64,000 nucleotides of DNA from positions 2,542,001-2,606,000 of the forward strand of contig NZ_JAPNKA010000001.1 of assembly GCF_026626635.1 (NCBI RefSeq), given 5' to 3'. The notes beneath the pieces were generated by a model. It did not search any database, was not told the DNA's origin, and saw only the letters and a program-made list of their open reading frames with translations. Within the stretch, counting starts at the first letter, position 1. Every line of letters begins with the position of its first letter. The DNA is from Archangium lansingense. GTDB lineage: Bacteria; Myxococcota; Myxococcia; Myxococcales; Myxococcaceae. Below are positions 1-64,000 of this stretch, one piece after another. The position numbers and the translations under genes were made by a program.

Positions 1-1
1 C

Positions 2-487
2 ACCTGGGTGACGTGGTTCGGCGGCATCGTGCTGGCCCAGGACGACTTCACCTTCACGGTGATGAATGTCGTCCTGCACGGTGTGCCCTACTTCGCGCTC
101 CTCTTCCGTTACACGCGCGGGCGGCTCGCCGAGGGGGGTTATGGCTGGCTGGCGCCCGTGGTGCGCGCGGGCCTGCCCGGCTTCCTGGGAGTGCTGTGCG
201 TGCTCGCCTTCGGGGAGGAACTCCTCTGGGACAAGCTGGTGTGGCACGAGCGGTCCCGCCTCTTCGGCGAGGGCGGCCCGGTGCTGCCCGCGGACGTGCT
301 GGCGCTGGTGGTGCCGCTGCTTGCGCTGCCGCAGGCCACGCACTACGTGCTGGACGCTTTCATCTGGAAGACGAGCCGGGAGCCCAGGCTTCTTGCGCGG
401 CTCGGGTGGACACGCGGCGGGAGCCAAGGTTCTCTAGGTGGCACGGCCCCCATTTCCGGGGTGGCCATCTCCGGCTCGGCTGAGTAA
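2..487 (+). CDS. Membrane protein, C-terminal part (5' truncated by window)
   Basis: The reading frame is open from the left edge and ends at TAA 485-487, so this is the tail of a longer protein. The GTG at position 8 is unlikely to be the true start because the frame continues upstream. The visible part has about three hydrophobic stretches: around residues 15-35, around 50-70 (PVVRAGLPGFLGVLCVLAF) and around 100-120 (VLALVVPLLALPQATHYVLD). Several His and Trp residues lie near the membrane faces. The last 30 residues are polar and low-complexity. I do not recognise the family. The stop is 13 bases before the trehalose gene start, so the two may be co-transcribed. The frame is very likely real, but the function is unknown. 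Confidence 0.6.
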   Translation, partial: TWVTWFGGIVLAQDDFTFTVMNVVLHGVPYFALLFRYTRGRLAEGGYGWLAPVVRAGLPGFLGVLCVLAFGEELLWDKLVWHERSRLFGEGGPVLPADVLALVVPLLALPQATHYVLDAFIWKTSREPRLLARLGWTRGGSQGSLGGTAPISGVAISGSAE

Positions 488-500
488 GGGTTTGGGACGT

Positions 501-2672
501 ATGTCCCGACTCCTGCTCGTTTCCAATCGTCTCCCCGTCACTGTCAAGTCGGACAAGGATGGGGTCTCCGTGGTTCGCAGCGCCGGAGGGCTCGCCACGG
601 GCTTGCGGGGCCCCCATGAGCGCTCGGGAGGGCTCTGGATAGGGTGGCCCGGGGACGTCTCGCGCCTCACGCCCTCGCAGCGCGCGTCGGTGGAGACCCA
701 GCTCGCGGAGCTGCGCTGCGTCCCCCTCCACCTGAGCGCCAGCGAGGTCGGCCGCTACTACGAGGGCTACTCCAACCAGGTCCTCTGGCCGCTGTGCCAC
801 TACTTCATCGACCGCATCCCCCGGCAGGATCGGGACTGGGACATCTATCGCAGGGTGAACGAGCGCTTCGCCGACCTGGTGGCGCGCCAATACCAGCCCG
901 GGGACACCATCTGGGTGCACGACTACCAGCTCATGCTGGTGCCGGCCTTCCTGCGCGCGCGGCTGCCCCAGGCGCGCATCGGCTACTTCCACCATATTCC
1001 CTTCCCCTCGAGTGAGATCTTCCGCACTCTGCCGCACCGCACGGAGCTGCTGCGGGGCCTGTTGGGCGCGGACCTCATCGGCTTCCACACGCTCACGTAC
1101 GTGCGCCACTTCGCCAGCTCCCTCATGCGGCTGTTGGGGCTGGAGACGGTGGTGGACCGCGTCGACTATGACGGACGCGAGGTGCGGCTGGGCGGCTTCC
1201 CCATGGGCATTGACGCGCAGTCCTTCGAGAACCTGGCCAACGAGCCGGCGGTGCTCGAGGAGGTGCGCGTGCACCGGCAGAAGAGCGAGGGGCTGCGGCT
1301 GGTGCTGGGCGTGGACCGGCTGGACTACACCAAGGGAATTCCCCGGAGGCTGATGGCGGTGCAGCGGCTGCTGGAGCGCGAGCCCGCCTGGCGTGGCCGG
1401 CTGCGCTTCATCCAGGTGGCCGTCCCCAGCCGCACCGGAGTGGCGGACTACGCCAGCTACCGGGAGAAAGTGGACGAGCTGGTGGGGCGAATCAATGGCC
1501 TCTACGGCGGCGTCCACAACGTCCCCGTGCACTACCTCTACCGCTCCTTCAACGAGAAGCAGCTCGCCGCCCTCTACCGCGCCGCGGACGTGATGCTCGT
1601 CACCCCCATCCGCGATGGGATGAACCTGGTGGCCAAGGAGTTCTGCGCCGCGCGCCCGGACGAGGATGGGGTGCTGGTGCTCAGCGAGTTCGCCGGCGCG
1701 GCGGACGAGCTGGGGGACGCCGTGATGGTGAACCCCTACAATGTGGACGGGCTGGCGGATGCGCTGGAGTCGGCGCTGGAGATGCCGCAGGAGGAGCGGC
1801 GCACGCGCATGCGCACCCTGCGCACCCGGGTGAAGGAGTACGACGTGCACTGGTGGGTGCGCTCCTTCCTGGACACGCTCGAGTCCATGCCCACGCCTCC
1901 GCCGCGCGTGGAGCCCGCGGGCGCGGATGTGGCGCTCGAGCGCATGCGCAAGGCCGAGCGCGTGCTGCTCCTCATCGACTACGACGGCACGCTCGTCCCC
2001 TTCGCGCCGAGGCCGGAGCTGGCCGCGCCGGACGCGGAGCTGTTGGACTTGCTGCAGCGGCTCACCACCCGGCCCGGCACGCGGGTGCACATCGTCAGCG
2101 GGCGGACCAAGGAGACGCTGGAGGCCTGGCTCGGCGCGCTCCCCGTGGGCCTGCATGCGGAGCACGGCCTCTGGTCCCGTCCCTCGCCGGGCCAGCCCTG
2201 GACGTCCCTGGATGGAGTGACGACCGACTGGAAGGCCCTGGTGCGTCCGGTGCTCGAGGCCTTCGCTGCCCGCGTGCCCGGGGCCTTCGTGGAGGAGAAA
2301 TCGGCCTCACTGGCGTGGCACTACCGGCAGGTGGACCGGGTGTTCGGCGCGAGGCAGGCGCGCGAGCTGCGGCTGCACCTCGGGGAGGTGTTCGCCCAGG
2401 GTCCGCTGGAGGTGCTGCCCGGCGACAAGGTGGTGGAGGTGCGCGCGCGCGGGGTGAACAAGGGCCGAGTGGTGGGCTCCATCACCGAGGGGATGGCTCC
2501 TGGGACGCTGGTGGTGGCCCTCGGCGACGATCGCACGGACGAGGACCTCTTCGCCGCGCTGCCGGAGGGCAGCGTCGCCATCCACGCGGGCGGCAAGGAC
2601 ACGCGTGCCGGTTACCGGGTGATGGGCCCCGCCGAGGTGCGTCAGTTGCTCGCCGCGCTGCTGCCAGGCTGA
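501..2672 (+). CDS. otsAB: Bifunctional trehalose-6-phosphate synthase/phosphatase (OtsA-OtsB fusion)
   Basis: This protein should make trehalose-6-phosphate from UDP-glucose and glucose-6-phosphate and then dephosphorylate it to trehalose, a compatible solute. Residues 1 to about 455 form a GT20 domain with SNRLPV at the N-terminus, [30 protein letters not shown] and [10 protein letters not shown]. Residues from about 475 to 720 form the HAD-type phosphatase, with DYDGT at 493-497 and a late [10 protein letters not shown] motif. The ATG at 501 gives [12 protein letters not shown], the normal OtsA N-terminus. A longer in-frame start at 438 would overlap the upstream gene and adds residues not expected in the family. 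At 723 residues it has the length expected for a complete two-domain fusion. Both catalytic halves look intact. Confidence 0.95.
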
Positions 2673-2710
2673 GGCCCGTCCTCCATGGCCTCGCGGGCCG
2701 CGGCCATATC

Positions 2711-2731
2711 CCCTCTCCCGAAGGGAGAGGG
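2711..2731. terminator. Palindromic hairpin between convergent genes (repeat copy a)
   Basis: A perfect 9-bp stem (CCCTCTCCC / GGGAGAGGG) with a GAA loop lies in the 83-bp gap between otsAB and the convergent kinase gene. It is the core of a repeat found at five other places in the window. No T-run follows, so any terminator role would be Rho-assisted or bidirectional and is inferred only from its position. Confidence 0.55.
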
Positions 2732-2755
2732 AACATTCATCACTTTCCTGAAGGT

Positions 2756-4417
<1,662 letters not shown>

Positions 4418-4489
4418 GGCGTCTCCCCGTGGGTCCTGTTAACGAGGATAATCTGTAAATCCTCGAAAAAAGACCGGAGCCCTCAATTT

Positions 4490-7400
4490 TTACCGTCCAG
4501 CGGTGGACGAAGCAGGCCCGCGGAGGGTGACCTTGCGCGCGAAGGCCTGGTCCACCCGTCCGAGGAAGGCGCGGAAGGCGGCATAGTCGTCCGCCTTCAC
4601 CCGGGCGGAGGTGATGGCCACCTCGCCGTCACAGATGAGCTGGTTGCCCTCCTGGCGGAAGCCGAGGCGCACCCGGCCAAAGGGCGTCTCCTCCTGATGC
4701 GCGGGAGGCAACTCGGCCACGCTGAAGCCCTGGGGCAGGGTGTAGCGGAAGGTGAAGTTGTTGACCCAGGGGCTCTGCATCACCAGGTCGAAGCGGCGCT
4801 CGGCGAGCGAGGCGTAGGACTGGGTGTAGGAGCGGCCGGTGCCGAAGGGGAGGAAGCGAACCTGACCGGGCACGGCCTCGGCGAAGCGGGGAATGGACAT
4901 GCGGAAGTCCACCTGCACGTCGTCATCCAGGCGGGTGGTGTCGTTGAGCTTCACGTCGTGCACGGTGAGGCCGGGGAAGCTCTGGGCCCAGGAGCGCTCG
5001 AAGGTGGACTTGCGCGAGGCCACGGCGCGGTAGGCGCGGCGGTACTCGGGGGCCATCTGGCCGCCCACGCGGGTGGCGCCCGTGACATCGGCATTACCGT
5101 CCGGCCGCAGGACGAGGTCCATGGTGAGGCGGGTGGCGTTGTCCTCGGGGCGAGCCTCGGGCGTGGTGGAGAAGGTGGCCTTGCCGTCCGGCTCCACCAC
5201 CAGCACGTTGGCCACGCGGTCCGCGCTGGGCAGCTCGCGAGCGCCGTGGAACTCAGCGGTGCCGTCCAGGTACAGGTCGAAGCGGGGCACGTAGACGATG
5301 GCGTGGTTGAAGGCCGCCAGGCTCGCGGGCTCCTCGCCGATGGAGCCGAGGCTGCGCATGCGCAGCAGCACCAGGCGGCTGTCCACGCCGGCCACCTTCA
5401 GCATGGAGTGGATGAGGCTCGCCTTGTCCTTGCAGTCGCCGAAGCGGCGCGCCAGCACGCGGTCCACCCGGTACGGCTTGAAGCCGTGGATGCCGAACTC
5501 GAGCGCCACGTAGCGGGTGTTCGTCACCACGAAGCTGTAGATGGCGCGCACCACGGCCTGCTGGTCCTTGCGGTCCACGCCCTGCAGCACGGTGTCCACC
5601 GTGCGGCGCAGCTCCTCGTTGGGGGTGAGCTGGTCGCGGACGAGGCCCCACCAGTAGCGGCCCACCTCATCCCAGGTGCGGTAGGTGGAGATGTGGAGGT
5701 TGGCGGCCACCTCGGCCCAGCCAGGCATGCCGGGCTCCGGCACTACCTTGGACACGTGCCTGGCGCTCCAGCGGTAGAGGACGCTGCCGCCCTCCACGTC
5801 CTCGCGCGCGTGCGTCACGCCGGGCAGCTTCTTCTCGTTCCAGTAGAGGGGCCGCTCCTTGGGCATCTCCACGAGGAACTGGTAGGCCACCTTCGGGTAG
5901 ACGCCCTGCACGCTCTCCACGTCACCCCAGTAGTCGGACAGCAGGTTCTCCTGGGCGGTGTCGTCCACGCGGTACTGCAGCTCCAGCACGTCCCCGGCGG
6001 CGAGCGCGGGGAAGGAGAGCATCTTGGCGCGAGCGTCGTAGTACATGCCCGTCCAGGGCTCATTGATGTTGCGCTCGCTCTCGCCGTAGCTGTCCACCAC
6101 GGAGCCGTCCTCCTTGGTGATGCGGGCGCGGAGGATGCGCACTTCCTGGCGGTCCGGCGAGTAGGTGACGGGGTAGGAGCGGAAGGCGTCCACGCCGCGG
6201 GTGTTGAGCACCTTCACGGCGAACTGGTGCGTCCGGCTGGACAGGCCGCTCTTCTGCACGCGCACGTAGGTGTTGTCCACCAGGTACACGGCGTCCTCGG
6301 TGGTGTAGCCGTCGGCCTCCTTCAGCAGACCCTTGAAGTCCGTGAGGTAGCGGGCGGCGGTGGCGGCGGACTCACCCTTGAGGGTGCGCACGGCCTCGCG
6401 GAGGGCGGGGTTCTGCGGGCGCAAGGCCAGCGAGCGCTCGAAAGAGGAGAGGGCCTCCTCGCGGCGGCCGGCGGACATCAGGGCGCGGCCCTCGCGCTCA
6501 TACACCTCGGGCTCGTCCGGAGAGAGGGCCCGGGCCTCGGCGAAGTGGGCGGTGGCCGCGTCGAGCTGGCCGTTGGCGGCGCGCAGCTCCGCCAGCTTCA
6601 GGCGGGTGGCGTTGTCGAAGGGGTCCAGGGTGAGCATCTGCGTGAACTCGTGCGCCGCGGACTCCACCTGGCCCAGGTCCGCGAGCTGCATACCGAGCAG
6701 GGCGCGGCTGTGGCGGTCGTCGAAGCGCAGGGCCAGCGCCACGCGCAGCCGGGCCACGGAGTCCTGGGGGCGGTCCAGCATGCGGGCGGAGGAGGCGGCG
6801 GCGCGCACCGCGCGGGGGATGCGAGGCAGGCGCTGGAGCGTCTCCTCCACCATCATGTGCGCGCGGGCGGACTCGCCGAGCGTCTCGTGGGCGCGGGCCA
6901 GGGTGAGGCGGGCGGCGGCCGAGTCCGGGGTGAGCTCCACCACGGGCTTGAGCAGCTCGATGGCGCGCTCGGGGTGGCCGCGCTCCAGCTCGTGCTCGGC
7001 GAGCGCCACGCGGGCCGGGGTGGAGGTGGGGTCCGCGCGCAGGGCGGCCTCGAGGAAGCGGCGGCGCAGGTTGAGGTCATCCCGATGGGTCTCGGCGGCC
7101 AGGAGCTGCAGGCGCTCGTCCTGGGGAGCCTCGCGGGCGGCGCGTTCAGCCTCCATGGTGGCGGTGTGCTCGCGCTCGTCGAAGGCGCGGTAGAAGTCGA
7201 GCACCGTGGCGTACTCGCCGCGCAGCTGCGCGTCCGCGGGGGCCTTGGCCACCAGGGCCGCGAGGGCGGAGGTGACGGTGGGCAGCGGCTGAGGCGCGGC
7301 GGTGGGGCCCTTGGTGAGCGCGGGAGGCGTGGCGGGGAGGGTGGCGCGCAGGCGCGCGGGCGGGTCCCGGCGCAGGTAGAAGCCGAGCGGGCCGGACTCC

Positions 7401-8179
7401 TGGCACACCTTGAGGAGGACGCGGTTGAGGCCCTTGCGCAGGCGCACGGAGACGCGCGACTGGTCCGGCCGGGGAGCATTGTAGTGGTCGCTGGAGGAGA
7501 CCTTCTCGCCGTTCACCCAGAGGCGGAAGGCGCCGGAGGTGCCTACGCCGAGCGCCACGCGCGTCTCGGCCGGAGCCTCCAGCCAGGTGAGGGCGTAGGC
7601 CACGGCCTCGCGGTTGGGGCGCACGGCGGAGGACAGGTCGACATAGCCCTGGGTGGGGCTGACGGAGAGCCGGCGCCAGGAGACCTGACGGCCCTTGGCG
7701 CCCGGGTAGGTGGCGGAGAGGTCCAGGTTGGCGGCCTCGGGGCCAAAGTCCGTGTCGCAGCCAGCCTTGCCCTCGTTGTCGAAGCCGCCGACGACGTAAT
7801 AGTCGCCGATGAAGCCGAGGGAGGAGTCATGGATTTCGGAGGCGCGGGTGAGCCGGCCGCGCGAGCGCTCCAGGTCCATGAAGAGGAGCCAGGCGGTGGC
7901 GCGAGTGCCGGGGTCGGTGTCGCGCCGGGTGGCCACCTCGGCATAGGTCCTCCCCAAGGGGGTGAGGTCCTCGAGGTCCTCGGAGAAAGCGTGCAGCCGG
8001 ATGAGCTGCGCCGCGCCGCGGGGTGAGGGGGCGAGCTTGAGGGCTTCCTCGATTTGCTCGCGAGAGGCGGTGACGCTGGTCTCGGTGGCGGCCCGGGTGA
8101 GGAGCGGGCTGGCGAACGCGAGCAGGGCGACGAGCCAGGTGGTGCGCGAGAGCACGGCGAGCGGTGGGGTACGGGACAT
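4490..8179 (-). CDS. Secreted TPR protein with DUF3857 and transglutaminase-like domains
   Basis: The ATG at 8179 gives MSRTPPLAVLSRTTWLVALLAFASP, a good signal peptide, so the 1229-residue product is exported. The first part resembles a jelly-roll or galactose-binding-like segment (LGVGTSGAFRLWVNGEKV). The middle is rich in Ala/Leu/Glu helices typical of tetratricopeptide repeats. A DUF3857 domain follows (YLVDNTYVRVQKSGL, LELQYRVDD). After it comes a transglutaminase-like fold whose Cys lies in RRFGDCKDKASLIHSML, with ALEFGIHG upstream, then a C-terminal beta-rich region. The DUF3857-transglutaminase pairing is common in Bacteroidetes and myxobacteria, but no substrate is established. Longer in-frame starts upstream lack a signal peptide at the N-terminus and read through an intergenic palindromic repeat, so I reject them. 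Confidence 0.88.
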   Translation of the reverse strand: MSRTPPLAVLSRTTWLVALLAFASPLLTRAATETSVTASREQIEEALKLAPSPRGAAQLIRLHAFSEDLEDLTPLGRTYAEVATRRDTDPGTRATAWLLFMDLERSRGRLTRASEIHDSSLGFIGDYYVVGGFDNEGKAGCDTDFGPEAANLDLSATYPGAKGRQVSWRRLSVSPTQGYVDLSSAVRPNREAVAYALTWLEAPAETRVALGVGTSGAFRLWVNGEKVSSSDHYNAPRPDQSRVSVRLRKGLNRVLLKVCQESGPLGFYLRRDPPARLRATLPATPPALTKGPTAAPQPLPTVTSALAALVAKAPADAQLRGEYATVLDFYRAFDEREHTATMEAERAAREAPQDERLQLLAAETHRDDLNLRRRFLEAALRADPTSTPARVALAEHELERGHPERAIELLKPVVELTPDSAAARLTLARAHETLGESARAHMMVEETLQRLPRIPRAVRAAASSARMLDRPQDSVARLRVALALRFDDRHSRALLGMQLADLGQVESAAHEFTQMLTLDPFDNATRLKLAELRAANGQLDAATAHFAEARALSPDEPEVYEREGRALMSAGRREEALSSFERSLALRPQNPALREAVRTLKGESAATAARYLTDFKGLLKEADGYTTEDAVYLVDNTYVRVQKSGLSSRTHQFAVKVLNTRGVDAFRSYPVTYSPDRQEVRILRARITKEDGSVVDSYGESERNINEPWTGMYYDARAKMLSFPALAAGDVLELQYRVDDTAQENLLSDYWGDVESVQGVYPKVAYQFLVEMPKERPLYWNEKKLPGVTHAREDVEGGSVLYRWSARHVSKVVPEPGMPGWAEVAANLHISTYRTWDEVGRYWWGLVRDQLTPNEELRRTVDTVLQGVDRKDQQAVVRAIYSFVVTNTRYVALEFGIHGFKPYRVDRVLARRFGDCKDKASLIHSMLKVAGVDSRLVLLRMRSLGSIGEEPASLAAFNHAIVYVPRFDLYLDGTAEFHGARELPSADRVANVLVVEPDGKATFSTTPEARPEDNATRLTMDLVLRPDGNADVTGATRVGGQMAPEYRRAYRAVASRKSTFERSWAQSFPGLTVHDVKLNDTTRLDDDVQVDFRMSIPRFAEAVPGQVRFLPFGTGRSYTQSYASLAERRFDLVMQSPWVNNFTFRYTLPQGFSVAELPPAHQEETPFGRVRLGFRQEGNQLICDGEVAITSARVKADDYAAFRAFLGRVDQAFARKVTLRGPASSTAGR

Positions 8180-8361
8180 CCGTGTTCCTCGTCCGTCGAA
8201 AAGGGGGCCGGGGGTGAGAGTCGGCGCGGGTGAACAGCCGGGCTGCGGAGAGCCTTCCCCTGCATGCGACGACATGGGCGGACAAGCAACTGAAATGTCG
8301 GCCGCGGGGCGGGCGAGGAGCCCCATCGGTTGGCAGGCAACGGAAGGCGGGAGGTCGGAGG

Positions 8362-8400
8362 TTCCCTCTCCCTCTGGGAGAGGGCTAGGGTGAGGGTCTC
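8362..8400 (+). repeat. Dispersed palindromic repeat, copy b (abuts DUF2087 start)
   Basis: CCCTCTCCC and GGGAGAGGG arms separated by TCT are followed by CTAGGGTGAGGGTCTC. This is the same unit as at 31698-31732 and 56533-56570. It ends one base before the DUF2087 ATG at 8402. Its GTGAGGG segment is the only Shine-Dalgarno-like sequence at that start. Confidence 0.8.
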
Positions 8401-8401
8401 T

Positions 8402-8689
8402 ATGCAGCCGACCCTCCCCACGCCTGCTGTCTCGGAGAAGCTGTCCCGCTATCTGGATGCCGAGGGGCGGCTGAAGGGCTGGCCCTCCAAGCGCTCGGAT
8501 CAGCTCGACGCCCTGCGCTACCTGGCGGCCCGCCTGCCGGGCGGCGTGGAGTGGAGCGAGCGGGAGCTCAACGAGCTGCTGAAGTCCCTGCACACCTTCG
8601 GGGACTGGGCACTCCTGCGGCGCGATCTCTACGACGTGCGCTTGCTCGATCGCTCACTGGATGGCCGACGGTACTGGAAGGTCCAATAG
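8402..8689 (+). CDS. DUF2087 domain protein
   Basis: A small cytoplasmic protein of 95 residues. The pattern matches what I know of DUF2087: LSRYLDAEGRLKGWPSKRSDQ, an ALRYLAARLP helix, NELLKSLHTFGDWALLRRDLYD, and the closing RYWKV. This domain occurs alone or attached to transcriptional regulators, and has a winged-helix-like feel with a basic C-terminal half (LLRRDLYDVRLLDRSLDGRRYWK). The ATG at 8402 follows a GTGAGGG sequence provided by the palindromic repeat directly upstream. The gene diverges from the large DUF3857 protein gene. The domain call is from motif memory, and the molecular role is not known. Confidence 0.8.
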   Translation: MQPTLPTPAVSEKLSRYLDAEGRLKGWPSKRSDQLDALRYLAARLPGGVEWSERELNELLKSLHTFGDWALLRRDLYDVRLLDRSLDGRRYWKVQ

Positions 8690-8694
8690 AGCCT

Positions 8695-9018
8695 CTACTG
8701 AGCCAGGTCGTCCAGCACGTCGGAGAGGGTGGCGGCGTTCAGGGAGCGATCGAACCAGCGATCCAGGGTGGCCACATCCGCGCAGGTGAGGATGCGCTGC
8801 CGAGAGGCCTCGTCGACGTGTACACCCCGCGCGGTGAGAATCCGCAGGACGTCCTCAGCACGCCCACGCGCCAGCCCCTCTTCTCGGCCCCGTCGTAATC
8901 CCTGCTCGATGAGTTCCTCGCCATAGCTGCGCATCAACTCCTCCGCTCGTTGCTCATCCATCATCGAATGTAACCGTTCGGCCCTCAGGTCACCCAACAG
9001 GTACTCGAAGCGCGGCAC
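8695..9018 (-). pseudogene. C-terminal fragment of an Rpn/PD-(D/E)XK transposase-like nuclease
   Basis: The 107-residue frame carries only the tail typical of the Rpn (YhgA-like) family seen in many copies in myxobacteria: a Lys/Arg/Glu-rich linker with RxRGREEG repeats, then LRILTARGVHVDEASRQRIL and a closing LDRWFDRSLNAATLSDVLDDL. The N-terminal nuclease domain of about 200 residues is absent. Upstream the frame runs only nine codons before the stop of the neighbouring gene. The GTG at 9018 is the first possible start. I infer a decayed element, truncated at a junction near 9019-9045. It could still be translated as a short protein, but nothing suggests it would be a nuclease. Confidence 0.55.
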
Positions 9019-9045
9019 CAGAGCGCATCCCGAAAACGAGACAGC

Positions 9046-9816
9046 TCACGGGGAGAGGGATTGAGGCGGTCGTGGTTCCCGGGTGGACACCGGCAGGTAG
9101 CACTTCCCCTGGTACTCGGCCTGTTCCTCATGGCACGGCGGACGGCGCTCCAGAGCTACCCAGCAGCCGCCGTTGATTGCGACCTCGTCTCGCCCGGTGC
9201 GGCAGGGTGGCTTGGCCTGGTTTGAGAAGGGCTTGTCAGGAAGCGGGTATGAGATACCCGCCGGTCCCCGCGTCTCTCCGTCGACCAGGAATGAAGACGG
9301 GCGCCCATAGTCCGCCAACCCACCGATGCCGGGAATCGAAGGTGGTGGAGTGGGGGACTCCATCGAACGGATTCCCATGCCGAACCAGAAGCCCCCGCCC
9401 AGCGCGAGCACGGCGAGTCCCGCTACCGCCAGTCGTTTCAGCGAAGGGAACCCCAGCCTCCGGCCCATTGGCGTGCCGGTCAGGTGGGCACGCATCCTGG
9501 CGTTGTCTCTCACGGCCTCGAGCCCCGCGAGCAGTAGGGTGAGCAAGTCAGCCAGCTCCGCCAACCTGCCCGAGATCGGTGCCCGCTCCATTTCCAGCGC
9601 GATGAAGGGGGGCGTGACCTGGAAGGAGGCGCGCACCTGCCAGTTCTTCTTGGGTCCCCAGGTGGGCCTCGAGCCGGGCAGCATCACCAGGGCCGGGGCC
9701 CCCGTCTGGACGTTGCGCGCCTCGTGGATGTGGCCCAGTTCCGCCGCCGCGTGCTTGTGCCGTTTTCCGAGTTGGAACGGGCCCAACCTCCTGTCCTTCT
9801 TCTTCGTGGCCGTCAT
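9046..9816 (-). CDS. Single-pass membrane protein with degenerate kinase-like N-terminus
   Basis: The ATG at 9816 has a good Shine-Dalgarno (AGAGGA, eight bases upstream), which decides against the longer start at 9846. The product is 256 residues. Residues 10-60 (LGPFQLGKRHKHAAAELGHI, then EARNVQTGAPALVML) resemble the first strands of a Ser/Thr kinase (glycine loop and VAIK region) with the glycines and lysine eroded. Residues 60-110 are helical. A membrane segment lies at about 128-148 (VAGLAVLALGGGFWFGMGI). The outer part is Pro-rich and ends in a cysteine-containing module (KPPCRTGRDEVAINGGCW, then PPCHEEQ and GKCYLP). Similar tails are attached to many myxobacterial Ser/Thr kinases. I infer a pseudokinase relative; its function is unknown. 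Confidence 0.7.
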   Translation of the reverse strand: MTATKKKDRRLGPFQLGKRHKHAAAELGHIHEARNVQTGAPALVMLPGSRPTWGPKKNWQVRASFQVTPPFIALEMERAPISGRLAELADLLTLLLAGLEAVRDNARMRAHLTGTPMGRRLGFPSLKRLAVAGLAVLALGGGFWFGMGIRSMESPTPPPSIPGIGGLADYGRPSSFLVDGETRGPAGISYPLPDKPFSNQAKPPCRTGRDEVAINGGCWVALERRPPCHEEQAEYQGKCYLPVSTREPRPPQSLSP

Positions 9817-10085
9817 GCGCAGTCCTCTATCGCTCTTCCCTACCACGCCGGAGTGGCGTCAACGGAAGCCCGGTGCGTTTGATTCATACCACGGCGGGAG
9901 TTCCTTCCGATGGGAGAACTCACGAGGTCCTGTCCCTCCATCGCGGCGACCCGAGGTGCGGCGTGCGCGTGAGCTCGCCAGGGCCTGTGGAGCGCCGCAC
10001 ACAAAGCCGCGCTGGAACCCGCCTTGACGCCGGCAGCGCTCGCAATGGCCGTGCGAAAGTCCGCGAAAATACCCTGCCGGACGAC

Positions 10086-10109
10086 TCACTCGTTGACGTC
10101 AACGAGTGA
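10086..10109. promoter_or_regulatory. 24-bp perfect palindrome, copy 1
   Basis: The half-site is TCACTCGTTGAC followed by its exact complement, centred on GACGTC. An identical copy lies 43 bp further on, about four helical turns, so two dimers could bind on the same DNA face. LacI-type operators share a central CG, but I cannot name the regulator. Confidence 0.65.
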
Positions 10110-10128
10110 TGTGGGTGTTTGTGGTATT

Positions 10129-10152
10129 TCACTCGTTGACGTCAACGAGTGA
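10129..10152. promoter_or_regulatory. 24-bp perfect palindrome, copy 2
   Basis: This is identical to copy 1 at 10086-10109, with a 19-bp unlike spacer between them. It lies about 190 bp upstream of the toxin lipoprotein start at 10344. The position and exact symmetry suggest an operator pair for the toxin/immunity locus. Confidence 0.65.
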
Positions 10153-10343
10153 GCGGTACTTTCCCCTGCCTCTGAATCAGTCCGCCTCAGCCCCTGTCGC
10201 TGCCAAAGGCGGCGGGCTCGCCTCTGCCGGCTCCGGCTCCGCCCCTGCTCGAGGGAGCCCTCTGCCCGGACGTCTACACGCGGACCGTGTTGTAGCCTCG
10301 AATCGAGCTCGTTGCGGATGGAGTCAATGCCAGGAGGCGCTGC

Positions 10344-11441
10344 ATGTCACGCGGGTGGGCCGTGCTGCTCTGCATGTTTCTCGTGGGGTGTAGCGGCGCT
10401 GCCCAGAGCGTCCGCCACGCTACGAGTCAGCAAGAGCGCTGCGTTTATGTCCCGCGCCGTTACGTTGCGTCGGGGGCACTGAAAGAAGCGTTTCATGCAG
10501 CTCGCGCTGGCGTGGAAGTGGTGCCTGTGGCGGCAGTGTTGGGGGCGGCTTCGCCAGCGGTGCCGCTGAGCCCACCCTCGTCACCTCCGTTGGAGGGGCT
10601 CTCTGGCGAGGGGTTGGGAAATGGCATACCACGCGGCGTGCTCCGGCTCGTGCCAGAAGGCGGCACGGCGGCGGGAGAAGTAGGGGCCGGTGGTGCGGCG
10701 GGAGAGCTCGTCGTCACTGGAGGCGCGGTTGTTGCGGCAGCCGGTAGTGTGCTCTTGCTCTGCTTGACCGTCGAGGCGGCCGTGGATGGGTCGGAGACCC
10801 CGATCGACATCGCGGACGAGTTCTACGGCACGCACTTCGGCGATGTGTCCGGGTGGGTCCAGGGTCAATATCCATTCAATGCACCCAACGGTGCAGTCAC
10901 AGGGGCTTCCAAGGCCCAAGCGGGACCGGCGTCCGCCACGCTCGCTCCTCCAGGCGCATCGCCAAAATCAGAACCAGGCAAGAATGACAAAGCAAGGCGG
11001 GGGCGCATATATGTGACCTACACGAGGCTCAATAAGAATGCCAACCGCTACTACGCGGGGCGAACCAGCATGGTCGTCGATCTCAACAAGTCCCTCAGAG
11101 AACAGGCGGCTCTGGCCGTTATTCTTCGATCGCTGAATCATCATATTGACGAGAACGACGAGCCGAAGGATGCTGGGTTCGACCCGCCGACGCTTGATCA
11201 ATTCGATGTCGGGGCCGCCATTGACTATGGCCGCAGATATGAAGACGCCGCATATTGGCGGATCCGCGGAAGAGAGCAGCAGTTGATTGATTCCCATGGG
11301 GGCGCCCAGTCCGACACCGGAAAGCCCTATCGGACCGAGAATGTCGTGCGCGGTGTGGCGAAAGACAATCCGCGGGGCAGGCGGTTTCACGACGCAGCCA
11401 CGGAGCGCTGGGGTCAATTTCATTCTTACACGGGATATTAG
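10344..11441 (+). CDS. Lipoprotein with C-terminal GIY-YIG-like nuclease toxin domain (SitA-like candidate)
   Basis: The 365-residue product starts with a lipoprotein signal (lipobox LVGC, Cys16) and is likely anchored in the outer membrane. Residues 100-150 are Gly/Ala-rich with a hydrophobic stretch, and 180-220 form a Pro/Ser/Lys linker. Residues 221-365 look like a separate tip domain. It begins RIYVTYTRLN and continues NRYYAGRTS, matching the GIY...YxG.T pattern, and later has RIRGREQQLIDSHGGA (306-321) and VVRGVAKDNPRGRRFHD. Immunity-type genes follow after three bases (TAG GAA ATG), as in polymorphic toxin loci. SitA toxins of Myxococcus xanthus are lipoproteins with variable C-terminal toxins passed between cells by TraA-dependent outer-membrane exchange. 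This gene fits that plan, but the assignment is inference, as is the GIY-YIG fold. Confidence 0.7.
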   Translation: MSRGWAVLLCMFLVGCSGAAQSVRHATSQQERCVYVPRRYVASGALKEAFHAARAGVEVVPVAAVLGAASPAVPLSPPSSPPLEGLSGEGLGNGIPRGVLRLVPEGGTAAGEVGAGGAAGELVVTGGAVVAAAGSVLLLCLTVEAAVDGSETPIDIADEFYGTHFGDVSGWVQGQYPFNAPNGAVTGASKAQAGPASATLAPPGASPKSEPGKNDKARRGRIYVTYTRLNKNANRYYAGRTSMVVDLNKSLREQAALAVILRSLNHHIDENDEPKDAGFDPPTLDQFDVGAAIDYGRRYEDAAYWRIRGREQQLIDSHGGAQSDTGKPYRTENVVRGVAKDNPRGRRFHDAATERWGQFHSYTGY

Positions 11442-11444
11442 GAA

Positions 11445-11906
11445 ATGAAGAAGGTGCGCATACATAGATCGGGGTCTTTTCTGAGGATTCCCCTCGCCGA
11501 CGGCACTTTTGGTTATGGGAGGGCGCTTACGCGCGTGTTTGATGCCTTCTACGAGTACAGGACCGAAAGCCCTGACTCGGACCTTGACCGGATCGCCTCC
11601 AAGCCCATCCTTTTCAAGATTGCTGTCCGCCATTTGGAGCCGAGCTCGTGGGAGGTCATTGGCCGGAGAAAGCTCGAGGAGTCCCTGGCTCAACCGATTG
11701 TCCAATTCAGGCAGGACGTGGGGGACTTTCGTCGCTGCGAGATCTTCGACACCGCCGACAATGTGAGAAGTGCCGAGCCCCAGGAGTGTGTCGGGCTCGA
11801 GCGAATGGCTGTTTGGGACGAGTACCATGTCGAGGAACGCCTGCTCGACACCTTCATGGGGCGGCCCAGTGGCATCGTGGAGCGTATGAAGGTACGCCTG
11901 CAATAA
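11445..11906 (+). CDS. Imm26-like immunity protein, copy 1 (cognate of the upstream toxin)
   Basis: A soluble 153-residue protein without a signal peptide. The N-terminus (RSGSFLRIPLADGTFGYGRAL) matches what I know of immunity protein 26: a basic start, then a hydrophobic strand, an IPL.DG..G.GR core and further beta strands. The ATG lies three bases after the toxin stop, and the junction TAGGAAATG supplies the ribosome-binding sequence, so translation is probably coupled to the toxin. It likely binds the nuclease-like domain and protects the producer cytoplasm. It differs from the second copy at about 27 of 153 positions (my hand count). The family call is from motif memory. Confidence 0.75.
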   Translation: MKKVRIHRSGSFLRIPLADGTFGYGRALTRVFDAFYEYRTESPDSDLDRIASKPILFKIAVRHLEPSSWEVIGRRKLEESLAQPIVQFRQDVGDFRRCEIFDTADNVRSAEPQECVGLERMAVWDEYHVEERLLDTFMGRPSGIVERMKVRLQ

Positions 11907-11929
11907 GAAACATCCGAATCCTGGCGCCC

Positions 11930-11980
11930 GACGCAGCCACGGAGCGCTGGGGACAGCTTCATCCTTGCACGGGATATTAG
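11930..11980 (+). pseudogene. Orphan toxin tail (last 16 codons plus stop)
   Basis: The codons for DAATERWGQLHPCTGY and a stop lie between the two immunity genes. They match the extreme C-terminus of the intact toxin (DAATERWGQFHSYTGY) with three changes. Nothing upstream of them resembles the toxin, so this is a scar of a second toxin copy whose body has been lost. The same TAGGAAATG junction leads into the second immunity gene. Confidence 0.8.
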
Positions 11981-11983
11981 GAA

Positions 11984-12445
11984 ATGACGAAAGTGCGCAT
12001 GCATAGACCGGGGACCTTCTTGAGGATTCCCCTCGCCGACGGCACTTTCGGATACGGGAGGGCCCTCGAACCACCGTTTGATGCCTTCTACGAGTACAGG
12101 ACCGAAAGCCCTGACTCGGACCTGGACCGGATCGCCTCCAAGCCCATCCTCTTCAAGATTGCTGTCCGCATTTTGGAGCCGAGCTCGTGGGATGTCATTG
12201 GGTGGAGAGAGATTGAGGAGTCTCTGTCTCAACCGATTGTCCAATTCAGGCAGGACATTGGGAGCTTCCGTCGCTGCACGATCTTCGACACCGTCGGCAA
12301 TTCGAGAAGTGCCGAGCCCCAGGAGTGTGTCGGGCTCGAGCGAATGGCTGTTTGGGAACAGCACCATGTCGAGGAACGCCTGCTCGACACCTTCATGGGG
12401 AGGCCCAATGATTCGGTGGAGCACCTGAAGGTACGTCTGCAATAG
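11984..12445 (+). CDS. Imm26-like immunity protein, copy 2
   Basis: A 153-residue paralogue of the preceding immunity gene, aligned without gaps, with the same RIPLADGTFGYGRAL core. Differences cluster at residues 28-31, 69-75, 95-110, 124-128 and 141-150, as expected if specificity surfaces diverged while the fold was kept. It follows a 16-codon relic of a different toxin tail. It therefore probably protected against an earlier or sibling toxin and was kept as an orphan immunity gene. A 7-bp hairpin lies about 60 bases after its stop. Confidence 0.75.
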   Translation: MTKVRMHRPGTFLRIPLADGTFGYGRALEPPFDAFYEYRTESPDSDLDRIASKPILFKIAVRILEPSSWDVIGWREIEESLSQPIVQFRQDIGSFRRCTIFDTVGNSRSAEPQECVGLERMAVWEQHHVEERLLDTFMGRPNDSVEHLKVRLQ

Positions 12446-12502
12446 GTCGTCGAGGTCGAAATCCGAGAACCCTCCACGAAATCAGGTCCACTCCCACGCT
12501 GA

Positions 12503-12529
12503 TGCCCGGTCTTGGGACAATGCCGGGCA
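12503..12529. terminator. Hairpin between immunity gene and convergent comF
   Basis: TGCCCGG and CCGGGCA form a perfect 7-bp stem with a 13-base loop in the 89-bp gap between convergent genes. It lacks a U-tract, so the role is inferred from position. Confidence 0.4.
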
Positions 12530-12534
12530 AGGAT

Positions 12535-13230
12535 TCATAGAGAAAAGGCCCGGGCGAGGGTGATGACTTCGACGCGGATGGCACCGGCCTCGCGGAGCGC
12601 GGTGGCGGCGGCTCGGACGGTGGCCCCGGTGGTGAGCACGTCATCCACGAGGAGGAACTCCCGGCCCGTCACGGACGGAGATGCGGTGAAGGCCCCGGCC
12701 ACGTTCTGGGCTCGCTCGGCCTCGGACAGTCCCACCTGACGCTTCGTCTCCCGGGCACGGCTGAGCAGTCCCACGGGGGCCTCGCGACCCGTGATTCGCG
12801 CCAGCTCTCCCGACAGCAGCTGCGTCTGGTCGTACTTGCGCTCGCGGAAGCGCTGGTCGTGCAGGGGCAGCGCGACGAGCACGGAAGGGGCCTGCTCGAG
12901 GAACTGGCGGCACTCGGTGGCGAGCAGCTCCGCGAGGGCGGGGGCGAGCTCCGGGTGGTCCTCGTACTTGAAGCGGTGGATGGCGCGGGCGACGGGGCCC
13001 TCGTGGGCGAAGGGGGCGCAGGCGCGAGTGAAGGGCGGGGGCGAGAGGTGGCAGCGCGGGCAGGTGTCGCGAGGGAAGGTGCCGGGCTCGGCGCAGGTGC
13101 GGCAGCGCGAGGGCGGGAGCCGCTCCACGGCGAGGTCACACGTCTCGCAGAAGGCCGCGCGCACGGGCATCACCTTCGCGCAGGCGATGCACGCGGGCGG
13201 ATAGAGGAGCTCGAGGAGCGCTTGGAGCAC
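12535..13230 (-). CDS. comF: ComF family phosphoribosyltransferase-like protein
   Basis: ComF proteins act in DNA uptake and possibly purine salvage-like reactions; the exact reaction is unsettled. This 231-residue protein has the usual two parts. An N-terminal double zinc ribbon has Cys pairs 14/17 with 28/31 and 43/46 with 57/60. The type I phosphoribosyltransferase domain has RFKYEDHPELAPALAELL, ALPLHDQRFRERKYDQTQLL and the PRPP loop LLVDDVLTTGATVRAA near residue 200. The length and all key motifs are normal. The gene diverges from the phosphofructokinase gene with 80 bases between the starts. Confidence 0.93.
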   Translation of the reverse strand: MLQALLELLYPPACIACAKVMPVRAAFCETCDLAVERLPPSRCRTCAEPGTFPRDTCPRCHLSPPPFTRACAPFAHEGPVARAIHRFKYEDHPELAPALAELLATECRQFLEQAPSVLVALPLHDQRFRERKYDQTQLLSGELARITGREAPVGLLSRARETKRQVGLSEAERAQNVAGAFTASPSVTGREFLLVDDVLTTGATVRAAATALREAGAIRVEVITLARAFSL

Positions 13231-13310
13231 GGGCCGGGAGTTAATACGGATGGACGGCGGCGGGGAAGGTTCCCTGGACCTGAAAGAAGTCTTCGGCTTG
13301 GATTGGCCTC

Positions 13311-14633
13311 ATGAAGAAGCTCGCCATCGTCGTCGCCGGGGGACCGGCCCCGGGCATCAACAGTGTGATTGGAGCGGCCACCATCCGCGCTCGTCTCTCG
13401 GGGGTGGAGGTGCTCGGCATCCAGGATGGTTTCAAGTGGCTCTCCGAGGGGGACATCTCCCACGTCGTCCCCCTCACCATCGAGGACACCAGCCGCATCC
13501 ACTTCCGCGGCGGCTCGTACATCGGCATCTCCCGCGCCAACCCCACCCGTTCCCCCGAGCACTTCCAGAAGACGCTCGACGCGCTCGATCGGCTCGACGT
13601 GGGCATGCTCCTCACCATCGGGGGTGATGGCACCGCGACACTCGCGCAGATCATCTCGGAGAAGACCCGAGGGAAGATCCGCGTGGTCCACGTCCCCAAG
13701 ACGATCGACAACGACATCGACCTGCCCTACGACGTGAGCACCTTCGGTTTCCAGACCGCTCGCCACGTCGGCGTGGAGATCGTGAAGAACCTGATGGTGG
13801 ACGCGAAGACGACCCACCGCTGGTACTTCGTCGTGGCCCAGGGGCGGAAGGCGGGGCACCTGGCCCTGTCCATCGGCAAAGCGGTGGGGGCGACCAACAT
13901 CATCATCCCCGAGGAGTTCCAGAAGGGTTGCCCCGTCCCGTTCAACCACGTGGTGGACATCCTGGCGGGCTCGGTCATCAAGCGGCTGGCCTACGGTCGC
14001 CAGGACGGCATTGTCCTCCTGGCCGAGGGTCTCGCTGACTGCATCGATCCCGAGGACCTGGCCAAACACACCGACATCCCCCGGGACCACATGGGCAACG
14101 TCCACGTGGCGGAGATCAACCTGGGCGAGGTGCTCGAGAAGGCGGTGAAGGAGCGGCTCGCCGGCCTGGGTATCAAGGCCACGCTCATCACCAAGTACAT
14201 CGGCTACGAGGTGCGTTGCGCGGATCCTATTCCGCTCGACATGGAGTACACGCGCGACTTGGGCTACTGCGCGGCCCGCTACATCATCGAGGGTGGCACC
14301 GAGGTGGTGGTGTCGATGGTCAATGGGCGGTTCCAGCCCATCTCCTTCCAGGACATGAAGGATCCCGCCACGGGGCGGCCCCGGGTGCGGCTGGTGGATG
14401 TCGACTCGGACCGTTACAAGATCGCCCGGAGCTTCATGCTGCGGCTCAAGCGGCAGGACTTCGACAATCCGGAGGAGCTGGCCCGGTTCGCCAAGGCCGT
14501 TCGTCTCACGCCGGAGGCCTTCCGCGAGCAGTTCCACCATCTGGTGAAGGACGAGCCCGAGGTGGCGGTCGACGTGGAGTTGGGGCTTGCCGCCAAGGCT
14601 CCTGTGGAGCCGACGGGGGGCCCGGCGAAATAG
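13311..14633 (+). CDS. 6-phosphofructokinase, P-clade type with mixed ATP/PPi signature
   Basis: This enzyme phosphorylates fructose-6-phosphate in glycolysis. The 440-residue protein has the phosphofructokinase fold: GGPAPGINSVIG at 10-21, the donor-site motif GGDG at 104-107, PKTIDND at 129-135 with catalytic Asp133, and a fructose-phosphate site with FGFQTARHVG. ATP enzymes usually carry GGDG plus PGTIDND, and pyrophosphate enzymes GGDD plus PKTIDND. Here the first is ATP-like and the second PPi-like. This combination is known in enzymes thought to have switched from PPi to ATP, such as trypanosomal ones. I therefore infer ATP use, but not firmly. The length of about 440 fits the long P-clade rather than the 320-residue PfkA. 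Confidence 0.92.
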   Translation: MKKLAIVVAGGPAPGINSVIGAATIRARLSGVEVLGIQDGFKWLSEGDISHVVPLTIEDTSRIHFRGGSYIGISRANPTRSPEHFQKTLDALDRLDVGMLLTIGGDGTATLAQIISEKTRGKIRVVHVPKTIDNDIDLPYDVSTFGFQTARHVGVEIVKNLMVDAKTTHRWYFVVAQGRKAGHLALSIGKAVGATNIIIPEEFQKGCPVPFNHVVDILAGSVIKRLAYGRQDGIVLLAEGLADCIDPEDLAKHTDIPRDHMGNVHVAEINLGEVLEKAVKERLAGLGIKATLITKYIGYEVRCADPIPLDMEYTRDLGYCAARYIIEGGTEVVVSMVNGRFQPISFQDMKDPATGRPRVRLVDVDSDRYKIARSFMLRLKRQDFDNPEELARFAKAVRLTPEAFREQFHHLVKDEPEVAVDVELGLAAKAPVEPTGGPAK

Positions 14634-14644
14634 GGTCGGGTACC

Positions 14645-14684
14645 GGCCTGTCCCTCCGAGTGTTCAGTCCTTGGGGGACGGGCC
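14645..14684 (+). terminator. Possible terminator stem after phosphofructokinase
   Basis: A 12-pair stem with two G-T pairs (GGCCTGTCCCTCC with GGGGGACGGGCC) begins 12 bases after the stop. No run of T follows, so only a weak intrinsic or Rho-dependent terminator can be suggested. Confidence 0.35.
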
Positions 14685-14824
14685 GTCGTTGTGTGCGTGC
14701 AGTCGCAGGGGCCCTACCTCCCGGACGAAGAAGAGCGCATCGGCCTGTCTCGCAACCGGGGCGCGGAGCAGGCCACGGCGCGACGATAGCCGACGCGCCC
14801 TCGAACCGAAGTGTCCCTCTGGTG

Positions 14825-15835
14825 TCAGGCGGCCCGGGCGAGGCCGGCCTGGACGAAGTCTTCCTGCGCGGCGGGCTGTGGCTCCGGGCGGGCCTCGTAC
14901 ACGGGGAGGCTCACGCGGAAGGTGGTGCCCCGGCCGACCTCGCTCCGCACGGAGATGTCCCCGCCCAGCGCGGTGACGATGCCGTGGCACACCGAGAGCC
15001 CCAGTCCCGTGCCTACGCCCACGGGCTTGGTGGTGAAGAACGGGTTGAAGATGCGCTCCAGGTTCTCTGCCGGGATGCCGCAGCCCGTGTCGCTCACCTC
15101 CACGACCACCTGGCCAGGGCCACCCATCCGGGTGGAGATGCGGATCTCATTCTGCGTCGCTCGCCCCGGCGAGATGGCATGCGCTGCGTTGATGAGCAGG
15201 TTGAGGAACACCTGGCACAGGCGCGCCTTGTGTCCGTTGACGGGCGGTACAGCGACCAGCTCCTCCACCAGGTGGGCTCGGTCACGCAGCTCGTACGCCG
15301 CCACCTTCACCGCGCTGCGGAGGCTGGCCACGACGTCCACTGGGCCGCGCTCCATGTCGTTGGGGTGGGAGAGCACCTTGAGGTCGCGCACGATGAGGCG
15401 GACGCGCTCGGCGCCATCGCGCGCATCGGCGATGGCCTCGATCATCTCCTGCTGCTCCTCCGGCGTGGCGGCGCCCGCGGTGCGGACCAGTTGCTGCTGC
15501 ACGTAGTCGAGGTTGCCGACGATGAACGCGAGCGGGTTGTTGATCTCATGTCCCAGGCCCGCCGCGAGCTGGCCGATGGTCGCCAGCCGATCGGCGAAGA
15601 GCAGCTGCGCCTGCGCGGCCTGGAGCTGTTGCAGGCTCTCCTGGAGCCGGGCATTGGCCAGCTCCAGCTCGGCGGTGCGCTGCCGCACGGTCTCCTCCAG
15701 CAGGGCGTTGTAGTGGCGCATGTCTTTGTCGGAGAGCTCGGCCTCGGCCCGCTGGAGCCGGGTGCGTATGGACTCCGCGCGAGTCTCTTGCACCACGAAC
15801 GATCCCCCCATGCCTTGCGCCATCATCGTGCTCAC
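14825..15835 (-). CDS. Soluble histidine kinase with coiled-coil N-terminus
   Basis: A 336-residue cytoplasmic kinase without membrane segments or a sensory domain. Residues 15-85 form a coiled coil ([12 protein letters not shown], then [18 protein letters not shown]). The dimerisation H-box is [10 protein letters not shown] and the ATPase part has [31 protein letters not shown] and [11 protein letters not shown]. From the coiled coil onward it matches the HAMP kinase at 2756-4417 nearly motif for motif. It looks like that protein without its membrane half, which suggests duplication and domain loss. With no receiver next to it, it may take its input through a partner bound to the coiled coil. 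Confidence 0.92.
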
Positions 15836-16016
15836 CTCGCGTGCGGGACCCCCGGGCAGGTGGTTTCACCCGGTGTCTCCTGCCTGACACGTTGCGAGGG
15901 GCATGCCACCGGGCCTGCCCTGGGATGGGGACGGGGCTGTGGCGATTCTCCCCACTGGGAGGTGCGGCATTCTGGGTGGGTGCGGCGATCCGCCACACCG
16001 TGCTCCCCAGGGCGAT

Positions 16017-16655
16017 TCAGCGGGTGGCGTGAGGCACGGCGTCCGTGATGCGCAGGTGCTTCGGCTGGGACTGGACACGCTCGAGCCAGGCGCGGAGCGC
16101 TGGATACCGAACCAGCTCGAAGCGTCCCTCTTCCGCCACGTGCGTGTACGCGTACAGCGCGATGTCCGCGAGGCTGTAGCGCTCGCCCGCGAAGAAGGGA
16201 CGCTTCGCCAGCTCGCCCTCCATGACGTCCAGGGCGGCATACCCCTTCTGGATGCGCTCCTCGAGCTCGCGCTCCTTGCCGGGAGGAATGCCGAAGTAGG
16301 CAATCCACGCGCGGGCCACCGCGACGTACGGCTCGTGGCTGTACTGCTCGAAGAACATCCACTGGAGCATCCGCGCCCGTTCCAGCTTGTCCGAGGGGAT
16401 GAACGGCGTGCCCTCCGCGAAGTACCAGAGAATGGCGTTGGACTCGGCGAGGAACACACCGGGCTCGAGCTCCACGGTGGGCAGCTTGGCGATGGGATTC
16501 TTCGCCTTGAACTCCGGGGAGCGGGTCCCCCCGGCGCCCATTTCCGTCTCCACCGCCTCGAAGGGGATTCCGAGCTGGTGCAGCAGGAGGCGGACCTTGT
16601 AGCAGTTACCGGAGGGGTGGAACTGGTAGAGCTTGAGCATGAGCGGAGTCTCCAT
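16017..16655 (-). CDS. Glutathione S-transferase family protein
   Basis: A 212-residue cytosolic GST. The N-terminal thioredoxin-like domain has LYQFHPSGNCYKVRLLLHQL with Ser/Asn-Cys at the active-site turn, NPIAKLPTVEL with the cis-Pro, and the glutathione-binding AESNAILWYFAEGTPF. The C-terminal all-helical domain has FFAGERYSLADIALYAYTHVA, which includes the N-capping-box and hydrophobic staple pattern. The length is normal. Either Met1 (16655) or Met6 (16640) could start. Neighbours give no clue to the substrate; detoxification is the default guess. Confidence 0.9.
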   Translation of the reverse strand: METPLMLKLYQFHPSGNCYKVRLLLHQLGIPFEAVETEMGAGGTRSPEFKAKNPIAKLPTVELEPGVFLAESNAILWYFAEGTPFIPSDKLERARMLQWMFFEQYSHEPYVAVARAWIAYFGIPPGKERELEERIQKGYAALDVMEGELAKRPFFAGERYSLADIALYAYTHVAEEGRFELVRYPALRAWLERVQSQPKHLRITDAVPHATR

Positions 16656-16890
16656 TGAGCGCGCCTGTTCGGCAGTTCATCCATGCTCCCGAGGTGCGCT
16701 CGCTGGCCTGATTCGTACTCATTAGCGTCCAGCCTCACAATGGCCTACGTCTTCGTTCCTCGCCCCAAACCTGGCCCGTTCCGGAAGGAAGTGAAGCAGG
16801 AACGAGCAGGTGCTCAGCCGGGTGTCATGGCGCCACGACGGCGGACCGGCACTGGGATGCTCGCCGGCTCTGGCTGGTCCTGTGAGCCCG

Positions 16891-18432
16891 TCACCCGAAC
16901 AGTCCCAACCGATTCATCGCGGAGGGTTTGGGCAGTCCCATCACCTGGAGCAGCGTGGGGGCGATGTCCGCGAGGATGCCGGGGCGCAGCTTCTGCCCAC
17001 GGAAGTCCGGGTGAATGAGGTGGAAGGGCACCGGGTTGAGCGTGTGGGCTGTGTGAGGCTCTCCCGTGGCCGGGTCGCGCATCTGCTCGCAGTTGCCATG
17101 GTCCGCGGAGATGGCCAGCACCCACCCGTGCCGAGCACACGCCTGGCCCAGTTGTCCGAGGCACTCGTCCACCGTGGCAACGGCCTTCATCGCTGGCTCC
17201 AACAGCCCCGTGTGGCCCACCATGTCCGGGTTGGCGAAGTTCACCAGCGCGAAGTCGTAGGCCCCCGACTCGATGCGCCGCACCAGCTCCAGGGTCACCT
17301 CGCGCGCACTCATCTCGGGCTTGAGGTCGTACGTCTTCACGTCGCGCGGTGAGGGCACCAGGTGCCGGTCCTCGCCCGGGTACACCACCTCGCGGCCACC
17401 GTTGAAGAAGAAGGTGACGTGCGCGTACTTCTCGGTCTCCGCGGTGCGGAACTGGCGCCAGCCGGCGTGCGAGATGGCCTCGGGGAAGATCTCACTCGGT
17501 TGGTCGGGCGCGAAGGCCACTGGCAGGCCGAAGGTCTCGTCGTACTGGGTCAGGCACACGTACATGCCCAGGTGCAGGCCGCCTCGGTCGAACTCCTTGA
17601 AGTCGTCGAAGGCGAGCGCACGCGTCAGCTCGCGGGCTCGGTCCGCGCGGAAGTTGAAGAACATCACCACGTCACCGTCGCGGATGCGGCCCACCGGGGT
17701 GCCGTCGCCGTGGGTGATGACGGTGGGGTTGATGAACTCGTCCGTTATCTTCTCCGCGTAGGAGGCGCGGATGGCGGAGAGCGCATCAGGGGCCTTGGGG
17801 CCTTTCGCGTGGACGATGGCCTCGTAGGCGAGCTGCACCCGGTCCCATCGCTTGTCGCGGTCCATGCCGTAGTAGCGCCCGCCCACGGTGGCGATGTGGC
17901 CAGTGCGCGTCTCGCGCAGGAACTGCTCCAACTCCTCCACGTAGCCGAGCCCGCTCTGGGGCGGGGTGTCACGTCCATCGGTGAAGGCGTGGACGTAGAC
18001 GTGGGGCACGCCCCGCTCGTGCGCTGCCTTGAGGAGGCAGTAGAGGTGGTCCATGGACGAGTGCACGCCACCCGGGGACACCAGCCCGAGCAGGTGGAAG
18101 GCCTTTCCGTCTGCCTTGGCCTTGTCGAGCGCGGCGCGGATGACGGGGTTGGCGGCGAGCTCCCCGGACTCGCAGGCCCGGTTGATGCGTACCAGGTCCT
18201 GGTAGACGATGCGGCCGGCGCCGATGTTGGTGTGGCCCACCTCGGAGTTGCCCATCTGCCCCTCGGGGAGACCGACGGCCAGCCCGGACGTCTGCAGCTC
18301 GGTATAGGGAGTGCCGTGGGTGAGCGCGTCGAGGCGCGGGGTGCCGGCGAGGGCGATGGCGTTGTCCTCGCGTTCCTTGCGGACGCCCCAGCCATCGAGG
18401 ATGCAGAGCAGGATCTTGTGCGCGGGCTTCAT
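16891..18432 (-). CDS. gpmI: 2,3-bisphosphoglycerate-independent phosphoglycerate mutase
   Basis: This enzyme interconverts 3- and 2-phosphoglycerate using two Mn ions and a phosphoserine intermediate. The 513 residues match the family length. The metal-binding Asp13 sits in LCILDGWG, and the nucleophile Ser63 in GQMGNSEVGH. Further on are DGRDTPPQSG, the substrate arginines in FFNFRADRARELT, VNFANPDMVGHTG and SADHGNCEQM. The protein begins at an ATG with the expected MKPAHKILLCILDGWG. It lies downstream of the RtcB gene on the same strand with an 89-base gap and may share its transcript. Confidence 0.97.
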   Translation of the reverse strand: MKPAHKILLCILDGWGVRKEREDNAIALAGTPRLDALTHGTPYTELQTSGLAVGLPEGQMGNSEVGHTNIGAGRIVYQDLVRINRACESGELAANPVIRAALDKAKADGKAFHLLGLVSPGGVHSSMDHLYCLLKAAHERGVPHVYVHAFTDGRDTPPQSGLGYVEELEQFLRETRTGHIATVGGRYYGMDRDKRWDRVQLAYEAIVHAKGPKAPDALSAIRASYAEKITDEFINPTVITHGDGTPVGRIRDGDVVMFFNFRADRARELTRALAFDDFKEFDRGGLHLGMYVCLTQYDETFGLPVAFAPDQPSEIFPEAISHAGWRQFRTAETEKYAHVTFFFNGGREVVYPGEDRHLVPSPRDVKTYDLKPEMSAREVTLELVRRIESGAYDFALVNFANPDMVGHTGLLEPAMKAVATVDECLGQLGQACARHGWVLAISADHGNCEQMRDPATGEPHTAHTLNPVPFHLIHPDFRGQKLRPGILADIAPTLLQVMGLPKPSAMNRLGLFG

Positions 18433-18521
18433 GCCGGAAACCTAAGGGGCGGTTCCCGGAGGTGGAGTGGGGTAGGGGAGGGGCATCCGTGGAAGCGGGT
18501 GCCTGGCTGGTGGGGCTCCGT

Positions 18522-19646
18522 CTACTCGCGCCGGGTGCGCGTCTTGTAGGTGAGCACGGGGGCGAGCGTTGCCACCACCCGGACGAGCCCGGCGTCCACC
18601 AGATCCTGCACCACGCGGTCGATGGCCTTGTACGCGGGAGGTGCCTCCTCGAAGAGCAGGTCGCGGTCCTCGCAGATGACGTGGCTCTTGAAGGAGGTGC
18701 GGGTGAGGGCCTCGGGGGTGAAGCGCTCGCGCATCCGCTCGCGGGCACTGGTGCGCGTCCACTTGCGGCCGGCCCCGTGAGCCAGGCTGTGGGCGTTGCC
18801 CGCGCCGTCGCCCAGCGGCAGCACCAGGTAGCTCAGCGAGCCCCGGCTGCCGGGAATCACCACCGGCCCCTGGTCCGAGGGCGCCGCACCCTTGCGGTGC
18901 AGCCAGCAGGTGTGTCCCTCGTACTGCTTCGGGGTGACGCTGTTGTGACAGATATCCAGCACCCGTCGCCCTGCCGCCGCAATGCCCTGCATCATCCTTC
19001 CGGCGATGGTGGCGCGATTGGCCCGAGCCCAGGCCATGGCGTGGTCATGCCGCGAGAGGTACAGCCGCGCCTCGTCCGAGTCCTCCGCGAGGCTCCCGGT
19101 GCCATGCCGGTCCACGTGCGCCCGAAGGATGGCCTCGCCGAGTCCCCGCGAGCCGGAGTGCACGAGCAGCAGGAGCCGATCCGTTGCCAACCCCAGTGAG
19201 GTGAAGGTCTCCGCGTCGTGCACCGCGTCCACCCGTTGCACCTCGGCGAAGTGGTTGCCGCCCCCCACCGTGCCGAGCGCCGCTTCGAAGCCGCAGGGCT
19301 TCACGCCCATCTCGGCAAGCATCGCGTCCGTGTTGCCCTCCCACGGCCCATCCAGGTCCAGCCGCGCTGCCCAGCGCTCCGGCTTCGCCTTGCGCGCGGG
19401 GAGGTCCAGCTGCCAGAGGCCCATCCCACAGCCGATGTCGTTGCCCACCAGGAAGGGATAGAAGAGGCCCTCGGAGGCGAACGCGGCGCCTACCGGTGCT
19501 CCCTTGCCCGGGTGCAAGTCTGGTAGGCCTACTGCGGAGCGCATGCCGGGAAGTCGTGCGGCGGCCTCGAGTTGGCGGACGGCTTCACCCTCCACCCACG
19601 ACTGGGGCGAGGCGATGACACGGACGTGAGGGGCGGGCGAATTCAT
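18522..19646 (-). CDS. RtcB-type RNA ligase (short family member)
   Basis: RtcB ligases join RNA 2',3'-cyclic phosphate and 5'-OH ends using GTP and Mn. This 374-residue protein keeps all key sites: GNDIGCGM with Asp70 and Cys73, GTVGGGNHFAEV with His132, HSGSRGLG with His163, HNSVTPKQYEGH with His234, HRKGA, PGSRGS, and the guanylylated histidine in SLAHGAGR (His290). It is shorter than Escherichia coli RtcB (408) and resembles the RtcB2 group, which in other bacteria is linked to the release-factor homologue PrfH in rescue of damaged ribosomes. No prfH is present here. The gene follows proA-rsfS-rlmH on the same strand, so an RNA-repair role near ribosome-maturation genes is plausible. Confidence 0.92.
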   Translation of the reverse strand: MNSPAPHVRVIASPQSWVEGEAVRQLEAAARLPGMRSAVGLPDLHPGKGAPVGAAFASEGLFYPFLVGNDIGCGMGLWQLDLPARKAKPERWAARLDLDGPWEGNTDAMLAEMGVKPCGFEAALGTVGGGNHFAEVQRVDAVHDAETFTSLGLATDRLLLLVHSGSRGLGEAILRAHVDRHGTGSLAEDSDEARLYLSRHDHAMAWARANRATIAGRMMQGIAAAGRRVLDICHNSVTPKQYEGHTCWLHRKGAAPSDQGPVVIPGSRGSLSYLVLPLGDGAGNAHSLAHGAGRKWTRTSARERMRERFTPEALTRTSFKSHVICEDRDLLFEEAPPAYKAIDRVVQDLVDAGLVRVVATLAPVLTYKTRTRRE

Positions 19647-19697
19647 GCTCCCTCGGACGCGCGCGGTGTCCGCGGCCTGACGGAGCCGCCCGGCCGC

Positions 19698-20162
19698 CTA
19701 CTTGTGGTAGGGCTCGCCCTTGAGAATCGTAAAGGCGCGGTAGAGCTGCTCCACCAGCACTACCCGCGCCAGCCGGTGCGGCAGCGTCATCTTCGACAGC
19801 GAGAGCACCAGGTCCGCGGACTGTCTCACCCGCTCGTCCAGTCCCTCGTCCCCGCCGATGACGAGCAGCAGGTCCTTCGCGCCATCCTGGGCCCGGCCCA
19901 CGTACCGGCTGAACTCCACCGAGTCCAGCAGCTTGCCCCGCTCATCGAGCGCGACAATCAGGTCCTGCGGCTTGCGGCGCGAGAGGATGGCCTCGGCCTC
20001 GGCGGCCTTGGCGTCAGGCGCCTTGCCCTTCTTTCCACCCGCTTCGGGCAGCTCCAGCAGCTCGAAGCGGGTGTAGTGGGCCAGGCGCGAGGCGTACTCC
20101 TGGACCGCGGGCTCGTAGAGGCCCGAGCGGTCCTTGCCAATGGAGAGGAGACGGACCTTCAG
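19698..20162 (-). CDS. rlmH: 23S rRNA pseudouridine-1915 N3-methyltransferase, apparent CTG start
   Basis: RlmH methylates pseudouridine 1915 of 23S rRNA in assembled 70S ribosomes. The C-terminal part is unmistakable: [39 protein letters not shown], and YHK at the end. In frame upstream the sequence continues with [18 protein letters not shown] and ends at a CTG codon at 20162-20160 that overlaps the rsfS stop as CTGA. No ATG, GTG or TTG in frame would give a full N-terminus; the next ATG (19919) leaves only 73 residues. CTG gives 154 residues, essentially the E. coli length, and AAGGTGG lies just upstream. I infer a CTG start with translational coupling to rsfS. Confidence 0.88.
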
Positions 20163-20692
20163 GCCACCTTCTCCCGCGCCGCGTCGGCCCAGAGGCCCTC
20201 GAGGTCATAGTGGGAGCGCGCCTCGGAGAAGAAGAGGTGAGCCACCACCTCGCCGAAGTCCAGGAGCACCCACTGGCCCGTGTCCATACCCTCGTGGCCG
20301 ATGGGGCGCAGGTCCTCCGTCTCCTTGAGGTTCTTCAGCACGTGCTCGGCCATGGCCGACACCTGCCGGTCGCTCTCGCCCGAGGCCACCACGAAGTAGT
20401 CCGCGTAGGACGTCATCCCGCGCACGTCGAGGAGGACGATGTCCAGCCCCTTCTTGTCCGAGAGCAGGGTGCCAATCTTTCGCGCCAGCGCATGGGCGTG
20501 CGGATTCTCCGCGGGAGCGCCAGCGGCCGCGCCTCCGGGCGTCAGCGCCTTCTTCTTGGTCGTCTTTTTGCGCGCGGGCAGCTTCTTGGCTGCTCCCTTC
20601 TTCGCCGCGGCCTTGGTGCGTGCGGTCAGCGACGTCGCGCTCTTCTTCTTCGTCGCTACCTTCTTCTTGGTCGTCTTCTTCTTGGTTGCCAT
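20159..20692 (-). CDS. rsfS: Ribosomal silencing factor RsfS with Lys/Ala-rich N-terminal tail
   Basis: RsfS binds ribosomal protein uL14 on the 50S subunit and blocks subunit joining when nutrients are low. The family domain occupies residues from about 64 to the end: [57 protein letters not shown] and YYDLE-like HYDLEGLW. Residues 1-55 form an extra tail of repeated TKKK, AAKK and RKKTTKKK blocks, similar to eukaryotic histone H1 tails and to Lys-rich tails of other myxobacterial proteins. The tail may bind rRNA or nucleic acid; this is inference. It sits between proA (15 bases upstream) and rlmH, whose start overlaps its stop. Confidence 0.93.
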
Positions 20693-20707
20693 ACGTGTCC
20701 GGGCACC

Positions 20708-21976
20708 CTAGCGCACCTGCCCCTGTCCCAGAATGACGTACTTCTGGCTGGTCAACTCTCGCAACCCCATGGGACCAAAAGCGTGCAGTCGACTGGTGGA
20801 AATCCCAATCTCCGCCCCCAGCCCTAGCTCGCCTCCGTCGTTGAAGCGGGTGGAGGCATTCCACGCCACCGCGCTCGCCTGGGCCTCCCGGGTGAAGCGT
20901 CCCGCCACCGCCTCGTCCGAGGTGACGATGGCCTCCGTGTGTTCGCTTCCGTACCGGGCAATGTGCCCCAGGGCCGCGTCCAGCCCGTCCACCACCCGCA
21001 CCGCCATGATGAGGTCCAGGTACTCCCGCCCCCAGTCGTCCTCCGAGGCCGGGGTCACCGGCACCCCGGCGCGGGACAGCACCTCCACCGTGGCCGGGTC
21101 CCCGCGCAGCTCCACCCCCCTCGCCACCAGCTCCCGCCCCGCCTGGGGCAGGAAGCGCTCCGCCACCGCACGGTCCACCAGCAGGCACTCGGCGGCGTTA
21201 CACACCCCCGGGCGGCTCGTCTTCGCGTTCACGGCAATCCGCGTGGCCATGTCCAGGTCCGCCGCCGCGTGCACGTACACGTGGCAGACGCCCTTGTAGT
21301 GCTTCACCACCGGAATCCGCGCATTCTCCGCCACGAAGCGGATGAGGCCCTCGCCGCCTCGGGGGATGCACAAATCAATCAGCCCCTCCAGCTTCAGCAG
21401 CTCCAGCAGCGTCTCGCGCTCGCCCGGGGGCACCGGCTGGATGCACGCGGCCGGCAGTCCCGCCTCGCTCACGCCCGCCGCCAGCGCCGAGGCGATGGCC
21501 GCATTGGACCGCGCTGCCTCGCTCCCCCCGCGCAGCAGCGCCGCGTTGCCGCTCTTGAGGCACAGTGCCGCCGCGTCGCTCGTCACGTTGGGGCGGGCCT
21601 CGTAGATCATCAGCACCACCCCCAGCGGCAGCCGCACCTTGCGCACGTGCAGGCCGTTGGGCCGGTCCCACTCCTCCGTCACCTCGCCCACCGGGTCCTT
21701 CAGGCTGGCCACCGACTCCACCGCCCGGGCCATGGCCTCCACCCGTGAGGCGTCCAGCAGCAACCGGTCCAGGAAGGCCCCTCCCTTGCCGGCGGTCCGC
21801 GCGGCGGCCATGTCCGCCTCGTTGGCGGCGAGCAGGGTAGGGAGGGACTTCCTCAGGTGGCGTGCCATGGCCCGGAGGGCCTCATCCTTCTGGCCGGTGG
21901 GGGCGGTGGCGAGCACACGGGAGGCCGCCCGGGCGGTCTCGGCGAGGGAGCGCACGTCTTCCTTGGCAACGGACAT
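20708..21976 (-). CDS. proA: Glutamate-5-semialdehyde dehydrogenase (gamma-glutamyl phosphate reductase)
   Basis: ProA reduces gamma-glutamyl phosphate to the semialdehyde with NADPH in proline synthesis. The 422-residue protein fits the family: [27 protein letters not shown], the nucleophile Cys in [29 protein letters not shown] and [28 protein letters not shown]. The ATG at 21976 has a strong GAGGAGAGG ribosome-binding site and lies only 22 bp from the divergent TPR gene start. Downstream, rsfS starts after 15 bases, so proA, rsfS and rlmH form one operon, perhaps with rtcB and gpmI. The partner kinase proB is not in the window. Confidence 0.97.
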
Positions 21977-21998
21977 GCCTCTCCTCTATCACCGCCCC

Positions 21999-22313
21999 AT
22001 GAGCAACGCCCGGTTGGAACAGTTCAAGCAGATGGCGGCCGAGTTTCCCGACGCGCCCATGGCGCACTTCTCCCTGGGGAAGGCCTACCTGGAGCTGAAG
22101 CAGTATGCCGAGGCGGCCCAGGCCCTGGAGACTGCGGTGCGGTTGGATCCCCAGTACGCCGCGGCCATGGTGTCCCTGGGTGACGCCTATATCGGTGCTG
22201 GGGAGAGCGGGAAGGCCCGCGAGGTGCTCACCCGCGCCCGCGACACGGCGCTCGCCCAGAGCCACGCCAGCCTCGCCGAGGAGATTGACGAGCGGCTGTC
22301 CGGGCTGGACTGA
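21999..22313 (+). CDS. Small TPR protein
   Basis: A soluble 104-residue protein made of about two and a half tetratricopeptide repeats. The first repeat reads APMAHFSLGKAYLELKQYAEAA and the second PQYAAAMVSLGDAYIGAGESGKA, with a capping helix after them. The spacing of Gly, Ala and Tyr is canonical. It should be an adaptor that binds other proteins. The ATG is 22 bases from the divergent proA start, and its upstream bases (CACCGCCCC) hold no Shine-Dalgarno. It may therefore be translated from a leaderless or very short leader message. Its function is otherwise unknown. Confidence 0.85.
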   Translation: MSNARLEQFKQMAAEFPDAPMAHFSLGKAYLELKQYAEAAQALETAVRLDPQYAAAMVSLGDAYIGAGESGKAREVLTRARDTALAQSHASLAEEIDERLSGLD

Positions 22314-22319
22314 GGTCCG

Positions 22320-23393
22320 CTACGGCCGCCAGGTGATGCCCACGCCCCCCACCTGGCGGAAGAAGAAGAGGCCGTTGCGCGACAGTTCGGTGCCGTACAT
22401 CGCGAACGAGAGTTCCACGTCCACCCGCTCGCTCAGGGGTCGGGCCAGCCTCAGCGACAGCATGTGCTGGGCCTCGTCATCGTCCAGGAGGGTGATCTCC
22501 GGCGAGAGGAAGACGCCGTCCGGGTAGGAGTTGATGCCCAGCGCCCCCTGGGCCATCAGCGTCAGCTTCCAGGGCAGCAGTACCCCCGCGGTGCCGCTCA
22601 GCCGGTGGCGCTGCACGGACTCGCCATAGCTGTTGGAGCTGGTCTCCACGTACGAGTAGGTCAGCCCCAACGCCAGCGGGCCCTTGTAGCTGTAGCCCGC
22701 GCTCGCCATCAGCACCCCGTCATGGCGCCGGCCGGTCCACGCCGGTGAGCTGCCGGGCGGGTACCTCACGGAGGCGTTGTAGCGGCGCTGGCCGTACTCG
22801 CCGGTGACGGTGAAGGCATGCCGCCTGTCCAGGCGGTAGCGCGCGAGGAAGCCGACCTCGGGGCTGCCGAAGCTCGCGGCGAAGTTGGGGCGATAGATGA
22901 AGCGGTGCGCTCCGGCACGTACTCGCAGGGAGAGCCGGGCATCCGGGGCATGTTCGAAGAAGACGGACGCCGCCAGGTCCGTGTACGCGCGGCTGCCGCC
23001 CCGCCGGTCCTTGGCGCGCCCTTCCATGCCCACCCCCAGCGTCTCGCCCACGGCGAGCGAGCCCTCCAGCGCAGCGGCCTGCACCAGCACGTCTTCGCCG
23101 GGAAAGGCCACGTACTTGCGGCCCCCACCATCATAGCGGCCCACTACCTGCCAGCGGTCCGCGGTGTAGCGGCCCTCCCCCGTGGCGAGCAGGCCGAACA
23201 CCGCATCCAGGGTGTCTCCGCCCGAGCTCCCCTGCGAGAAGTCGCGCGGCGCGTTGCCATCCACCATCAGCCGGCCCGTCACACGCAGCTGTCCCTCCAC
23301 GTCGGCGGCATGTGCGCCACCGCCGAGCGCCAGGGGAATCACCACGAGCGCGCGAAGGAGCCGTCTCAATGGGCGCACCATACTCCGGGCCAT
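22320..23393 (-). CDS. Outer-membrane beta-barrel protein
   Basis: A 357-residue exported protein with an N-terminal signal (LRRLLRALVVIPLALGGGAHA). The mature part consists of alternating polar and hydrophobic strands with many Tyr, Gly and Arg, for example GRYTADRWQVVGRYDG, FTVTGEYGQRRYNASVRY and LALGLTYSYVETSSNSYGES. It ends in VGGVGITWRP, as expected for a porin-like barrel of about 14-16 strands. I cannot assign a family or a substrate. Two close ATGs (23393 and 23381) are possible starts. It diverges from a small lipoprotein gene 82 bases away and ends seven bases from the TPR gene stop. Confidence 0.75.
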   Translation of the reverse strand: MARSMVRPLRRLLRALVVIPLALGGGAHAADVEGQLRVTGRLMVDGNAPRDFSQGSSGGDTLDAVFGLLATGEGRYTADRWQVVGRYDGGGRKYVAFPGEDVLVQAAALEGSLAVGETLGVGMEGRAKDRRGGSRAYTDLAASVFFEHAPDARLSLRVRAGAHRFIYRPNFAASFGSPEVGFLARYRLDRRHAFTVTGEYGQRRYNASVRYPPGSSPAWTGRRHDGVLMASAGYSYKGPLALGLTYSYVETSSNSYGESVQRHRLSGTAGVLLPWKLTLMAQGALGINSYPDGVFLSPEITLLDDDEAQHMLSLRLARPLSERVDVELSFAMYGTELSRNGLFFFRQVGGVGITWRP

Positions 23394-23475
23394 GACCGCA
23401 TGCCCTGTCCACGAGAGGGCAGCCAACCGGGCGGGGCGATGACTGCGCGCCCGGACGATCGGTAGAGTGGGTGTC

Positions 23476-24018
23476 ATGAGACTCACCTCTGTACTCTCTG
23501 TATGCGCCCTGCTCTCGCTCGTGGCCTGCGCCCCCCCTGGCTTCGTGGCGGAGGTCAAAGGCGAGACCACCGTGGCCGGAGACCCGACGGGCATCTCCGG
23601 TGTTCTTGATGCTTTTCCGTCCATCGGAAGCTTCTCCAGCCTCGACTTCGACCAGAACCAGGACTTCAAGAACCAGGGCGTCTCCAAGGAGCAGGTGTCC
23701 TCTGCCAGGCTGGAGTCCCTGAGCCTGAAGATCCTCTCCCCGGCGGACCAGAACTTCTCCTTCCTCGACACGCTGGAGTTCTACGCGAAGGCGGGGGATC
23801 AGGAGGTGCTGGTGGCCTCCAAGCGCAACATCGCCTCGCTGGACCTCAAGGCGCCCAACCCGGTGCTGGTGCTGGACCTGGCGGGCGCGGAGCTGCAGCC
23901 CTTCATCACCGCGCCCTCCATGAGCATCAGCGTGCGTGGCAAGGGTCGCAAGCCCCCGAAGGATGTGCGCCTGCAGGTGGACGTGAAGCTGGACGTGCAG
24001 GTGCGGCTGCTCAACTAA
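23476..24018 (+). CDS. Small lipoprotein
   Basis: The ATG at 23476 gives MRLTSVLSVCALLSLVACAP, a lipoprotein signal peptide with lipobox LVAC, so the 180-residue product is lipid-anchored. The body is predicted to be mainly beta, with repeated patterns such as LESLSLKILSPADQN and DTLEFYAKAGDQEVLVASKRNI, and ends in VDVKLDVQVRLLN. It resembles a late-embryogenesis (LEA)/WHy-like or DUF-type beta sandwich, but I cannot name the family. A GTG three codons upstream is a less likely start. Its stop overlaps the stop of the convergent coiled-coil gene by three bases. Confidence 0.75.
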   Translation: MRLTSVLSVCALLSLVACAPPGFVAEVKGETTVAGDPTGISGVLDAFPSIGSFSSLDFDQNQDFKNQGVSKEQVSSARLESLSLKILSPADQNFSFLDTLEFYAKAGDQEVLVASKRNIASLDLKAPNPVLVLDLAGAELQPFITAPSMSISVRGKGRKPPKDVRLQVDVKLDVQVRLLN

Positions 24019-25136
24019 CGCAGCTCGCGGGCCTTGCGCTCCAAGGAGTCCGCGCGAGCGTCCAGCTCGCGGGCGAGCGACTCGAGCCGGGCGGCCTCCG
24101 ACTCCAGGCTCCGCAGGTCCTCCGGGTTGCCGCTGGCGAGCGCCTGGGCGCGCACGGTGCCCACCTGGGGCCGGCTGTCGGAGGCGCGGTAGACGGGCGC
24201 ATGGTACTCCCCGGGCGACAGGCCTCCTCCCGTATCGGGTGAGGTCGTTCCGCCTCCGCCCCCTCCTCCCGGCGCACCCGGCGAGGGTTCCCCTCCGCCG
24301 GGGGGCGGAGCTGGCGAGGGTATATCCCCCACCGAGCCCCCCGGCGCGAAGCTCTCTTGTGGCGAGCGGGAGAAAAGTCCTCCGCCGCTGCGCTGGGAGG
24401 CCTCTACCGAGATGGACCTCGTGGAGGAGTCGAAGCGCACGCGCAGTTGCCGGTCCTGCTCGTCGAACATCGACTCCTCGCCGAGGAAGTCGCTCATGCG
24501 CCGGTCCAGCTCGCGCTCCTCGCGTATCTCCGTGATGCGGGAGCGCAGGGCCTGGAGGCGCTGGCGCACCTTGTCCTCGGAGTCGCGCAGGGTGTCCGCT
24601 TGCTCCAGCAGATCCTCGGGATCGTCGCTCGACTCCCGGCGGACGAGGGCCGGCATCTGAGAGGCGGGGAGTGCGGAGCGCAGCGCGTCGCGCTCGGTGC
24701 GCAGGTCTCGCATGCGCGCAATCAGCCGGGCGCGGGCCTCGCGGTCGCTGGTGGCGTCCCAGGCGGCGCGCACCCGGGTCAACTCATCGGAGAGCGCCGT
24801 GTGCAGCGCCAGGTTGCGCCGCTCCGCGTCCGTCTCGGCCCCGGCGAGCGACTGGGCCAGCCCGGTGAGCTGTCCGGACAGCTCCTGCGACTTGCGCAGC
24901 GCCGTCTCCAGCTCCGAGCCCGCCACCAGCCGGCCCTTCTGCTCGGCCTTGAGCTGCTCGATGTGTCCGGCCAGGGTGTTGAGCTCCGCCCGGAGCAGCT
25001 GCTGGCGATCCCTCAGGTCGCGCACCTGGCTCCGCGCCGTGCGGGCCTCGCTCCGCAGCGTGTCCACCCCCGAGGCAGCCCACACAGGCGCACCCAGGGA
25101 GAGACACAGCAAGGCGGGGAGCAAGACGCGCTTCAT
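24015..25136 (-). CDS. Periplasmic coiled-coil protein
   Basis: The ATG at 25136 follows GGAGGGGG and gives a clean signal peptide (MKRVLLPALLCLSLGAPVWA), so the 373-residue product is exported. Residues 25-225 are almost entirely heptad-repeat helix (ARTARSQVRDLRDRQQLL, LRDSEDKVRQRLQALRSR). A linker follows with the runs PPPGGGEPSPGAPGGGGGGG and TGGGLSPGEY, and then a final coiled coil (EAARLESLARELDARADSL). No enzymatic motif is visible. It could bridge membrane and peptidoglycan or be an accessory to a secretion or motility machine; that is only a guess. Similar Pro/Gly linkers are common in myxobacterial envelope proteins. Confidence 0.8.
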   Translation of the reverse strand: MKRVLLPALLCLSLGAPVWAASGVDTLRSEARTARSQVRDLRDRQQLLRAELNTLAGHIEQLKAEQKGRLVAGSELETALRKSQELSGQLTGLAQSLAGAETDAERRNLALHTALSDELTRVRAAWDATSDREARARLIARMRDLRTERDALRSALPASQMPALVRRESSDDPEDLLEQADTLRDSEDKVRQRLQALRSRITEIREERELDRRMSDFLGEESMFDEQDRQLRVRFDSSTRSISVEASQRSGGGLFSRSPQESFAPGGSVGDIPSPAPPPGGGEPSPGAPGGGGGGGTTSPDTGGGLSPGEYHAPVYRASDSRPQVGTVRAQALASGNPEDLRSLESEAARLESLARELDARADSLERKARELR

Positions 25137-25373
25137 CAACCCCCTCCTAACAGCAAGCCAGATGCCAGAGCCACTCCAGGGCCGGGCGTTTCGTTGCCCG
25201 CAAAACCCGAAGGGTTCCGCGGACTTCGCGCACGGATGGGCCAGGGCTGCTGAGGGGGAATGACGGAAAACCACGGTGGGGGCGGGGGGGCGGTAGTTTT
25301 TCGAGAAGGGCGGTTTCTTTTTTACAGCCGGACGCGACGGTCCGCCACTCGCTACGCCCCGCTCCGGCGCGGA

Positions 25374-26783
<1,410 letters not shown>

Positions 26784-26843
26784 GGAGGGGCACCCTATAT
26801 CGTCCTGGCGCCCGGCGTCGAAGTGGGCACAATCCGCCCCCCC

Positions 26844-27413
26844 ATGAATCCCCCCCTGACTTCCCTGTACGAGCTGCTGGCCCGCCACGTTCCCACCGAC
26901 GACAAGGAGCGGGAGGACCTGGCGCGGATGCGCGTCCTGGCCGCGGAGCTGGCGCGCCCCTTCTCCCGAGGGCAGGAGCGAGGGCACTTCACCGGTAGTG
27001 CGGTGGTGGTGGACCCAGCAGGCGAGCGGGTGGTGATGGTGCACCACGGGAAGCTGAAGCGGTGGTTGCAGCCGGGCGGGCATGCGGAGGCGGGGGACGG
27101 GGGCAGCATGGAGGCCACGGCGCTGCGGGAGGCGCGGGAGGAGACGGGGTGCCGGGTGAGGCTGCACGCGAGCGCACCGAGGCCGCTGGACGTGGACATC
27201 CACACCATTCCGGCGCGCAAGGACGAGCTGGAGCACCTGCACCTGGACGTGCGCTACCTGGTGGTGGCGGAGGACCCGGAGGCGTTGGCGCATGATCCGG
27301 GGGAGTCCTCGGGCGCGCAGTGGCTGACGTGGGACGAGGCCCTGGCGCGCGCGGACGAGGCGCCCCTGCGTCGCTTGATGGAGAAGGCGCGGGCGGCGGT
27401 ACGCGCGGGTTAG
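26844..27413 (+). CDS. Nudix hydrolase
   Basis: Nudix enzymes cleave nucleoside diphosphate-linked compounds. This 189-residue protein has an N-terminal helical part ([15 protein letters not shown]...), then [34 protein letters not shown] and the catalytic helix [12 protein letters not shown]. Against the strict Nudix box, the segment between the first glycine block and REAREETG is two residues longer, and an acidic residue is Asp instead of Glu. The WLQPGGHxE form is common in a subgroup often annotated only as Nudix. The substrate is unknown. The ATG at 26844 is chosen because earlier in-frame codons lie in the divergent regulator's coding region. Confidence 0.9.
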
Positions 27414-27598
27414 CTGTTCAACAGCACGCAACCGGGGCACGTACGACCCTTCTCCGCTCGCGTGACGGCTCCTCGCAGATTCTCTGCATTATTTTCCAGC
27501 TCGCTGACTCCATTCATTTGAGGGGAATTTGCTCGGTCTTGCGGAAGACCCCTCCTGTGAATCCGTACTCCCATTCAACCCAGCGAGAGGAAGTCCCT

Positions 27599-28159
27599 AT
27601 GAGCTTCATCCGTGGCGGTAGAAGTGCAGCTCTGGCGCTTTTCATGGCTGTACTGGCACACGTTGCTTTTGCCCCGAAGGCGGACGCGGCTTCGCGCAAT
27701 GAGCCCGGCCGGCCGGACTCGGTGTTTGACGTGGCGCTCATGGTGAACAACCAGTCCCAGAGCGCGCGTATCGAGGTTTCGCCCGAGGCGCAGGACGTGC
27801 TCGGGCAGGCCCATGGCGCCAGTGCGCGTGGCGCGCAGCTCCAGAGCATCGTCCAGGAGCGCCTCCAGAGCCTGATCCGCGAGGGGAAGGTCCAGGTTCC
27901 CGAAGGTGCGACGCCTCACGTCATCGTCAAGGCACAGCGCGGAGCGGAGCTGTCCCCCTCCAATGACCCTTCGCTCCAGCAGGATACGTGCTTCTTCCCC
28001 GCGACCTACTCCGTGACGTACTACATCTACTTCGACTCCCCGAGCTGCAACTATTACGTCGCGACCGATTACTACAATGCCCTGTACGACCAGTGTACCA
28101 ACACGGTGTATGTGATGGACTACATCGGCTCGACGGTGGTTGGTCCTTACGCGTGCTGA
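27599..28159 (+). CDS. Secreted small protein with cysteine-containing C-terminus
   Basis: The ATG at 27599 follows GAGAGGAAG and gives a signal peptide (SAALALFMAVLAHVAFAPKADA). The mature 160 residues include a charged middle (EVSPEAQDVLGQAHG, SIVQERLQSLIREGKV) and a C-terminal 55-residue part rich in Tyr and Asp with four Cys (DTCFFPATYSVTYYIYF, SPSCNYY, DQCTNTVY, GPYAC at the very end). The four Cys could form two disulfides. I do not recognise the family. Base composition is lower in GC than in the surrounding genes, suggesting transfer or special regulation. A hairpin follows 32 bases after the stop. Confidence 0.75.
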   Translation: MSFIRGGRSAALALFMAVLAHVAFAPKADAASRNEPGRPDSVFDVALMVNNQSQSARIEVSPEAQDVLGQAHGASARGAQLQSIVQERLQSLIREGKVQVPEGATPHVIVKAQRGAELSPSNDPSLQQDTCFFPATYSVTYYIYFDSPSCNYYVATDYYNALYDQCTNTVYVMDYIGSTVVGPYAC

Positions 28160-28190
28160 GCTGAGACATCCCCTCCATTCCGCGTCAGCG

Positions 28191-28222
28191 TTCACCGCCT
28201 CGGAGCTGTCCGGGGCGGTGAA
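28191..28222 (+). terminator. Terminator-like hairpin after secreted protein gene
   Basis: TTCACCGCC and GGCGGTGAA form a perfect 9-bp stem, 32 bases after the stop at 28159, followed by TGCCTTTC. It sits between convergent genes. The U-tract is weak. Confidence 0.5.
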
Positions 28223-28296
28223 TGCCTTTCAAAAAACAGGCAAGCATCGCGTGGGGTGGTGCGCCTGGCGTGCTGGAGCCAGCCAGAGCTTGGCTG

Positions 28297-30171
28297 CTAG
28301 AGCCCGAGCATGTGCCAGTGGTGGAGCCAGGCGGCGAAGGCTGCCGCGGCCAGTGTGGCGCCGGTGAGGGTTAGGCGCAGGGCCAGCTTCCCGGAGCGCT
28401 TCCACCAAGCACGTACGCTCCAGACGAGGGCTCCCGGGGTGAGCACCGTGGCCCCGAGCGCGCAGGCCATCGAGGCTCCCAGCAGCCGGGGCGTATCGCC
28501 GTACTCCAGCTCGGCATGGTGGCGCACCAGGAGCGTGAATCCGGTGAGAAACAGCAGGTGCAGCAGGCCGATGAGCGCCAGCAGACCCGTGGCCGGGCAC
28601 CGATGGAGAACGCCCGCCAACACGGCCAGCGCGAAGAGCACGGCGCACACGACGAGCAGTCCGTAGGTAAAGGAAGCCGTCTCGTACCAAGGCACGCGCT
28701 CGTATGCCGCCGCGGGCTGGTTCTCGAAGAACAGGTGCGTGATGTGGCCCTCCGTGTCCTCACGGAAAGCCACGCGCTCCGGTGAGGCCGGGTCCTCGGA
28801 GGGACGGAAGAGGTGGGGCTCTACCTCCACCCAGCGCCGGGGAGTGTGTCCGGGCTCCCGGATATGCAGGGTGCCATCGCCACCGTCTCGCACGCGGATT
28901 TCCTGGCGCCACCCCAGCGAGGCCTCCGCCGTGCCGTAGGCCCGCCACGTCGTCTGGTATCCCCCTGCGAATCGTGCTGCCCGTCCGGCGAAGTCCGTCG
29001 TGGGCGTGAGTGCACGCGAGGGCGGGGCTGGGTGGGGGTGCTCGAGAACGGCGCGCAGCAGCTCCATCCGAGCTCGCTGCGCGGCATCCTGTTCCCCTGG
29101 GCTGTTGTACGAGACGAACAACCCCATCCCCTGCTCGGGTATGAGCACCAGCAGCGAGTGGAAGAGGTATGCGTCCCCCAAGTGCCCGATGAGCCGCTGG
29201 CCCTGGAGGTGAAACTCCATGAAGCCGTGGGCCCATCCGCTCAACCGGGAGTCATGCGTGAAGTGCTGGCGATGCATCTGCCGCACTGTCTCCTCGCGCA
29301 GGATGCGGTGGCCCTCGTGCTGTCCTCCCTGGAGGTGCGCGAGCATGAACCTCGTCAGGTCCGTGGCCGTCGTGAGCAGCGAGCCGCTGGAGGCCACCAC
29401 CACCTGCTCCAGAGGCTGCGCGCGCAGGCTTCCGTTCTCGACGGTGTGTCCCAGGGCCATGTCTGCGGCGAGCTCCGGTGGCACCGTCCTGCGGAAGAAG
29501 GTGCGCCTCATGCCCAGTGGCTCCAGCACGTTCTCCCGGAGGTACTGCTCGAAGGGCTGGCCGGACACCCGCTCGACGATGTGCTCGGCCAAGCTCGTCC
29601 CGTAGTCGGAGTACGCCGACAGTTCGCCCGGGGGCCGCACCCGGGCCGGCATGCGCTCCCGCAGGTATTCCGCCAGGGGGCCGGGTGGTGGGCCCTCGGC
29701 CCAGAGGCGCTCGTGCACCTCGAAGCCTCCCGCATGCGCCATCAGGTGCGCGAGCGTGAGGGGCTGGGCGTACGCCGCGGGGAACCGCACGTCCTCCAGG
29801 TACGTGTGGACATCGGCGTCCAGGTCGAGCCGCCCCTGCTCGGCGAGCTGCATCACCGCCGTCCAGACGAACAGCTTGCCGATGGAGGCCACGCGGAAGA
29901 GGGTCCTGTCCGCCACCACGGGCGTGTGGTTCTCGGCGTTCGCGTCGCCGTAGCCTCGGGCCAGCACCACTTGTCCGTCCCGCACCACCGCCACCGTCGC
30001 TCCGGGAATCCGGTATGCCGCGAGCTGCCCGGTGACCACGCGCTCCACGAGCGACTCGAGTGATGCCGCATCCGTCTGCAGGGGAGCCTCGGCCCACGCT
30101 GGCATCGCCAGGGCGAGCACCAGCACCAGGGCGGACAGACCCAGGGAGGCGCTGGGCGGCTTGGACGGCAT
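28297..30171 (-). CDS. Serine hydrolase (beta-lactamase family) with C-terminal membrane domain
   Basis: A 624-residue exported enzyme. After a signal peptide (ALVLVLALAMPAWA), the penicillin-binding-type hydrolase domain has the nucleophile Ser96 in ASIGK (SxxK), Tyr187 in the YSDYG motif, and HLGD as the third motif. Residues 400-500 form a beta-rich lipocalin-like domain (AGGYQTTWRAYG, IREPGHTPRRW). The last 110 residues contain about four membrane helices (YGLLVVCAVLFALAVLAGVL, LLALIGLLHLLFLTGFTLLV, and two more). This architecture is known in esterase/D-aminopeptidase-like proteins. The substrate is unclear, perhaps peptidoglycan or a peptide ester. The start at 30171 is preferred because the signal peptide begins there; a Met 13 codons upstream is possible. 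Confidence 0.88.
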   Translation of the reverse strand: MPSKPPSASLGLSALVLVLALAMPAWAEAPLQTDAASLESLVERVVTGQLAAYRIPGATVAVVRDGQVVLARGYGDANAENHTPVVADRTLFRVASIGKLFVWTAVMQLAEQGRLDLDADVHTYLEDVRFPAAYAQPLTLAHLMAHAGGFEVHERLWAEGPPPGPLAEYLRERMPARVRPPGELSAYSDYGTSLAEHIVERVSGQPFEQYLRENVLEPLGMRRTFFRRTVPPELAADMALGHTVENGSLRAQPLEQVVVASSGSLLTTATDLTRFMLAHLQGGQHEGHRILREETVRQMHRQHFTHDSRLSGWAHGFMEFHLQGQRLIGHLGDAYLFHSLLVLIPEQGMGLFVSYNSPGEQDAAQRARMELLRAVLEHPHPAPPSRALTPTTDFAGRAARFAGGYQTTWRAYGTAEASLGWRQEIRVRDGGDGTLHIREPGHTPRRWVEVEPHLFRPSEDPASPERVAFREDTEGHITHLFFENQPAAAYERVPWYETASFTYGLLVVCAVLFALAVLAGVLHRCPATGLLALIGLLHLLFLTGFTLLVRHHAELEYGDTPRLLGASMACALGATVLTPGALVWSVRAWWKRSGKLALRLTLTGATLAAAAFAAWLHHWHMLGL

Positions 30172-30314
30172 GCCACAGGTGTAGCGGACTTTCCCTGTCG
30201 AAGGGAACACAGGGGCCCGCGCTTCTCATGGCCCCGGAAGGTCCGGGCCGCTAACAAGGGCGTCACACGGGCGTCCGCCCTGGCGGCGGCCGTACCCCAA
30301 CAAGGAGGGATGTC

Positions 30315-31301
30315 ATGGAGCAGAGGGCACTTGGAAAGCAGGGGCTGAAGGTCTCCGCCCTGGGCCTGGGCTGCATGGGAATGAGCGATTTCTACGGCGC
30401 GGGCGACGAGAAGGAGTCGATCTCCGTCATCCACCGGGCGCTGGAACTCGGGGTGAACTTCTTCGACACGGCGGACATGTACGGGCCGTTCACCAACGAG
30501 AAGCTGCTGGGCAAGGCCATCGCCGATCGGCGCGACAAGGCCATCGTCGCCACCAAGTTCGGCAACGTTCGTGCCGAGGATGGCTCCTTCCTCGGCATCA
30601 GCGGCAAGCCCGACTACGTGCGCAAGGCCTGCGAGGCCTCACTGAAGCGGTTGGGAGTCGACCACATCGACCTCTATTACCAGCACCGCGTGGACACCAC
30701 CGTTCCCATCGAGGACACCGTGGGCGCCATGGCCGAGCTGGTGAAGCAGGGCAAGGTCCGCTACCTCGGCATGTCCGAGGCCGCGCCCGATACCCTCCGC
30801 CGCGCTCACAAGGTGCATCCCATCTCCGCGCTCCAGACGGAGTACTCGCTTTGGAGCCGGGATCCGGAGGATGACGTCCTCCCCACCGTGCGCGAGCTGG
30901 GCATCGGCTTCGTCCCCTACAGCCCCTTGGGCCGCGGCTTCCTCACTGGCCGCTACCGCCGCCTCGAGGACCTCGAGCCCAATGACTGGCGCCGCAACAA
31001 CCCGCGCTTCCAGGGCGAGAACTTCGCCAAGAACCTCCAGCTCGTGGACAAGATCAACGAGCTGGCCGCGCGCAAGAAGGTGAAGGCCTCGCAGCTCGCG
31101 CTCGCGTGGGTGCTGGCCCAGGGCAAGGACCTCGTCCCCATCCCCGGCACCAAGCACGTGAAGTACCTCGAGGAGAACATCGCCGCGGCGGACATCCGGC
31201 TCACCCCCGAGGAGCTGCGGGAGATCGACGCCATTGTCCCCAAGGGCGTGGCGGCCGGCACCCGCTACACCGAGGCGGGAATGAAGTCCGTCCACCGCTG
31301 A
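30315..31301 (+). CDS. Aldo/keto reductase
   Basis: A 328-residue NADPH-dependent oxidoreductase of the AKR family, TIM-barrel type. The catalytic tetrad is visible: Asp51 (FFDTAD), Tyr56 (DMYG), Lys81 (VATKFGN) and His124 (YYQHRVD). The NADPH-binding loop region [14 protein letters not shown] is near the C-terminus. [12 protein letters not shown] and [10 protein letters not shown] are typical of the AKR11/13 plant-type quinone/aldehyde reductases. A strong ribosome-binding site (AAGGAGGG) precedes the ATG. The VOC gene converges on it with eight bases between stops. The substrate is unknown; xenobiotic or aldehyde detoxification is likely. Confidence 0.95.
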
Positions 31302-31309
31302 GGCAAGGC

Positions 31310-31696
31310 TCAGGCCGCCGTGTTGGGGAAGTGCGGGTTCTCGATGATCCCGAACTCGTTGCCGAACGGATCCTTCACGGCGGCCACGCGGATGCCACCG
31401 CCCACGTCACGCACGGGGCTGGCGGGCTCGGCGCCGAGCTTCATCAGGCGCTCCCAGGACTGGTCCGCGTTCTCCACGCCCCAGTACGTCACCGCGCCTC
31501 CAGCGCCCGGCTTCCCCGACTTCGGGTCCGGGTCCAGCCCCAGCTCGAAGCCGCCCACGTTGAAGCCCACGTAGAAGGGCTCGTCGAAGTACGGCGAGAC
31601 GCCCAGCACCTGGCTGTACCAGGCCTTCGCCTTCGCCAGGTCCGTCACGTGATACACGGTGGTTCGCAGTCCGAGGATGGGGGCGGGGGTTGTCAT
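31310..31696 (-). CDS. VOC family protein (glyoxalase/bleomycin-resistance fold)
   Basis: A 128-residue single-domain VOC protein. The order is TVYHVTDLAKAKAWYSQVLG, EPFYVGFNVGGFELGLDPDP, VTYWGVENADQSWERLMKLGA and AAVKDPFGNEFGIIENP, which covers both beta-alpha-beta-beta-beta modules. Metal-ligand candidates include His16 and the final Glu. It may bind a metal and catalyse isomerisation or conjugation, but many family members have no known substrate. Its ATG lies one base after the palindromic repeat copy c, whose GTGAGGG sequence sits directly before the start. Confidence 0.9.
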   Translation of the reverse strand: MTTPAPILGLRTTVYHVTDLAKAKAWYSQVLGVSPYFDEPFYVGFNVGGFELGLDPDPKSGKPGAGGAVTYWGVENADQSWERLMKLGAEPASPVRDVGGGIRVAAVKDPFGNEFGIIENPHFPNTAA

Positions 31697-31697
31697 T

Positions 31698-31732
31698 CCC
31701 TCACCCTAACCCTCTCCCAGTGGGAGAGGGGA
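31698..31732 (-). repeat. Dispersed palindromic repeat, copy c (abuts VOC start)
   Basis: On the minus strand it reads CCCTCTCCC, ACT, GGGAGAGGG, TTAGGGTGAGGG, then A and the VOC ATG. The layout is almost the same as at 8362-8402, where GTGAGGG also precedes an ATG. It fills most of the 52-bp gap between the VOC start and the kinase stop at 31749. Confidence 0.8.
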
Positions 31733-31748
31733 CGCCTCGTGGGGTAGG

Positions 31749-34181
31749 TCAGGCTTTCGGGAGCGGTGGGGGCGTCGGAGCTCGTCGCGGCAGCCGCACC
31801 GTGAAGCGCGTGCCCTGTCCCTCTCGCGACGTCACCGTGATGCCTCCCCCATGGGCCAGTACGAGCTGCCGGGTGATGTAGAGCCCCAGCCCTACGCTTC
31901 CCGCTCCACTGCCTGCGTGACGGCCCCGGCGGAAGGGCTCGAAGAGATTCGGCAGGATGGCCTCCTCGATGGCGCTCCCCTCGTTGTGCACCTCGAGGAA
32001 GACCTCTCCGGGCTCGCCCCGGCAGCGCACCGATACCGCCGTGTCCGGCGGGCTGTGCTGGAGCGCGTTGCCCACCAGGTTGCCGAGCACCTGCGCGAGC
32101 CGATCCTCATCCCACTCGCCCCCGCCATCTCCCTCTTGCGTCAGCTCCAGCCGCCGCTCCGGGTGGCTGGCGGCCAGCTCCTCCACCACGCCGCGCGCCA
32201 GCTCGAAGAGATCCATCTTCTTGCGCTCCACGGGGATGCCGCCGCCCAGCCGCGCCTGGCTGAAGTCCAGCAGGTCGCGGATGAGCCGGGTGGACCGGTC
32301 CGACGCGGAGATGATGCGGGTGAGGCTCTTGCTCTGCCGCTCGTCCAGCCCCTCGCGCGCCAGCAGCACGGAGGCCGAGATGCGGATGACGCTCAACGGG
32401 TTGCGCAGGTCGTGGCTGACGATGCCCAGAATCTGCCGCTCGAACTCGGCGAGCTGGCGCGCCTCGGACTCCTGCTGCTTCTGCACGGTGATGTCCACGT
32501 AGGCGCCCGTCATGTAGAGGGGGCGCCCGGTCGCGTCCACGAACGTCTTTCCCTTGCCGCTCAGCCAGTGCACCCGGCCATCCGGCCACACCACGCGGAA
32601 GTCCATCTCGAAGTCCGCGCCCTCGCGCGCGCAGGCCTCGTTGCGTCGTGCGGCCTCGGCCCGGTCATCCGGGTGCACCAGGGCGAGGCAGTCCCCCATC
32701 GTCTGCACCGTGCGCCCCAGTGGCAGGCCGAAGAGCTGGTCCAGGTTCTCGTCCCACTCCAGCGCCCCGGTGCGGATGTCCCAGCGGAAGGTGCCGGTGC
32801 CTCCCGCCCACAGCGCCGCGCGCAGCCGCTCGTCGCGCTCCTGGAGCGTGGCCTCCATCCGCTCGCGCTCCGCCAGCAACTCGCGCAACTGGGCCTCACT
32901 TGCCTCCGCCTGGGCGCGTGCCTGCTGCGCGGCTTCGTAGAGGCGAGCCCGCTCCAGCGCCTGCGCTCCCTGTCTCGCCAGCGCGAGGAAGAACTCCTGC
33001 TCGTCGGGTTGCAGGGTGCGTGGCCGCGCGTAGTTCATCACCAGGGCTCCCATCACGCCCCGGCTGCCGCGCAGCGGCATCACCGCCGAGCCCTCGTAGG
33101 TCAGGAGCCCGGCGAGCGCGGGGTAGCGGCGCTCTCGCTCCTGCCGATTGGCGCAGGTGACGAGCCTGTCATGGCGCACCGCCTCGGTGATTCCCAGCGG
33201 GGCTTCGAGCGGGACGTGCTCGAGGCTCCGCATCTGCTCTCGCGCGTTGGGAGTGGTCCCCACCAGCTCCAGGAACCGCCCGTCCTCGGACAGCAGCCAC
33301 AGCGCCCCCGCCTGCGCGTCCATCGTGGTCACGCCCTGGGTGATGATGACGTCGAGCACCTGCCGGGGCGAGGGAGCCTCGGAGAGCGCGGCGGTGACAG
33401 CCTGCAGGCGTGCGATGCGCTCCTGGGTCCTCCGCTGGTCGTCGATGTCGGCATTGGTGCCGAACCAGCGGACGACGCGGCCGCGCGGGTCGCGCATGGG
33501 CAGGGCCCGGATGAGGTGCCAGCGCCAGGTGCCTCCGGTCTGCCAGAGACGCGCCTCCACCTCATAGGGCTCGCCGGTCCGCAGGCTGTGCTGCCAGCGC
33601 TCCATCAGCCTGGGCAGGTCCTCCGGGTGGACGGCCCTCGGCCACTGCCCGGGCTCTCCGAGCGGAAGGTCATTGTTCTCGTAGCCGCGGCGGCTGATGT
33701 AGTCCAGCACTCCGTCCGGCCGGCTCGTCCAGATGGTGTGTGGCAGCACCTCGGCCAGGGTGCGGTACTGCTGCTGCACCTCGTGCAGGCGCAGCGTCTG
33801 GCGCAGCAGGTGCTCCAGCCGCTCCGGGGTGAGCGCCGACTTGGCGAGGTAGTCCGTGGCGCCCGCCTTCATCAGCTCCACGGCGATGTGCTCATCCCCC
33901 TGCCCGGTGAGCATGATGATGGGGGTCTCCACCAGGGCGGCACGGGCCTTGCGCAGCACCTCCAGGCCGTCCTGGCCCGGCATCTGGAAGTCCATCAGGG
34001 CGCAGTCGAAGGACTGCTCCAGCAGGGCTCCGAGCGCGGCCATGCCGTCGGTCACCTCGACGAGCTGCGCCTCCACCCCCGCTTTGAGCAGGGCGCGCCT
34101 CACCGCGAGCCGATCCACCTCGTCGTCGTCCGCCACCAGCAGACGCAGCGGTTGCTCCTCCATGCGCTCCTCGGCCCTCAC
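31749..34181 (-). CDS. Receiver-PAS-GAF-PAS hybrid histidine kinase
   Basis: An 810-residue cytoplasmic signalling protein. An N-terminal receiver has Asp64 in CALMDFQMPG. A PAS domain (about 140-255, with the WTSRPDGVLDYISRRG core) follows, then GAF (275-430), a coiled linker, and a second PAS/PAC (450-565, RMTGAYVDITVQK-like). The kinase core has His590 in VSHDLRNPLS, then a HATPase with NLVGNALQHS and GSVGLGLYITRQL. The GTG start overlaps the TGA of the upstream receiver gene (GTGA). With the kinase before that, this forms a three-gene relay: kinase, single receiver, receiver-kinase. Phosphate may pass from the first kinase to the small receiver and to this protein's receiver. Met7 (34163), with GAGGAG before it, is an alternative start. 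Confidence 0.93.
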   Translation of the reverse strand: MRAEERMEEQPLRLLVADDDEVDRLAVRRALLKAGVEAQLVEVTDGMAALGALLEQSFDCALMDFQMPGQDGLEVLRKARAALVETPIIMLTGQGDEHIAVELMKAGATDYLAKSALTPERLEHLLRQTLRLHEVQQQYRTLAEVLPHTIWTSRPDGVLDYISRRGYENNDLPLGEPGQWPRAVHPEDLPRLMERWQHSLRTGEPYEVEARLWQTGGTWRWHLIRALPMRDPRGRVVRWFGTNADIDDQRRTQERIARLQAVTAALSEAPSPRQVLDVIITQGVTTMDAQAGALWLLSEDGRFLELVGTTPNAREQMRSLEHVPLEAPLGITEAVRHDRLVTCANRQERERRYPALAGLLTYEGSAVMPLRGSRGVMGALVMNYARPRTLQPDEQEFFLALARQGAQALERARLYEAAQQARAQAEASEAQLRELLAERERMEATLQERDERLRAALWAGGTGTFRWDIRTGALEWDENLDQLFGLPLGRTVQTMGDCLALVHPDDRAEAARRNEACAREGADFEMDFRVVWPDGRVHWLSGKGKTFVDATGRPLYMTGAYVDITVQKQQESEARQLAEFERQILGIVSHDLRNPLSVIRISASVLLAREGLDERQSKSLTRIISASDRSTRLIRDLLDFSQARLGGGIPVERKKMDLFELARGVVEELAASHPERRLELTQEGDGGGEWDEDRLAQVLGNLVGNALQHSPPDTAVSVRCRGEPGEVFLEVHNEGSAIEEAILPNLFEPFRRGRHAGSGAGSVGLGLYITRQLVLAHGGGITVTSREGQGTRFTVRLPRRAPTPPPLPKA

Positions 34182-34588
34182 GGCAGCTCCACCCGAGACC
34201 AGTATGCGTTGAGTGCGGCCATCAACTCCACGAAGGCCGGAGAGGCTACGGGCTTGACGAGGTATCCGGCTACGTTATGCGCGTAGCTTTGCAGCCTGTC
34301 TCTATCGTCATTGGACGTGGTGAGCACCACCACCGGAGTGGAGCGCAGCTCGGGGTCGGCGCGCAGGGCGCGCAGGAACTCGAGCCCGTTCATCCTCGGC
34401 ATGTTGAGGTCCAACAGGATGAGGCGGTTGGTGGACGGCACCGTGCCGTTGCGCAACAGCTCCAGCGCCTGTCGTCCGTCGCCGGCGACGTAGAGGGTGT
34501 TGTGGATGTTGCTCTTCTTGAAGGCGCGCTGGACGTTCATGACGTCCACCGCGTCGTCATCCACCAGCAGGATGTTCAGCGTCTTCAC
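34178..34588 (-). CDS. Single-domain response regulator (Rcp1-like)
   Basis: A 136-residue receiver with no output domain. The phospho-acceptor is Asp60 (LILLDLNMPRMNGLE), acidic residues are in LLVDDDAVD, the switch Thr is in VVVLTTSNDD, and Lys is in GYLVKPV. The pattern KKSNIHNTLYVAGDGRQALELLR matches the Rcp1 group that pairs with phytochrome-like kinases. The GTG at 34588 is preferred: it lies 10 bases after the kinase stop at 34599, whereas earlier starts overlap it. The stop overlaps the start of the hybrid kinase. It is therefore probably the phospho-acceptor for the kinase upstream and may also serve the hybrid. Confidence 0.93.
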   Translation of the reverse strand: MKTLNILLVDDDAVDVMNVQRAFKKSNIHNTLYVAGDGRQALELLRNGTVPSTNRLILLDLNMPRMNGLEFLRALRADPELRSTPVVVLTTSNDDRDRLQSYAHNVAGYLVKPVASPAFVELMAALNAYWSRVELP

Positions 34589-34598
34589 GGATACGCTC

Positions 34599-36722
34599 TC
34601 AGCGCCCCTCGTCGGGGGTGTGCTTCGGCCAGGTGAAACGGAAGGTGGCCCCCTGGCTTGGGGCAGACTCCAGCCAGGCACGCCCCCCGCGTGCCTCTAC
34701 ACTTTTCTTCACCACCGACAGACCAATGCCGGTGCTCTCCACCTCATCACGCGAGCGCAGCGTCTGGAAGATGCCCCAGATGCGCTCATGGTACTCCGGT
34801 GCGATGCCCGGGCCGTTGTCGGCCACGGAGAACTCCCAGAAGGCCCCCACCTGGCGTGCGTCCACCCGCACCCGCGCCTCGGACGAATGGGCGTGCTTGA
34901 AGGCGTTGCCCAGCAGATTGAGGAACACCTGCTGCAAGGGCACCCGCTCCGCGTGCAGGGTGGGCATGCCGGGCGACAGCTCCACCTGCGTGTCGGGCGG
35001 CGGAGCGAGCAGCTCCACGCACTCATGGAGCAGCCGGCCCACGTCCACCTGTTCCGGGCGGCCTCTCATCCGGCCCGCGCGGCTGTAGTCGAGGATGCCG
35101 TTGATGAGCGCCTCCATGCGCTCCACGCGCCCGCGCAGCAGCCGCATCTGCTCGCGGGCCTCGTCGGTCATCACGTCCTGGAGGTCGTCCTCTATCCACT
35201 GAGACAGGTTGGCGATGCCGCGCAGCGGGGCCTTCAGGTCGTGGCTGGCCACGTAGGCGAACTGGTCCAGCTCCTGGTTGCTGCGCTCCAGCGCGGCGAT
35301 GAGGCGCTCGCGCTCGGCCTCGGCGCGCTTGCGCTCGGTGATGTCCAGCACCACCGTGGCTACGCCTAGCGTGGCACCTTCCGCCGAGCGCACGGGTGCA
35401 TAGCGCGCCAGCCAGGCCCGCTCCTCGCCCGAGGGCAGCCGGGTGGACGACTCCACCGTCTGCGTCTCTCCGGTCTCCAGGGCCCGCCGCAGCGACTTCA
35501 CCACGAGGTCCACGCCGGGGCCCTGCGCGGAGAGCACCTCGGGCATGGTGTGGCCCAGGTGGTCCTCGGCGGGCTTGCGGTTGATGTCCTGCAGGGTGCG
35601 GTTGACGCGTACGAAGCACAGCGTCCGATCGAAGAGGGCGATGCCGGCGGGCGCCGCGTCCAGCAGCGTGTCCAGCATCGCACGGGCCTGCTCGGCCAGG
35701 TACTGCTCGTGCTGGGCCCGGCGCATGGCGTCCTGGCTCTCGCGGTACAGACGCGCGTTGTCCAGCGCGAGCGCGGCGCGGCGCGCGAACTCCTCGGCCA
35801 GCGACAGGTCCGCGGCGGAGAAGCTCCGGGTGCTTCCGGCCTGGGCCAGCGTGATGCTGCCCAGCGTCCGTCCGTGCACCACCAGCGGCACGATGATGGA
35901 GGAGCGCAGCCCCAGCTCCCGCATCATTCGCAGGCACTCCTCGTCGCGCGTGAGCTGGGTGTGCAGCGCGTCCGGGATGACCTCCAGCAGCTCTGGCTCA
36001 CCGGTGCGCAGCACGTAGCCGAGCCCGTGGCTGGCATGGTGGAGATCCACGGGCTCTCGGCGAGCGAGCTCCCAGGCGAGCGACTCCCGGGTGGAGTCGG
36101 TATGGGTCACCGCCACGCGTTCGACCGTCTCGTCCGGCCGCACCAGGTCCACCGTGCACCAGTCAGCCAGGCGCGGGACGATCATCCGCGTGAGGTTGCG
36201 CAGCGTCTCCTCGGGGTCCAGCGTGAGGGCGAGCAGGGCACTGGCCTCGGCGAGGAAGCCGTGCACGTCGGCGGTGCGCTTCTGGTCGTCGATGTCCGTG
36301 CAGGTGCCAAACCAGCGGATGATGTGGCCCTGGGCGTCGTGGACGGGAATGGCGCGGCCGAGGAACCAGCGCCAGACGCCATCCAGCCGGCGGCAGCGGT
36401 ACTCCATCTCGAAGGGCTCGCCGGTGCTGAGGCTGTGGCGCCAGCGCTTGTCGGCCTCGGGCATGTCGTCCGGATGGAAGGCCTGCGTCCAGCCATTGCC
36501 CCGCGACTCCTCGTGGTCCAGGCCGGTGTACTCGTACCAGCGCCGGTTGAGGTAGTCCTGGACCCCGTCGGGCCGGGAGGTCCAGACGATCTGAGGCAGG
36601 GCCTCGGCCAGGAGACGGAACTGTTCGCGCTCGGTGTCGAGCCGCTGCTCCGGTCCCGAGACCCCGAAGACGGAGTGCAGAGGATCGTACGCGGTGAGAT
36701 CTCCGTCGGACTGGCGGGACAC
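34599..36722 (-). CDS. PAS-GAF-PAS histidine kinase (phytochrome-related)
   Basis: The start is taken as GTG 36722, which has GGAGGG nine bases upstream; a TTG at 36746 has no ribosome-binding site. The 707-residue protein has a PAS domain (FRLLAEALPQIVWTSRPDG, FHPDDM, and IRWFGTCTDIDDQK as PAC), a GAF domain (about residues 150-330, WCTVDLVRPDETVERVAV), a second PAS (LDTLLDAAPAGIALFDRTL) and a kinase core with VASHDLKAPLRG, NLLGNAFKHA, DNGPGIAPEYHERIW and TGIGLSVVKKSVEARGG. The late motifs are of the phytochrome-kinase type, matched to the Rcp1-like receiver encoded right after it. No chromophore-binding Cys can be identified confidently, so the signal is unknown. Confidence 0.92.
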   Translation of the reverse strand: MSRQSDGDLTAYDPLHSVFGVSGPEQRLDTEREQFRLLAEALPQIVWTSRPDGVQDYLNRRWYEYTGLDHEESRGNGWTQAFHPDDMPEADKRWRHSLSTGEPFEMEYRCRRLDGVWRWFLGRAIPVHDAQGHIIRWFGTCTDIDDQKRTADVHGFLAEASALLALTLDPEETLRNLTRMIVPRLADWCTVDLVRPDETVERVAVTHTDSTRESLAWELARREPVDLHHASHGLGYVLRTGEPELLEVIPDALHTQLTRDEECLRMMRELGLRSSIIVPLVVHGRTLGSITLAQAGSTRSFSAADLSLAEEFARRAALALDNARLYRESQDAMRRAQHEQYLAEQARAMLDTLLDAAPAGIALFDRTLCFVRVNRTLQDINRKPAEDHLGHTMPEVLSAQGPGVDLVVKSLRRALETGETQTVESSTRLPSGEERAWLARYAPVRSAEGATLGVATVVLDITERKRAEAERERLIAALERSNQELDQFAYVASHDLKAPLRGIANLSQWIEDDLQDVMTDEAREQMRLLRGRVERMEALINGILDYSRAGRMRGRPEQVDVGRLLHECVELLAPPPDTQVELSPGMPTLHAERVPLQQVFLNLLGNAFKHAHSSEARVRVDARQVGAFWEFSVADNGPGIAPEYHERIWGIFQTLRSRDEVESTGIGLSVVKKSVEARGGRAWLESAPSQGATFRFTWPKHTPDEGR

Positions 36723-36935
36723 GTCGAGCGGCCCTCCGCGGGGCAAAAGGAGATGGAATCAGCCGAGCAGCCATCCGTCGCCGCTTGTGCGGCACTCCCA
36801 CCTCATCTCTTACTGCGTCCCGGCGACCTCATGTCCGGCACGGCGGACGGGCTGTCGTCCGCGCAACAGGTCACCCAGGCCCGCACATTTCCTGGAGGCA
36901 CACATGCTGGACAAGGGCTCGCCAGGCTGGCTGGT

Positions 36936-38408
<1,473 letters not shown>

Positions 38409-38537
38409 GAGGGAAGACGGTTCCGCACTCTACACCGGCGCCTGGTTGCCTGAGTTGTCCATCCAGGTTCCGGGACACCTGGCGGATGCCCGGGGTGTGC
38501 TTCCTCCTCGAGGAGCCGGTTTGATAGGACGCGTTCC

Positions 38538-39341
38538 ATGACGTCTGGACAGAGCGCAGCGCTGAAACTGCCGTCGTTCCTGCATGGCACCTTCCGCTCG
38601 GCGCGGCAGAAGGCGAAGCGGGAGGGCCTGCGCTGTGGCGAGCAGTACCAGAAGGATGGCACCTTCCTTCTTCCCAGGCAGATGGTGGATGTCCCCCCGG
38701 GTGAGGTGGTGGTGGCGCACGATGTGGTGGACTTCCAGCACGAGCGCCCGGCCTGGCGGCTGTACATGGTGTCGGATGTCATGAGCGGTTTGCGTGAAGC
38801 GGTAAACTGGCAGAACACGTTGCCCATGAGGGATGCCTACGAGGATTTCTGCCTGGAGACAGCCTGGGGCGCGCTCTACTTCGTCCTCGAGCAGATGGGC
38901 CCGGTGAGTGCCCAGCGCACTGCGAAGCGCCTCCAGGCGGTGTTGAACTTCTGGGAACCGCTCGAGTCCGCGCGCTACCTTTTCAAGAAGCTGGGGATGG
39001 CGCAGACGCTTGAGGAGGTGATGGTGGCCTCCTGCGACTGGGCCATGGATGCGTGGTGCCCGCTGGGAGACACCTCGGTGCGCGAGCGGCTGGCGATGGC
39101 GGCGGAGCGCATGGCGCGGGCGACGCGGGAGGACTGCCTCGAGGCCATCTTCCGGGAGATGCCACGCGCCCTCGAGCACGCTGGCAAGCTGATGCACCGG
39201 AGCGTGGTGGCTGATCCTGACTTCCAACGCGAGCGCCTCGCCACTCTCGACTCGTGGTCTTTCGAGCGGGTTTCCGGTGCACGTTCAGGGGACCTCATCT
39301 GGCTATTGACCATCTGGGATCGTGAACTCGAGAAGCAGTAG
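38538..39341 (+). CDS. Hypothetical protein upstream of nuclease-like lipoprotein
   Basis: A 267-residue soluble protein with no signal peptide or membrane segment. An N-terminal beta-rich part (LHGTFRSARQKAKREGLRC, GTFLLPRQMVDVPPGEVVV) is followed by mostly helical sequence with many Trp, Glu and Met (NWQNTLPMRDAYEDFCLETA, VMVASCDWAMDAWCPLGDT). I cannot name the family. It precedes a lipoprotein with a PD-(D/E)XK-like domain on the same strand, with 169 bases between them. In SitA-type loci an accessory gene (sitB) often precedes the toxin, but this protein lacks a lipobox and I see no likeness. It diverges from the sensor kinase gene. Confidence 0.7.
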   Translation: MTSGQSAALKLPSFLHGTFRSARQKAKREGLRCGEQYQKDGTFLLPRQMVDVPPGEVVVAHDVVDFQHERPAWRLYMVSDVMSGLREAVNWQNTLPMRDAYEDFCLETAWGALYFVLEQMGPVSAQRTAKRLQAVLNFWEPLESARYLFKKLGMAQTLEEVMVASCDWAMDAWCPLGDTSVRERLAMAAERMARATREDCLEAIFREMPRALEHAGKLMHRSVVADPDFQRERLATLDSWSFERVSGARSGDLIWLLTIWDRELEKQ

Positions 39342-39510
39342 GAAGCGCTTTGTCCGGCGCTCTCCTTGTGGGTGACTTCCCGGAGGTGTGCCGGTGGGTG
39401 GGGTTTACCGAGTGACCTGACGGCCGAGGGCCTGGAGTTGCCCGTGGCTCTCCGTCTCTACTTCTTCACTAGCCCCGCGACTGTTCGCATGAGCGGAGCG
39501 GGAGGTCTAC

Positions 39511-40455
39511 GTGAGTACGACCATTGGCTGTCCAACCAGGAGCCTGGCTGCGCGGTATGTCTCCCTGTTCCTCGTCTCAGTACTCGCTGGCTGTGTGACG
39601 GCCTCCGGCGAACGGACTTCCTCTGCCTGGAGTTCGGAGAGGCCAGGGGTCGAGACGACACGAGCCGCTGCTCTGCGGCAGGGAGTCCTGCTGGCCATGA
39701 GCGACGGCTCAGCGGCGGGTGGGATGCCACCTGGCCCCGCAGTCCAGGGCTACAATGTGCCCGGTCGGAAGCCGGATTCGCAGATGCCCTGGGAGTTCTT
39801 CATGGGCAATGCCTCACATCGGCTGATTGCTTACATGTATGGCGTCAACCATCCGAGGAGCGTGGCATACTTCAACACCAGGTCAATCGAAGTCATAGTT
39901 GACGGTATGGGCTTTGGAGACCTGTCCCGTCTGCGCCCGGACGAGCGTAAGATATGCCCGGATATCACGGACGTCTCGCGCCTGGTGCTCTTCGAGATCA
40001 AGCCCTGGAATGAGCAAGCCCTCAGGGAAGGCCGCGAGGAGGTGCGGAAGTACCTGGCCGCACTGAACCGGACCATCCGTGATGACAGACGCTTCACGGG
40101 TGGCACGGATTTCCAAGGCGAAATCCTGGTTCGCTTCGCGAGAGGGCAATACATCTGGCGACTGGAGTGGAAGACCTCCGAACCAGGCGTGGTTCAGTAC
40201 CGGTGGACGCGCAGCCAGAAGCCCTTTGATTCGGAGGCAGCGGCATACAAGGACGCGCAATGGGTGGACCCCCAGCACGACCTCCACCCACCGCGCCCTC
40301 ATCCCAGGTGCCCGCCGCTGCGGGCATGTCCCTTTCTCCCTGAGGGCTGGGAACCCCTCAGTCGAACATCGCTCCCAGCGCCTCGGAGAGCGTCTCGACT
40401 CCCACCACCTCCAGCTTCGTGTTCTCCAGCCGCCGCGCGCTGCCCTTGGGGATGA
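39511..40455 (+). CDS. Lipoprotein with PD-(D/E)XK-like nuclease domain (candidate SitA-class toxin)
   Basis: The GTG at 39511 has GGAGG five to six bases upstream. The 314-residue product has a lipoprotein signal with lipobox LAGC (Cys28). After a Ser/Gly linker, residues 95-245 form a separate domain with the nuclease-like motif KICPDITDVSRLVLFEIKPW: Asp151, then Glu162-Ile-Lys164, followed by EQALREGREEVRKYLAALN. This matches the D...ExK arrangement of restriction-endonuclease-fold toxins. Base composition is poorer in GC than in the neighbours. Residues 283-314 read antisense through the end of radA and are Pro/Ala-rich, so the original C-terminus may have been lost. No immunity gene follows in this strand. 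A toxin role is inference. Confidence 0.65.
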   Translation: MSTTIGCPTRSLAARYVSLFLVSVLAGCVTASGERTSSAWSSERPGVETTRAAALRQGVLLAMSDGSAAGGMPPGPAVQGYNVPGRKPDSQMPWEFFMGNASHRLIAYMYGVNHPRSVAYFNTRSIEVIVDGMGFGDLSRLRPDERKICPDITDVSRLVLFEIKPWNEQALREGREEVRKYLAALNRTIRDDRRFTGGTDFQGEILVRFARGQYIWRLEWKTSEPGVVQYRWTRSQKPFDSEAAAYKDAQWVDPQHDLHPPRPHPRCPPLRACPFLPEGWEPLSRTSLPAPRRASRLPPPPASCSPAAARCPWG

Positions 40456-41719
40456 TGGCCCGCTGGAAGCCCATCTTCGCCGCCTCCGCCAGCCGCGGCT
40501 CCACCTGGCCCACCGCGCGCACTTCCCCCGCCAGTCCTACTTCACCCAGCACCAGCGTGTGCGCACCCAGCGGCCGGTTCTGCAGGCTGCTCACCAGCGC
40601 CGCGCATACCGCCAGGTCGCACGCAGGCTCCGACAACTGCATGCCTCCCGCCACGTTCACGAAGAGGTCACACCCCACCAGCGGGATGTCCTCCTTCTTC
40701 TCCAGCACTGCCGCCAGCAGCGCCACGCGGTTGCCGTCCACGCCAATCGCCGTGCGCCGTGCCGTGCCGTAGCCCGTGGGCGCTACCAGCGCTTGCACCT
40801 CCACCAGCAGCGGCCGCGTCCCGTTCAGCGTGCACGTCACCACGCTGCCCGCCTTGCCCACAGGCCGCTCGGCCAGGAAGAGCGCCGAGGGGTCCGCCAC
40901 CTCCACCAGCCCCGCCCCCTTCATCTCGAAGACGCCAATCTCGTTCGTCGAGCCGAAGCGATTCTTGTGCGCCCGCAGAATCCGGAATGGGTGACCGCGC
41001 TCGCCCTCGAAGTAGAGGACGGTGTCCACCATGTGCTCCAGCACGCGCGGGCCAGCGATGGAGCCCTCCTTCGTCACGTGCCCCACCAGGAACGTCGGCA
41101 CCCCGCTGCGCTTGGCGAAGGCCATGAAGCGCCCCGCCACCTCGCGCACCTGCGAGATGCTCCCCGGCGCGCTGCCCAGCTCCGGCAGGTACATCGTCTG
41201 GATGGAGTCCACCACCAGCGCCCGCGGCTTGAGTCCCTCGGCCACCGTCAGCACCCGGTCCGCATCCGTCTCCGCGAAGAGATGGATGGCCTCGCTCTCC
41301 ACCCGCAGCCGCTCGGCCCGCATCTTCGTCTGCCGCAGCGACTCCTCGCCCGACACGTACAGCACCGGACCCCAGCGTCCCAACCTGTCCAGCGCCGCCA
41401 GCAGCAGCGTGGACTTGCCGATGCCCGGGTCTCCGCCCAGCAGCACCAGCGAGCCGTCCACCACTCCGCCTCCCAGCACCCGGTCGAACTCGGCGATGCC
41501 CGTGCGCCGGCGCTCCTCCTGCTCGCCGCTCACCTCGCGCAGCCGCACCGGCTTGGTCGCCCCTCCCGAGGCCCCCCACGCTGGACGCTTCTCGTCCACC
41601 TTCGCCTCGGTCTCCTCCACCAGCGAGCTCCACGCGCCGCAGTCGGGGCACTTCCCCAACCACTTCGCTGACTGGTACCCGCACGCCTGACACGTGTAGT
41701 GCGTCTTCGCCTTCGCCAT
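40358..41719 (-). CDS. radA: DNA repair protein RadA
   Basis: RadA is a RecA-like helicase that extends heteroduplex during recombination. The 453-residue protein begins with a zinc finger (Cys10, Cys13, Cys24, Cys27). It has a Walker A motif GGDPGIGKST near residue 95, Walker B ALVVDSIQTMY, the RadA-specific KNRFG motif (AHKNRFGSTNE), and a C-terminal Lon-protease-like domain (GYGTARRTAIGVDGNRVALL). The length is typical. The lipoprotein gene on the other strand runs into its 3' end by 98 bases. The coding potential of radA across that stretch is normal, so the overlap is more likely a fault in the lipoprotein frame. Confidence 0.97.
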   Translation of the reverse strand: MAKAKTHYTCQACGYQSAKWLGKCPDCGAWSSLVEETEAKVDEKRPAWGASGGATKPVRLREVSGEQEERRRTGIAEFDRVLGGGVVDGSLVLLGGDPGIGKSTLLLAALDRLGRWGPVLYVSGEESLRQTKMRAERLRVESEAIHLFAETDADRVLTVAEGLKPRALVVDSIQTMYLPELGSAPGSISQVREVAGRFMAFAKRSGVPTFLVGHVTKEGSIAGPRVLEHMVDTVLYFEGERGHPFRILRAHKNRFGSTNEIGVFEMKGAGLVEVADPSALFLAERPVGKAGSVVTCTLNGTRPLLVEVQALVAPTGYGTARRTAIGVDGNRVALLAAVLEKKEDIPLVGCDLFVNVAGGMQLSEPACDLAVCAALVSSLQNRPLGAHTLVLGEVGLAGEVRAVGQVEPRLAEAAKMGFQRAIIPKGSARRLENTKLEVVGVETLSEALGAMFD

Positions 41720-41875
41720 GGGACCCCATGTCTAGCGCAGGCCACCCACGTTTCCCCTCGCTTTCCCTCACGCCTGACAACCCTCCCTCCGGGGCAGTCC
41801 GGAGACCGAGCGGCCAGCCGGGGGTGTTCCCCCCAGGTCTCTCCGTCAAGTTGTGCCCACGGGGAGGGCTCCCCA

Positions 41876-41891
41876 CGTTTGGTCCCAAACG
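41876..41891. promoter_or_regulatory. Inverted repeat upstream of the GlsB-type gene
   Basis: CGTTTGG and CCAAACG flank a TC spacer, with CCC/GGG extending the stem after one unpaired A. It lies 40 bases before the GlsB-like ATG, in the divergent gap from radA. It could be an operator or a leader hairpin; the regulator is unknown. Confidence 0.35.
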
Positions 41892-41931
41892 GGGCCGCAC
41901 GTCGCGTTGCCCCATGAAAGGGAGAACGGAG

Positions 41932-42201
41932 ATGAGCATCATCTGGTTCATCGTGGTGGGTCTGGTCGCGGGTCTCCTCGCGCGTGCTCTCATGCCGGGC
42001 CGCCAGTCCATGGGTCTCGTGGCGACCCTGCTGCTGGGCATCGTGGGCTCGTTCGTGGGCGGCTTCATCGGCTCGCTCTTCTCGCCGAGTCGGCGCGTCT
42101 TTGACCTGCAGCCCTCGGGGATCATCATGTCCGTGGTAGGCGCCATCGTGGTCCTACTCCTGGTGGGCTGGGCGGGCAGGGGCCGTCGCATCCACGCATG
42201 A
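41932..42201 (+). CDS. GlsB/YeaQ/YmgE family stress-response membrane protein
   Basis: The 89-residue product has three hydrophobic helices: SIIWFIVVGLVAGLLAR, LVATLLLGIVGSFVGGFIGSLF and SGIIMSVVGAIVVLLLVGW. It carries the family's Gly-rich helix packing and MPGRQSMG loop and ends in a basic tail (GRGRRIHA). It belongs to the transglycosylase-associated/GlsB group of inner-membrane stress proteins. The ATG at 41932 is preferred over 41914 because GGAGAACGGAG lies directly upstream and the membrane helix begins there. A short inverted repeat 40 bases before it may be regulatory. Confidence 0.9.
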   Translation: MSIIWFIVVGLVAGLLARALMPGRQSMGLVATLLLGIVGSFVGGFIGSLFSPSRRVFDLQPSGIIMSVVGAIVVLLLVGWAGRGRRIHA

Positions 42202-42278
42202 GGTCCGGGGTCCGGTAGGGCAGGGGGCTCATGACGCGGGCTCCCTCTCCCGGACCCGTCTCCTCGGGGGGACCGGGG

Positions 42279-42310
42279 TCGTCAACCCGGGCGCGCTGCG
42301 TGGTTGACAA
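42279..42310. promoter_or_regulatory. BirA-type operator upstream of the biotin operon
   Basis: The left arm TCGTCAACC and right arm GGTTGACAA are separated by 14 bases. Except for one base they are perfect mirror images. Known BirA operators have arms of the TTGTAAACC/GGTTTACAA kind with 14-16 bases between. The site lies 49 bases before bioB and overlaps the promoter -35, so the biotin-loaded repressor would block it. Confidence 0.8.
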
Positions 42311-42332
42311 GGGCGGTCCGTCCACGCACTTT
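42304..42332 (+). promoter_or_regulatory. Predicted promoter of the biotin operon
   Basis: The -35 hexamer is a perfect TTGACA at 42304-42309, inside the right arm of the BirA-type operator. At 17 bases spacing a weak -10 (CACTTT) is found at 42327-42332. The -10 match is poor, so only the -35 and its overlap with the operator support this. Confidence 0.5.
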
Positions 42333-42358
42333 GCGCGCTCCATTCCCCCGAGGAGCCC

Positions 42359-43390
42359 ATGTCCGACTCCGCCGCCCACGACTTCCACGGTCACGCCCAC
42401 TTCGCCGCTCCGCCTCCGGGTGTCGTCGTCCGCCATGACTGGACGCTCCCCGAGGTGCGCGCCCTCTACGAGCTGCCCCTGCTGGAGCTCATCCACAAGG
42501 CGCAGGGCGTCCACCGGGCTGTCTTCCAGGACAACAAGGTGCAGCTCTGCTCGCTGCTGTCCATCAAGACGGGCGGCTGCCCCGAGGACTGTGGCTACTG
42601 CCCCCAGGCGGCGCGCTACCACAAGGACACCGGCCTGCAGGCCGAGAAGCTCATGTCCGTGCCGACCGTGCTGGACGCCGCCTCCAAGGCCCGCTCCGCT
42701 GGCGCCACCCGTTTCTGCATGGGCGCTGCCTGGCGCGAGGTGAAGGACGGCCCTCAGTTCGACAGCGTCCTGGAGATGGTCCGCGGTGTGAAGGCGCTCG
42801 GCATGGAGGCCTGCGCCACCCTCGGCATGCTCACCGAGAGTCAGGCGAAGCGCCTCAAGGCGGCCGGCCTCTCCGCGTACAACCACAACCTCGACACCTC
42901 CGAGGAGAAGTACGGGGACATCATCTCCACCCGGACCTATGAGGACCGGCTCAATACGATTGAGCGCGTGCGCCAGGCCGGCATCTCCGTGTGCTCCGGC
43001 GGCATCATCGGCCTGGGCGAGTCCGTGGAAGACCGCTGCAAGCTCCTGCTCACGCTCTCCAACCAGGAGGTCCACCCCGAGTCCGTTCCCATCAACGCGC
43101 TCGTCGCCGTGAAGGGCACGCCGCTCCAGGACCAGAAGCCCGTGCAGACCGTGGAGATGGTCCGCACCATCGCGACTGCTCGCATCCTCATGCCCATGGC
43201 CATGGTGCGCCTCTCCGCCGGCCGTATGCAGATGAACGAGGAGGCTCAGCTCCTGTGCATGCTCGCCGGGGCCAACTCGCTCTTCTTCGGCGAGAAGCTG
43301 CTCACCACCGGCAACCCCGAGTACACCCAGGACATGGCCCTCCTGGAGAAGGCCGGCATCCGCCCCCTGGAGCCGGATACGTCGCGGTAA
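42359..43390 (+). CDS. bioB: Biotin synthase
   Basis: BioB is a radical SAM enzyme that inserts sulfur into dethiobiotin. The 343-residue protein has the [4Fe-4S] cluster motif CPEDCGYC with Cys74, Cys78 and Cys81, and further Cys ligands for the [2Fe-2S] cluster in RFCMGAAW and [29 protein letters not shown] and [14 protein letters not shown] are typical. A good ribosome-binding site (GAGGAG) and a BirA-type operator precede it. The stop (TAA) overlaps the first ATG of bioF as TAATG. The frame and length are normal. Confidence 0.98.
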
Positions 43391-44610
43391 TGACGCGCGG
43401 ACCCTGGAAGGAAGACCCTCACCCCAGCCCTCTCCCAGAGGGAGAGGGCGCATCCACGGTGGCCACGGCGTGGGCCCGGGAGGACTTGGACTCCCTGGCC
43501 TCCCGAGGGCTGAAGCGCTTCCTCGAGCCGCTCGATTCTCCCCAGGGTCCCCTCGTCCGGCTGGGGGGCGAGACGCTCGTCAATTTTTCCTCTAACGACT
43601 ACCTGGGCCTCGCCGCCTCGCCCTCCGCGCGTGCCGCCGCCATCGCCGCCCTGGAGTCCTACGGGGTCGGCTCTGGAGCCAGCCGGCTCGTTGTGGGGGA
43701 CTCCACCGTCCACCAGCGTCTGGAGGCTCGTCTCGCTGCCTTCGAGCGCTCCGAGGCCGCGCTCCTCTTCAACTCGGGCTACGCCGCCAATGTCGGCACA
43801 CTGCAGGCGCTCGTGGGGCCCGAGGATGCTGTCTTCTCCGACGCCCTCAACCACGCCTCCCTGATCGACGGCTGCCGCCTCTCGCGCGCTCGCACCGTTG
43901 TCTATCCGCATGCCGACGTCGAGGCGCTCGATCGGGCTCTTTCTTCCACCCCCGCCCGCCGCCGCCTGGTCGTCACCGACACCGTGTTCTCCATGGACGG
44001 GGACCACGCGCCCCTGCGGGAGATTGTGGGCGTCTGCCGGGCCCACGGTACGGCCCTCCTCGTGGATGAGGCCCATGCCACGGGCGTCCTCGGCTCGCGC
44101 GGCGCCGGGCTGTGTGAGGAGCTGGGGCTCGAGGGTGCTGTCGACGTGCGCATGGGCACCTTGAGCAAGGCCTTCGGCGGGCTGGGGGCGTACATCTGTG
44201 CCTCCCGCCCCGTGGTGGAGCTCGTCCTCAATCGCGCCCGGCCCCTCGTCTTCTCGACGGCGCTGCCCGCCGCCCTGTGCGCCGCTGCCGAGGCCGCCGT
44301 GGACATCGTCGAGCACGACGACGCCCTGCGCGCCCGCCTGTGGCGCAACATCCGTCGCTTCTCTCAGGGCCTGCGCTCGCTCGGCTTCGCCGCCGAGCCC
44401 CGGAGCGCCATCTTCCCCGTCATCCTGGGCGAGCCCGGGCTCGCCATCTCCGCGGCTCGTGCGCTGCGCTCCCGGGGGCTGCTGGTGAAGGCCATTCGCC
44501 CGCCCACCGTCCCCGAGGGCACCAGCCGCCTTCGCTTCTGTCTCTCCGCCGCCCACACCGAGGGCCATGTGGACCTCGCTCTGGAGGGGCTGCGCTCGTT
44601 GAGGTTGTGA
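43390..44610 (+). CDS. bioF: 8-amino-7-oxononanoate synthase
   Basis: BioF condenses pimeloyl-ACP (or -CoA) with alanine in biotin synthesis, using pyridoxal phosphate. It has the family pattern: [38 protein letters not shown], and the PLP lysine in [13 protein letters not shown]. The ATG at 43390 overlaps the bioB stop (TAATG), which suggests coupling and is the start used here (406 residues). However, residues 8-20 ([14 protein letters not shown]) are encoded by repeat copy d. A GTG at 43459, preceded by GGAGAGGG from the repeat, would give a 383-residue protein closer to family length. I rate the GTG start about equally likely. Confidence 0.93.
43414..43448 (+). repeat. Dispersed palindromic repeat, copy d (inside bioF 5' end)
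   Basis: GACCCTCACCCCAGCCCTCTCCC and GGGAGAGGG arms enclose AGA, in the same orientation as copy f. The unit lies between the bioF ATG and an internal GTG at 43459. It is in frame and would be translated as [11 protein letters not shown], or would serve as leader with GGAGAGGG as ribosome-binding site. Confidence 0.8.
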
Positions 44611-44612
44611 GT

Positions 44613-45299
44613 ATGGTGCCGCGGTTCTTCGTCACGGGCACGGATACCGGCGTAGGCAAGACGCAAGCCTCCCGGGCCCTGCTCTCCCTGTTCGTCGACG
44701 CTGGGCTCTCCCCCCAGGGCTTCAAACCCTATGAGAGCGGGTGCCCCTCCCTCTCCGCCCCCTCCGACGCGCTCTCCCTGCGCGAGGCCGCTCGGAGCGA
44801 CCTGCCCCTGGACGTCGTCTGTCCCCATCGCTTCCGCGCTCCCTTGGCTCCTGGCATCGCCGCGCGCCGCCTTGGCCGAGAGCCCGATTGGAACACCACC
44901 CTCGCCGCCTGGGAGCGCGTGCGCCACGGGCCCGTCGTCGTCGAGGGCGCCGGTGGTCTCTTCGTCCCCCTCGACTCCTCCCACGACGTCATCGATCTCA
45001 TCTCCACCCTCGGGCTTCCTGTCCTGCTCGTCGCCCGCGCCGGCCTGGGCACGCTCAACCACACCGCCCTCTCCCTCGAGGCCCTCGCCGCGCGCAACAT
45101 CCCTGTTGCCGCCGTGCTCCTCTCTCGGAGCACTCCCTCTCGCGATCCCTCCGAGCGCGACAACGCCGCCCTCATCGCCGAGCGCCATCACATCCAGGTT
45201 CTCGGTCCAGTTCCCTACCTCGTGGAGCCACGCCGATGCCACGCGGCCTTCCGCAAGGCCCTCGCTCCACTCGTGTCCAAACGCGCGCGAGGCCGATAA
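44613..45299 (+). CDS. bioD: Dethiobiotin synthetase
   Basis: BioD forms the ureido ring of dethiobiotin from diaminopelargonate, CO2 and ATP. The 228-residue protein has the P-loop VTGTDTGVGKTQASRAL, the substrate lysine in FKPYESG, the acidic and carbamate site VVVEGAGGLFVPL, and PVLLVARAGLGTLNHTALSLE. The ATG lies two bases after the bioF stop with GAGG upstream, so it is part of the bio operon. The overall length and motifs are normal. Codons change toward C/T-rich choices compared with the flanks, but not dramatically. Confidence 0.96.
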   Translation: MVPRFFVTGTDTGVGKTQASRALLSLFVDAGLSPQGFKPYESGCPSLSAPSDALSLREAARSDLPLDVVCPHRFRAPLAPGIAARRLGREPDWNTTLAAWERVRHGPVVVEGAGGLFVPLDSSHDVIDLISTLGLPVLLVARAGLGTLNHTALSLEALAARNIPVAAVLLSRSTPSRDPSERDNAALIAERHHIQVLGPVPYLVEPRRCHAAFRKALAPLVSKRARGR

Positions 45300-45363
45300 A
45301 TCGGCCTCCGCGGCGATCCGAAGGCGCGCGCAAGTGCAAGTTTTCGTGTTGCACGGCCGTGAA

Positions 45364-45681
45364 ATGGACGCATCTTTCGATCTGCGCGAGAACGCCACGC
45401 GAATGGCGGACATCATCGACCTCTCGCTCCTCGCCGACGCAAGGCGCTACCTCTCCAAGTTGCTCGATGCGCGCGGTCTCTCCTACTTCCTTCAGAAGGA
45501 TGGCCAGCGGCTCTTCCACATCGAGCCGACCAAGGTCGAGCTCGTGGTCCGTACTGCCATCCGCTCGCGCAACGACACGCTGCCGGCCCCCCACCCGAAG
45601 GCCGTCGAGCACTGCCGCAAGGAGGTCCGTCGCGAGCTGATCCGCCTCGTCGCCTCCGCGATGCTACAGACGGGGCTGTGA
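45364..45681 (+). CDS. Small hypothetical protein between bioD and an aminotransferase
   Basis: A 105-residue soluble protein with basic and helical character (DLRENATRMADIIDLSLLAD, ARRYLSKLLDARGLSYFLQ, KAVEHCRKEVRRELIRLVAS). I do not recognise a family. The ATG at 45364 is preferred, although a GTG at 45333 would extend it by ten residues. Its stop overlaps the GTG of the aminotransferase (GTGA), which suggests that the two are translated together. It lies 64 bases after bioD, so it belongs to the same transcript by position. Any link to biotin metabolism is a guess. Confidence 0.65.
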   Translation: MDASFDLRENATRMADIIDLSLLADARRYLSKLLDARGLSYFLQKDGQRLFHIEPTKVELVVRTAIRSRNDTLPAPHPKAVEHCRKEVRRELIRLVASAMLQTGL

Positions 45682-46850
45682 GCCGCTTCTCCGCGCGCAC
45701 CGGCTTCTCCCGTACCTGGAACCCCCTGGCGCAGGCACTCGCCGAGCGCCGGGCTCGCGGGCTCCCCCTGCTGGACCTCACCGAGACCAACCCCACCCGC
45801 GTGGGTCTGCCCACGCCCGAGCCGGCCCTGCTGGCCTCTCCGGAGGCTCTCGGCTACGCCCCCGAGCCCCAGGGACTTCTTTCTGCTCGGGAGGCCGTGG
45901 CCGCGCACCTGGCCCGGCGCGGCGCCCGCGTCTCGCCCGAGCACCTCGTTCTCTCCGCCAGCACCAGCGAGTCCTACAGCTGGCTCTTCAAGCTGCTGTG
46001 CGAGCCCGGGGACAACGTCCTCATCCCCGCGCCCAGCTACCCTCTCTTCGAGTACCTCACGCGTCTGGAGGGGGTGGAGGCGCGCCCCTACCGCCTGCCG
46101 CGCGGGCACGGCTTCTGCCTGGACGTGGAGGAGGTGGCCGCGGCGAGGGACGAGCGCACCCGCGCCGTGCTCGTGGTGAACCCCGGCAACCCCACCGGCC
46201 ACTATCTCCACGAGGGTGAGCTGGAGGCGCTGGGGAGGCTGTGCGCGCAGGAGGGGCTGGCGCTCATCTCGGACGAGGTGTTCTCCGACTTCGCCTGGGA
46301 CGAGGAGGCGGGCCGGGTGCCCACGGTGGCGGGGCGCGAGCTGCCCATGCTCACCTTCTCCCTCTCGGGCCTGTCCAAGGTGGCGGGGCTGCCCGGCCTC
46401 AAGCTGGGGTGGACGCACGTGGGCGGGCCCGACACTCTGCGTGAAGAGGCCCTGGCCCGGTTGGAGCTGGTGGCGGACACCTACCTGCCGGTGAACACGC
46501 CGGTGCAGCTCGCCCTGCCTGGGTTGCTGGCCCACGCGCCGCGCTTCCAGGAGGCGCTGCTGGCCCGGGTGAAGGAGAACCGGCGCCGGCTGCTCCAGGC
46601 CCGGTCGAGGGAGGCCCTCTGGGATGTGCTGCCCGCGCATGGGGGATGGAGCACCGTGTTGCGCATCCCGCTGGCGCTGGGCGAGGAGCCCACGTGCCTG
46701 GCCCTGCTGGACGAGGGGGTGGCGGTGCAGCCGGGCTACTTCTACGACTTCCCCAGCGCAGCCTTCCTGGTGCTGTCCTTGTTGCCTCCGCCGGACGTCT
46801 TCGCCGCCGCACTGGCGCCGCTCGCGCGGGTGCTGGACAGGAGCGGCTAG
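45678..46850 (+). CDS. Class I/II aminotransferase
   Basis: A 390-residue PLP-dependent aminotransferase of fold type I. The motifs include LDLTETNPTRVGLPTP, LVLSASTSESYSWLFKLL, NPGNPTGHYL, LISDEVFSDF and the PLP lysine in LSGLSKVAGLPGLKLGW. The gene starts at a GTG that overlaps the preceding stop (GTGA). It is not BioA, which belongs to class III. The class III pattern is absent, so it does not explain the missing diaminopelargonate step. Its substrate is not clear from the sequence. An unrelated gene converges nine bases after its stop. Confidence 0.92.
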   Translation: MSRFSARTGFSRTWNPLAQALAERRARGLPLLDLTETNPTRVGLPTPEPALLASPEALGYAPEPQGLLSAREAVAAHLARRGARVSPEHLVLSASTSESYSWLFKLLCEPGDNVLIPAPSYPLFEYLTRLEGVEARPYRLPRGHGFCLDVEEVAAARDERTRAVLVVNPGNPTGHYLHEGELEALGRLCAQEGLALISDEVFSDFAWDEEAGRVPTVAGRELPMLTFSLSGLSKVAGLPGLKLGWTHVGGPDTLREEALARLELVADTYLPVNTPVQLALPGLLAHAPRFQEALLARVKENRRRLLQARSREALWDVLPAHGGWSTVLRIPLALGEEPTCLALLDEGVAVQPGYFYDFPSAAFLVLSLLPPPDVFAAALAPLARVLDRSG

Positions 46851-46859
46851 CGGCCGGGG

Positions 46860-47300
46860 TTACCGGATGGCCGGGCCGCCCACCGCCTCGCGGGGGACCT
46901 TGCCCGTGGTGCCGAGGTTTCCCCCTGCGAGCCCGTAGCACTCGATGCCGAGCTGGCGGTCCCATGCGGTCTCTCCCTCGATGCGGGAGGCTCGGCGCCG
47001 GGCCAGCAGGGCGGGTAACTCCGTGACGAAGAGGCCGTAGTAGCCCGCCGCGTCCTCGAACATCTCCGCTGGGGCCACGCCCAGCTCCTGCTCCAGGCGC
47101 TGCAGCCCGGCGAGGAAGTGGTGCTGGCCGTCCTCGTTCGACGCGGCACTCCGGGGCACATCCAAGGCGAGCTCGATGAGCGAACGGCCGGACATGCTCC
47201 GGGCGAGCTCCTGACGCACCTTGTTACGCTGCTCCCGTGCATCCAGGACACGCGCTTCCTCGGCGCGCACCGAGGCTCGTTTTACCAGGGCTGTGCTCAT
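46860..47300 (-). CDS. Hypothetical protein
   Basis: A 146-residue soluble protein. The N-terminal third is a charged helix (ASVRAEEARVLDAREQRNKV). The middle includes LIELALDVPRS and LQRLEQELGVAPAEMFEDAAGYYG, and the end is AVGGPAIR. There is no signal peptide, membrane helix or motif that I know. A strong AGGGAGGAG site precedes the ATG, which supports real translation. It converges on the aminotransferase. Similar short unknown proteins are common next to signalling genes in these genomes, but I see no functional hint. Confidence 0.6.
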   Translation of the reverse strand: MSTALVKRASVRAEEARVLDAREQRNKVRQELARSMSGRSLIELALDVPRSAASNEDGQHHFLAGLQRLEQELGVAPAEMFEDAAGYYGLFVTELPALLARRRASRIEGETAWDRQLGIECYGLAGGNLGTTGKVPREAVGGPAIR

Positions 47301-47495
47301 CGGCTCCTCCCTAGAGGCCCGGAATTGGGCTCGTCTCCATCATCAGTTTGAGACGCCTGACGCAGCTTCGTGATGCGCCTGACGAGAAATAAGGAGCGCC
47401 CGGTCAATCTTCATGCTGACGAGAGGGCGATCGTTCTCCAGCCCGCAAAGGGGGACCCTGTGAGACTCCGGGTGTGTGTGCCGCCGGACAGGCCC

Positions 47496-47963
47496 TTACG
47501 CGCTCTTTCGGGTGGCGGCCGTGGAGGGCAGCTCGTTAAGGACGAGCCAGTACATGCCCAGTTGCCGCACCGCCTCGAAGAATTCGGTGACGTCCACGGG
47601 CTTGTGGACGAAGCTGTTGACGCCGAGCTGGTAGCCCTCCACCAGGTCGCGCTCCTCCTTTGAGGAGGTGAGGATGACCACGGGCAGGTTCCGGGTCTGC
47701 TCATGGGTGCGGATGCGCCGCAGCACCTCCAGGCCGTCGATGCGGGGCAGGTGCAAATCCAGCAGGACCACCTGAGGCCAGATGGAAGGGTCTCTCCCCG
47801 CGTGCTGGCCTTGCAGGAAGAGGTAGTCGAGGGCCTCGGCCCCATCGCGCACGACGACCACCGGGTTATGCAGGTTGCTCTTTCGGAACGCCCGGAGGGT
47901 CATCAGCTCGTCATCGGCGTTGTCCTCGACGAGTAGGACGACACGCTGGCTCAGCTCGAACAT
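47496..47963 (-). CDS. Single-domain response regulator (Rcp1-like)
   Basis: A 155-residue receiver without an output domain. The acceptor is Asp69 in VVLLDLHLPRIDGLEVL, the acidic pocket is in LLVEDNADD, and Thr/Ser and Lys are in VVILTSSKEE and SFVHKPV. KSNLHNPVVVVRDGAEALDYLF is typical of receivers that pair with phytochrome-like kinases. It follows the kinase gene at 47976-49592 with 12 bases between, with GAGGAG before its ATG, so it is the cognate output or phospho-sink. It is closely related to the receiver at 34178-34588. Confidence 0.94.
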   Translation of the reverse strand: MFELSQRVVLLVEDNADDELMTLRAFRKSNLHNPVVVVRDGAEALDYLFLQGQHAGRDPSIWPQVVLLDLHLPRIDGLEVLRRIRTHEQTRNLPVVILTSSKEERDLVEGYQLGVNSFVHKPVDVTEFFEAVRQLGMYWLVLNELPSTAATRKSA

Positions 47964-47975
47964 GGGACGTTCTCC

Positions 47976-49592
47976 TCAGTTGATGAGACCCGGCTCGTTG
48001 CCAGGCGTGGTGGGGGAAGGGTCGTGGAGGGAGAAGGAGAAGGTGGCGCCGTGTCCGACCCGGCCTTCGCCCCGGATGGTGCCCCCGTGGCGCCGGATGA
48101 TGCGCTGCACGGTGGCCAGTCCCACCCCGTTGCCCTCGAACTCCTGTTGGGTGTGCAGGCGCTGGAAGACGCCGAAGAGCTTGTTCTGGAAGGCCATGTC
48201 GAAGCCGGCCCCATTGTCCCGAACGAAGTAGACGCGCCGCTTGCCGTCCTCAGCCAGGGTGGAGCCGAACTCGATCTCCGCCTGGGGCCGATCGCGGGTG
48301 AACTTCCAGGCGTTGCCCAGCAGGTTCTCCAGCACGCCTCGCAGGAGCTTGGCATCACCTCGGTCCACCAGGCCGTCTTGGATGGTGAAGCGCACGGTGC
48401 GCTCCGGCTGCCAGCGTTGGATCTGCTCGGAGACGGAGTGCGCCAGGGCAGAGAGGTTGACCTCTGACTCCACGAGCTCGGTGCGATTGACGCGGGAGAG
48501 GGAGAGGATGCCGTCGATGAGCTCGGACATGCGCTTGCACGCGGCGCGCATGCGCCCGAGGTAGTCGTGGCCGGTGCTGTCGAGCTTGTCGCCGCAGTCC
48601 TCGTCGAGTGCCTGCGTGAAGTTGGAGATGGAGCGCAGGGGGGAGCGCAGGTCGTGCGCCACGGAGTAGGCGAAGGACTCCAGCTCGCGGTTGGTGTACT
48701 CGAGCTCGACGGTGCGCTCGGCGATGCGCTGCTCCAGTTGCGCGTTGAGCTGGCGCACCTCTTCCTCGGCGGCGCGGCGCCGGGTGATGTCGGTGACCAT
48801 GGCCAGCACGCCGGTGTAGCGGCCTTGCTCGTCGTACATCGGGTTGGACGACACCATGGTCCAGATGGGCCGGCCCTCCTTGTGGCGGAGCTGGAGGTCA
48901 TGGAACTCGGTGAGGCCCTGACGCTGCCGCTCGATGTTCTGGCGGGCGATGGCACGGTTCTCCTCGTCCATGAAGTCGCTGATGTGCCTGCCCATCATCT
49001 CGTCGACCGTGTAGCCGAGCATCTCGGCCTGGAAGCGGTTGACGTAGGTGGTGCGCTGCTCGGTGTCGATCGTCCAGATGCCCTCCTGGGCGGCCTCGAC
49101 GATGAGCTGGAACTGCTGCTCGGTGCGGCGCTGGCTGGCCTCGGCCTGGCGCTGGCCCTGGGTGTTGCGCAGGGTGACCATGGCCCCGAGGAGCCTTCCC
49201 TGCTCGTCACGCATGGGCCTGGCGCTCGCGTGGACGTGCTGGCCCTCCGGGAGCTGGGCGTTGCGGAGGAACAACTCCTCCTCGGGTGCCTCCTCTCCTT
49301 GGAGGGCGCGGTACAGCGGGAGCCGCTCCGAGGGGCACGGCGTCCGGGTGTCCGCGTAGAAGATGCCGTAGTGCCTGCTCCAGCTCCCGGGGGCCATGTC
49401 CGCTGGGCCGATGCCCAGGAGCTTGTGGGCGTTCGGGCTGAAGTAGAGCAGGTGGCCCGAGGCGTCGGCGATGATCACCCCCTCGGAGATGCCGTTGAGG
49501 ATGGTGCTCAGGAGGGCCTGGTGCTGGACCTGGAAGAGGCCTTCGGTCAGCACATCGGCGGGGAAGGTGCTGGGGCGGGTCAGCGCGGTCAT
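47976..49592 (-). CDS. PAS-PAS histidine kinase
   Basis: A 538-residue cytoplasmic kinase. The first PAS domain covers about residues 25-145 (STILNGISEGVIIADASGHLLYF, IFYADTRTPCP). The second PAS/PAC covers 160-280 (LIVEAAQEGIWTIDTEQRTTY, GRYTGVLAMVTDITRRRAAEE). A coiled linker leads to the H-box YSVAHDLRSPLRSISNF. The ATPase has NLLGNAWKFT, DNGAGFDMAFQNKLFGVF and GNGVGLATVQRIIRRHGG. The kinase core is of the phytochrome type, and the receiver encoded next fits. There are no membrane segments, so the signal is likely cytoplasmic. No chromophore-binding residues can be named. Confidence 0.94.
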   Translation of the reverse strand: MTALTRPSTFPADVLTEGLFQVQHQALLSTILNGISEGVIIADASGHLLYFSPNAHKLLGIGPADMAPGSWSRHYGIFYADTRTPCPSERLPLYRALQGEEAPEEELFLRNAQLPEGQHVHASARPMRDEQGRLLGAMVTLRNTQGQRQAEASQRRTEQQFQLIVEAAQEGIWTIDTEQRTTYVNRFQAEMLGYTVDEMMGRHISDFMDEENRAIARQNIERQRQGLTEFHDLQLRHKEGRPIWTMVSSNPMYDEQGRYTGVLAMVTDITRRRAAEEEVRQLNAQLEQRIAERTVELEYTNRELESFAYSVAHDLRSPLRSISNFTQALDEDCGDKLDSTGHDYLGRMRAACKRMSELIDGILSLSRVNRTELVESEVNLSALAHSVSEQIQRWQPERTVRFTIQDGLVDRGDAKLLRGVLENLLGNAWKFTRDRPQAEIEFGSTLAEDGKRRVYFVRDNGAGFDMAFQNKLFGVFQRLHTQQEFEGNGVGLATVQRIIRRHGGTIRGEGRVGHGATFSFSLHDPSPTTPGNEPGLIN

Positions 49593-49697
49593 GGCTTCGG
49601 GACGCTCCTGCCTTCTTGGATTTTCCAGGGAGGCGGTATGATTCTAGAGGTCCCGTAAGCATCGGCACCAGCCGGTGTCAGCCAGTGTCGGCCGGTG

Positions 49698-49739
49698 AAA
49701 AAACAAAGCGCCCGGCGGGAAGGCCTCCCTCCGAGCGCT
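49698..49739 (-). terminator. Intrinsic terminator of the OPT gene
   Basis: On the minus strand a GC-rich stem (AGCGC and GCGCT outermost, TCCC/GGGA inside, with two mismatches) is followed by TTTGTTTTTTC. It begins about 40 bases after the OPT stop at 49780. This is the only clear Rho-independent terminator with a U-tract in the window. Confidence 0.85.
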
Positions 49740-49779
49740 CCGAGTTGTTCCATTCACGAGCCCGAGGCTCGCGGCAGTG

Positions 49780-51891
49780 CTACGCCTGCGAGGGCTTGCG
49801 GGAGATGCGGTACAGCACGAAGCCCATGATGGCGAAGGCGATGACGCCGATGAGGTTGTAGCCGTTGGCGCCCACCGCGCCCTGGAGGGCGTGCTCCACC
49901 GACAGCTTGGAGATGGCGGCGTTGACGCCCTCATTCACCGAGAGGATGGCGACCACGACGCCGGCCAGCGCGCCGCCGGCCACCAGGCCCGTGGAGAAGA
50001 GGTTGCCGGGGCCGAGCTCGGACTCCTCCACGTGCTCACCCTTGCGCGTGGCCATGTAGTCCGACAGGCCCTTGATGGCGCCGCCCACGAAGATGGGGGC
50101 GGTGGTGGACAGCGGCAGGTACGCGCCCACCGCGAAGGACAGCGACTTGACGCCGCACAGCTCCATCGTCACCGACAGGAAGACGCCCACCAGCACGAAC
50201 TGCCAGTCCAGGTTGAAGGACAGCAGGCCCTTGATGAGCGTGGCCATCAGCGTGCCCTGCGGCGCGGGGAACGCGTCCGTGCCAATCATGTGCTGGATGC
50301 CCTGGGCCCGCATCGCCTCCGTCGGCGTGTCCAGCACCTTCATGGTGAGGCCGATGACGATCGCCGCCGCCACCGCGCCAATCATCAGGCCGAGCTGCTG
50401 CGCCCGGGGCGTTGCGCCCACCAGGTAGCCCGTCTTCAGGTCCTGCGACGTGGCGCCCGCGTTCGCCGCGGCGATGCACACCATGCCGCCCACGCACAGC
50501 GCCATGGGCTGGTACATGTCACCCGTCCAGCCAATGCCGATGAAGATGAGGCAGGTGGCCATCAGCGTGGCGATCGTCATGCCGGAGATGGGGTTGGACG
50601 ACGAGCCGATGATGCCCACGATGCGCGAGGCCACCGTCACGAAGAAGAAGCCGAACACCACGATGAGCACGCCCAGCAGCAGCCGGCCGAACACGCTGCC
50701 CGGCAGGAAGGGCAGGATGGCCATCGTCACGATGAGGCCCACGCTGCCGAAGAGCACGAAGGTGATGGGGAGGTCGCGCTCGGTGCGCTTCTGCGCGGCG
50801 CCCGCGGCGCCCTCCTTGAAGGACGCGATGCTCTCCTTGAAGGCCGCGACGATGGTGGGCAGCGTCTTGAGCAGCGTGATGAAGCCGCCCGCCGCCACCG
50901 CGCCCGCGCCGATCTGCCGCACGTACGCGCGGTAGATGGCCGTCGCCGTGTTGCCGAAGCTGTGCGTCACGGGATCCCACCCGCCCGGGCCGCCCGCCGT
51001 GGTCAGGCTCGTCAGGTAGCCCAGCTTCACCAGCTGCTCCGCGACGGTGTCCGGCGGAACCACCGAGGCCAGCAGCGGGATGAGGCCCAGCCACGCCAGC
51101 ACGCCACCGGCCACCAGCACGCCGGCAATCTTGGGGCCGACGATGTAGCCCACGCCCAGGTACTCGGGGGTGATGTCGCCGTTGAGCGTGGCGGACGGGA
51201 AGTACTTGTTCTTCTGCTCCGTCACCAGCGCCGGCGTCTCGGCGATGAGCTTCACGATCTTCTGCAGCAGCGCGTACACGAAGGCGAAGCCCACGCCCTG
51301 GAAGGCGATCTTCGCCAGGTCTCCGCCCTTCTCACCGGCGATGAGCACCGAGGCGCACGCCGTGCCCTCGGGGTAGGGCAGGTTGCCGTGCTCCTTCACG
51401 ATGAGCGAGCGGCGCAGCGGCACCATCATCAGCGTGCCCAGCACGCCGCCCAGCAGCGCCAGGGTGAAGATGGTCCAGTACTCGAAGAAGCTGGAGCCCT
51501 TGCTGTCGGTGCTCAGGAAGAGGAAGCCGGGCAGGGTGAACACCACACCCGCGGCGATGGACTCGCCCGCGGAGCCGATGGTCTGCACCACGTTGTTCTC
51601 GAGGATCGTCGAGCCGCCCAGCTTCTTGAGCAGGGAGATGGCGAGCACCGCGATGGGGATGGAGGCCGAGACCGTCAGGCCCGCCTTCAGGGCCAGGTAC
51701 ACCGTGGCGGCACCGAAGATGACGCCGAAGAGCACGCCGATGCCAATGGCCTTGGGCGTGAACTCGGCCACGTCGCTGCGATCGGCGGGGATGTACGGCT
51801 GGAACTCCGCTGTCTTGACTTCGTTCGGGGCGGAACCGGTCGGAATAGCGACGTTCCGAGCCGCCTCGGTCTTGGCTGCTTCAGGCTTCAA
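49780..51891 (-). CDS. OPT family oligopeptide/metal-chelate transporter
   Basis: A 703-residue inner-membrane protein with about 14-16 membrane helices, as expected of the OPT family (peptides or metal-chelate complexes with proton symport). The first helix is AIGIGVLFGVIFGAATVYLALKAGLTVSASIP. Others include GGVLGTLMMVPLRRSLIV, PYPEGTACASVLIAGEKGG and ATLMATCLIFIGIGWTGDM. The NPG-type loop and the conserved PEGxACA motif are in place. The most likely start is a TTG at 51891 (GGGAG six bases upstream); no better start is present before the first helix. An intrinsic terminator follows. The substrate is unknown. Confidence 0.92.
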   Translation of the reverse strand: MKPEAAKTEAARNVAIPTGSAPNEVKTAEFQPYIPADRSDVAEFTPKAIGIGVLFGVIFGAATVYLALKAGLTVSASIPIAVLAISLLKKLGGSTILENNVVQTIGSAGESIAAGVVFTLPGFLFLSTDSKGSSFFEYWTIFTLALLGGVLGTLMMVPLRRSLIVKEHGNLPYPEGTACASVLIAGEKGGDLAKIAFQGVGFAFVYALLQKIVKLIAETPALVTEQKNKYFPSATLNGDITPEYLGVGYIVGPKIAGVLVAGGVLAWLGLIPLLASVVPPDTVAEQLVKLGYLTSLTTAGGPGGWDPVTHSFGNTATAIYRAYVRQIGAGAVAAGGFITLLKTLPTIVAAFKESIASFKEGAAGAAQKRTERDLPITFVLFGSVGLIVTMAILPFLPGSVFGRLLLGVLIVVFGFFFVTVASRIVGIIGSSSNPISGMTIATLMATCLIFIGIGWTGDMYQPMALCVGGMVCIAAANAGATSQDLKTGYLVGATPRAQQLGLMIGAVAAAIVIGLTMKVLDTPTEAMRAQGIQHMIGTDAFPAPQGTLMATLIKGLLSFNLDWQFVLVGVFLSVTMELCGVKSLSFAVGAYLPLSTTAPIFVGGAIKGLSDYMATRKGEHVEESELGPGNLFSTGLVAGGALAGVVVAILSVNEGVNAAISKLSVEHALQGAVGANGYNLIGVIAFAIMGFVLYRISRKPSQA

Positions 51892-52000
51892 TGGGGGCTC
51901 CCAGATGGGGGACGTCCGTGTCGGGTGGGAGTTCTACAACTCCCACACCCGTCCGCCAAATGGCTGCCGGGAGCTGGAGCCCAGGCAGGCGGGCGTGACG

Positions 52001-53452
52001 CTATGCGGCGGCGTCCTGCTGGTCGGGGGGGGCCGGGCTGCGCTTCCGCCCCGGCGGAGGCGGCAGGGTGGTCAGGTTGGCCCGCTTCTCCCTCGGGACG
52101 ACCAGACTCTTGGCGTTGTAGGCCATCAGCGCCGCGACGAACCCCGGCTGTAGCAGCCCCTCCACCCCCTTGCGCATGTGCAGCACATCGTAGAACGCCA
52201 TGCAGGACTTCACGTCCAGTGAGGTCAGGTCGATCATGTTCTGGACGGACCACAGCAGGCCCTTCAGCCCGATGGGCCGCTTGCCCCGGGTCTGCGGGTG
52301 GGCCAGGTCCAGGGTGGTGGTCAGGAACCAGCACGTGCCGATGATCTTGCTGAGCTCCTTCTGGAAGCTCCGCCCCAGCCCCTGGTGGAGGCCGCCGGAC
52401 GAGTTGCGCGCCTGGGCCACCTGCTCCCCGAGCAGCCTGGCTCCCAGGCCGATGACCGTCATGCCCTGGCCAAAGACGGGGTTGAGGGCGCAGACCGCGT
52501 CGCCCAGCAGCACGAAGCCCTCCGGGAAGCGCGCCATCTTCTCGTAGTGCATCCAGCGGCTCGCCTGAATCTTGTGCGAGACGGGCGCGGTCAGCGGCTT
52601 CGCGTGGCGGATGTACTCATAGAGGTGGGGGGTGGGCAGCCCGCGTGCGAACTCGAGGAAGCCCGCGTCATCGGTGGGGGCATGGTCTCCGAAGTACCCG
52701 TTGAGGCTGACGATCCACCGCCCGCCCTCCACGTTGGAGATGAAGCCCGCGCGCCGCGCCTCGGGGGCACGGCCGTTCACCACCAGGATTTTCCAGTCGT
52801 CGAAGCCCGCGGGGCGCTCGTAGAACCGGCTCGTGTACCCCAGGTCGATGCCTACATGCTCCTCTTCGGGGCGGCCGTAGCCCAGCAGCTCCAGCCAGTG
52901 GGGAGCCCGCGAGCCCCGGCCGCTGCTGTCCACCACCAGGTCTCCCTCGACAGTCTGCTCGCCATCCGGCCCCTTCACCTTCACCCCAGTGACGCGCGTG
53001 CGCGCGGCGTCCGTGAGCAGCTCCTCCACCCCGAAGCCCTGCTTCACCTCGACGTTCGGAAGTGCGGTGACCCGGCCGCGCACCTTCCACTCCAGGAAGG
53101 GACGGGAGACGAGGATGGACTGGGGGCCGCCCTCGTAGCGGGCCTTCCAGCTTCCCGACTGGAGCCAGGCGGCGTCCCGGGCCAGGTCGACGATGTCTAC
53201 CCCCTCGCGCACCATCTCCTGCACCAGGTCGGGGAACAGGCCATCCAGCACCTTCAGCCCGGCTTCCAACAGGGCGTGGATATGGCGCCCCTGAGGCGTA
53301 CTCTTGCGTGCTTCCGGGCCCTCGGGGAATGGGTCTCGCTCGAGGATGATGACCTTCTCGAAGTGGTCAGACAGCACCCGTGCGCTCAAAAGCCCGGCAA
53401 TGCTGCCGCCGATAACCACGGCCTGTCCGAATCCGCGCTTGCTGGATTGCAC
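52001..53452 (-). CDS. FAD-dependent monooxygenase/halogenase-like flavoprotein
   Basis: A 483-residue flavoprotein of the group A monooxygenase/geranylgeranyl-reductase type. The N-terminal dinucleotide fold is VIGGSIAGLLSARVL with Glu in ILERDPFP. A second FAD motif is FVLLGDAVCALNPVFGQGM. RKSTPQGRHIHALLEAGL resembles proteins that act on hydrophobic or membrane substrates. The C-terminal 40 residues are a Pro/Arg tail. The start is GTG 53452. The gene diverges from an SDR gene across a 212-base gap that holds two short inverted repeats. The pair may form one pathway, such as oxidation of a lipid or polyketide, but no substrate is visible. Confidence 0.88.
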   Translation of the reverse strand: MQSSKRGFGQAVVIGGSIAGLLSARVLSDHFEKVIILERDPFPEGPEARKSTPQGRHIHALLEAGLKVLDGLFPDLVQEMVREGVDIVDLARDAAWLQSGSWKARYEGGPQSILVSRPFLEWKVRGRVTALPNVEVKQGFGVEELLTDAARTRVTGVKVKGPDGEQTVEGDLVVDSSGRGSRAPHWLELLGYGRPEEEHVGIDLGYTSRFYERPAGFDDWKILVVNGRAPEARRAGFISNVEGGRWIVSLNGYFGDHAPTDDAGFLEFARGLPTPHLYEYIRHAKPLTAPVSHKIQASRWMHYEKMARFPEGFVLLGDAVCALNPVFGQGMTVIGLGARLLGEQVAQARNSSGGLHQGLGRSFQKELSKIIGTCWFLTTTLDLAHPQTRGKRPIGLKGLLWSVQNMIDLTSLDVKSCMAFYDVLHMRKGVEGLLQPGFVAALMAYNAKSLVVPREKRANLTTLPPPPGRKRSPAPPDQQDAAA

Positions 53453-53536
53453 CCGATTCCTCCCGATGAGCTAGCTGGCTTCCGCGAACCTTCCGGAACT
53501 CTCAAGATATGCGAGCTGGGGGCGGAGCGGTTAGTG

Positions 53537-53569
53537 ACCCAGGCGCTGGGTGAAGGGACATCCTGTCCC
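53537..53569. promoter_or_regulatory. Two adjacent inverted repeats in the divergent flavoprotein/SDR gap
   Basis: Repeat 1 at 53537-53551 is ACCCAG-GCG-CTGGGT, and repeat 2 at 53555-53569 is GGGACA-TCC-TGTCCC. Both are perfect 6-3-6 palindromes, with centres 18 bp apart. They lie about 100 bases before the SDR start and 85 bases from the flavoprotein start, a good position for an operator. Confidence 0.4.
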
Positions 53570-53664
53570 AGTGAAGAATGATTCGCTGGCTGTATGAAAG
53601 CTGTCCGAGCCCGGCGAGCGAGGTAGCCTGGGCGTCCCCAACAGCCAACGAGGACGCAACGCTC

Positions 53665-54408
53665 ATGCGCAGGCTCGAGCACAAGGTGGCCATCGTCACG
53701 GGAAGTTCTCGCGGCATCGGTGCCGCCGTCGCGCGGCGGCTGGCGGCGGATGGCGCGAAGGTGGTGGTGAACTACGCGCAGAGCGAGCAGGCCGCGGCGA
53801 TGGTGGCCCACTCCATCCAGGCCGCGGGGGGTGAGGTCATCACCGTGCGAGCCAACGTGGGCGACGAGGCGCAGATGCAGGCGCTCTTTGCTACCACCCT
53901 GCAGCACTTCGGCCGGCTGGACATCCTGGTCAACAACGCGGCCGCCTTCGCCTCCAACCCGCTGGAGAACATCGAGCGGGAGCAGTTCCAGCTGCTCATG
54001 GACGTCAACATCTGGGGCCTCATCCTGGGCCTGCGCCTGGCGGGGCGCCACATGGCCAATGGGGGGCGCATCATCAACTTCTCCTCCATCGGTGCTCACA
54101 AGGGCTTCGCGGGCGGGGGCCTGTACGCGGCGACCAAGGCGGCCGTCGAGTCGCTCACCCGCACCGCGGCCACCGAGCTCGCGCCGCGCGACATCGGCGT
54201 CAACGCGCTCATCGTGGGTCAGGTCGCTACAGACATGGCCGCCGAGGTGCCCCTGAAGATGCGCCAGCAGATCGCCGCCCAGACGCTGATTGGCAAGGTG
54301 GGCCGGCCCGAGGACATCAGCGGCGCCGTCGCCTTCCTCGCCTCCGAGGACGCCCGCTGGGTGACGGGTCAGACGCTTGGCGTAAATGGTGGCTACCTCA
54401 TGCGGTGA
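53665..54408 (+). CDS. Short-chain dehydrogenase/reductase (SDR, FabG-like)
   Basis: A 247-residue classical SDR. The nucleotide motif TGSSRGIG is at 13-20, NNAA follows DILVN near residue 91, and the catalytic set is Ser140/141, Tyr154 and Lys158 (YAATK). The C-terminal GQTLGVNGGYLM is typical of NADP(H) 3-oxoacyl reductases and related alcohol dehydrogenases. Residue 37, Tyr in VVNYAQS after the second beta strand, suggests NADPH preference but is not decisive. The ATG at 53665 is chosen because the upstream extension reads the regulatory gap. The substrate is not identified. Confidence 0.93.
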   Translation: MRRLEHKVAIVTGSSRGIGAAVARRLAADGAKVVVNYAQSEQAAAMVAHSIQAAGGEVITVRANVGDEAQMQALFATTLQHFGRLDILVNNAAAFASNPLENIEREQFQLLMDVNIWGLILGLRLAGRHMANGGRIINFSSIGAHKGFAGGGLYAATKAAVESLTRTAATELAPRDIGVNALIVGQVATDMAAEVPLKMRQQIAAQTLIGKVGRPEDISGAVAFLASEDARWVTGQTLGVNGGYLMR

Positions 54409-54417
54409 GTCTCTTGC

Positions 54418-54431
54418 CTTCCCTGGGGAAG
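54418..54431 (+). terminator. Short hairpin after SDR gene
   Basis: CTTCC and GGAAG form a 5-bp stem with a CTGG loop, ten bases after the SDR stop. No U-tract follows, so termination is only possible, not shown. Confidence 0.3.
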
Positions 54432-54465
54432 CGAGGCCGGGGCACCCGTTGCGCCCGACCTGTTC

Positions 54466-54532
54466 GGTGGGCAAAGCCACCCACCCTCTTGCGAAGGGTG
54501 ACCCGTACTAGACGCCATGGGTCTTTTTCCCA
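54466..54532 (+). other. Structured region upstream of the chemoreceptor gene
   Basis: Three consecutive hairpins lie in the 219-base gap before the chemoreceptor start: GGTGG-loop-CCACC (54466-54481), CACCCT-loop-AGGGTG (54482-54500) and TGGG-TCTTTTT-CCCA (54518-54532). The first loop region reads GGGCAAAGCC, which recalls part of c-di-GMP type I riboswitches, but the rest of that motif is missing. A structured leader is possible; the identity is unknown. Confidence 0.35.
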
Positions 54533-54627
54533 GAGTGCTACCGAGGGGGCGGCCATGCCTGGAGTGCGTCCAACCGTGACGGCTGGAAAACGGCATTGTG
54601 GGCGAAGGGTGCTAGGATGGGCATGCG

Positions 54628-56459
54628 ATGAATAAGGGTGAGTTGAAGCGGCTGGTCCTGAAGAGCTTTCTGGAGCAGCAGCTGTCCATGCTGACGGCGC
54701 TGGCTCCCGTGGCCTACATGCTCTCGCTGGTCATGGGGTTGCCCCCAGAGCAGGCGATGCGCGTGTCGATCATCAATGCCACGTGCAACAGTCCCATCTT
54801 CGGGATCATCATCCCGATCGTGATGATCTACATCACGTACAGGAACGCCCTCGCGGAGAACCCGCAGGACTTTCCGGGTGACCGCCTCAAGCGCATCCTC
54901 AAGGCGCCGCGGAAGATCGAGTACGGACTGCTGGTGAGCTACGGCGTGTCTTGCTTCATCTGGGCGGGCTGGCCCACGCTGCTCTACGGACTGAATCCGT
55001 GGATCATCCCGCAGGCGGTGGCGTGCTTCGTGCTGCTGGCGATGGTCGTCGGCATCCGGCTGGCGATCCGTCTGGAGCGGCTGCTGCGCCCCTACGCGCT
55101 GGCGGAGTTCCACAAGTACCCGGAGCTGCGGGTGGAGGATCGCGGCTTCCTGTGGCCCAAGCAGGGCTGGTACCTGCCCTACACTTTCGCCCTCATCGTG
55201 TTCGCCACGCTGACGGTGACGAGCATCATCGTCTTCAAGAAGACGGGCTCCGGCTTTGGCGAGCTGTTCCTGGAGGTGGAGAAGGCGGCCCCGGCGTTGG
55301 TGGCGCTGTTGCAGACGCGGGTGGCCGACATCCTCAGCTCGATCGTCCTCCCGGTGGTGGCGGTCGGTGGCTTCATGATCGCCGCGGCGGCGTGGTGCGC
55401 CTGGGAGATCGCGCGGCACCAGAGCCAGGGCACCCAGGCCGTGCAGAAGTCCATCGAGTCCATCGCCTCGGGCCGGCCGGCCCTGCCCAACTGGGTGGCC
55501 ACCGACGAGGTGGGTGACCTGGCGCTCTCCACCGGCGGGGCCTTCGAGCGGTTGAGGACGTTCTCGTCCTCGCTGAGCGACTCGGCGCAGCTGCTGGGCC
55601 AGTCCGCGCAGTCGCTCAACAGCTCGCACCAGGAGCAGACCGAGGCGCTCTCCGTCCAGGCCGCGTCCCTCCAGGAGACGCAGGTCACCGCGCAGGAGAT
55701 CAAGCAGACGTCGCTCGTCGCCGCCCAGAAGGCCGAGGACGTGCTGCAGCAGGCCGAGCGCGCGGATCAGATCGGCCGCGCTGGTGAGGCCGCGCTCGAG
55801 CAGAGCCTCTCGGGCATGCACGACATCCAGAAGCAGGTGATGGACATGCGCAGAGCATCCGCGCGCTGGATGAGCGGGCGCGGCAGATCGCCAACATCAC
55901 CACCACGGTGAAGAGCCTGGCGGACCGGTCCACCATGCTGGCGCTCAACGCCGCCATCGAGGCGGTGCGCTCCGGTGAGCATGGCAAGGGCTTCTCGGTG
56001 GTGGCGCGGGAGATCCGCAGCCTGGCGGATCAGTCCGTCAAGGCCACCTACAGCGTGCAGAACATCCTCATGGACCTGAGCGAGGCCATCCGCACCACGG
56101 CGGACATGACCGAGAGCGGCACCGAGAAGGTCCAGGGCAGCGTGCAGCAGCTCCAGTCCTTCGGCGACAACATCCGGCAGCTGTCCGGCATCGTGCGCGA
56201 CAACGTGAGCTCCGTGCGGCAGATCTCCGCCGCCGTCACCCAGCAGAACCAGGGCATCAACCAGATCTTCCAGGCGGTGAACGACCTGACGAAGGTCATG
56301 GACAAGACGATGACGAGCCTGCGCACCAGCGACGAGGCCGCGGATCAGATGCGCATGGTGGCCTCGCGCGTGGCCGTCTTCGTGGGCGAGTACGACTGGC
56401 AGACCCGCCAGCAGCAGCTCGCCCAGGAAGCCAATGCCTCGCGCAAAGAGGTGGGCTGA
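54628..56459 (+). pseudogene. Methyl-accepting chemotaxis-type receptor, interrupted by a one-base frameshift
   Basis: Residues up to about 407 are in one frame and the rest in another. The N-terminal part has several membrane helices (MLTALAPVAYMLSLVMG, GIIIPIVMIYITYR, LLVSYGVSCFIWAGWP, ACFVLLAMVVGIRLAI, YTFALIVFATLTVTSIIVF) and a HAMP-like stretch, then a coiled coil (LNSSHQEQTEALSVQAASLQ). The signalling hairpin continues only in the other frame ([19 protein letters not shown], then [16 protein letters not shown]). The switch is at about 55851-55853. Restoring one C there (CGC CAG AGC) would give [19 protein letters not shown] and a product of about 610 residues. This could be a real inactivating mutation or a sequencing error. 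No methylation-box or chemotaxis partner gene is adjacent. Confidence 0.9.
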
Positions 56460-56470
56460 GCCCGCCTGCT

Positions 56471-56503
56471 CCCTCTCCCTCTGGGAGAGGGCGGGGGGGA
56501 GGG
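56471..56503 (-). repeat. Dispersed palindromic repeat, copy e
   Basis: CCCTCTCCC, TCT, GGGAGAGGG, then GCGGGGGGAGGG. It lies 11 bases after the chemoreceptor stop, in opposite orientation to copy f 30 bases further on. The pair makes a larger inverted arrangement between convergent genes. Confidence 0.75.
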
Positions 56504-56532
56504 TTGTCGCCTGCGTGCCTGCCTTGGGGGAA

Positions 56533-56570
56533 GACCCTCACCCTGACCCTCTCCCAGAGGGAGAGGGGAC
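56533..56570 (+). repeat. Dispersed palindromic repeat, copy f
   Basis: GACCCTCACCCTGA is followed by CCCTCTCCC, AGA and GGGAGAGGGGAC. It is nearly identical to copy d and to the complement of copies b and c. It lies 26 bases from the stop of the phosphopantetheinyl transferase, and with copy e may act as a bidirectional terminator or barrier. Confidence 0.8.
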
Positions 56571-56596
56571 ATCCACAGGCCTTCAGGACGAAGCCG

Positions 56597-57298
56597 TTAG
56601 CCGGCGAGTGCCAGCACCCGCCCGTCCCGCAACGCCACCAGGAGCGCGGCCGTTGAGGAGGGTGGCTCCCCCAAGCCGGGTGGGAGCCCCTCCGTCTCGA
56701 GCATCAACCGCAGGGATACCTGGTCCTCGCTCGCGTGCAGCAGCTCCGGCCTCACCGCCACCTTCTGTAAAGGCGCGCGCAGGCCTACTCCCCACACTTT
56801 GAGCACCGCTTCCTTCATGGCCCACGCGGCGGTGACTGGGTCCATCCGTCCCGTGCACACGGGGACGTAGCCCTCCCACTCGCCCGGCGCGAAGGCCTCC
56901 TCCAGGAAGGCCTCGCCGCTCTCCACCCGCTGCTCCAGGTCCACACCCAGCGCGCCGCCTCGCGAGACTGCCGCCACCGCCAGCCCCGCCGAGTGAGAGA
57001 TGGAGAGCGCGAGTCCCCGCTCGGGAGAGAAGAGGGGACGCCCGGAGTCTGGCCCCTCCTCGCGTGCCGTCACCTCCGCGCGCAACCCCGGCTCCAGCAG
57101 CGCCAGGGCCCGGTGCGCGGCGAGCCGGCCCGCGATGAACTCCTGCCGCCGCTTGTCCGTCCTGCACCGGGCGAGGCCCTCGCGCTCCAGGGGCGAGAGG
57201 GCGGAGTCCTGCTCCCGCCCCACCTCACCCCAGCCGAGCACCACCTCCCGGCCGCCGGGCAGCGTCAGCCGCTCAGATCTCCGCGCTCCGGCGCTCAC
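56597..57298 (-). CDS. 4'-phosphopantetheinyl transferase of the synthase operon
   Basis: This enzyme attaches phosphopantetheine to acyl carrier proteins. The 233-residue protein is of the Sfp/PfaE type, with LSISHSAGLAVAAV, the Mg-binding GVDLE and WAMKEAVLKVWG. The GTG start lies 26 bases inside the end of the megasynthase gene, so the two are translationally coupled. As the last gene of an operon that includes an ACP domain, it almost certainly activates the carrier domain(s) of the same system. Its length is normal. The family call is firm; the match to a given ACP is inferred from the operon. Confidence 0.93.
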   Translation of the reverse strand: MSAGARRSERLTLPGGREVVLGWGEVGREQDSALSPLEREGLARCRTDKRRQEFIAGRLAAHRALALLEPGLRAEVTAREEGPDSGRPLFSPERGLALSISHSAGLAVAAVSRGGALGVDLEQRVESGEAFLEEAFAPGEWEGYVPVCTGRMDPVTAAWAMKEAVLKVWGVGLRAPLQKVAVRPELLHASEDQVSLRLMLETEGLPPGLGEPPSSTAALLVALRDGRVLALAG

Positions 57299-60200
57299 TG
57301 CGGTGCAACCTCCGGAACCACAGCCCGGTGCCGCCCAGCAGCAGGGCGCCGTCCTCGCCGCGGACCTCGAAGTCGTAGATGACGTCGTCGCCCTCCACCC
57401 TCACCATCTTCGCCTTCACGTGTCCCGACTCGTCGATGCGCCGCTGCCTCCCGCGCACCAGATGGTCCACGCCCATGGGCACGGAGACCAGGTTGTTGTG
57501 GTGGCCGTCCCAGTTGGCCGCCACTTGGAAGGCTGCGTCGAGCAGGAGTGGATCCAACTGGAAGCGCGGCCGCGCCACGTGGGTGAAGATGTCCCGCTGG
57601 CGAGGGGCACGGATGATGCCCTCCACCTCGCGCTCGCCCACGTACACCCATTCGGCGCGGCAGAAGAGCGGGCCGAGGTACAGCGGCTCCTTGGCCAGGT
57701 GGAAGATGGAGCGCGCGCGCGAGCCCGGGAGCGCCTCTGGCAGCTTGCCGGTGCCCTCCTCCACGCTCGGTGCAGGCCCGAGCACGTAGATGCCCTGCTG
57801 GTGGATGCGGCGCTGCGTCTGGTCGGAGCGGCCTCCCAGCGCCAGGTCACTCACGGACTCCACGTAGAGCGTCACCTCGTCACCCTGCTGCTTGATGACC
57901 TTGGCTGTGAGGGTGACGTGGACGGGCTTGCCCTTGGCGCGCTCGCCCACCAGCGGGGCCTTGAAGAACTTGAGCGGGGTTTCGATCCGCAGGTTCTCCG
58001 CGCGCAGCACGGCCAGGTCCGGCCGGAAGAGGGCGGCGGCCTCGCCCAGCATCTCGAAGCCGAAGGTGCCCGGCATGATGGGCACCGAGTCCAGCTGATG
58101 CTGGAGCACGAACGGGTCCGTGGTCAGATCGAACGTCCGCGTGGCCACCAGCCCCTCCGCGCCGTGCTGCTCCACGCAGTCGATCATCGGATAGTCGGAG
58201 GGGACGAGGAGGAAGCCGCGGTCGTCGTAGACGGTGCGCTCATCCGGGCCATCGGCGGCGGCCCCGAGGAAGGGCCACTCGCGGAACAGTCGCTCCTCGA
58301 AGATGGCCACCTCGCGCTCGGTGCGGCCGAGCAGCAGCTCGTTGATGAACCAGTACGCGCCCTCGGCCGGGGTGATGTAGGAGACGCCGGTGCTCTGCAC
58401 CACTTCCTTGTTGCGTGCCGCGGCCCCCACGCTCTCCCACGCTGTCCAGTCGATGGTGACGCAGCGCATGTGGGGCCGCGCCCGGTGCGCGTACGCCATG
58501 GCGCACTTGCTCATCAAGTCATTGGCGGCGCTGTAGTCCGTCTGGCCCTTGTTGCCGAAGCGGCCCGCGCCGGAGCCGAAGCACATCATCAGCTTCAGGT
58601 CATCGCGCCGCGTGGCCTCCAGCAGGTTGATGAGGCCGAGCACCTTCACCTCCATGGTGGCGGCGACGATGCCCGGCGTCTTGTCCGGCAGGCTCTTGGA
58701 GGCCTCGACCATGGCCCCGTGGACGATGCCGTCGATGTGGCCGTGGTACTCGCGCACCCGGTCCACCATGGCCCGCACGTCCGCGGCGTTGCGGAAGTCG
58801 CAGGTCTCGTACTCGATGGACAGGCCCTGGGCGTAGACCTCCTGGAGGTTGCGCCACAGCTCGCGCGCGCGCTCGTAGGCCTCGAAGGACTCGCGGAACT
58901 TCACCGGCGTGAGGGTGGGGTCCGCCTTCTTGCGGCGGATCATCTCCTCCTTGCGGAAGTTCTCGAAGTCGTTGTCGTCCAGCGCCAGGTAGGGCTCGTC
59001 GCCCGTGGGGGCCGGGGTGCGCCCGGTGACGATGACCTTGGGGCCCAGCCGCGCCACCGCCTTGGCCACCTCGAAGACGGCCCCGCGGCCACCGCCGGAG
59101 AAGAGCAGCACCCAGCTCGGGTCCACCCGGCGCAGCACCTGGCTGCCCTCCTTGGGATGGTCCGCCCGGCGCAGGCCCACCACGAAGCGGCGGCTGGCCA
59201 TGTAGCCGATCTCCGTCCGGTCGCTGCCCTCTTCCAGCTCGCGCGCAACCGTCTCGGCCACCACCCAGTGCGAGGCGCGCGGCTCGAAGTCGATCGTCTT
59301 GATGATGGCGCCGGGCACCTCCTGCTTCAGCCCCTTGAGGAAGCCGGCGAGCGAGCCGCCCATCACGTTGCCGCCATCTCCCACGAAGCCGAAGTCACCG
59401 CCCATGGAGGTGACGGCCACGTAGCAGCCGGTGCGCCCCTTGGCGTTCTGCAGGCGCTCGTACATGGCGCGTCCGGTGCCGTGCCAGCGCGCCGTGGTCT
59501 CCGCCATGCGCCGCCCGAAGCGTGCGCTGCCCAGGGTGAGGAAGTACTCCACCGGGCCGAAGGCTCCCAGGTCGATGACACCGTCGGCTCCGCCCAGCTC
59601 CTCGCTGGCACGACGCACCCGGCGCTCTACCTCCATGGCATCGGTGATGCCCGCCACCGACACCGTGGCCAGCCGCACGCCCTTGCCCAGCAGCAGGCGG
59701 CTGAAGGCGGCCACCAGGCCCGGCTCGTCTCCGACGAGCAGCAGCTTCTTGCCCTGGAGCTGGTAGCGCTTCTCCGAGGAGAGCGACAGCGGTACCAGGT
59801 CCACACGCCAGCGCTGAGCGGACAGCCCACGGCTGGGGATGGGGTAGCTGGCGGTGGCGCTCAGCGGATCCGCCGTCTGGGGCTTCCGGTGGGCGTTGTC
59901 GTGCTCCTCGAGGATGACGTGGTAGTTGGTGCCGCCGATGCCGAACGAGCTCACCCCGGCGCACCGCCGTCCCTCGCGGGGCGCGGGCCACGGGCGGCCC
60001 TCCAGCGACAGGGCGATGGGCAGCTTGTCGAAGGGGATTTCCGCCTTGGGGAACTCACCGCCGTTCATGGGCGGCAGGAAGGCCTCGCTCACCGCGAAGG
60101 CTGTCTTGATGATGCCCAGGATGCCGGAGGCCGACGAGGTGTGGCCGATCTGCGACTTGAGCGTGCCCATGGGCACCGGGTTGTCCCGGCCGCGCAGGGC

Positions 60201-62663
60201 GAAGGCCTCGCCATAGCCGTCCGCCTCCACCTTGTCGCCCACTCGCGTGCCCGTGCCGTGCGCCTCCAGCAGGCCGAGCTGGTCCGGGTGCATCTTCGCC
60301 TCCTCCAGCGCGCGCGCCACCGCCCGGGCCTGGCCCTTGGCGTTGGGCGTGAACAGGGAGGTGCCCCGTCCGTCGCTGGAGAAGCCGATGCTGGAGATGA
60401 CGGCGATGATGCGGTCCTTGTTCGCCTCCGCGTCCTCCAGGCGCTTGATGACCACCGCGCCCGCGCCCTCTGCCGGCACGAAGCCATCCGCGCGATCGTC
60501 GAAGGGGAAGGTGCCTCGCGGGGAGAGGATGCCGAGCACGGCCAGCGCGGCGGCGTACTCGGGCACGAGGTTGAAGGCCACGCCGCCCGCAATCACCACG
60601 TCGGCGTCGCGGTTGGCCAGTGACAGCATGGCGGAGTGCACCGCCGCCAGGGAGCTGGCACAGGCCGCGTCCACCGTCATGACGCCGCCGGTGAAGTCAT
60701 GCATGGCGGCCAGCCGTGCCGCGCACGCCAGCCCCGAGTAGTACTGAGACGTGTTTTCGTCTATCGGCGGCAGGGTGCCCAGCATGCGCTGGCGGACTGC
60801 GTCGAGCAGCGGCGCCACCTGCTCAGCACTCAGACCCTGGGCTCGGAGCGCCTCCGTCGCCACCTTCAGGTACTGCTCGATGACGAAGCGCAGCTCGGTC
60901 TCGAACTCCTTGGCGCGCACCGGGAGCTGGCCCACCACCACCTGCACGCGTCGCCCGTTCCACGCACCGGGCTCGTAGGCGGCCTGGCCGAGCGCCTCCT
61001 CCGCCGCCTTGACGAAGAGGGTGACGGACGGGTCGAGCGCCACGGCCTGGGGAGGCGGCAGCTTGAGCCAGCGGGCATCGGCCAGTGGCAGCTCCACCGT
61101 ACCGGCCAGCCGGGGCACTACCTCCTGTTCGCTCAGGAGCGCGCCCAGGGTGCGGTTGACGTCGAAGCGCGAGGGCGGCAGGTCGCCGATGGCGTCCGCC
61201 TTGGAGATGATGTTCGTCCAGAGAGCCTGGGAGTCCGGGGCGCCCGGAGCAATCGCGCCCATGCCCACGATGGCGTACTTCTGGTTGACGAGCCGGACGG
61301 GCCGGATGTCCGCCCACGCCTCACGGGCCGGCGCGGGCCCGAGTAGTGCGTGGTAGGCGATGTTGCTCCATCCCAGCGAGCTGACGCCCACGTAGCTGCG
61401 GGGCGGCAGCTTCTCCGGGCGGGTGAGGCACTCCATGGCGCCTTCCACCCCATGCCGCGGCGAGGTGAGTCCGGCCACGGGCGCGCGCACACCGCCATGC
61501 AGCGACAGTGCGGCGCGCATCACCGACACCAGTCCACTGGCCGCCTGCTGGAAGCCCACCTGGGGCGCTGCGGTGGAGAACGACAGGGGCTCGGAGCGCG
61601 ACGAGGTGAGCGCGGCCTTGAGGCCCACCAGCTCCTGGTCCTCCAGGCCGGGGACGCCGCACGCCTGCAGCTCCACGTGGCGCACCTGTTCCGCCTCGAT
61701 GCCGGCGATGTCCAGGCACGTGCGCGCGGCCCTGTCCACCATGCGCGACAGCCGCGAGAGGCCCTGCTTGAGGTTCACCTCCGCGGAGACGCCGTGGAGG
61801 ACGGCGTAGATGCGCTGCTTGTCGGCGAGCGCGTCGTCCAGCCGGCACAGCACGAGCGCCACGGCACCCTCTCCGGGGAGCGTGCCCGCGGAGCGCTCAT
61901 CCAGCGCGAGCAGCTCCTGCTGGGCCAGCCAGCCGCGCGCCGACAGCAGCCCGAAGGACGAGGGGCTGAGCAGCGGCGACACCGCGCCCACCACCGCCAC
62001 GTCACAGTGCCCGAGCTGCAGCGAGAGCGAGGCCAGCCTCAGCGCCGCCAGCGACGAGGCCGTGCCCGCGTCCACCGCCAGGTGCCCACCGCGCGTGTCC
62101 AGCAGGCTGGAGAGGCGGTTGGCCACCATGGTGGCCGTCATGGGCACCGACTCGGTGATGATGGGCGGGGCCACCTCGTTGATCAGCTTGTCCACGGCCG
62201 CCAGCAGCCGGTCGCCGTCGGCGCGTCCCTGGAGGAGGGTGGCCAGGTGCTCTCGCAGCTCCGGCGTGCGCAGCCGCAGGGCCTGGTTGGTCTTCATGTC
62301 CAGGCCCAGGCCGGTGGAGCCCAGGTAGATGGCGCACCGGCCGCCCGGGCTCTTCTCCGGGCTGTAGCCAGCATCCTCCGTGGCCTGCAGCAGCGTCAGG
62401 TGGAGCAGCCGCTCCATGCGGTGCATCTTCTCCACGTGGGCGGGCGGCAGGCGGAACTTCTTCCAGTCCTTGCCCTCTTCGGGGACGAAGCCGCCCAGCA
62501 GCGGATGGCTCAGGTTCAGCCCGGCGCTCCAGTCTTCGGGAACGCGCGTCAAGGCGCGCATTCCCTCCAGGGACTGGTTCATGAAGCGCGACGGGGAGTC
62601 GGCGCCGGGCAGCCGGCACCCGAGCCCGATGATGGCCAGAGGGATGTGCGTGGAAGAGGTCAT
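57273..62663 (-). CDS. PUFA/polyketide-type megasynthase: inactive KS0 - KS - KR - DH
   Basis: A 1796-residue multidomain synthase. KS0 (about 7-440) keeps the ketosynthase fold but has Thr201 instead of the active Cys (VDAGTASS), and Gln333 and Phe371 instead of the catalytic His. KS (about 463-920) is intact: Cys668 in VDAACASS, His802 in EAHGTGT, His841 in SQIGHTSS. Residues 970-1165 look like the structural half of a ketoreductase. The KR is at 1180-1440, with GGGRG at 1190, Ser1364, Tyr1377 and Asn1381. The C-terminal hot-dog dehydratase has His1522 (LQHQLDSVPIMPG) and Asp1709 (LLLDAAFQ). No acyltransferase or ACP is present here. The domains suggest an iterative secondary-lipid synthase in which KS0 acts like a chain-length factor. 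Its start overlaps the upstream stop (ATGA). Confidence 0.92.
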   Translation of the reverse strand: MTSSTHIPLAIIGLGCRLPGADSPSRFMNQSLEGMRALTRVPEDWSAGLNLSHPLLGGFVPEEGKDWKKFRLPPAHVEKMHRMERLLHLTLLQATEDAGYSPEKSPGGRCAIYLGSTGLGLDMKTNQALRLRTPELREHLATLLQGRADGDRLLAAVDKLINEVAPPIITESVPMTATMVANRLSSLLDTRGGHLAVDAGTASSLAALRLASLSLQLGHCDVAVVGAVSPLLSPSSFGLLSARGWLAQQELLALDERSAGTLPGEGAVALVLCRLDDALADKQRIYAVLHGVSAEVNLKQGLSRLSRMVDRAARTCLDIAGIEAEQVRHVELQACGVPGLEDQELVGLKAALTSSRSEPLSFSTAAPQVGFQQAASGLVSVMRAALSLHGGVRAPVAGLTSPRHGVEGAMECLTRPEKLPPRSYVGVSSLGWSNIAYHALLGPAPAREAWADIRPVRLVNQKYAIVGMGAIAPGAPDSQALWTNIISKADAIGDLPPSRFDVNRTLGALLSEQEVVPRLAGTVELPLADARWLKLPPPQAVALDPSVTLFVKAAEEALGQAAYEPGAWNGRRVQVVVGQLPVRAKEFETELRFVIEQYLKVATEALRAQGLSAEQVAPLLDAVRQRMLGTLPPIDENTSQYYSGLACAARLAAMHDFTGGVMTVDAACASSLAAVHSAMLSLANRDADVVIAGGVAFNLVPEYAAALAVLGILSPRGTFPFDDRADGFVPAEGAGAVVIKRLEDAEANKDRIIAVISSIGFSSDGRGTSLFTPNAKGQARAVARALEEAKMHPDQLGLLEAHGTGTRVGDKVEADGYGEAFALRGRDNPVPMGTLKSQIGHTSSASGILGIIKTAFAVSEAFLPPMNGGEFPKAEIPFDKLPIALSLEGRPWPAPREGRRCAGVSSFGIGGTNYHVILEEHDNAHRKPQTADPLSATASYPIPSRGLSAQRWRVDLVPLSLSSEKRYQLQGKKLLLVGDEPGLVAAFSRLLLGKGVRLATVSVAGITDAMEVERRVRRASEELGGADGVIDLGAFGPVEYFLTLGSARFGRRMAETTARWHGTGRAMYERLQNAKGRTGCYVAVTSMGGDFGFVGDGGNVMGGSLAGFLKGLKQEVPGAIIKTIDFEPRASHWVVAETVARELEEGSDRTEIGYMASRRFVVGLRRADHPKEGSQVLRRVDPSWVLLFSGGGRGAVFEVAKAVARLGPKVIVTGRTPAPTGDEPYLALDDNDFENFRKEEMIRRKKADPTLTPVKFRESFEAYERARELWRNLQEVYAQGLSIEYETCDFRNAADVRAMVDRVREYHGHIDGIVHGAMVEASKSLPDKTPGIVAATMEVKVLGLINLLEATRRDDLKLMMCFGSGAGRFGNKGQTDYSAANDLMSKCAMAYAHRARPHMRCVTIDWTAWESVGAAARNKEVVQSTGVSYITPAEGAYWFINELLLGRTEREVAIFEERLFREWPFLGAAADGPDERTVYDDRGFLLVPSDYPMIDCVEQHGAEGLVATRTFDLTTDPFVLQHQLDSVPIMPGTFGFEMLGEAAALFRPDLAVLRAENLRIETPLKFFKAPLVGERAKGKPVHVTLTAKVIKQQGDEVTLYVESVSDLALGGRSDQTQRRIHQQGIYVLGPAPSVEEGTGKLPEALPGSRARSIFHLAKEPLYLGPLFCRAEWVYVGEREVEGIIRAPRQRDIFTHVARPRFQLDPLLLDAAFQVAANWDGHHNNLVSVPMGVDHLVRGRQRRIDESGHVKAKMVRVEGDDVIYDFEVRGEDGALLLGGTGLWFRRLHRSERRSAEI

Positions 62664-63610
62664 CGCGGTGTGAGGCTCTTGACGAACGACTGCCAGGCAA
62701 GACGGGGCAAGGTGGGAGTGACGTCCTCGGAGGGCAGGGAGGCCATGCCAATGCCGCGCAGCTCGAGGACGGGAATTCCGTCCTGACCGAGGAGGTGGGC
62801 GTCGAAGGAAGCCAGTCCGCTGCTGGCGCCGGACAGGCGGGCGTCACACATGAGGCGCTCGTCGCGCCGGGGCATTCGGAACCAGGTGGCCTCGGAGATG
62901 GCCATCTCGCGCGAGCCCTCGCCCGAGAAGGCGTACCAGAGCCACTTCACCATGTGCAGCGCGCCCTCCATGGCAGCGGGGGCCACCTGGATGCGGCTGG
63001 CGGGCAGCACCTTGGACATCACGCGGGGGTGGACGAGCCCACCCTGGATGCGGCCCAGCTCGCACAGCCGGGCCCAGGAAATGACTTGGAGCGACTCGGG
63101 GACATCTCCCTGTCCGCCCGCCGAGGTGTAGAGCTGCCGGCCGTTCTGGAGGTTCTCCGACTTGGGGGCCAGCATCTGCTGCTGCTGGGGCCAGGGCGCG
63201 GGCCCGTAGGCATGGGCGAACTGGAGGATGGCGCGGCAGACGGGGATGGGCTCCTCGGTCATCTCCTCGTGCCCCGTGCTGGCGCCGGCGCTCACCGTCT
63301 CCACCGACAAGAAGACCGACACCTCACCGTCCGCCTCGCGGCGGGCACGCCCCACCAGCCGCGCGGCGGACGAGGGCTGCGAGGAGCGCAGGAACCAGCG
63401 CACGTCCCGCATCCCCACCAGCACGCGATCCGGGTACACGAGCGCGCCCACCTCGGCCAGGAACTCCAGCTCCATCGAGGCGGGCAGCGGCCGCGTCTCC
63501 TCGTCGAGCTCCCGGGGGAGGCACACGTCGCGCTTGGCGACGGCGCTCTCACCCCGGAAGACCTCGGAGACATCCTCCAGCAGCGGGTATTGTGAGGTAT
63601 CGGGTTGCAC
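62660..63610 (-). CDS. Stand-alone hot-dog/dehydratase-like protein of the synthase operon
   Basis: A 316-residue soluble protein. PLPASMELEFLAEVGALVYPDRVLVGMRDVRWFL resembles the N-terminal hot-dog of polyketide dehydratases, and the second half (GGLVHPRVMSKVLPASRIQVAPAAMEGALHMVKWLWYAF) fits the second hot-dog, with Pro/Ala at the place where the acidic residue would be. The usual catalytic His-Asp pair is not obvious, so it may be a non-catalytic partner or use other residues. It begins with GTG, three bases after the ACP-containing gene stop, and ends by overlapping the megasynthase start. It is thus a subunit of the same complex. I cannot give a reaction. Confidence 0.8.
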   Translation of the reverse strand: MQPDTSQYPLLEDVSEVFRGESAVAKRDVCLPRELDEETRPLPASMELEFLAEVGALVYPDRVLVGMRDVRWFLRSSQPSSAARLVGRARREADGEVSVFLSVETVSAGASTGHEEMTEEPIPVCRAILQFAHAYGPAPWPQQQQMLAPKSENLQNGRQLYTSAGGQGDVPESLQVISWARLCELGRIQGGLVHPRVMSKVLPASRIQVAPAAMEGALHMVKWLWYAFSGEGSREMAISEATWFRMPRRDERLMCDARLSGASSGLASFDAHLLGQDGIPVLELRGIGMASLPSEDVTPTLPRLAWQSFVKSLTPR

Positions 63611-63613
63611 GGT

Positions 63614-64000
63614 CTAGCGGCCCTTCACGATCTTCTGGGCGAGCTCGCTCAGCGTGCGGACCGACTCCGTCTCCGGCGCGGCGGTGCCCACGCGCGAGGA
63701 CATCGCCTCACCCAGCTTGCGCAGCTCTCCGTCCTTCACGCCCGCCTGGCGGAGATCCAAGGCGAGGAGCGCGTCGCGAACGGAGCGCGGGCCTCCACCG
63801 CCGGAGCGCTTCGCGGGCTCCTCGACCACGGGGGCGGGCGCGGCGGCCCGTGCATGGGAAGCAGCGGCGGCCGGAGCGCCCATGCTCTGCGCGCGCTCGA
63901 CGATGTGGTCGATGACCTTGCGCAGGGTGTTGAAGTCACGCAGGGCGCGGTTGGGATCGCGCGACACACCGAAGGCCTCGCGGGTGCGGGCGAAGATGTC
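63614..64000 (-). CDS. C-terminal end of an ACP-containing synthase subunit (5' part beyond window)
   Basis: The frame is open to the right edge, so this is the tail of a longer, likely multidomain protein. The first visible residues (DIFARTREAFGVSRDPN, then LRDFNTLRKVIDHIVERAQ) match the third and fourth helices of a carrier protein that ends in PTL.xVI-type sequence. An Ala/Pro linker and a helical C-terminal tail of about 60 residues (VRDALLALDLRQAGVKDGEL...ELAQKIVKGR) follow. The phosphopantetheine serine is not inside the window. The stop is three bases before the dehydratase-like gene. It is the first known subunit of the operon seen here, and the missing acyltransferase may lie in it. 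Confidence 0.8.
   Translation of the reverse strand, partial: DIFARTREAFGVSRDPNRALRDFNTLRKVIDHIVERAQSMGAPAAAASHARAAAPAPVVEEPAKRSGGGGPRSVRDALLALDLRQAGVKDGELRKLGEAMSSRVGTAAPETESVRTLSELAQKIVKGR

Follow-up and report, generated by a model that had tools for sequence, protein, structure and literature searches.

Does the locus considered here encode a kin-discrimination toxin of the SitA type and, if so, does it belong to a known family? SitA toxins decide which myxobacterial cells count as kin, and six families have been published, worked out mainly in Myxococcus. The locus sits in the 13.8-Mb genome of Archangium lansingense, in a stretch of 64,000 nucleotides (G000:C1:2542001-2606000) that we call the window. 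Several further questions bear on the answer. What is the C-terminal domain, or tip, of the protein? Are the leader and the middle region those of a SitA protein? How are the two downstream genes related, and are TraA and TraB present in the host? We address these in turn.

Organization of the locus

The features are listed in Table 1. The toxin protein begins MSRGWAVLLCMFLVGC-SGAAQSV... and its gene ends with TAG; three bases, GAA, precede the ATG of imm1, and 77 bases separate imm1 from imm2. A sequence-only reading had placed the start of the locus at 10086, which is the edge of paired 22-bp palindromes and not of the reading frame. Its description of a lipobox, LVGC, and of Imm26-like proteins after a three-base gap agrees with the 365-residue product and with the scores given below. 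The reading frame is not a chance one since it has 295 homologues, and many of the 120 listed align with it from end to end (53-84% identity). The closest named relatives among the matches listed are from Archangium, Hyalangium and Cystobacter. No Pfam family matched the toxin at E values up to 10, and the sole NCBIfam match was SitA5_escort (E 0.032, residues 8-46).

Table 1. Features of the toxin-immunity locus, in window coordinates
Feature	Position	Strand	Size or extent	Basis
Lipoprotein toxin gene	10344..11441, stop included	+	365 aa	ORF calling, homologues
Signal peptide, lipobox LVGC (Cys16) and leader	10344..10478	+	to residue 45	Homology to SitA5 leaders
Middle (escort-like) region	10521..10943	+	about residues 60-200	
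C-terminal GIY-YIG / Tox-URI1-like domain	10986..11438	+	about residues 215-365	
imm1, Imm26 family immunity protein	11445..11906	+	153 aa	Pfam match
Toxin-tail copy 5' of imm2	11930..11980	+	last 17 codons, stop included	Duplication scar
imm2, second Imm26 family protein, duplicate of imm1	11984..12445	+	153 aa	Pfam match, alignment

The two palindromes, CACTCGTTGACGTCAACGAGTG, are exact, occupy 10087-10108 and 10130-10151, and lie 43 bases apart start to start. Their 20-bp core, with up to two mismatches, occurs at 15 sites in the genome as against none for a reversed-pattern control; 12 of these sites form six pairs, 40-53 bases apart, near varied genes. The pairs look like a putative operator of a regulon of unspecified kind. 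A role as operator of the toxin operon was set aside because, among the toxin loci, only that of the window adjoins such a site.

The C-terminal domain

The tip carries Y226, Y237xG239, R262, H266, R308xxE311 and N333, and contains the residue signature of Tox-URI1 (Y, YxG, R, [RK]xxE, N). The GIY-YIG-like pattern that had been noticed by eye is real, since it is conserved far beyond this genome and the tip gives a confident structural model. Structure prediction had been proposed as a check, and the model has a GIY-YIG fold by comparison with VIA-align. Foldseek retrieved no significant PDB structure for the tip, searches of PDB sequences were unproductive, and four of 63 tip family members matched the Pfam GIY-YIG family PF01541 at E values up to 1 (best 0.053).

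The tip thus fits Tox-URI1, a GIY-YIG-type nuclease, its activity being predicted. The description of Tox-URI1 dates from 2012 and lists Imm26 as one of the partners (PMC3482391), and the suggestion that the tip is a toxin type not previously assigned has to be withdrawn. The residue signature, the Imm26 partner and the frequency of RHS repeats in carriers elsewhere are shared with the toxins described there; RHS_repeat was found in seven of ten scanned tip carriers of other phyla. The carrier differs. In the window the tip is borne by a lipoprotein whose leader is of the SitA5 type, whereas the delivery routes listed in PMC3482391 are T2SS, T5SS, T6SS and TcdB/TcaC.

The leader and middle region

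Myxobacterial lipoproteins are assigned to the outer membrane by a type II signal peptide and lipobox without Lys at +2 or Ala at +7 (PMC5562445). With Ser at both positions after Cys16, the toxin falls within this rule. Of 120 listed homologues, 88 have a leader cysteine that could be anchored, and among these Lys at +2 never occurs and Ala at +7 occurs twice; of the other 32, most are entries that start internally and a few possess a cysteine that the anchor missed.

Membership of SitA5 was rejected. Against the SitA5 model (NF050093) the toxin scores 13.7 bits over residues 8-46 only, compared to a curated cut-off of 160, and the middle domain is unlike the SitA5 escort; a weak SitA5_escort match occurs in six of 22 relatives (best E 0.0019). 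The SitA6 model TIGR02269 was not matched at E values up to 10. A 22-row toxin profile found matches in 29 of 145 genomes of the order, and in 11 of them the relatives are full or nearly full length. In 15 genomes, with one locus taken from each, only the start matches. There the profile match ends at positions 42-106 and the frames have 329-721 residues, mostly 400-505. All eight of these start-only proteins scanned against NCBIfam are SitA5 (328-395 bits, cut-off 160), and the other seven score 295-392 bits against a leaderless model built from those eight.

A leader motif search in the SitA5 proteins gave no match and profile comparison was used instead. Aligned by hhalign to the 15 SitA5-type proteins, family residues 1-215 give 97.8% over residues 1-45, past which no alignment is credible; the middle region alone gives 0.04%. 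With signal peptides removed, 14 of the 15 leaders give 95.9% over 32 columns, and 11 of the 14 score above every one of 1400 shuffles, of which the highest reached 15.4 bits and the second 8.0. By these comparisons the leader is homologous to those of SitA5.

The whole-protein model is poor outside the tip, with a mean pLDDT of 53, and our conclusions therefore do not extend to how the middle region folds; within it a hydrophobic helix is predicted with low confidence at residues 123-147. A search with the middle domain alone (residues 70-178) in 96 genomes of the family found it in 11, from four genera, at places that coincide with matches to the full toxin profile. Four places seemingly without a tip were considered as carriers of other toxins and discarded, as they hold pieces of the same tip, of Imm26 or of both; at these four and at L013 the comparison found no alternative tip. 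Since the middle domain is confined to places showing pieces of this toxin, its tip or Imm26, the toxin family looks non-modular. The converse fails, for a distant tip relative lies inside a frame of 2116 residues in G108, a genome of the same taxonomic family. At L011 a long frame that terminates in the tip's second half resembled a further carrier, but it reads as a toxin-tail remnant run into unrelated sequence.

The toxin has in common with SitA5 the lipobox, the first 45 residues, a C-terminal nuclease-type toxin, a downstream immunity gene and a host with TraA and TraB. It differs in that the middle 140 or so residues are unrelated by profile comparison, and SitA5 carries many toxin types where the present family carries one. 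In the latter respect it resembles SitA4, SitA6 and SitA7, which are described as non-modular, with a single toxin type per family and varying alleles (PMC8546572), although the alleles of SitA4 and SitA6 examined there carry AHH nucleases rather than a GIY-YIG-type tip. No Myxococcus-named entry appears among the matches listed (120 of 295, many without a name), a weak argument against equating the toxin with a Myxococcus-defined family. No SitA with Imm26 or Tox-URI1 was noticed among the papers listed by the literature search. On a sequence comparison that covers SitA5 and SitA6 only, the toxin looks like the member of a new, non-modular SitA-like family distinct from SitA5. The SitA-like label given to the locus at the outset is partly borne out, by the lipoprotein nature, the GIY-YIG-type tip, the immunity genes, the leader and the presence of TraA and TraB; the toxin is not a member of SitA5, and its middle region is unlike the SitA5 escort.

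TraA, TraB and other SitA genes of the host

TraB, searched for in the A. lansingense genome only, is at C1:12235285-12236847 (981.2 bits, cut-off 700), with TraA (676 residues, 1064.9 bits, cut-off 750) directly upstream. TraA exceeds its cut-off in 62 of 96 genomes, including all 11 carriers of the middle domain; the probability of this by chance would be 0.006 under independence of the genomes, an assumption that does not hold. In the A. lansingense genome 17 SitA5 and eight SitA6 (TIGR02269) matches exceed the cut-offs, two of the latter with an internal stop, and the genome therefore appears to use the SitA system.

Two observations concern other genes. At G000:C1:11907562-11908551 (-) only the N-terminal half of TraA is matched (461 bits, positions 1-327 of 666), possibly a TraA-like receptor paralogue; partial N-terminal matches are also present in several relatives. 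At L035-L047 and six more places lie 19 frames (289-749 residues) whose match to the SitA5 escort is limited to its second half (model positions 117-260 of 262, 61-89 bits, below the cut-off); they perhaps represent further SitA-like families.

The immunity genes and copies of the toxin

Both downstream proteins exceed the gathering threshold (23.3 bits) of Pfam Imm26, PF15428, imm1 with 48.9 bits (8.7e-13) and imm2 with 41.8 bits (1.4e-10). They are identical at 126 of 153 residues (82%). The toxin-tail copy before imm2 reads DAATERWGQLHPCTGY-stop, and when tail plus imm1 is aligned with tail plus imm2, 453 of 516 bases agree and identity ends abruptly upstream. On this alignment the pair is a duplication. 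The earlier account of two immunity genes is right as to family, but they are not a mere pair, one being a duplicate of the other. The dN and dS values, 0.106 and 0.249, are consistent with retained function.

Each of the 12 Imm26 genes of the genome goes with a copy of the toxin. Ten follow a same-strand toxin match at a distance of 22-34 bases, one is imm2 behind its tail copy, and the last is 1747 bases behind a toxin match, past an insert with a frame that by eye is transposase-like. None of the 12 matches contains a stop codon. Five toxin copies, including that of the window, are full length, while in six of the 11 Imm26-bearing toxin loci the toxin is broken or shortened (one tip insert, one split into two frames, one internally shortened and three partial). 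Inserts judged transposase-like by eye lie inside the tip of a paralogue at L006 (G000:C1:3131878-3132764) and between a split toxin and its Imm26 gene at L061 (G000:C1:7269655-7271402).

Beyond this genome, an Imm26-like frame lies downstream in 45 of 76 tip loci, 13 of 14 myxobacterial and 32 of 62 others, as judged by a model seeded with imm1 and imm2 and trained on those downstream frames. As an independent check, Pfam Imm26 recognises 21 of the 24 non-myxobacterial downstream proteins given, at E values up to 0.01. A control found 13 matches outside the first limits. Ten are downstream genes with an earlier start, and those at L112, L157 and L160 begin before the tip match; when recounted by stop-to-stop frames L112 is downstream, L157 and L160 are not.

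Not all partners are Imm26. There were 28 loci with a downstream protein that is not Imm26-like and, with L087, L157 and L160 left out, 23 of the 25 compared proteins group by phmmer single linkage into a second immunity family without a Pfam name; examples directly downstream of the tip gene are at L107, L109, L110, L113, L119, L122, L131, L133 and L144. Among non-myxobacterial tips, none of the 15 in which QQLID is followed by GG[IV]G or G[IV]G is accompanied by Imm26, as against 23 of the 29 of the GG[AST] or GT[AST] type (Fisher 2.4e-7); eight further tips are unclassified, five with Imm26.

A precedent for the pairing is the Imm26 protein TipC of Yersinia pseudotuberculosis, which relieves growth inhibition by the Mg-dependent DNase TepC (PMC10833071). 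An Imm26 antidote against a DNase is matched in the window by one beside a predicted nuclease. TepC, however, is a T6SS effector to which PMC10833071 could assign no domain, and the likeness is by description.

Proposed mechanism and alternatives

We favour, with a probability of about two in three, the explanation that the locus encodes a SitA-like kin-discrimination toxin, delivered by exchange and countered by Imm26. The precursor would be lipidated at Cys16 and taken to the outer membrane, as the lipobox and the +2/+7 rule suggest. On contact with a TraA-compatible neighbour the toxin would be transferred by outer-membrane exchange, and its leader of SitA5 type, together with the middle domain peculiar to the family, may carry the tip through the envelope into the cytoplasm. 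There Glu311 would hold a metal ion with which the tip cuts DNA. Clone-mates would survive because the nuclease is bound and blocked by the Imm26 proteins, which linkage pairs with the toxin; additional immunity genes, some preceded by a toxin leftover, may protect against former or sister alleles. That the locus encodes a nuclease and its antidote we regard as highly probable; delivery by outer-membrane exchange is a likely, less secure, component. More tentative, at slightly under even odds, is the idea of a further SitA family built as a mosaic of a SitA5-type leader, an unrelated short escort domain and one fixed nuclease type, in which the leader would serve generally as an outer-membrane and exchange tag, leaving to the middle domain alone the choice of inner-membrane entry, by a route other than the ExbB1 route of SitA5.

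The main competitor keeps the nuclease and Imm26 but has the lipoprotein borne by contact or vesicles, for instance by surface display or outer-membrane vesicles. RHS proteins of other phyla bear the same tip, which therefore does not require outer-membrane exchange, and the middle region is unlike that of SitA5. Set against these points are the homology of the leader to SitA5, the presence of TraA in all 11 carriers and a toxin without a Pfam secretion-system domain, and we judge this alternative unlikely. A decayed island, with the toxin copies as relics and only the immunity genes now of consequence, would account for six damaged toxins of 11 beside 12 stop-free Imm26 matches, but it sits poorly with five full-length copies and with a window tip that keeps all catalytic-type residues; it seems quite improbable. 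GIY-YIG domains also act in repair and restriction (PMC3482391), and the locus might conceivably encode a cellular DNA-processing enzyme and its inhibitor with no role in conflict. The lipoprotein leader, the many variable paralogues in the genome, the patchy presence in 11 of 96 genomes and the RHS carriers elsewhere make this the least credible explanation, one to which we give very little weight.

Significance

The pairing of tip and antidote and the general plan of a lipoprotein toxin are already known and in themselves ordinary. What looks new, from sequence comparison, is a SitA-like family with a SitA5 leader but its own middle domain, confined to few genera. It places a predicted GIY-YIG nuclease and Imm26 on a lipoprotein carrier, and within one genome it presents immunity genes that outlive their toxins. 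With a resemblance to SitA5 limited to the first 45 residues, the family is a natural separation of a possible exchange tag from an inward carrier, and because of that separation the role of the escort domain becomes open to simple tests.
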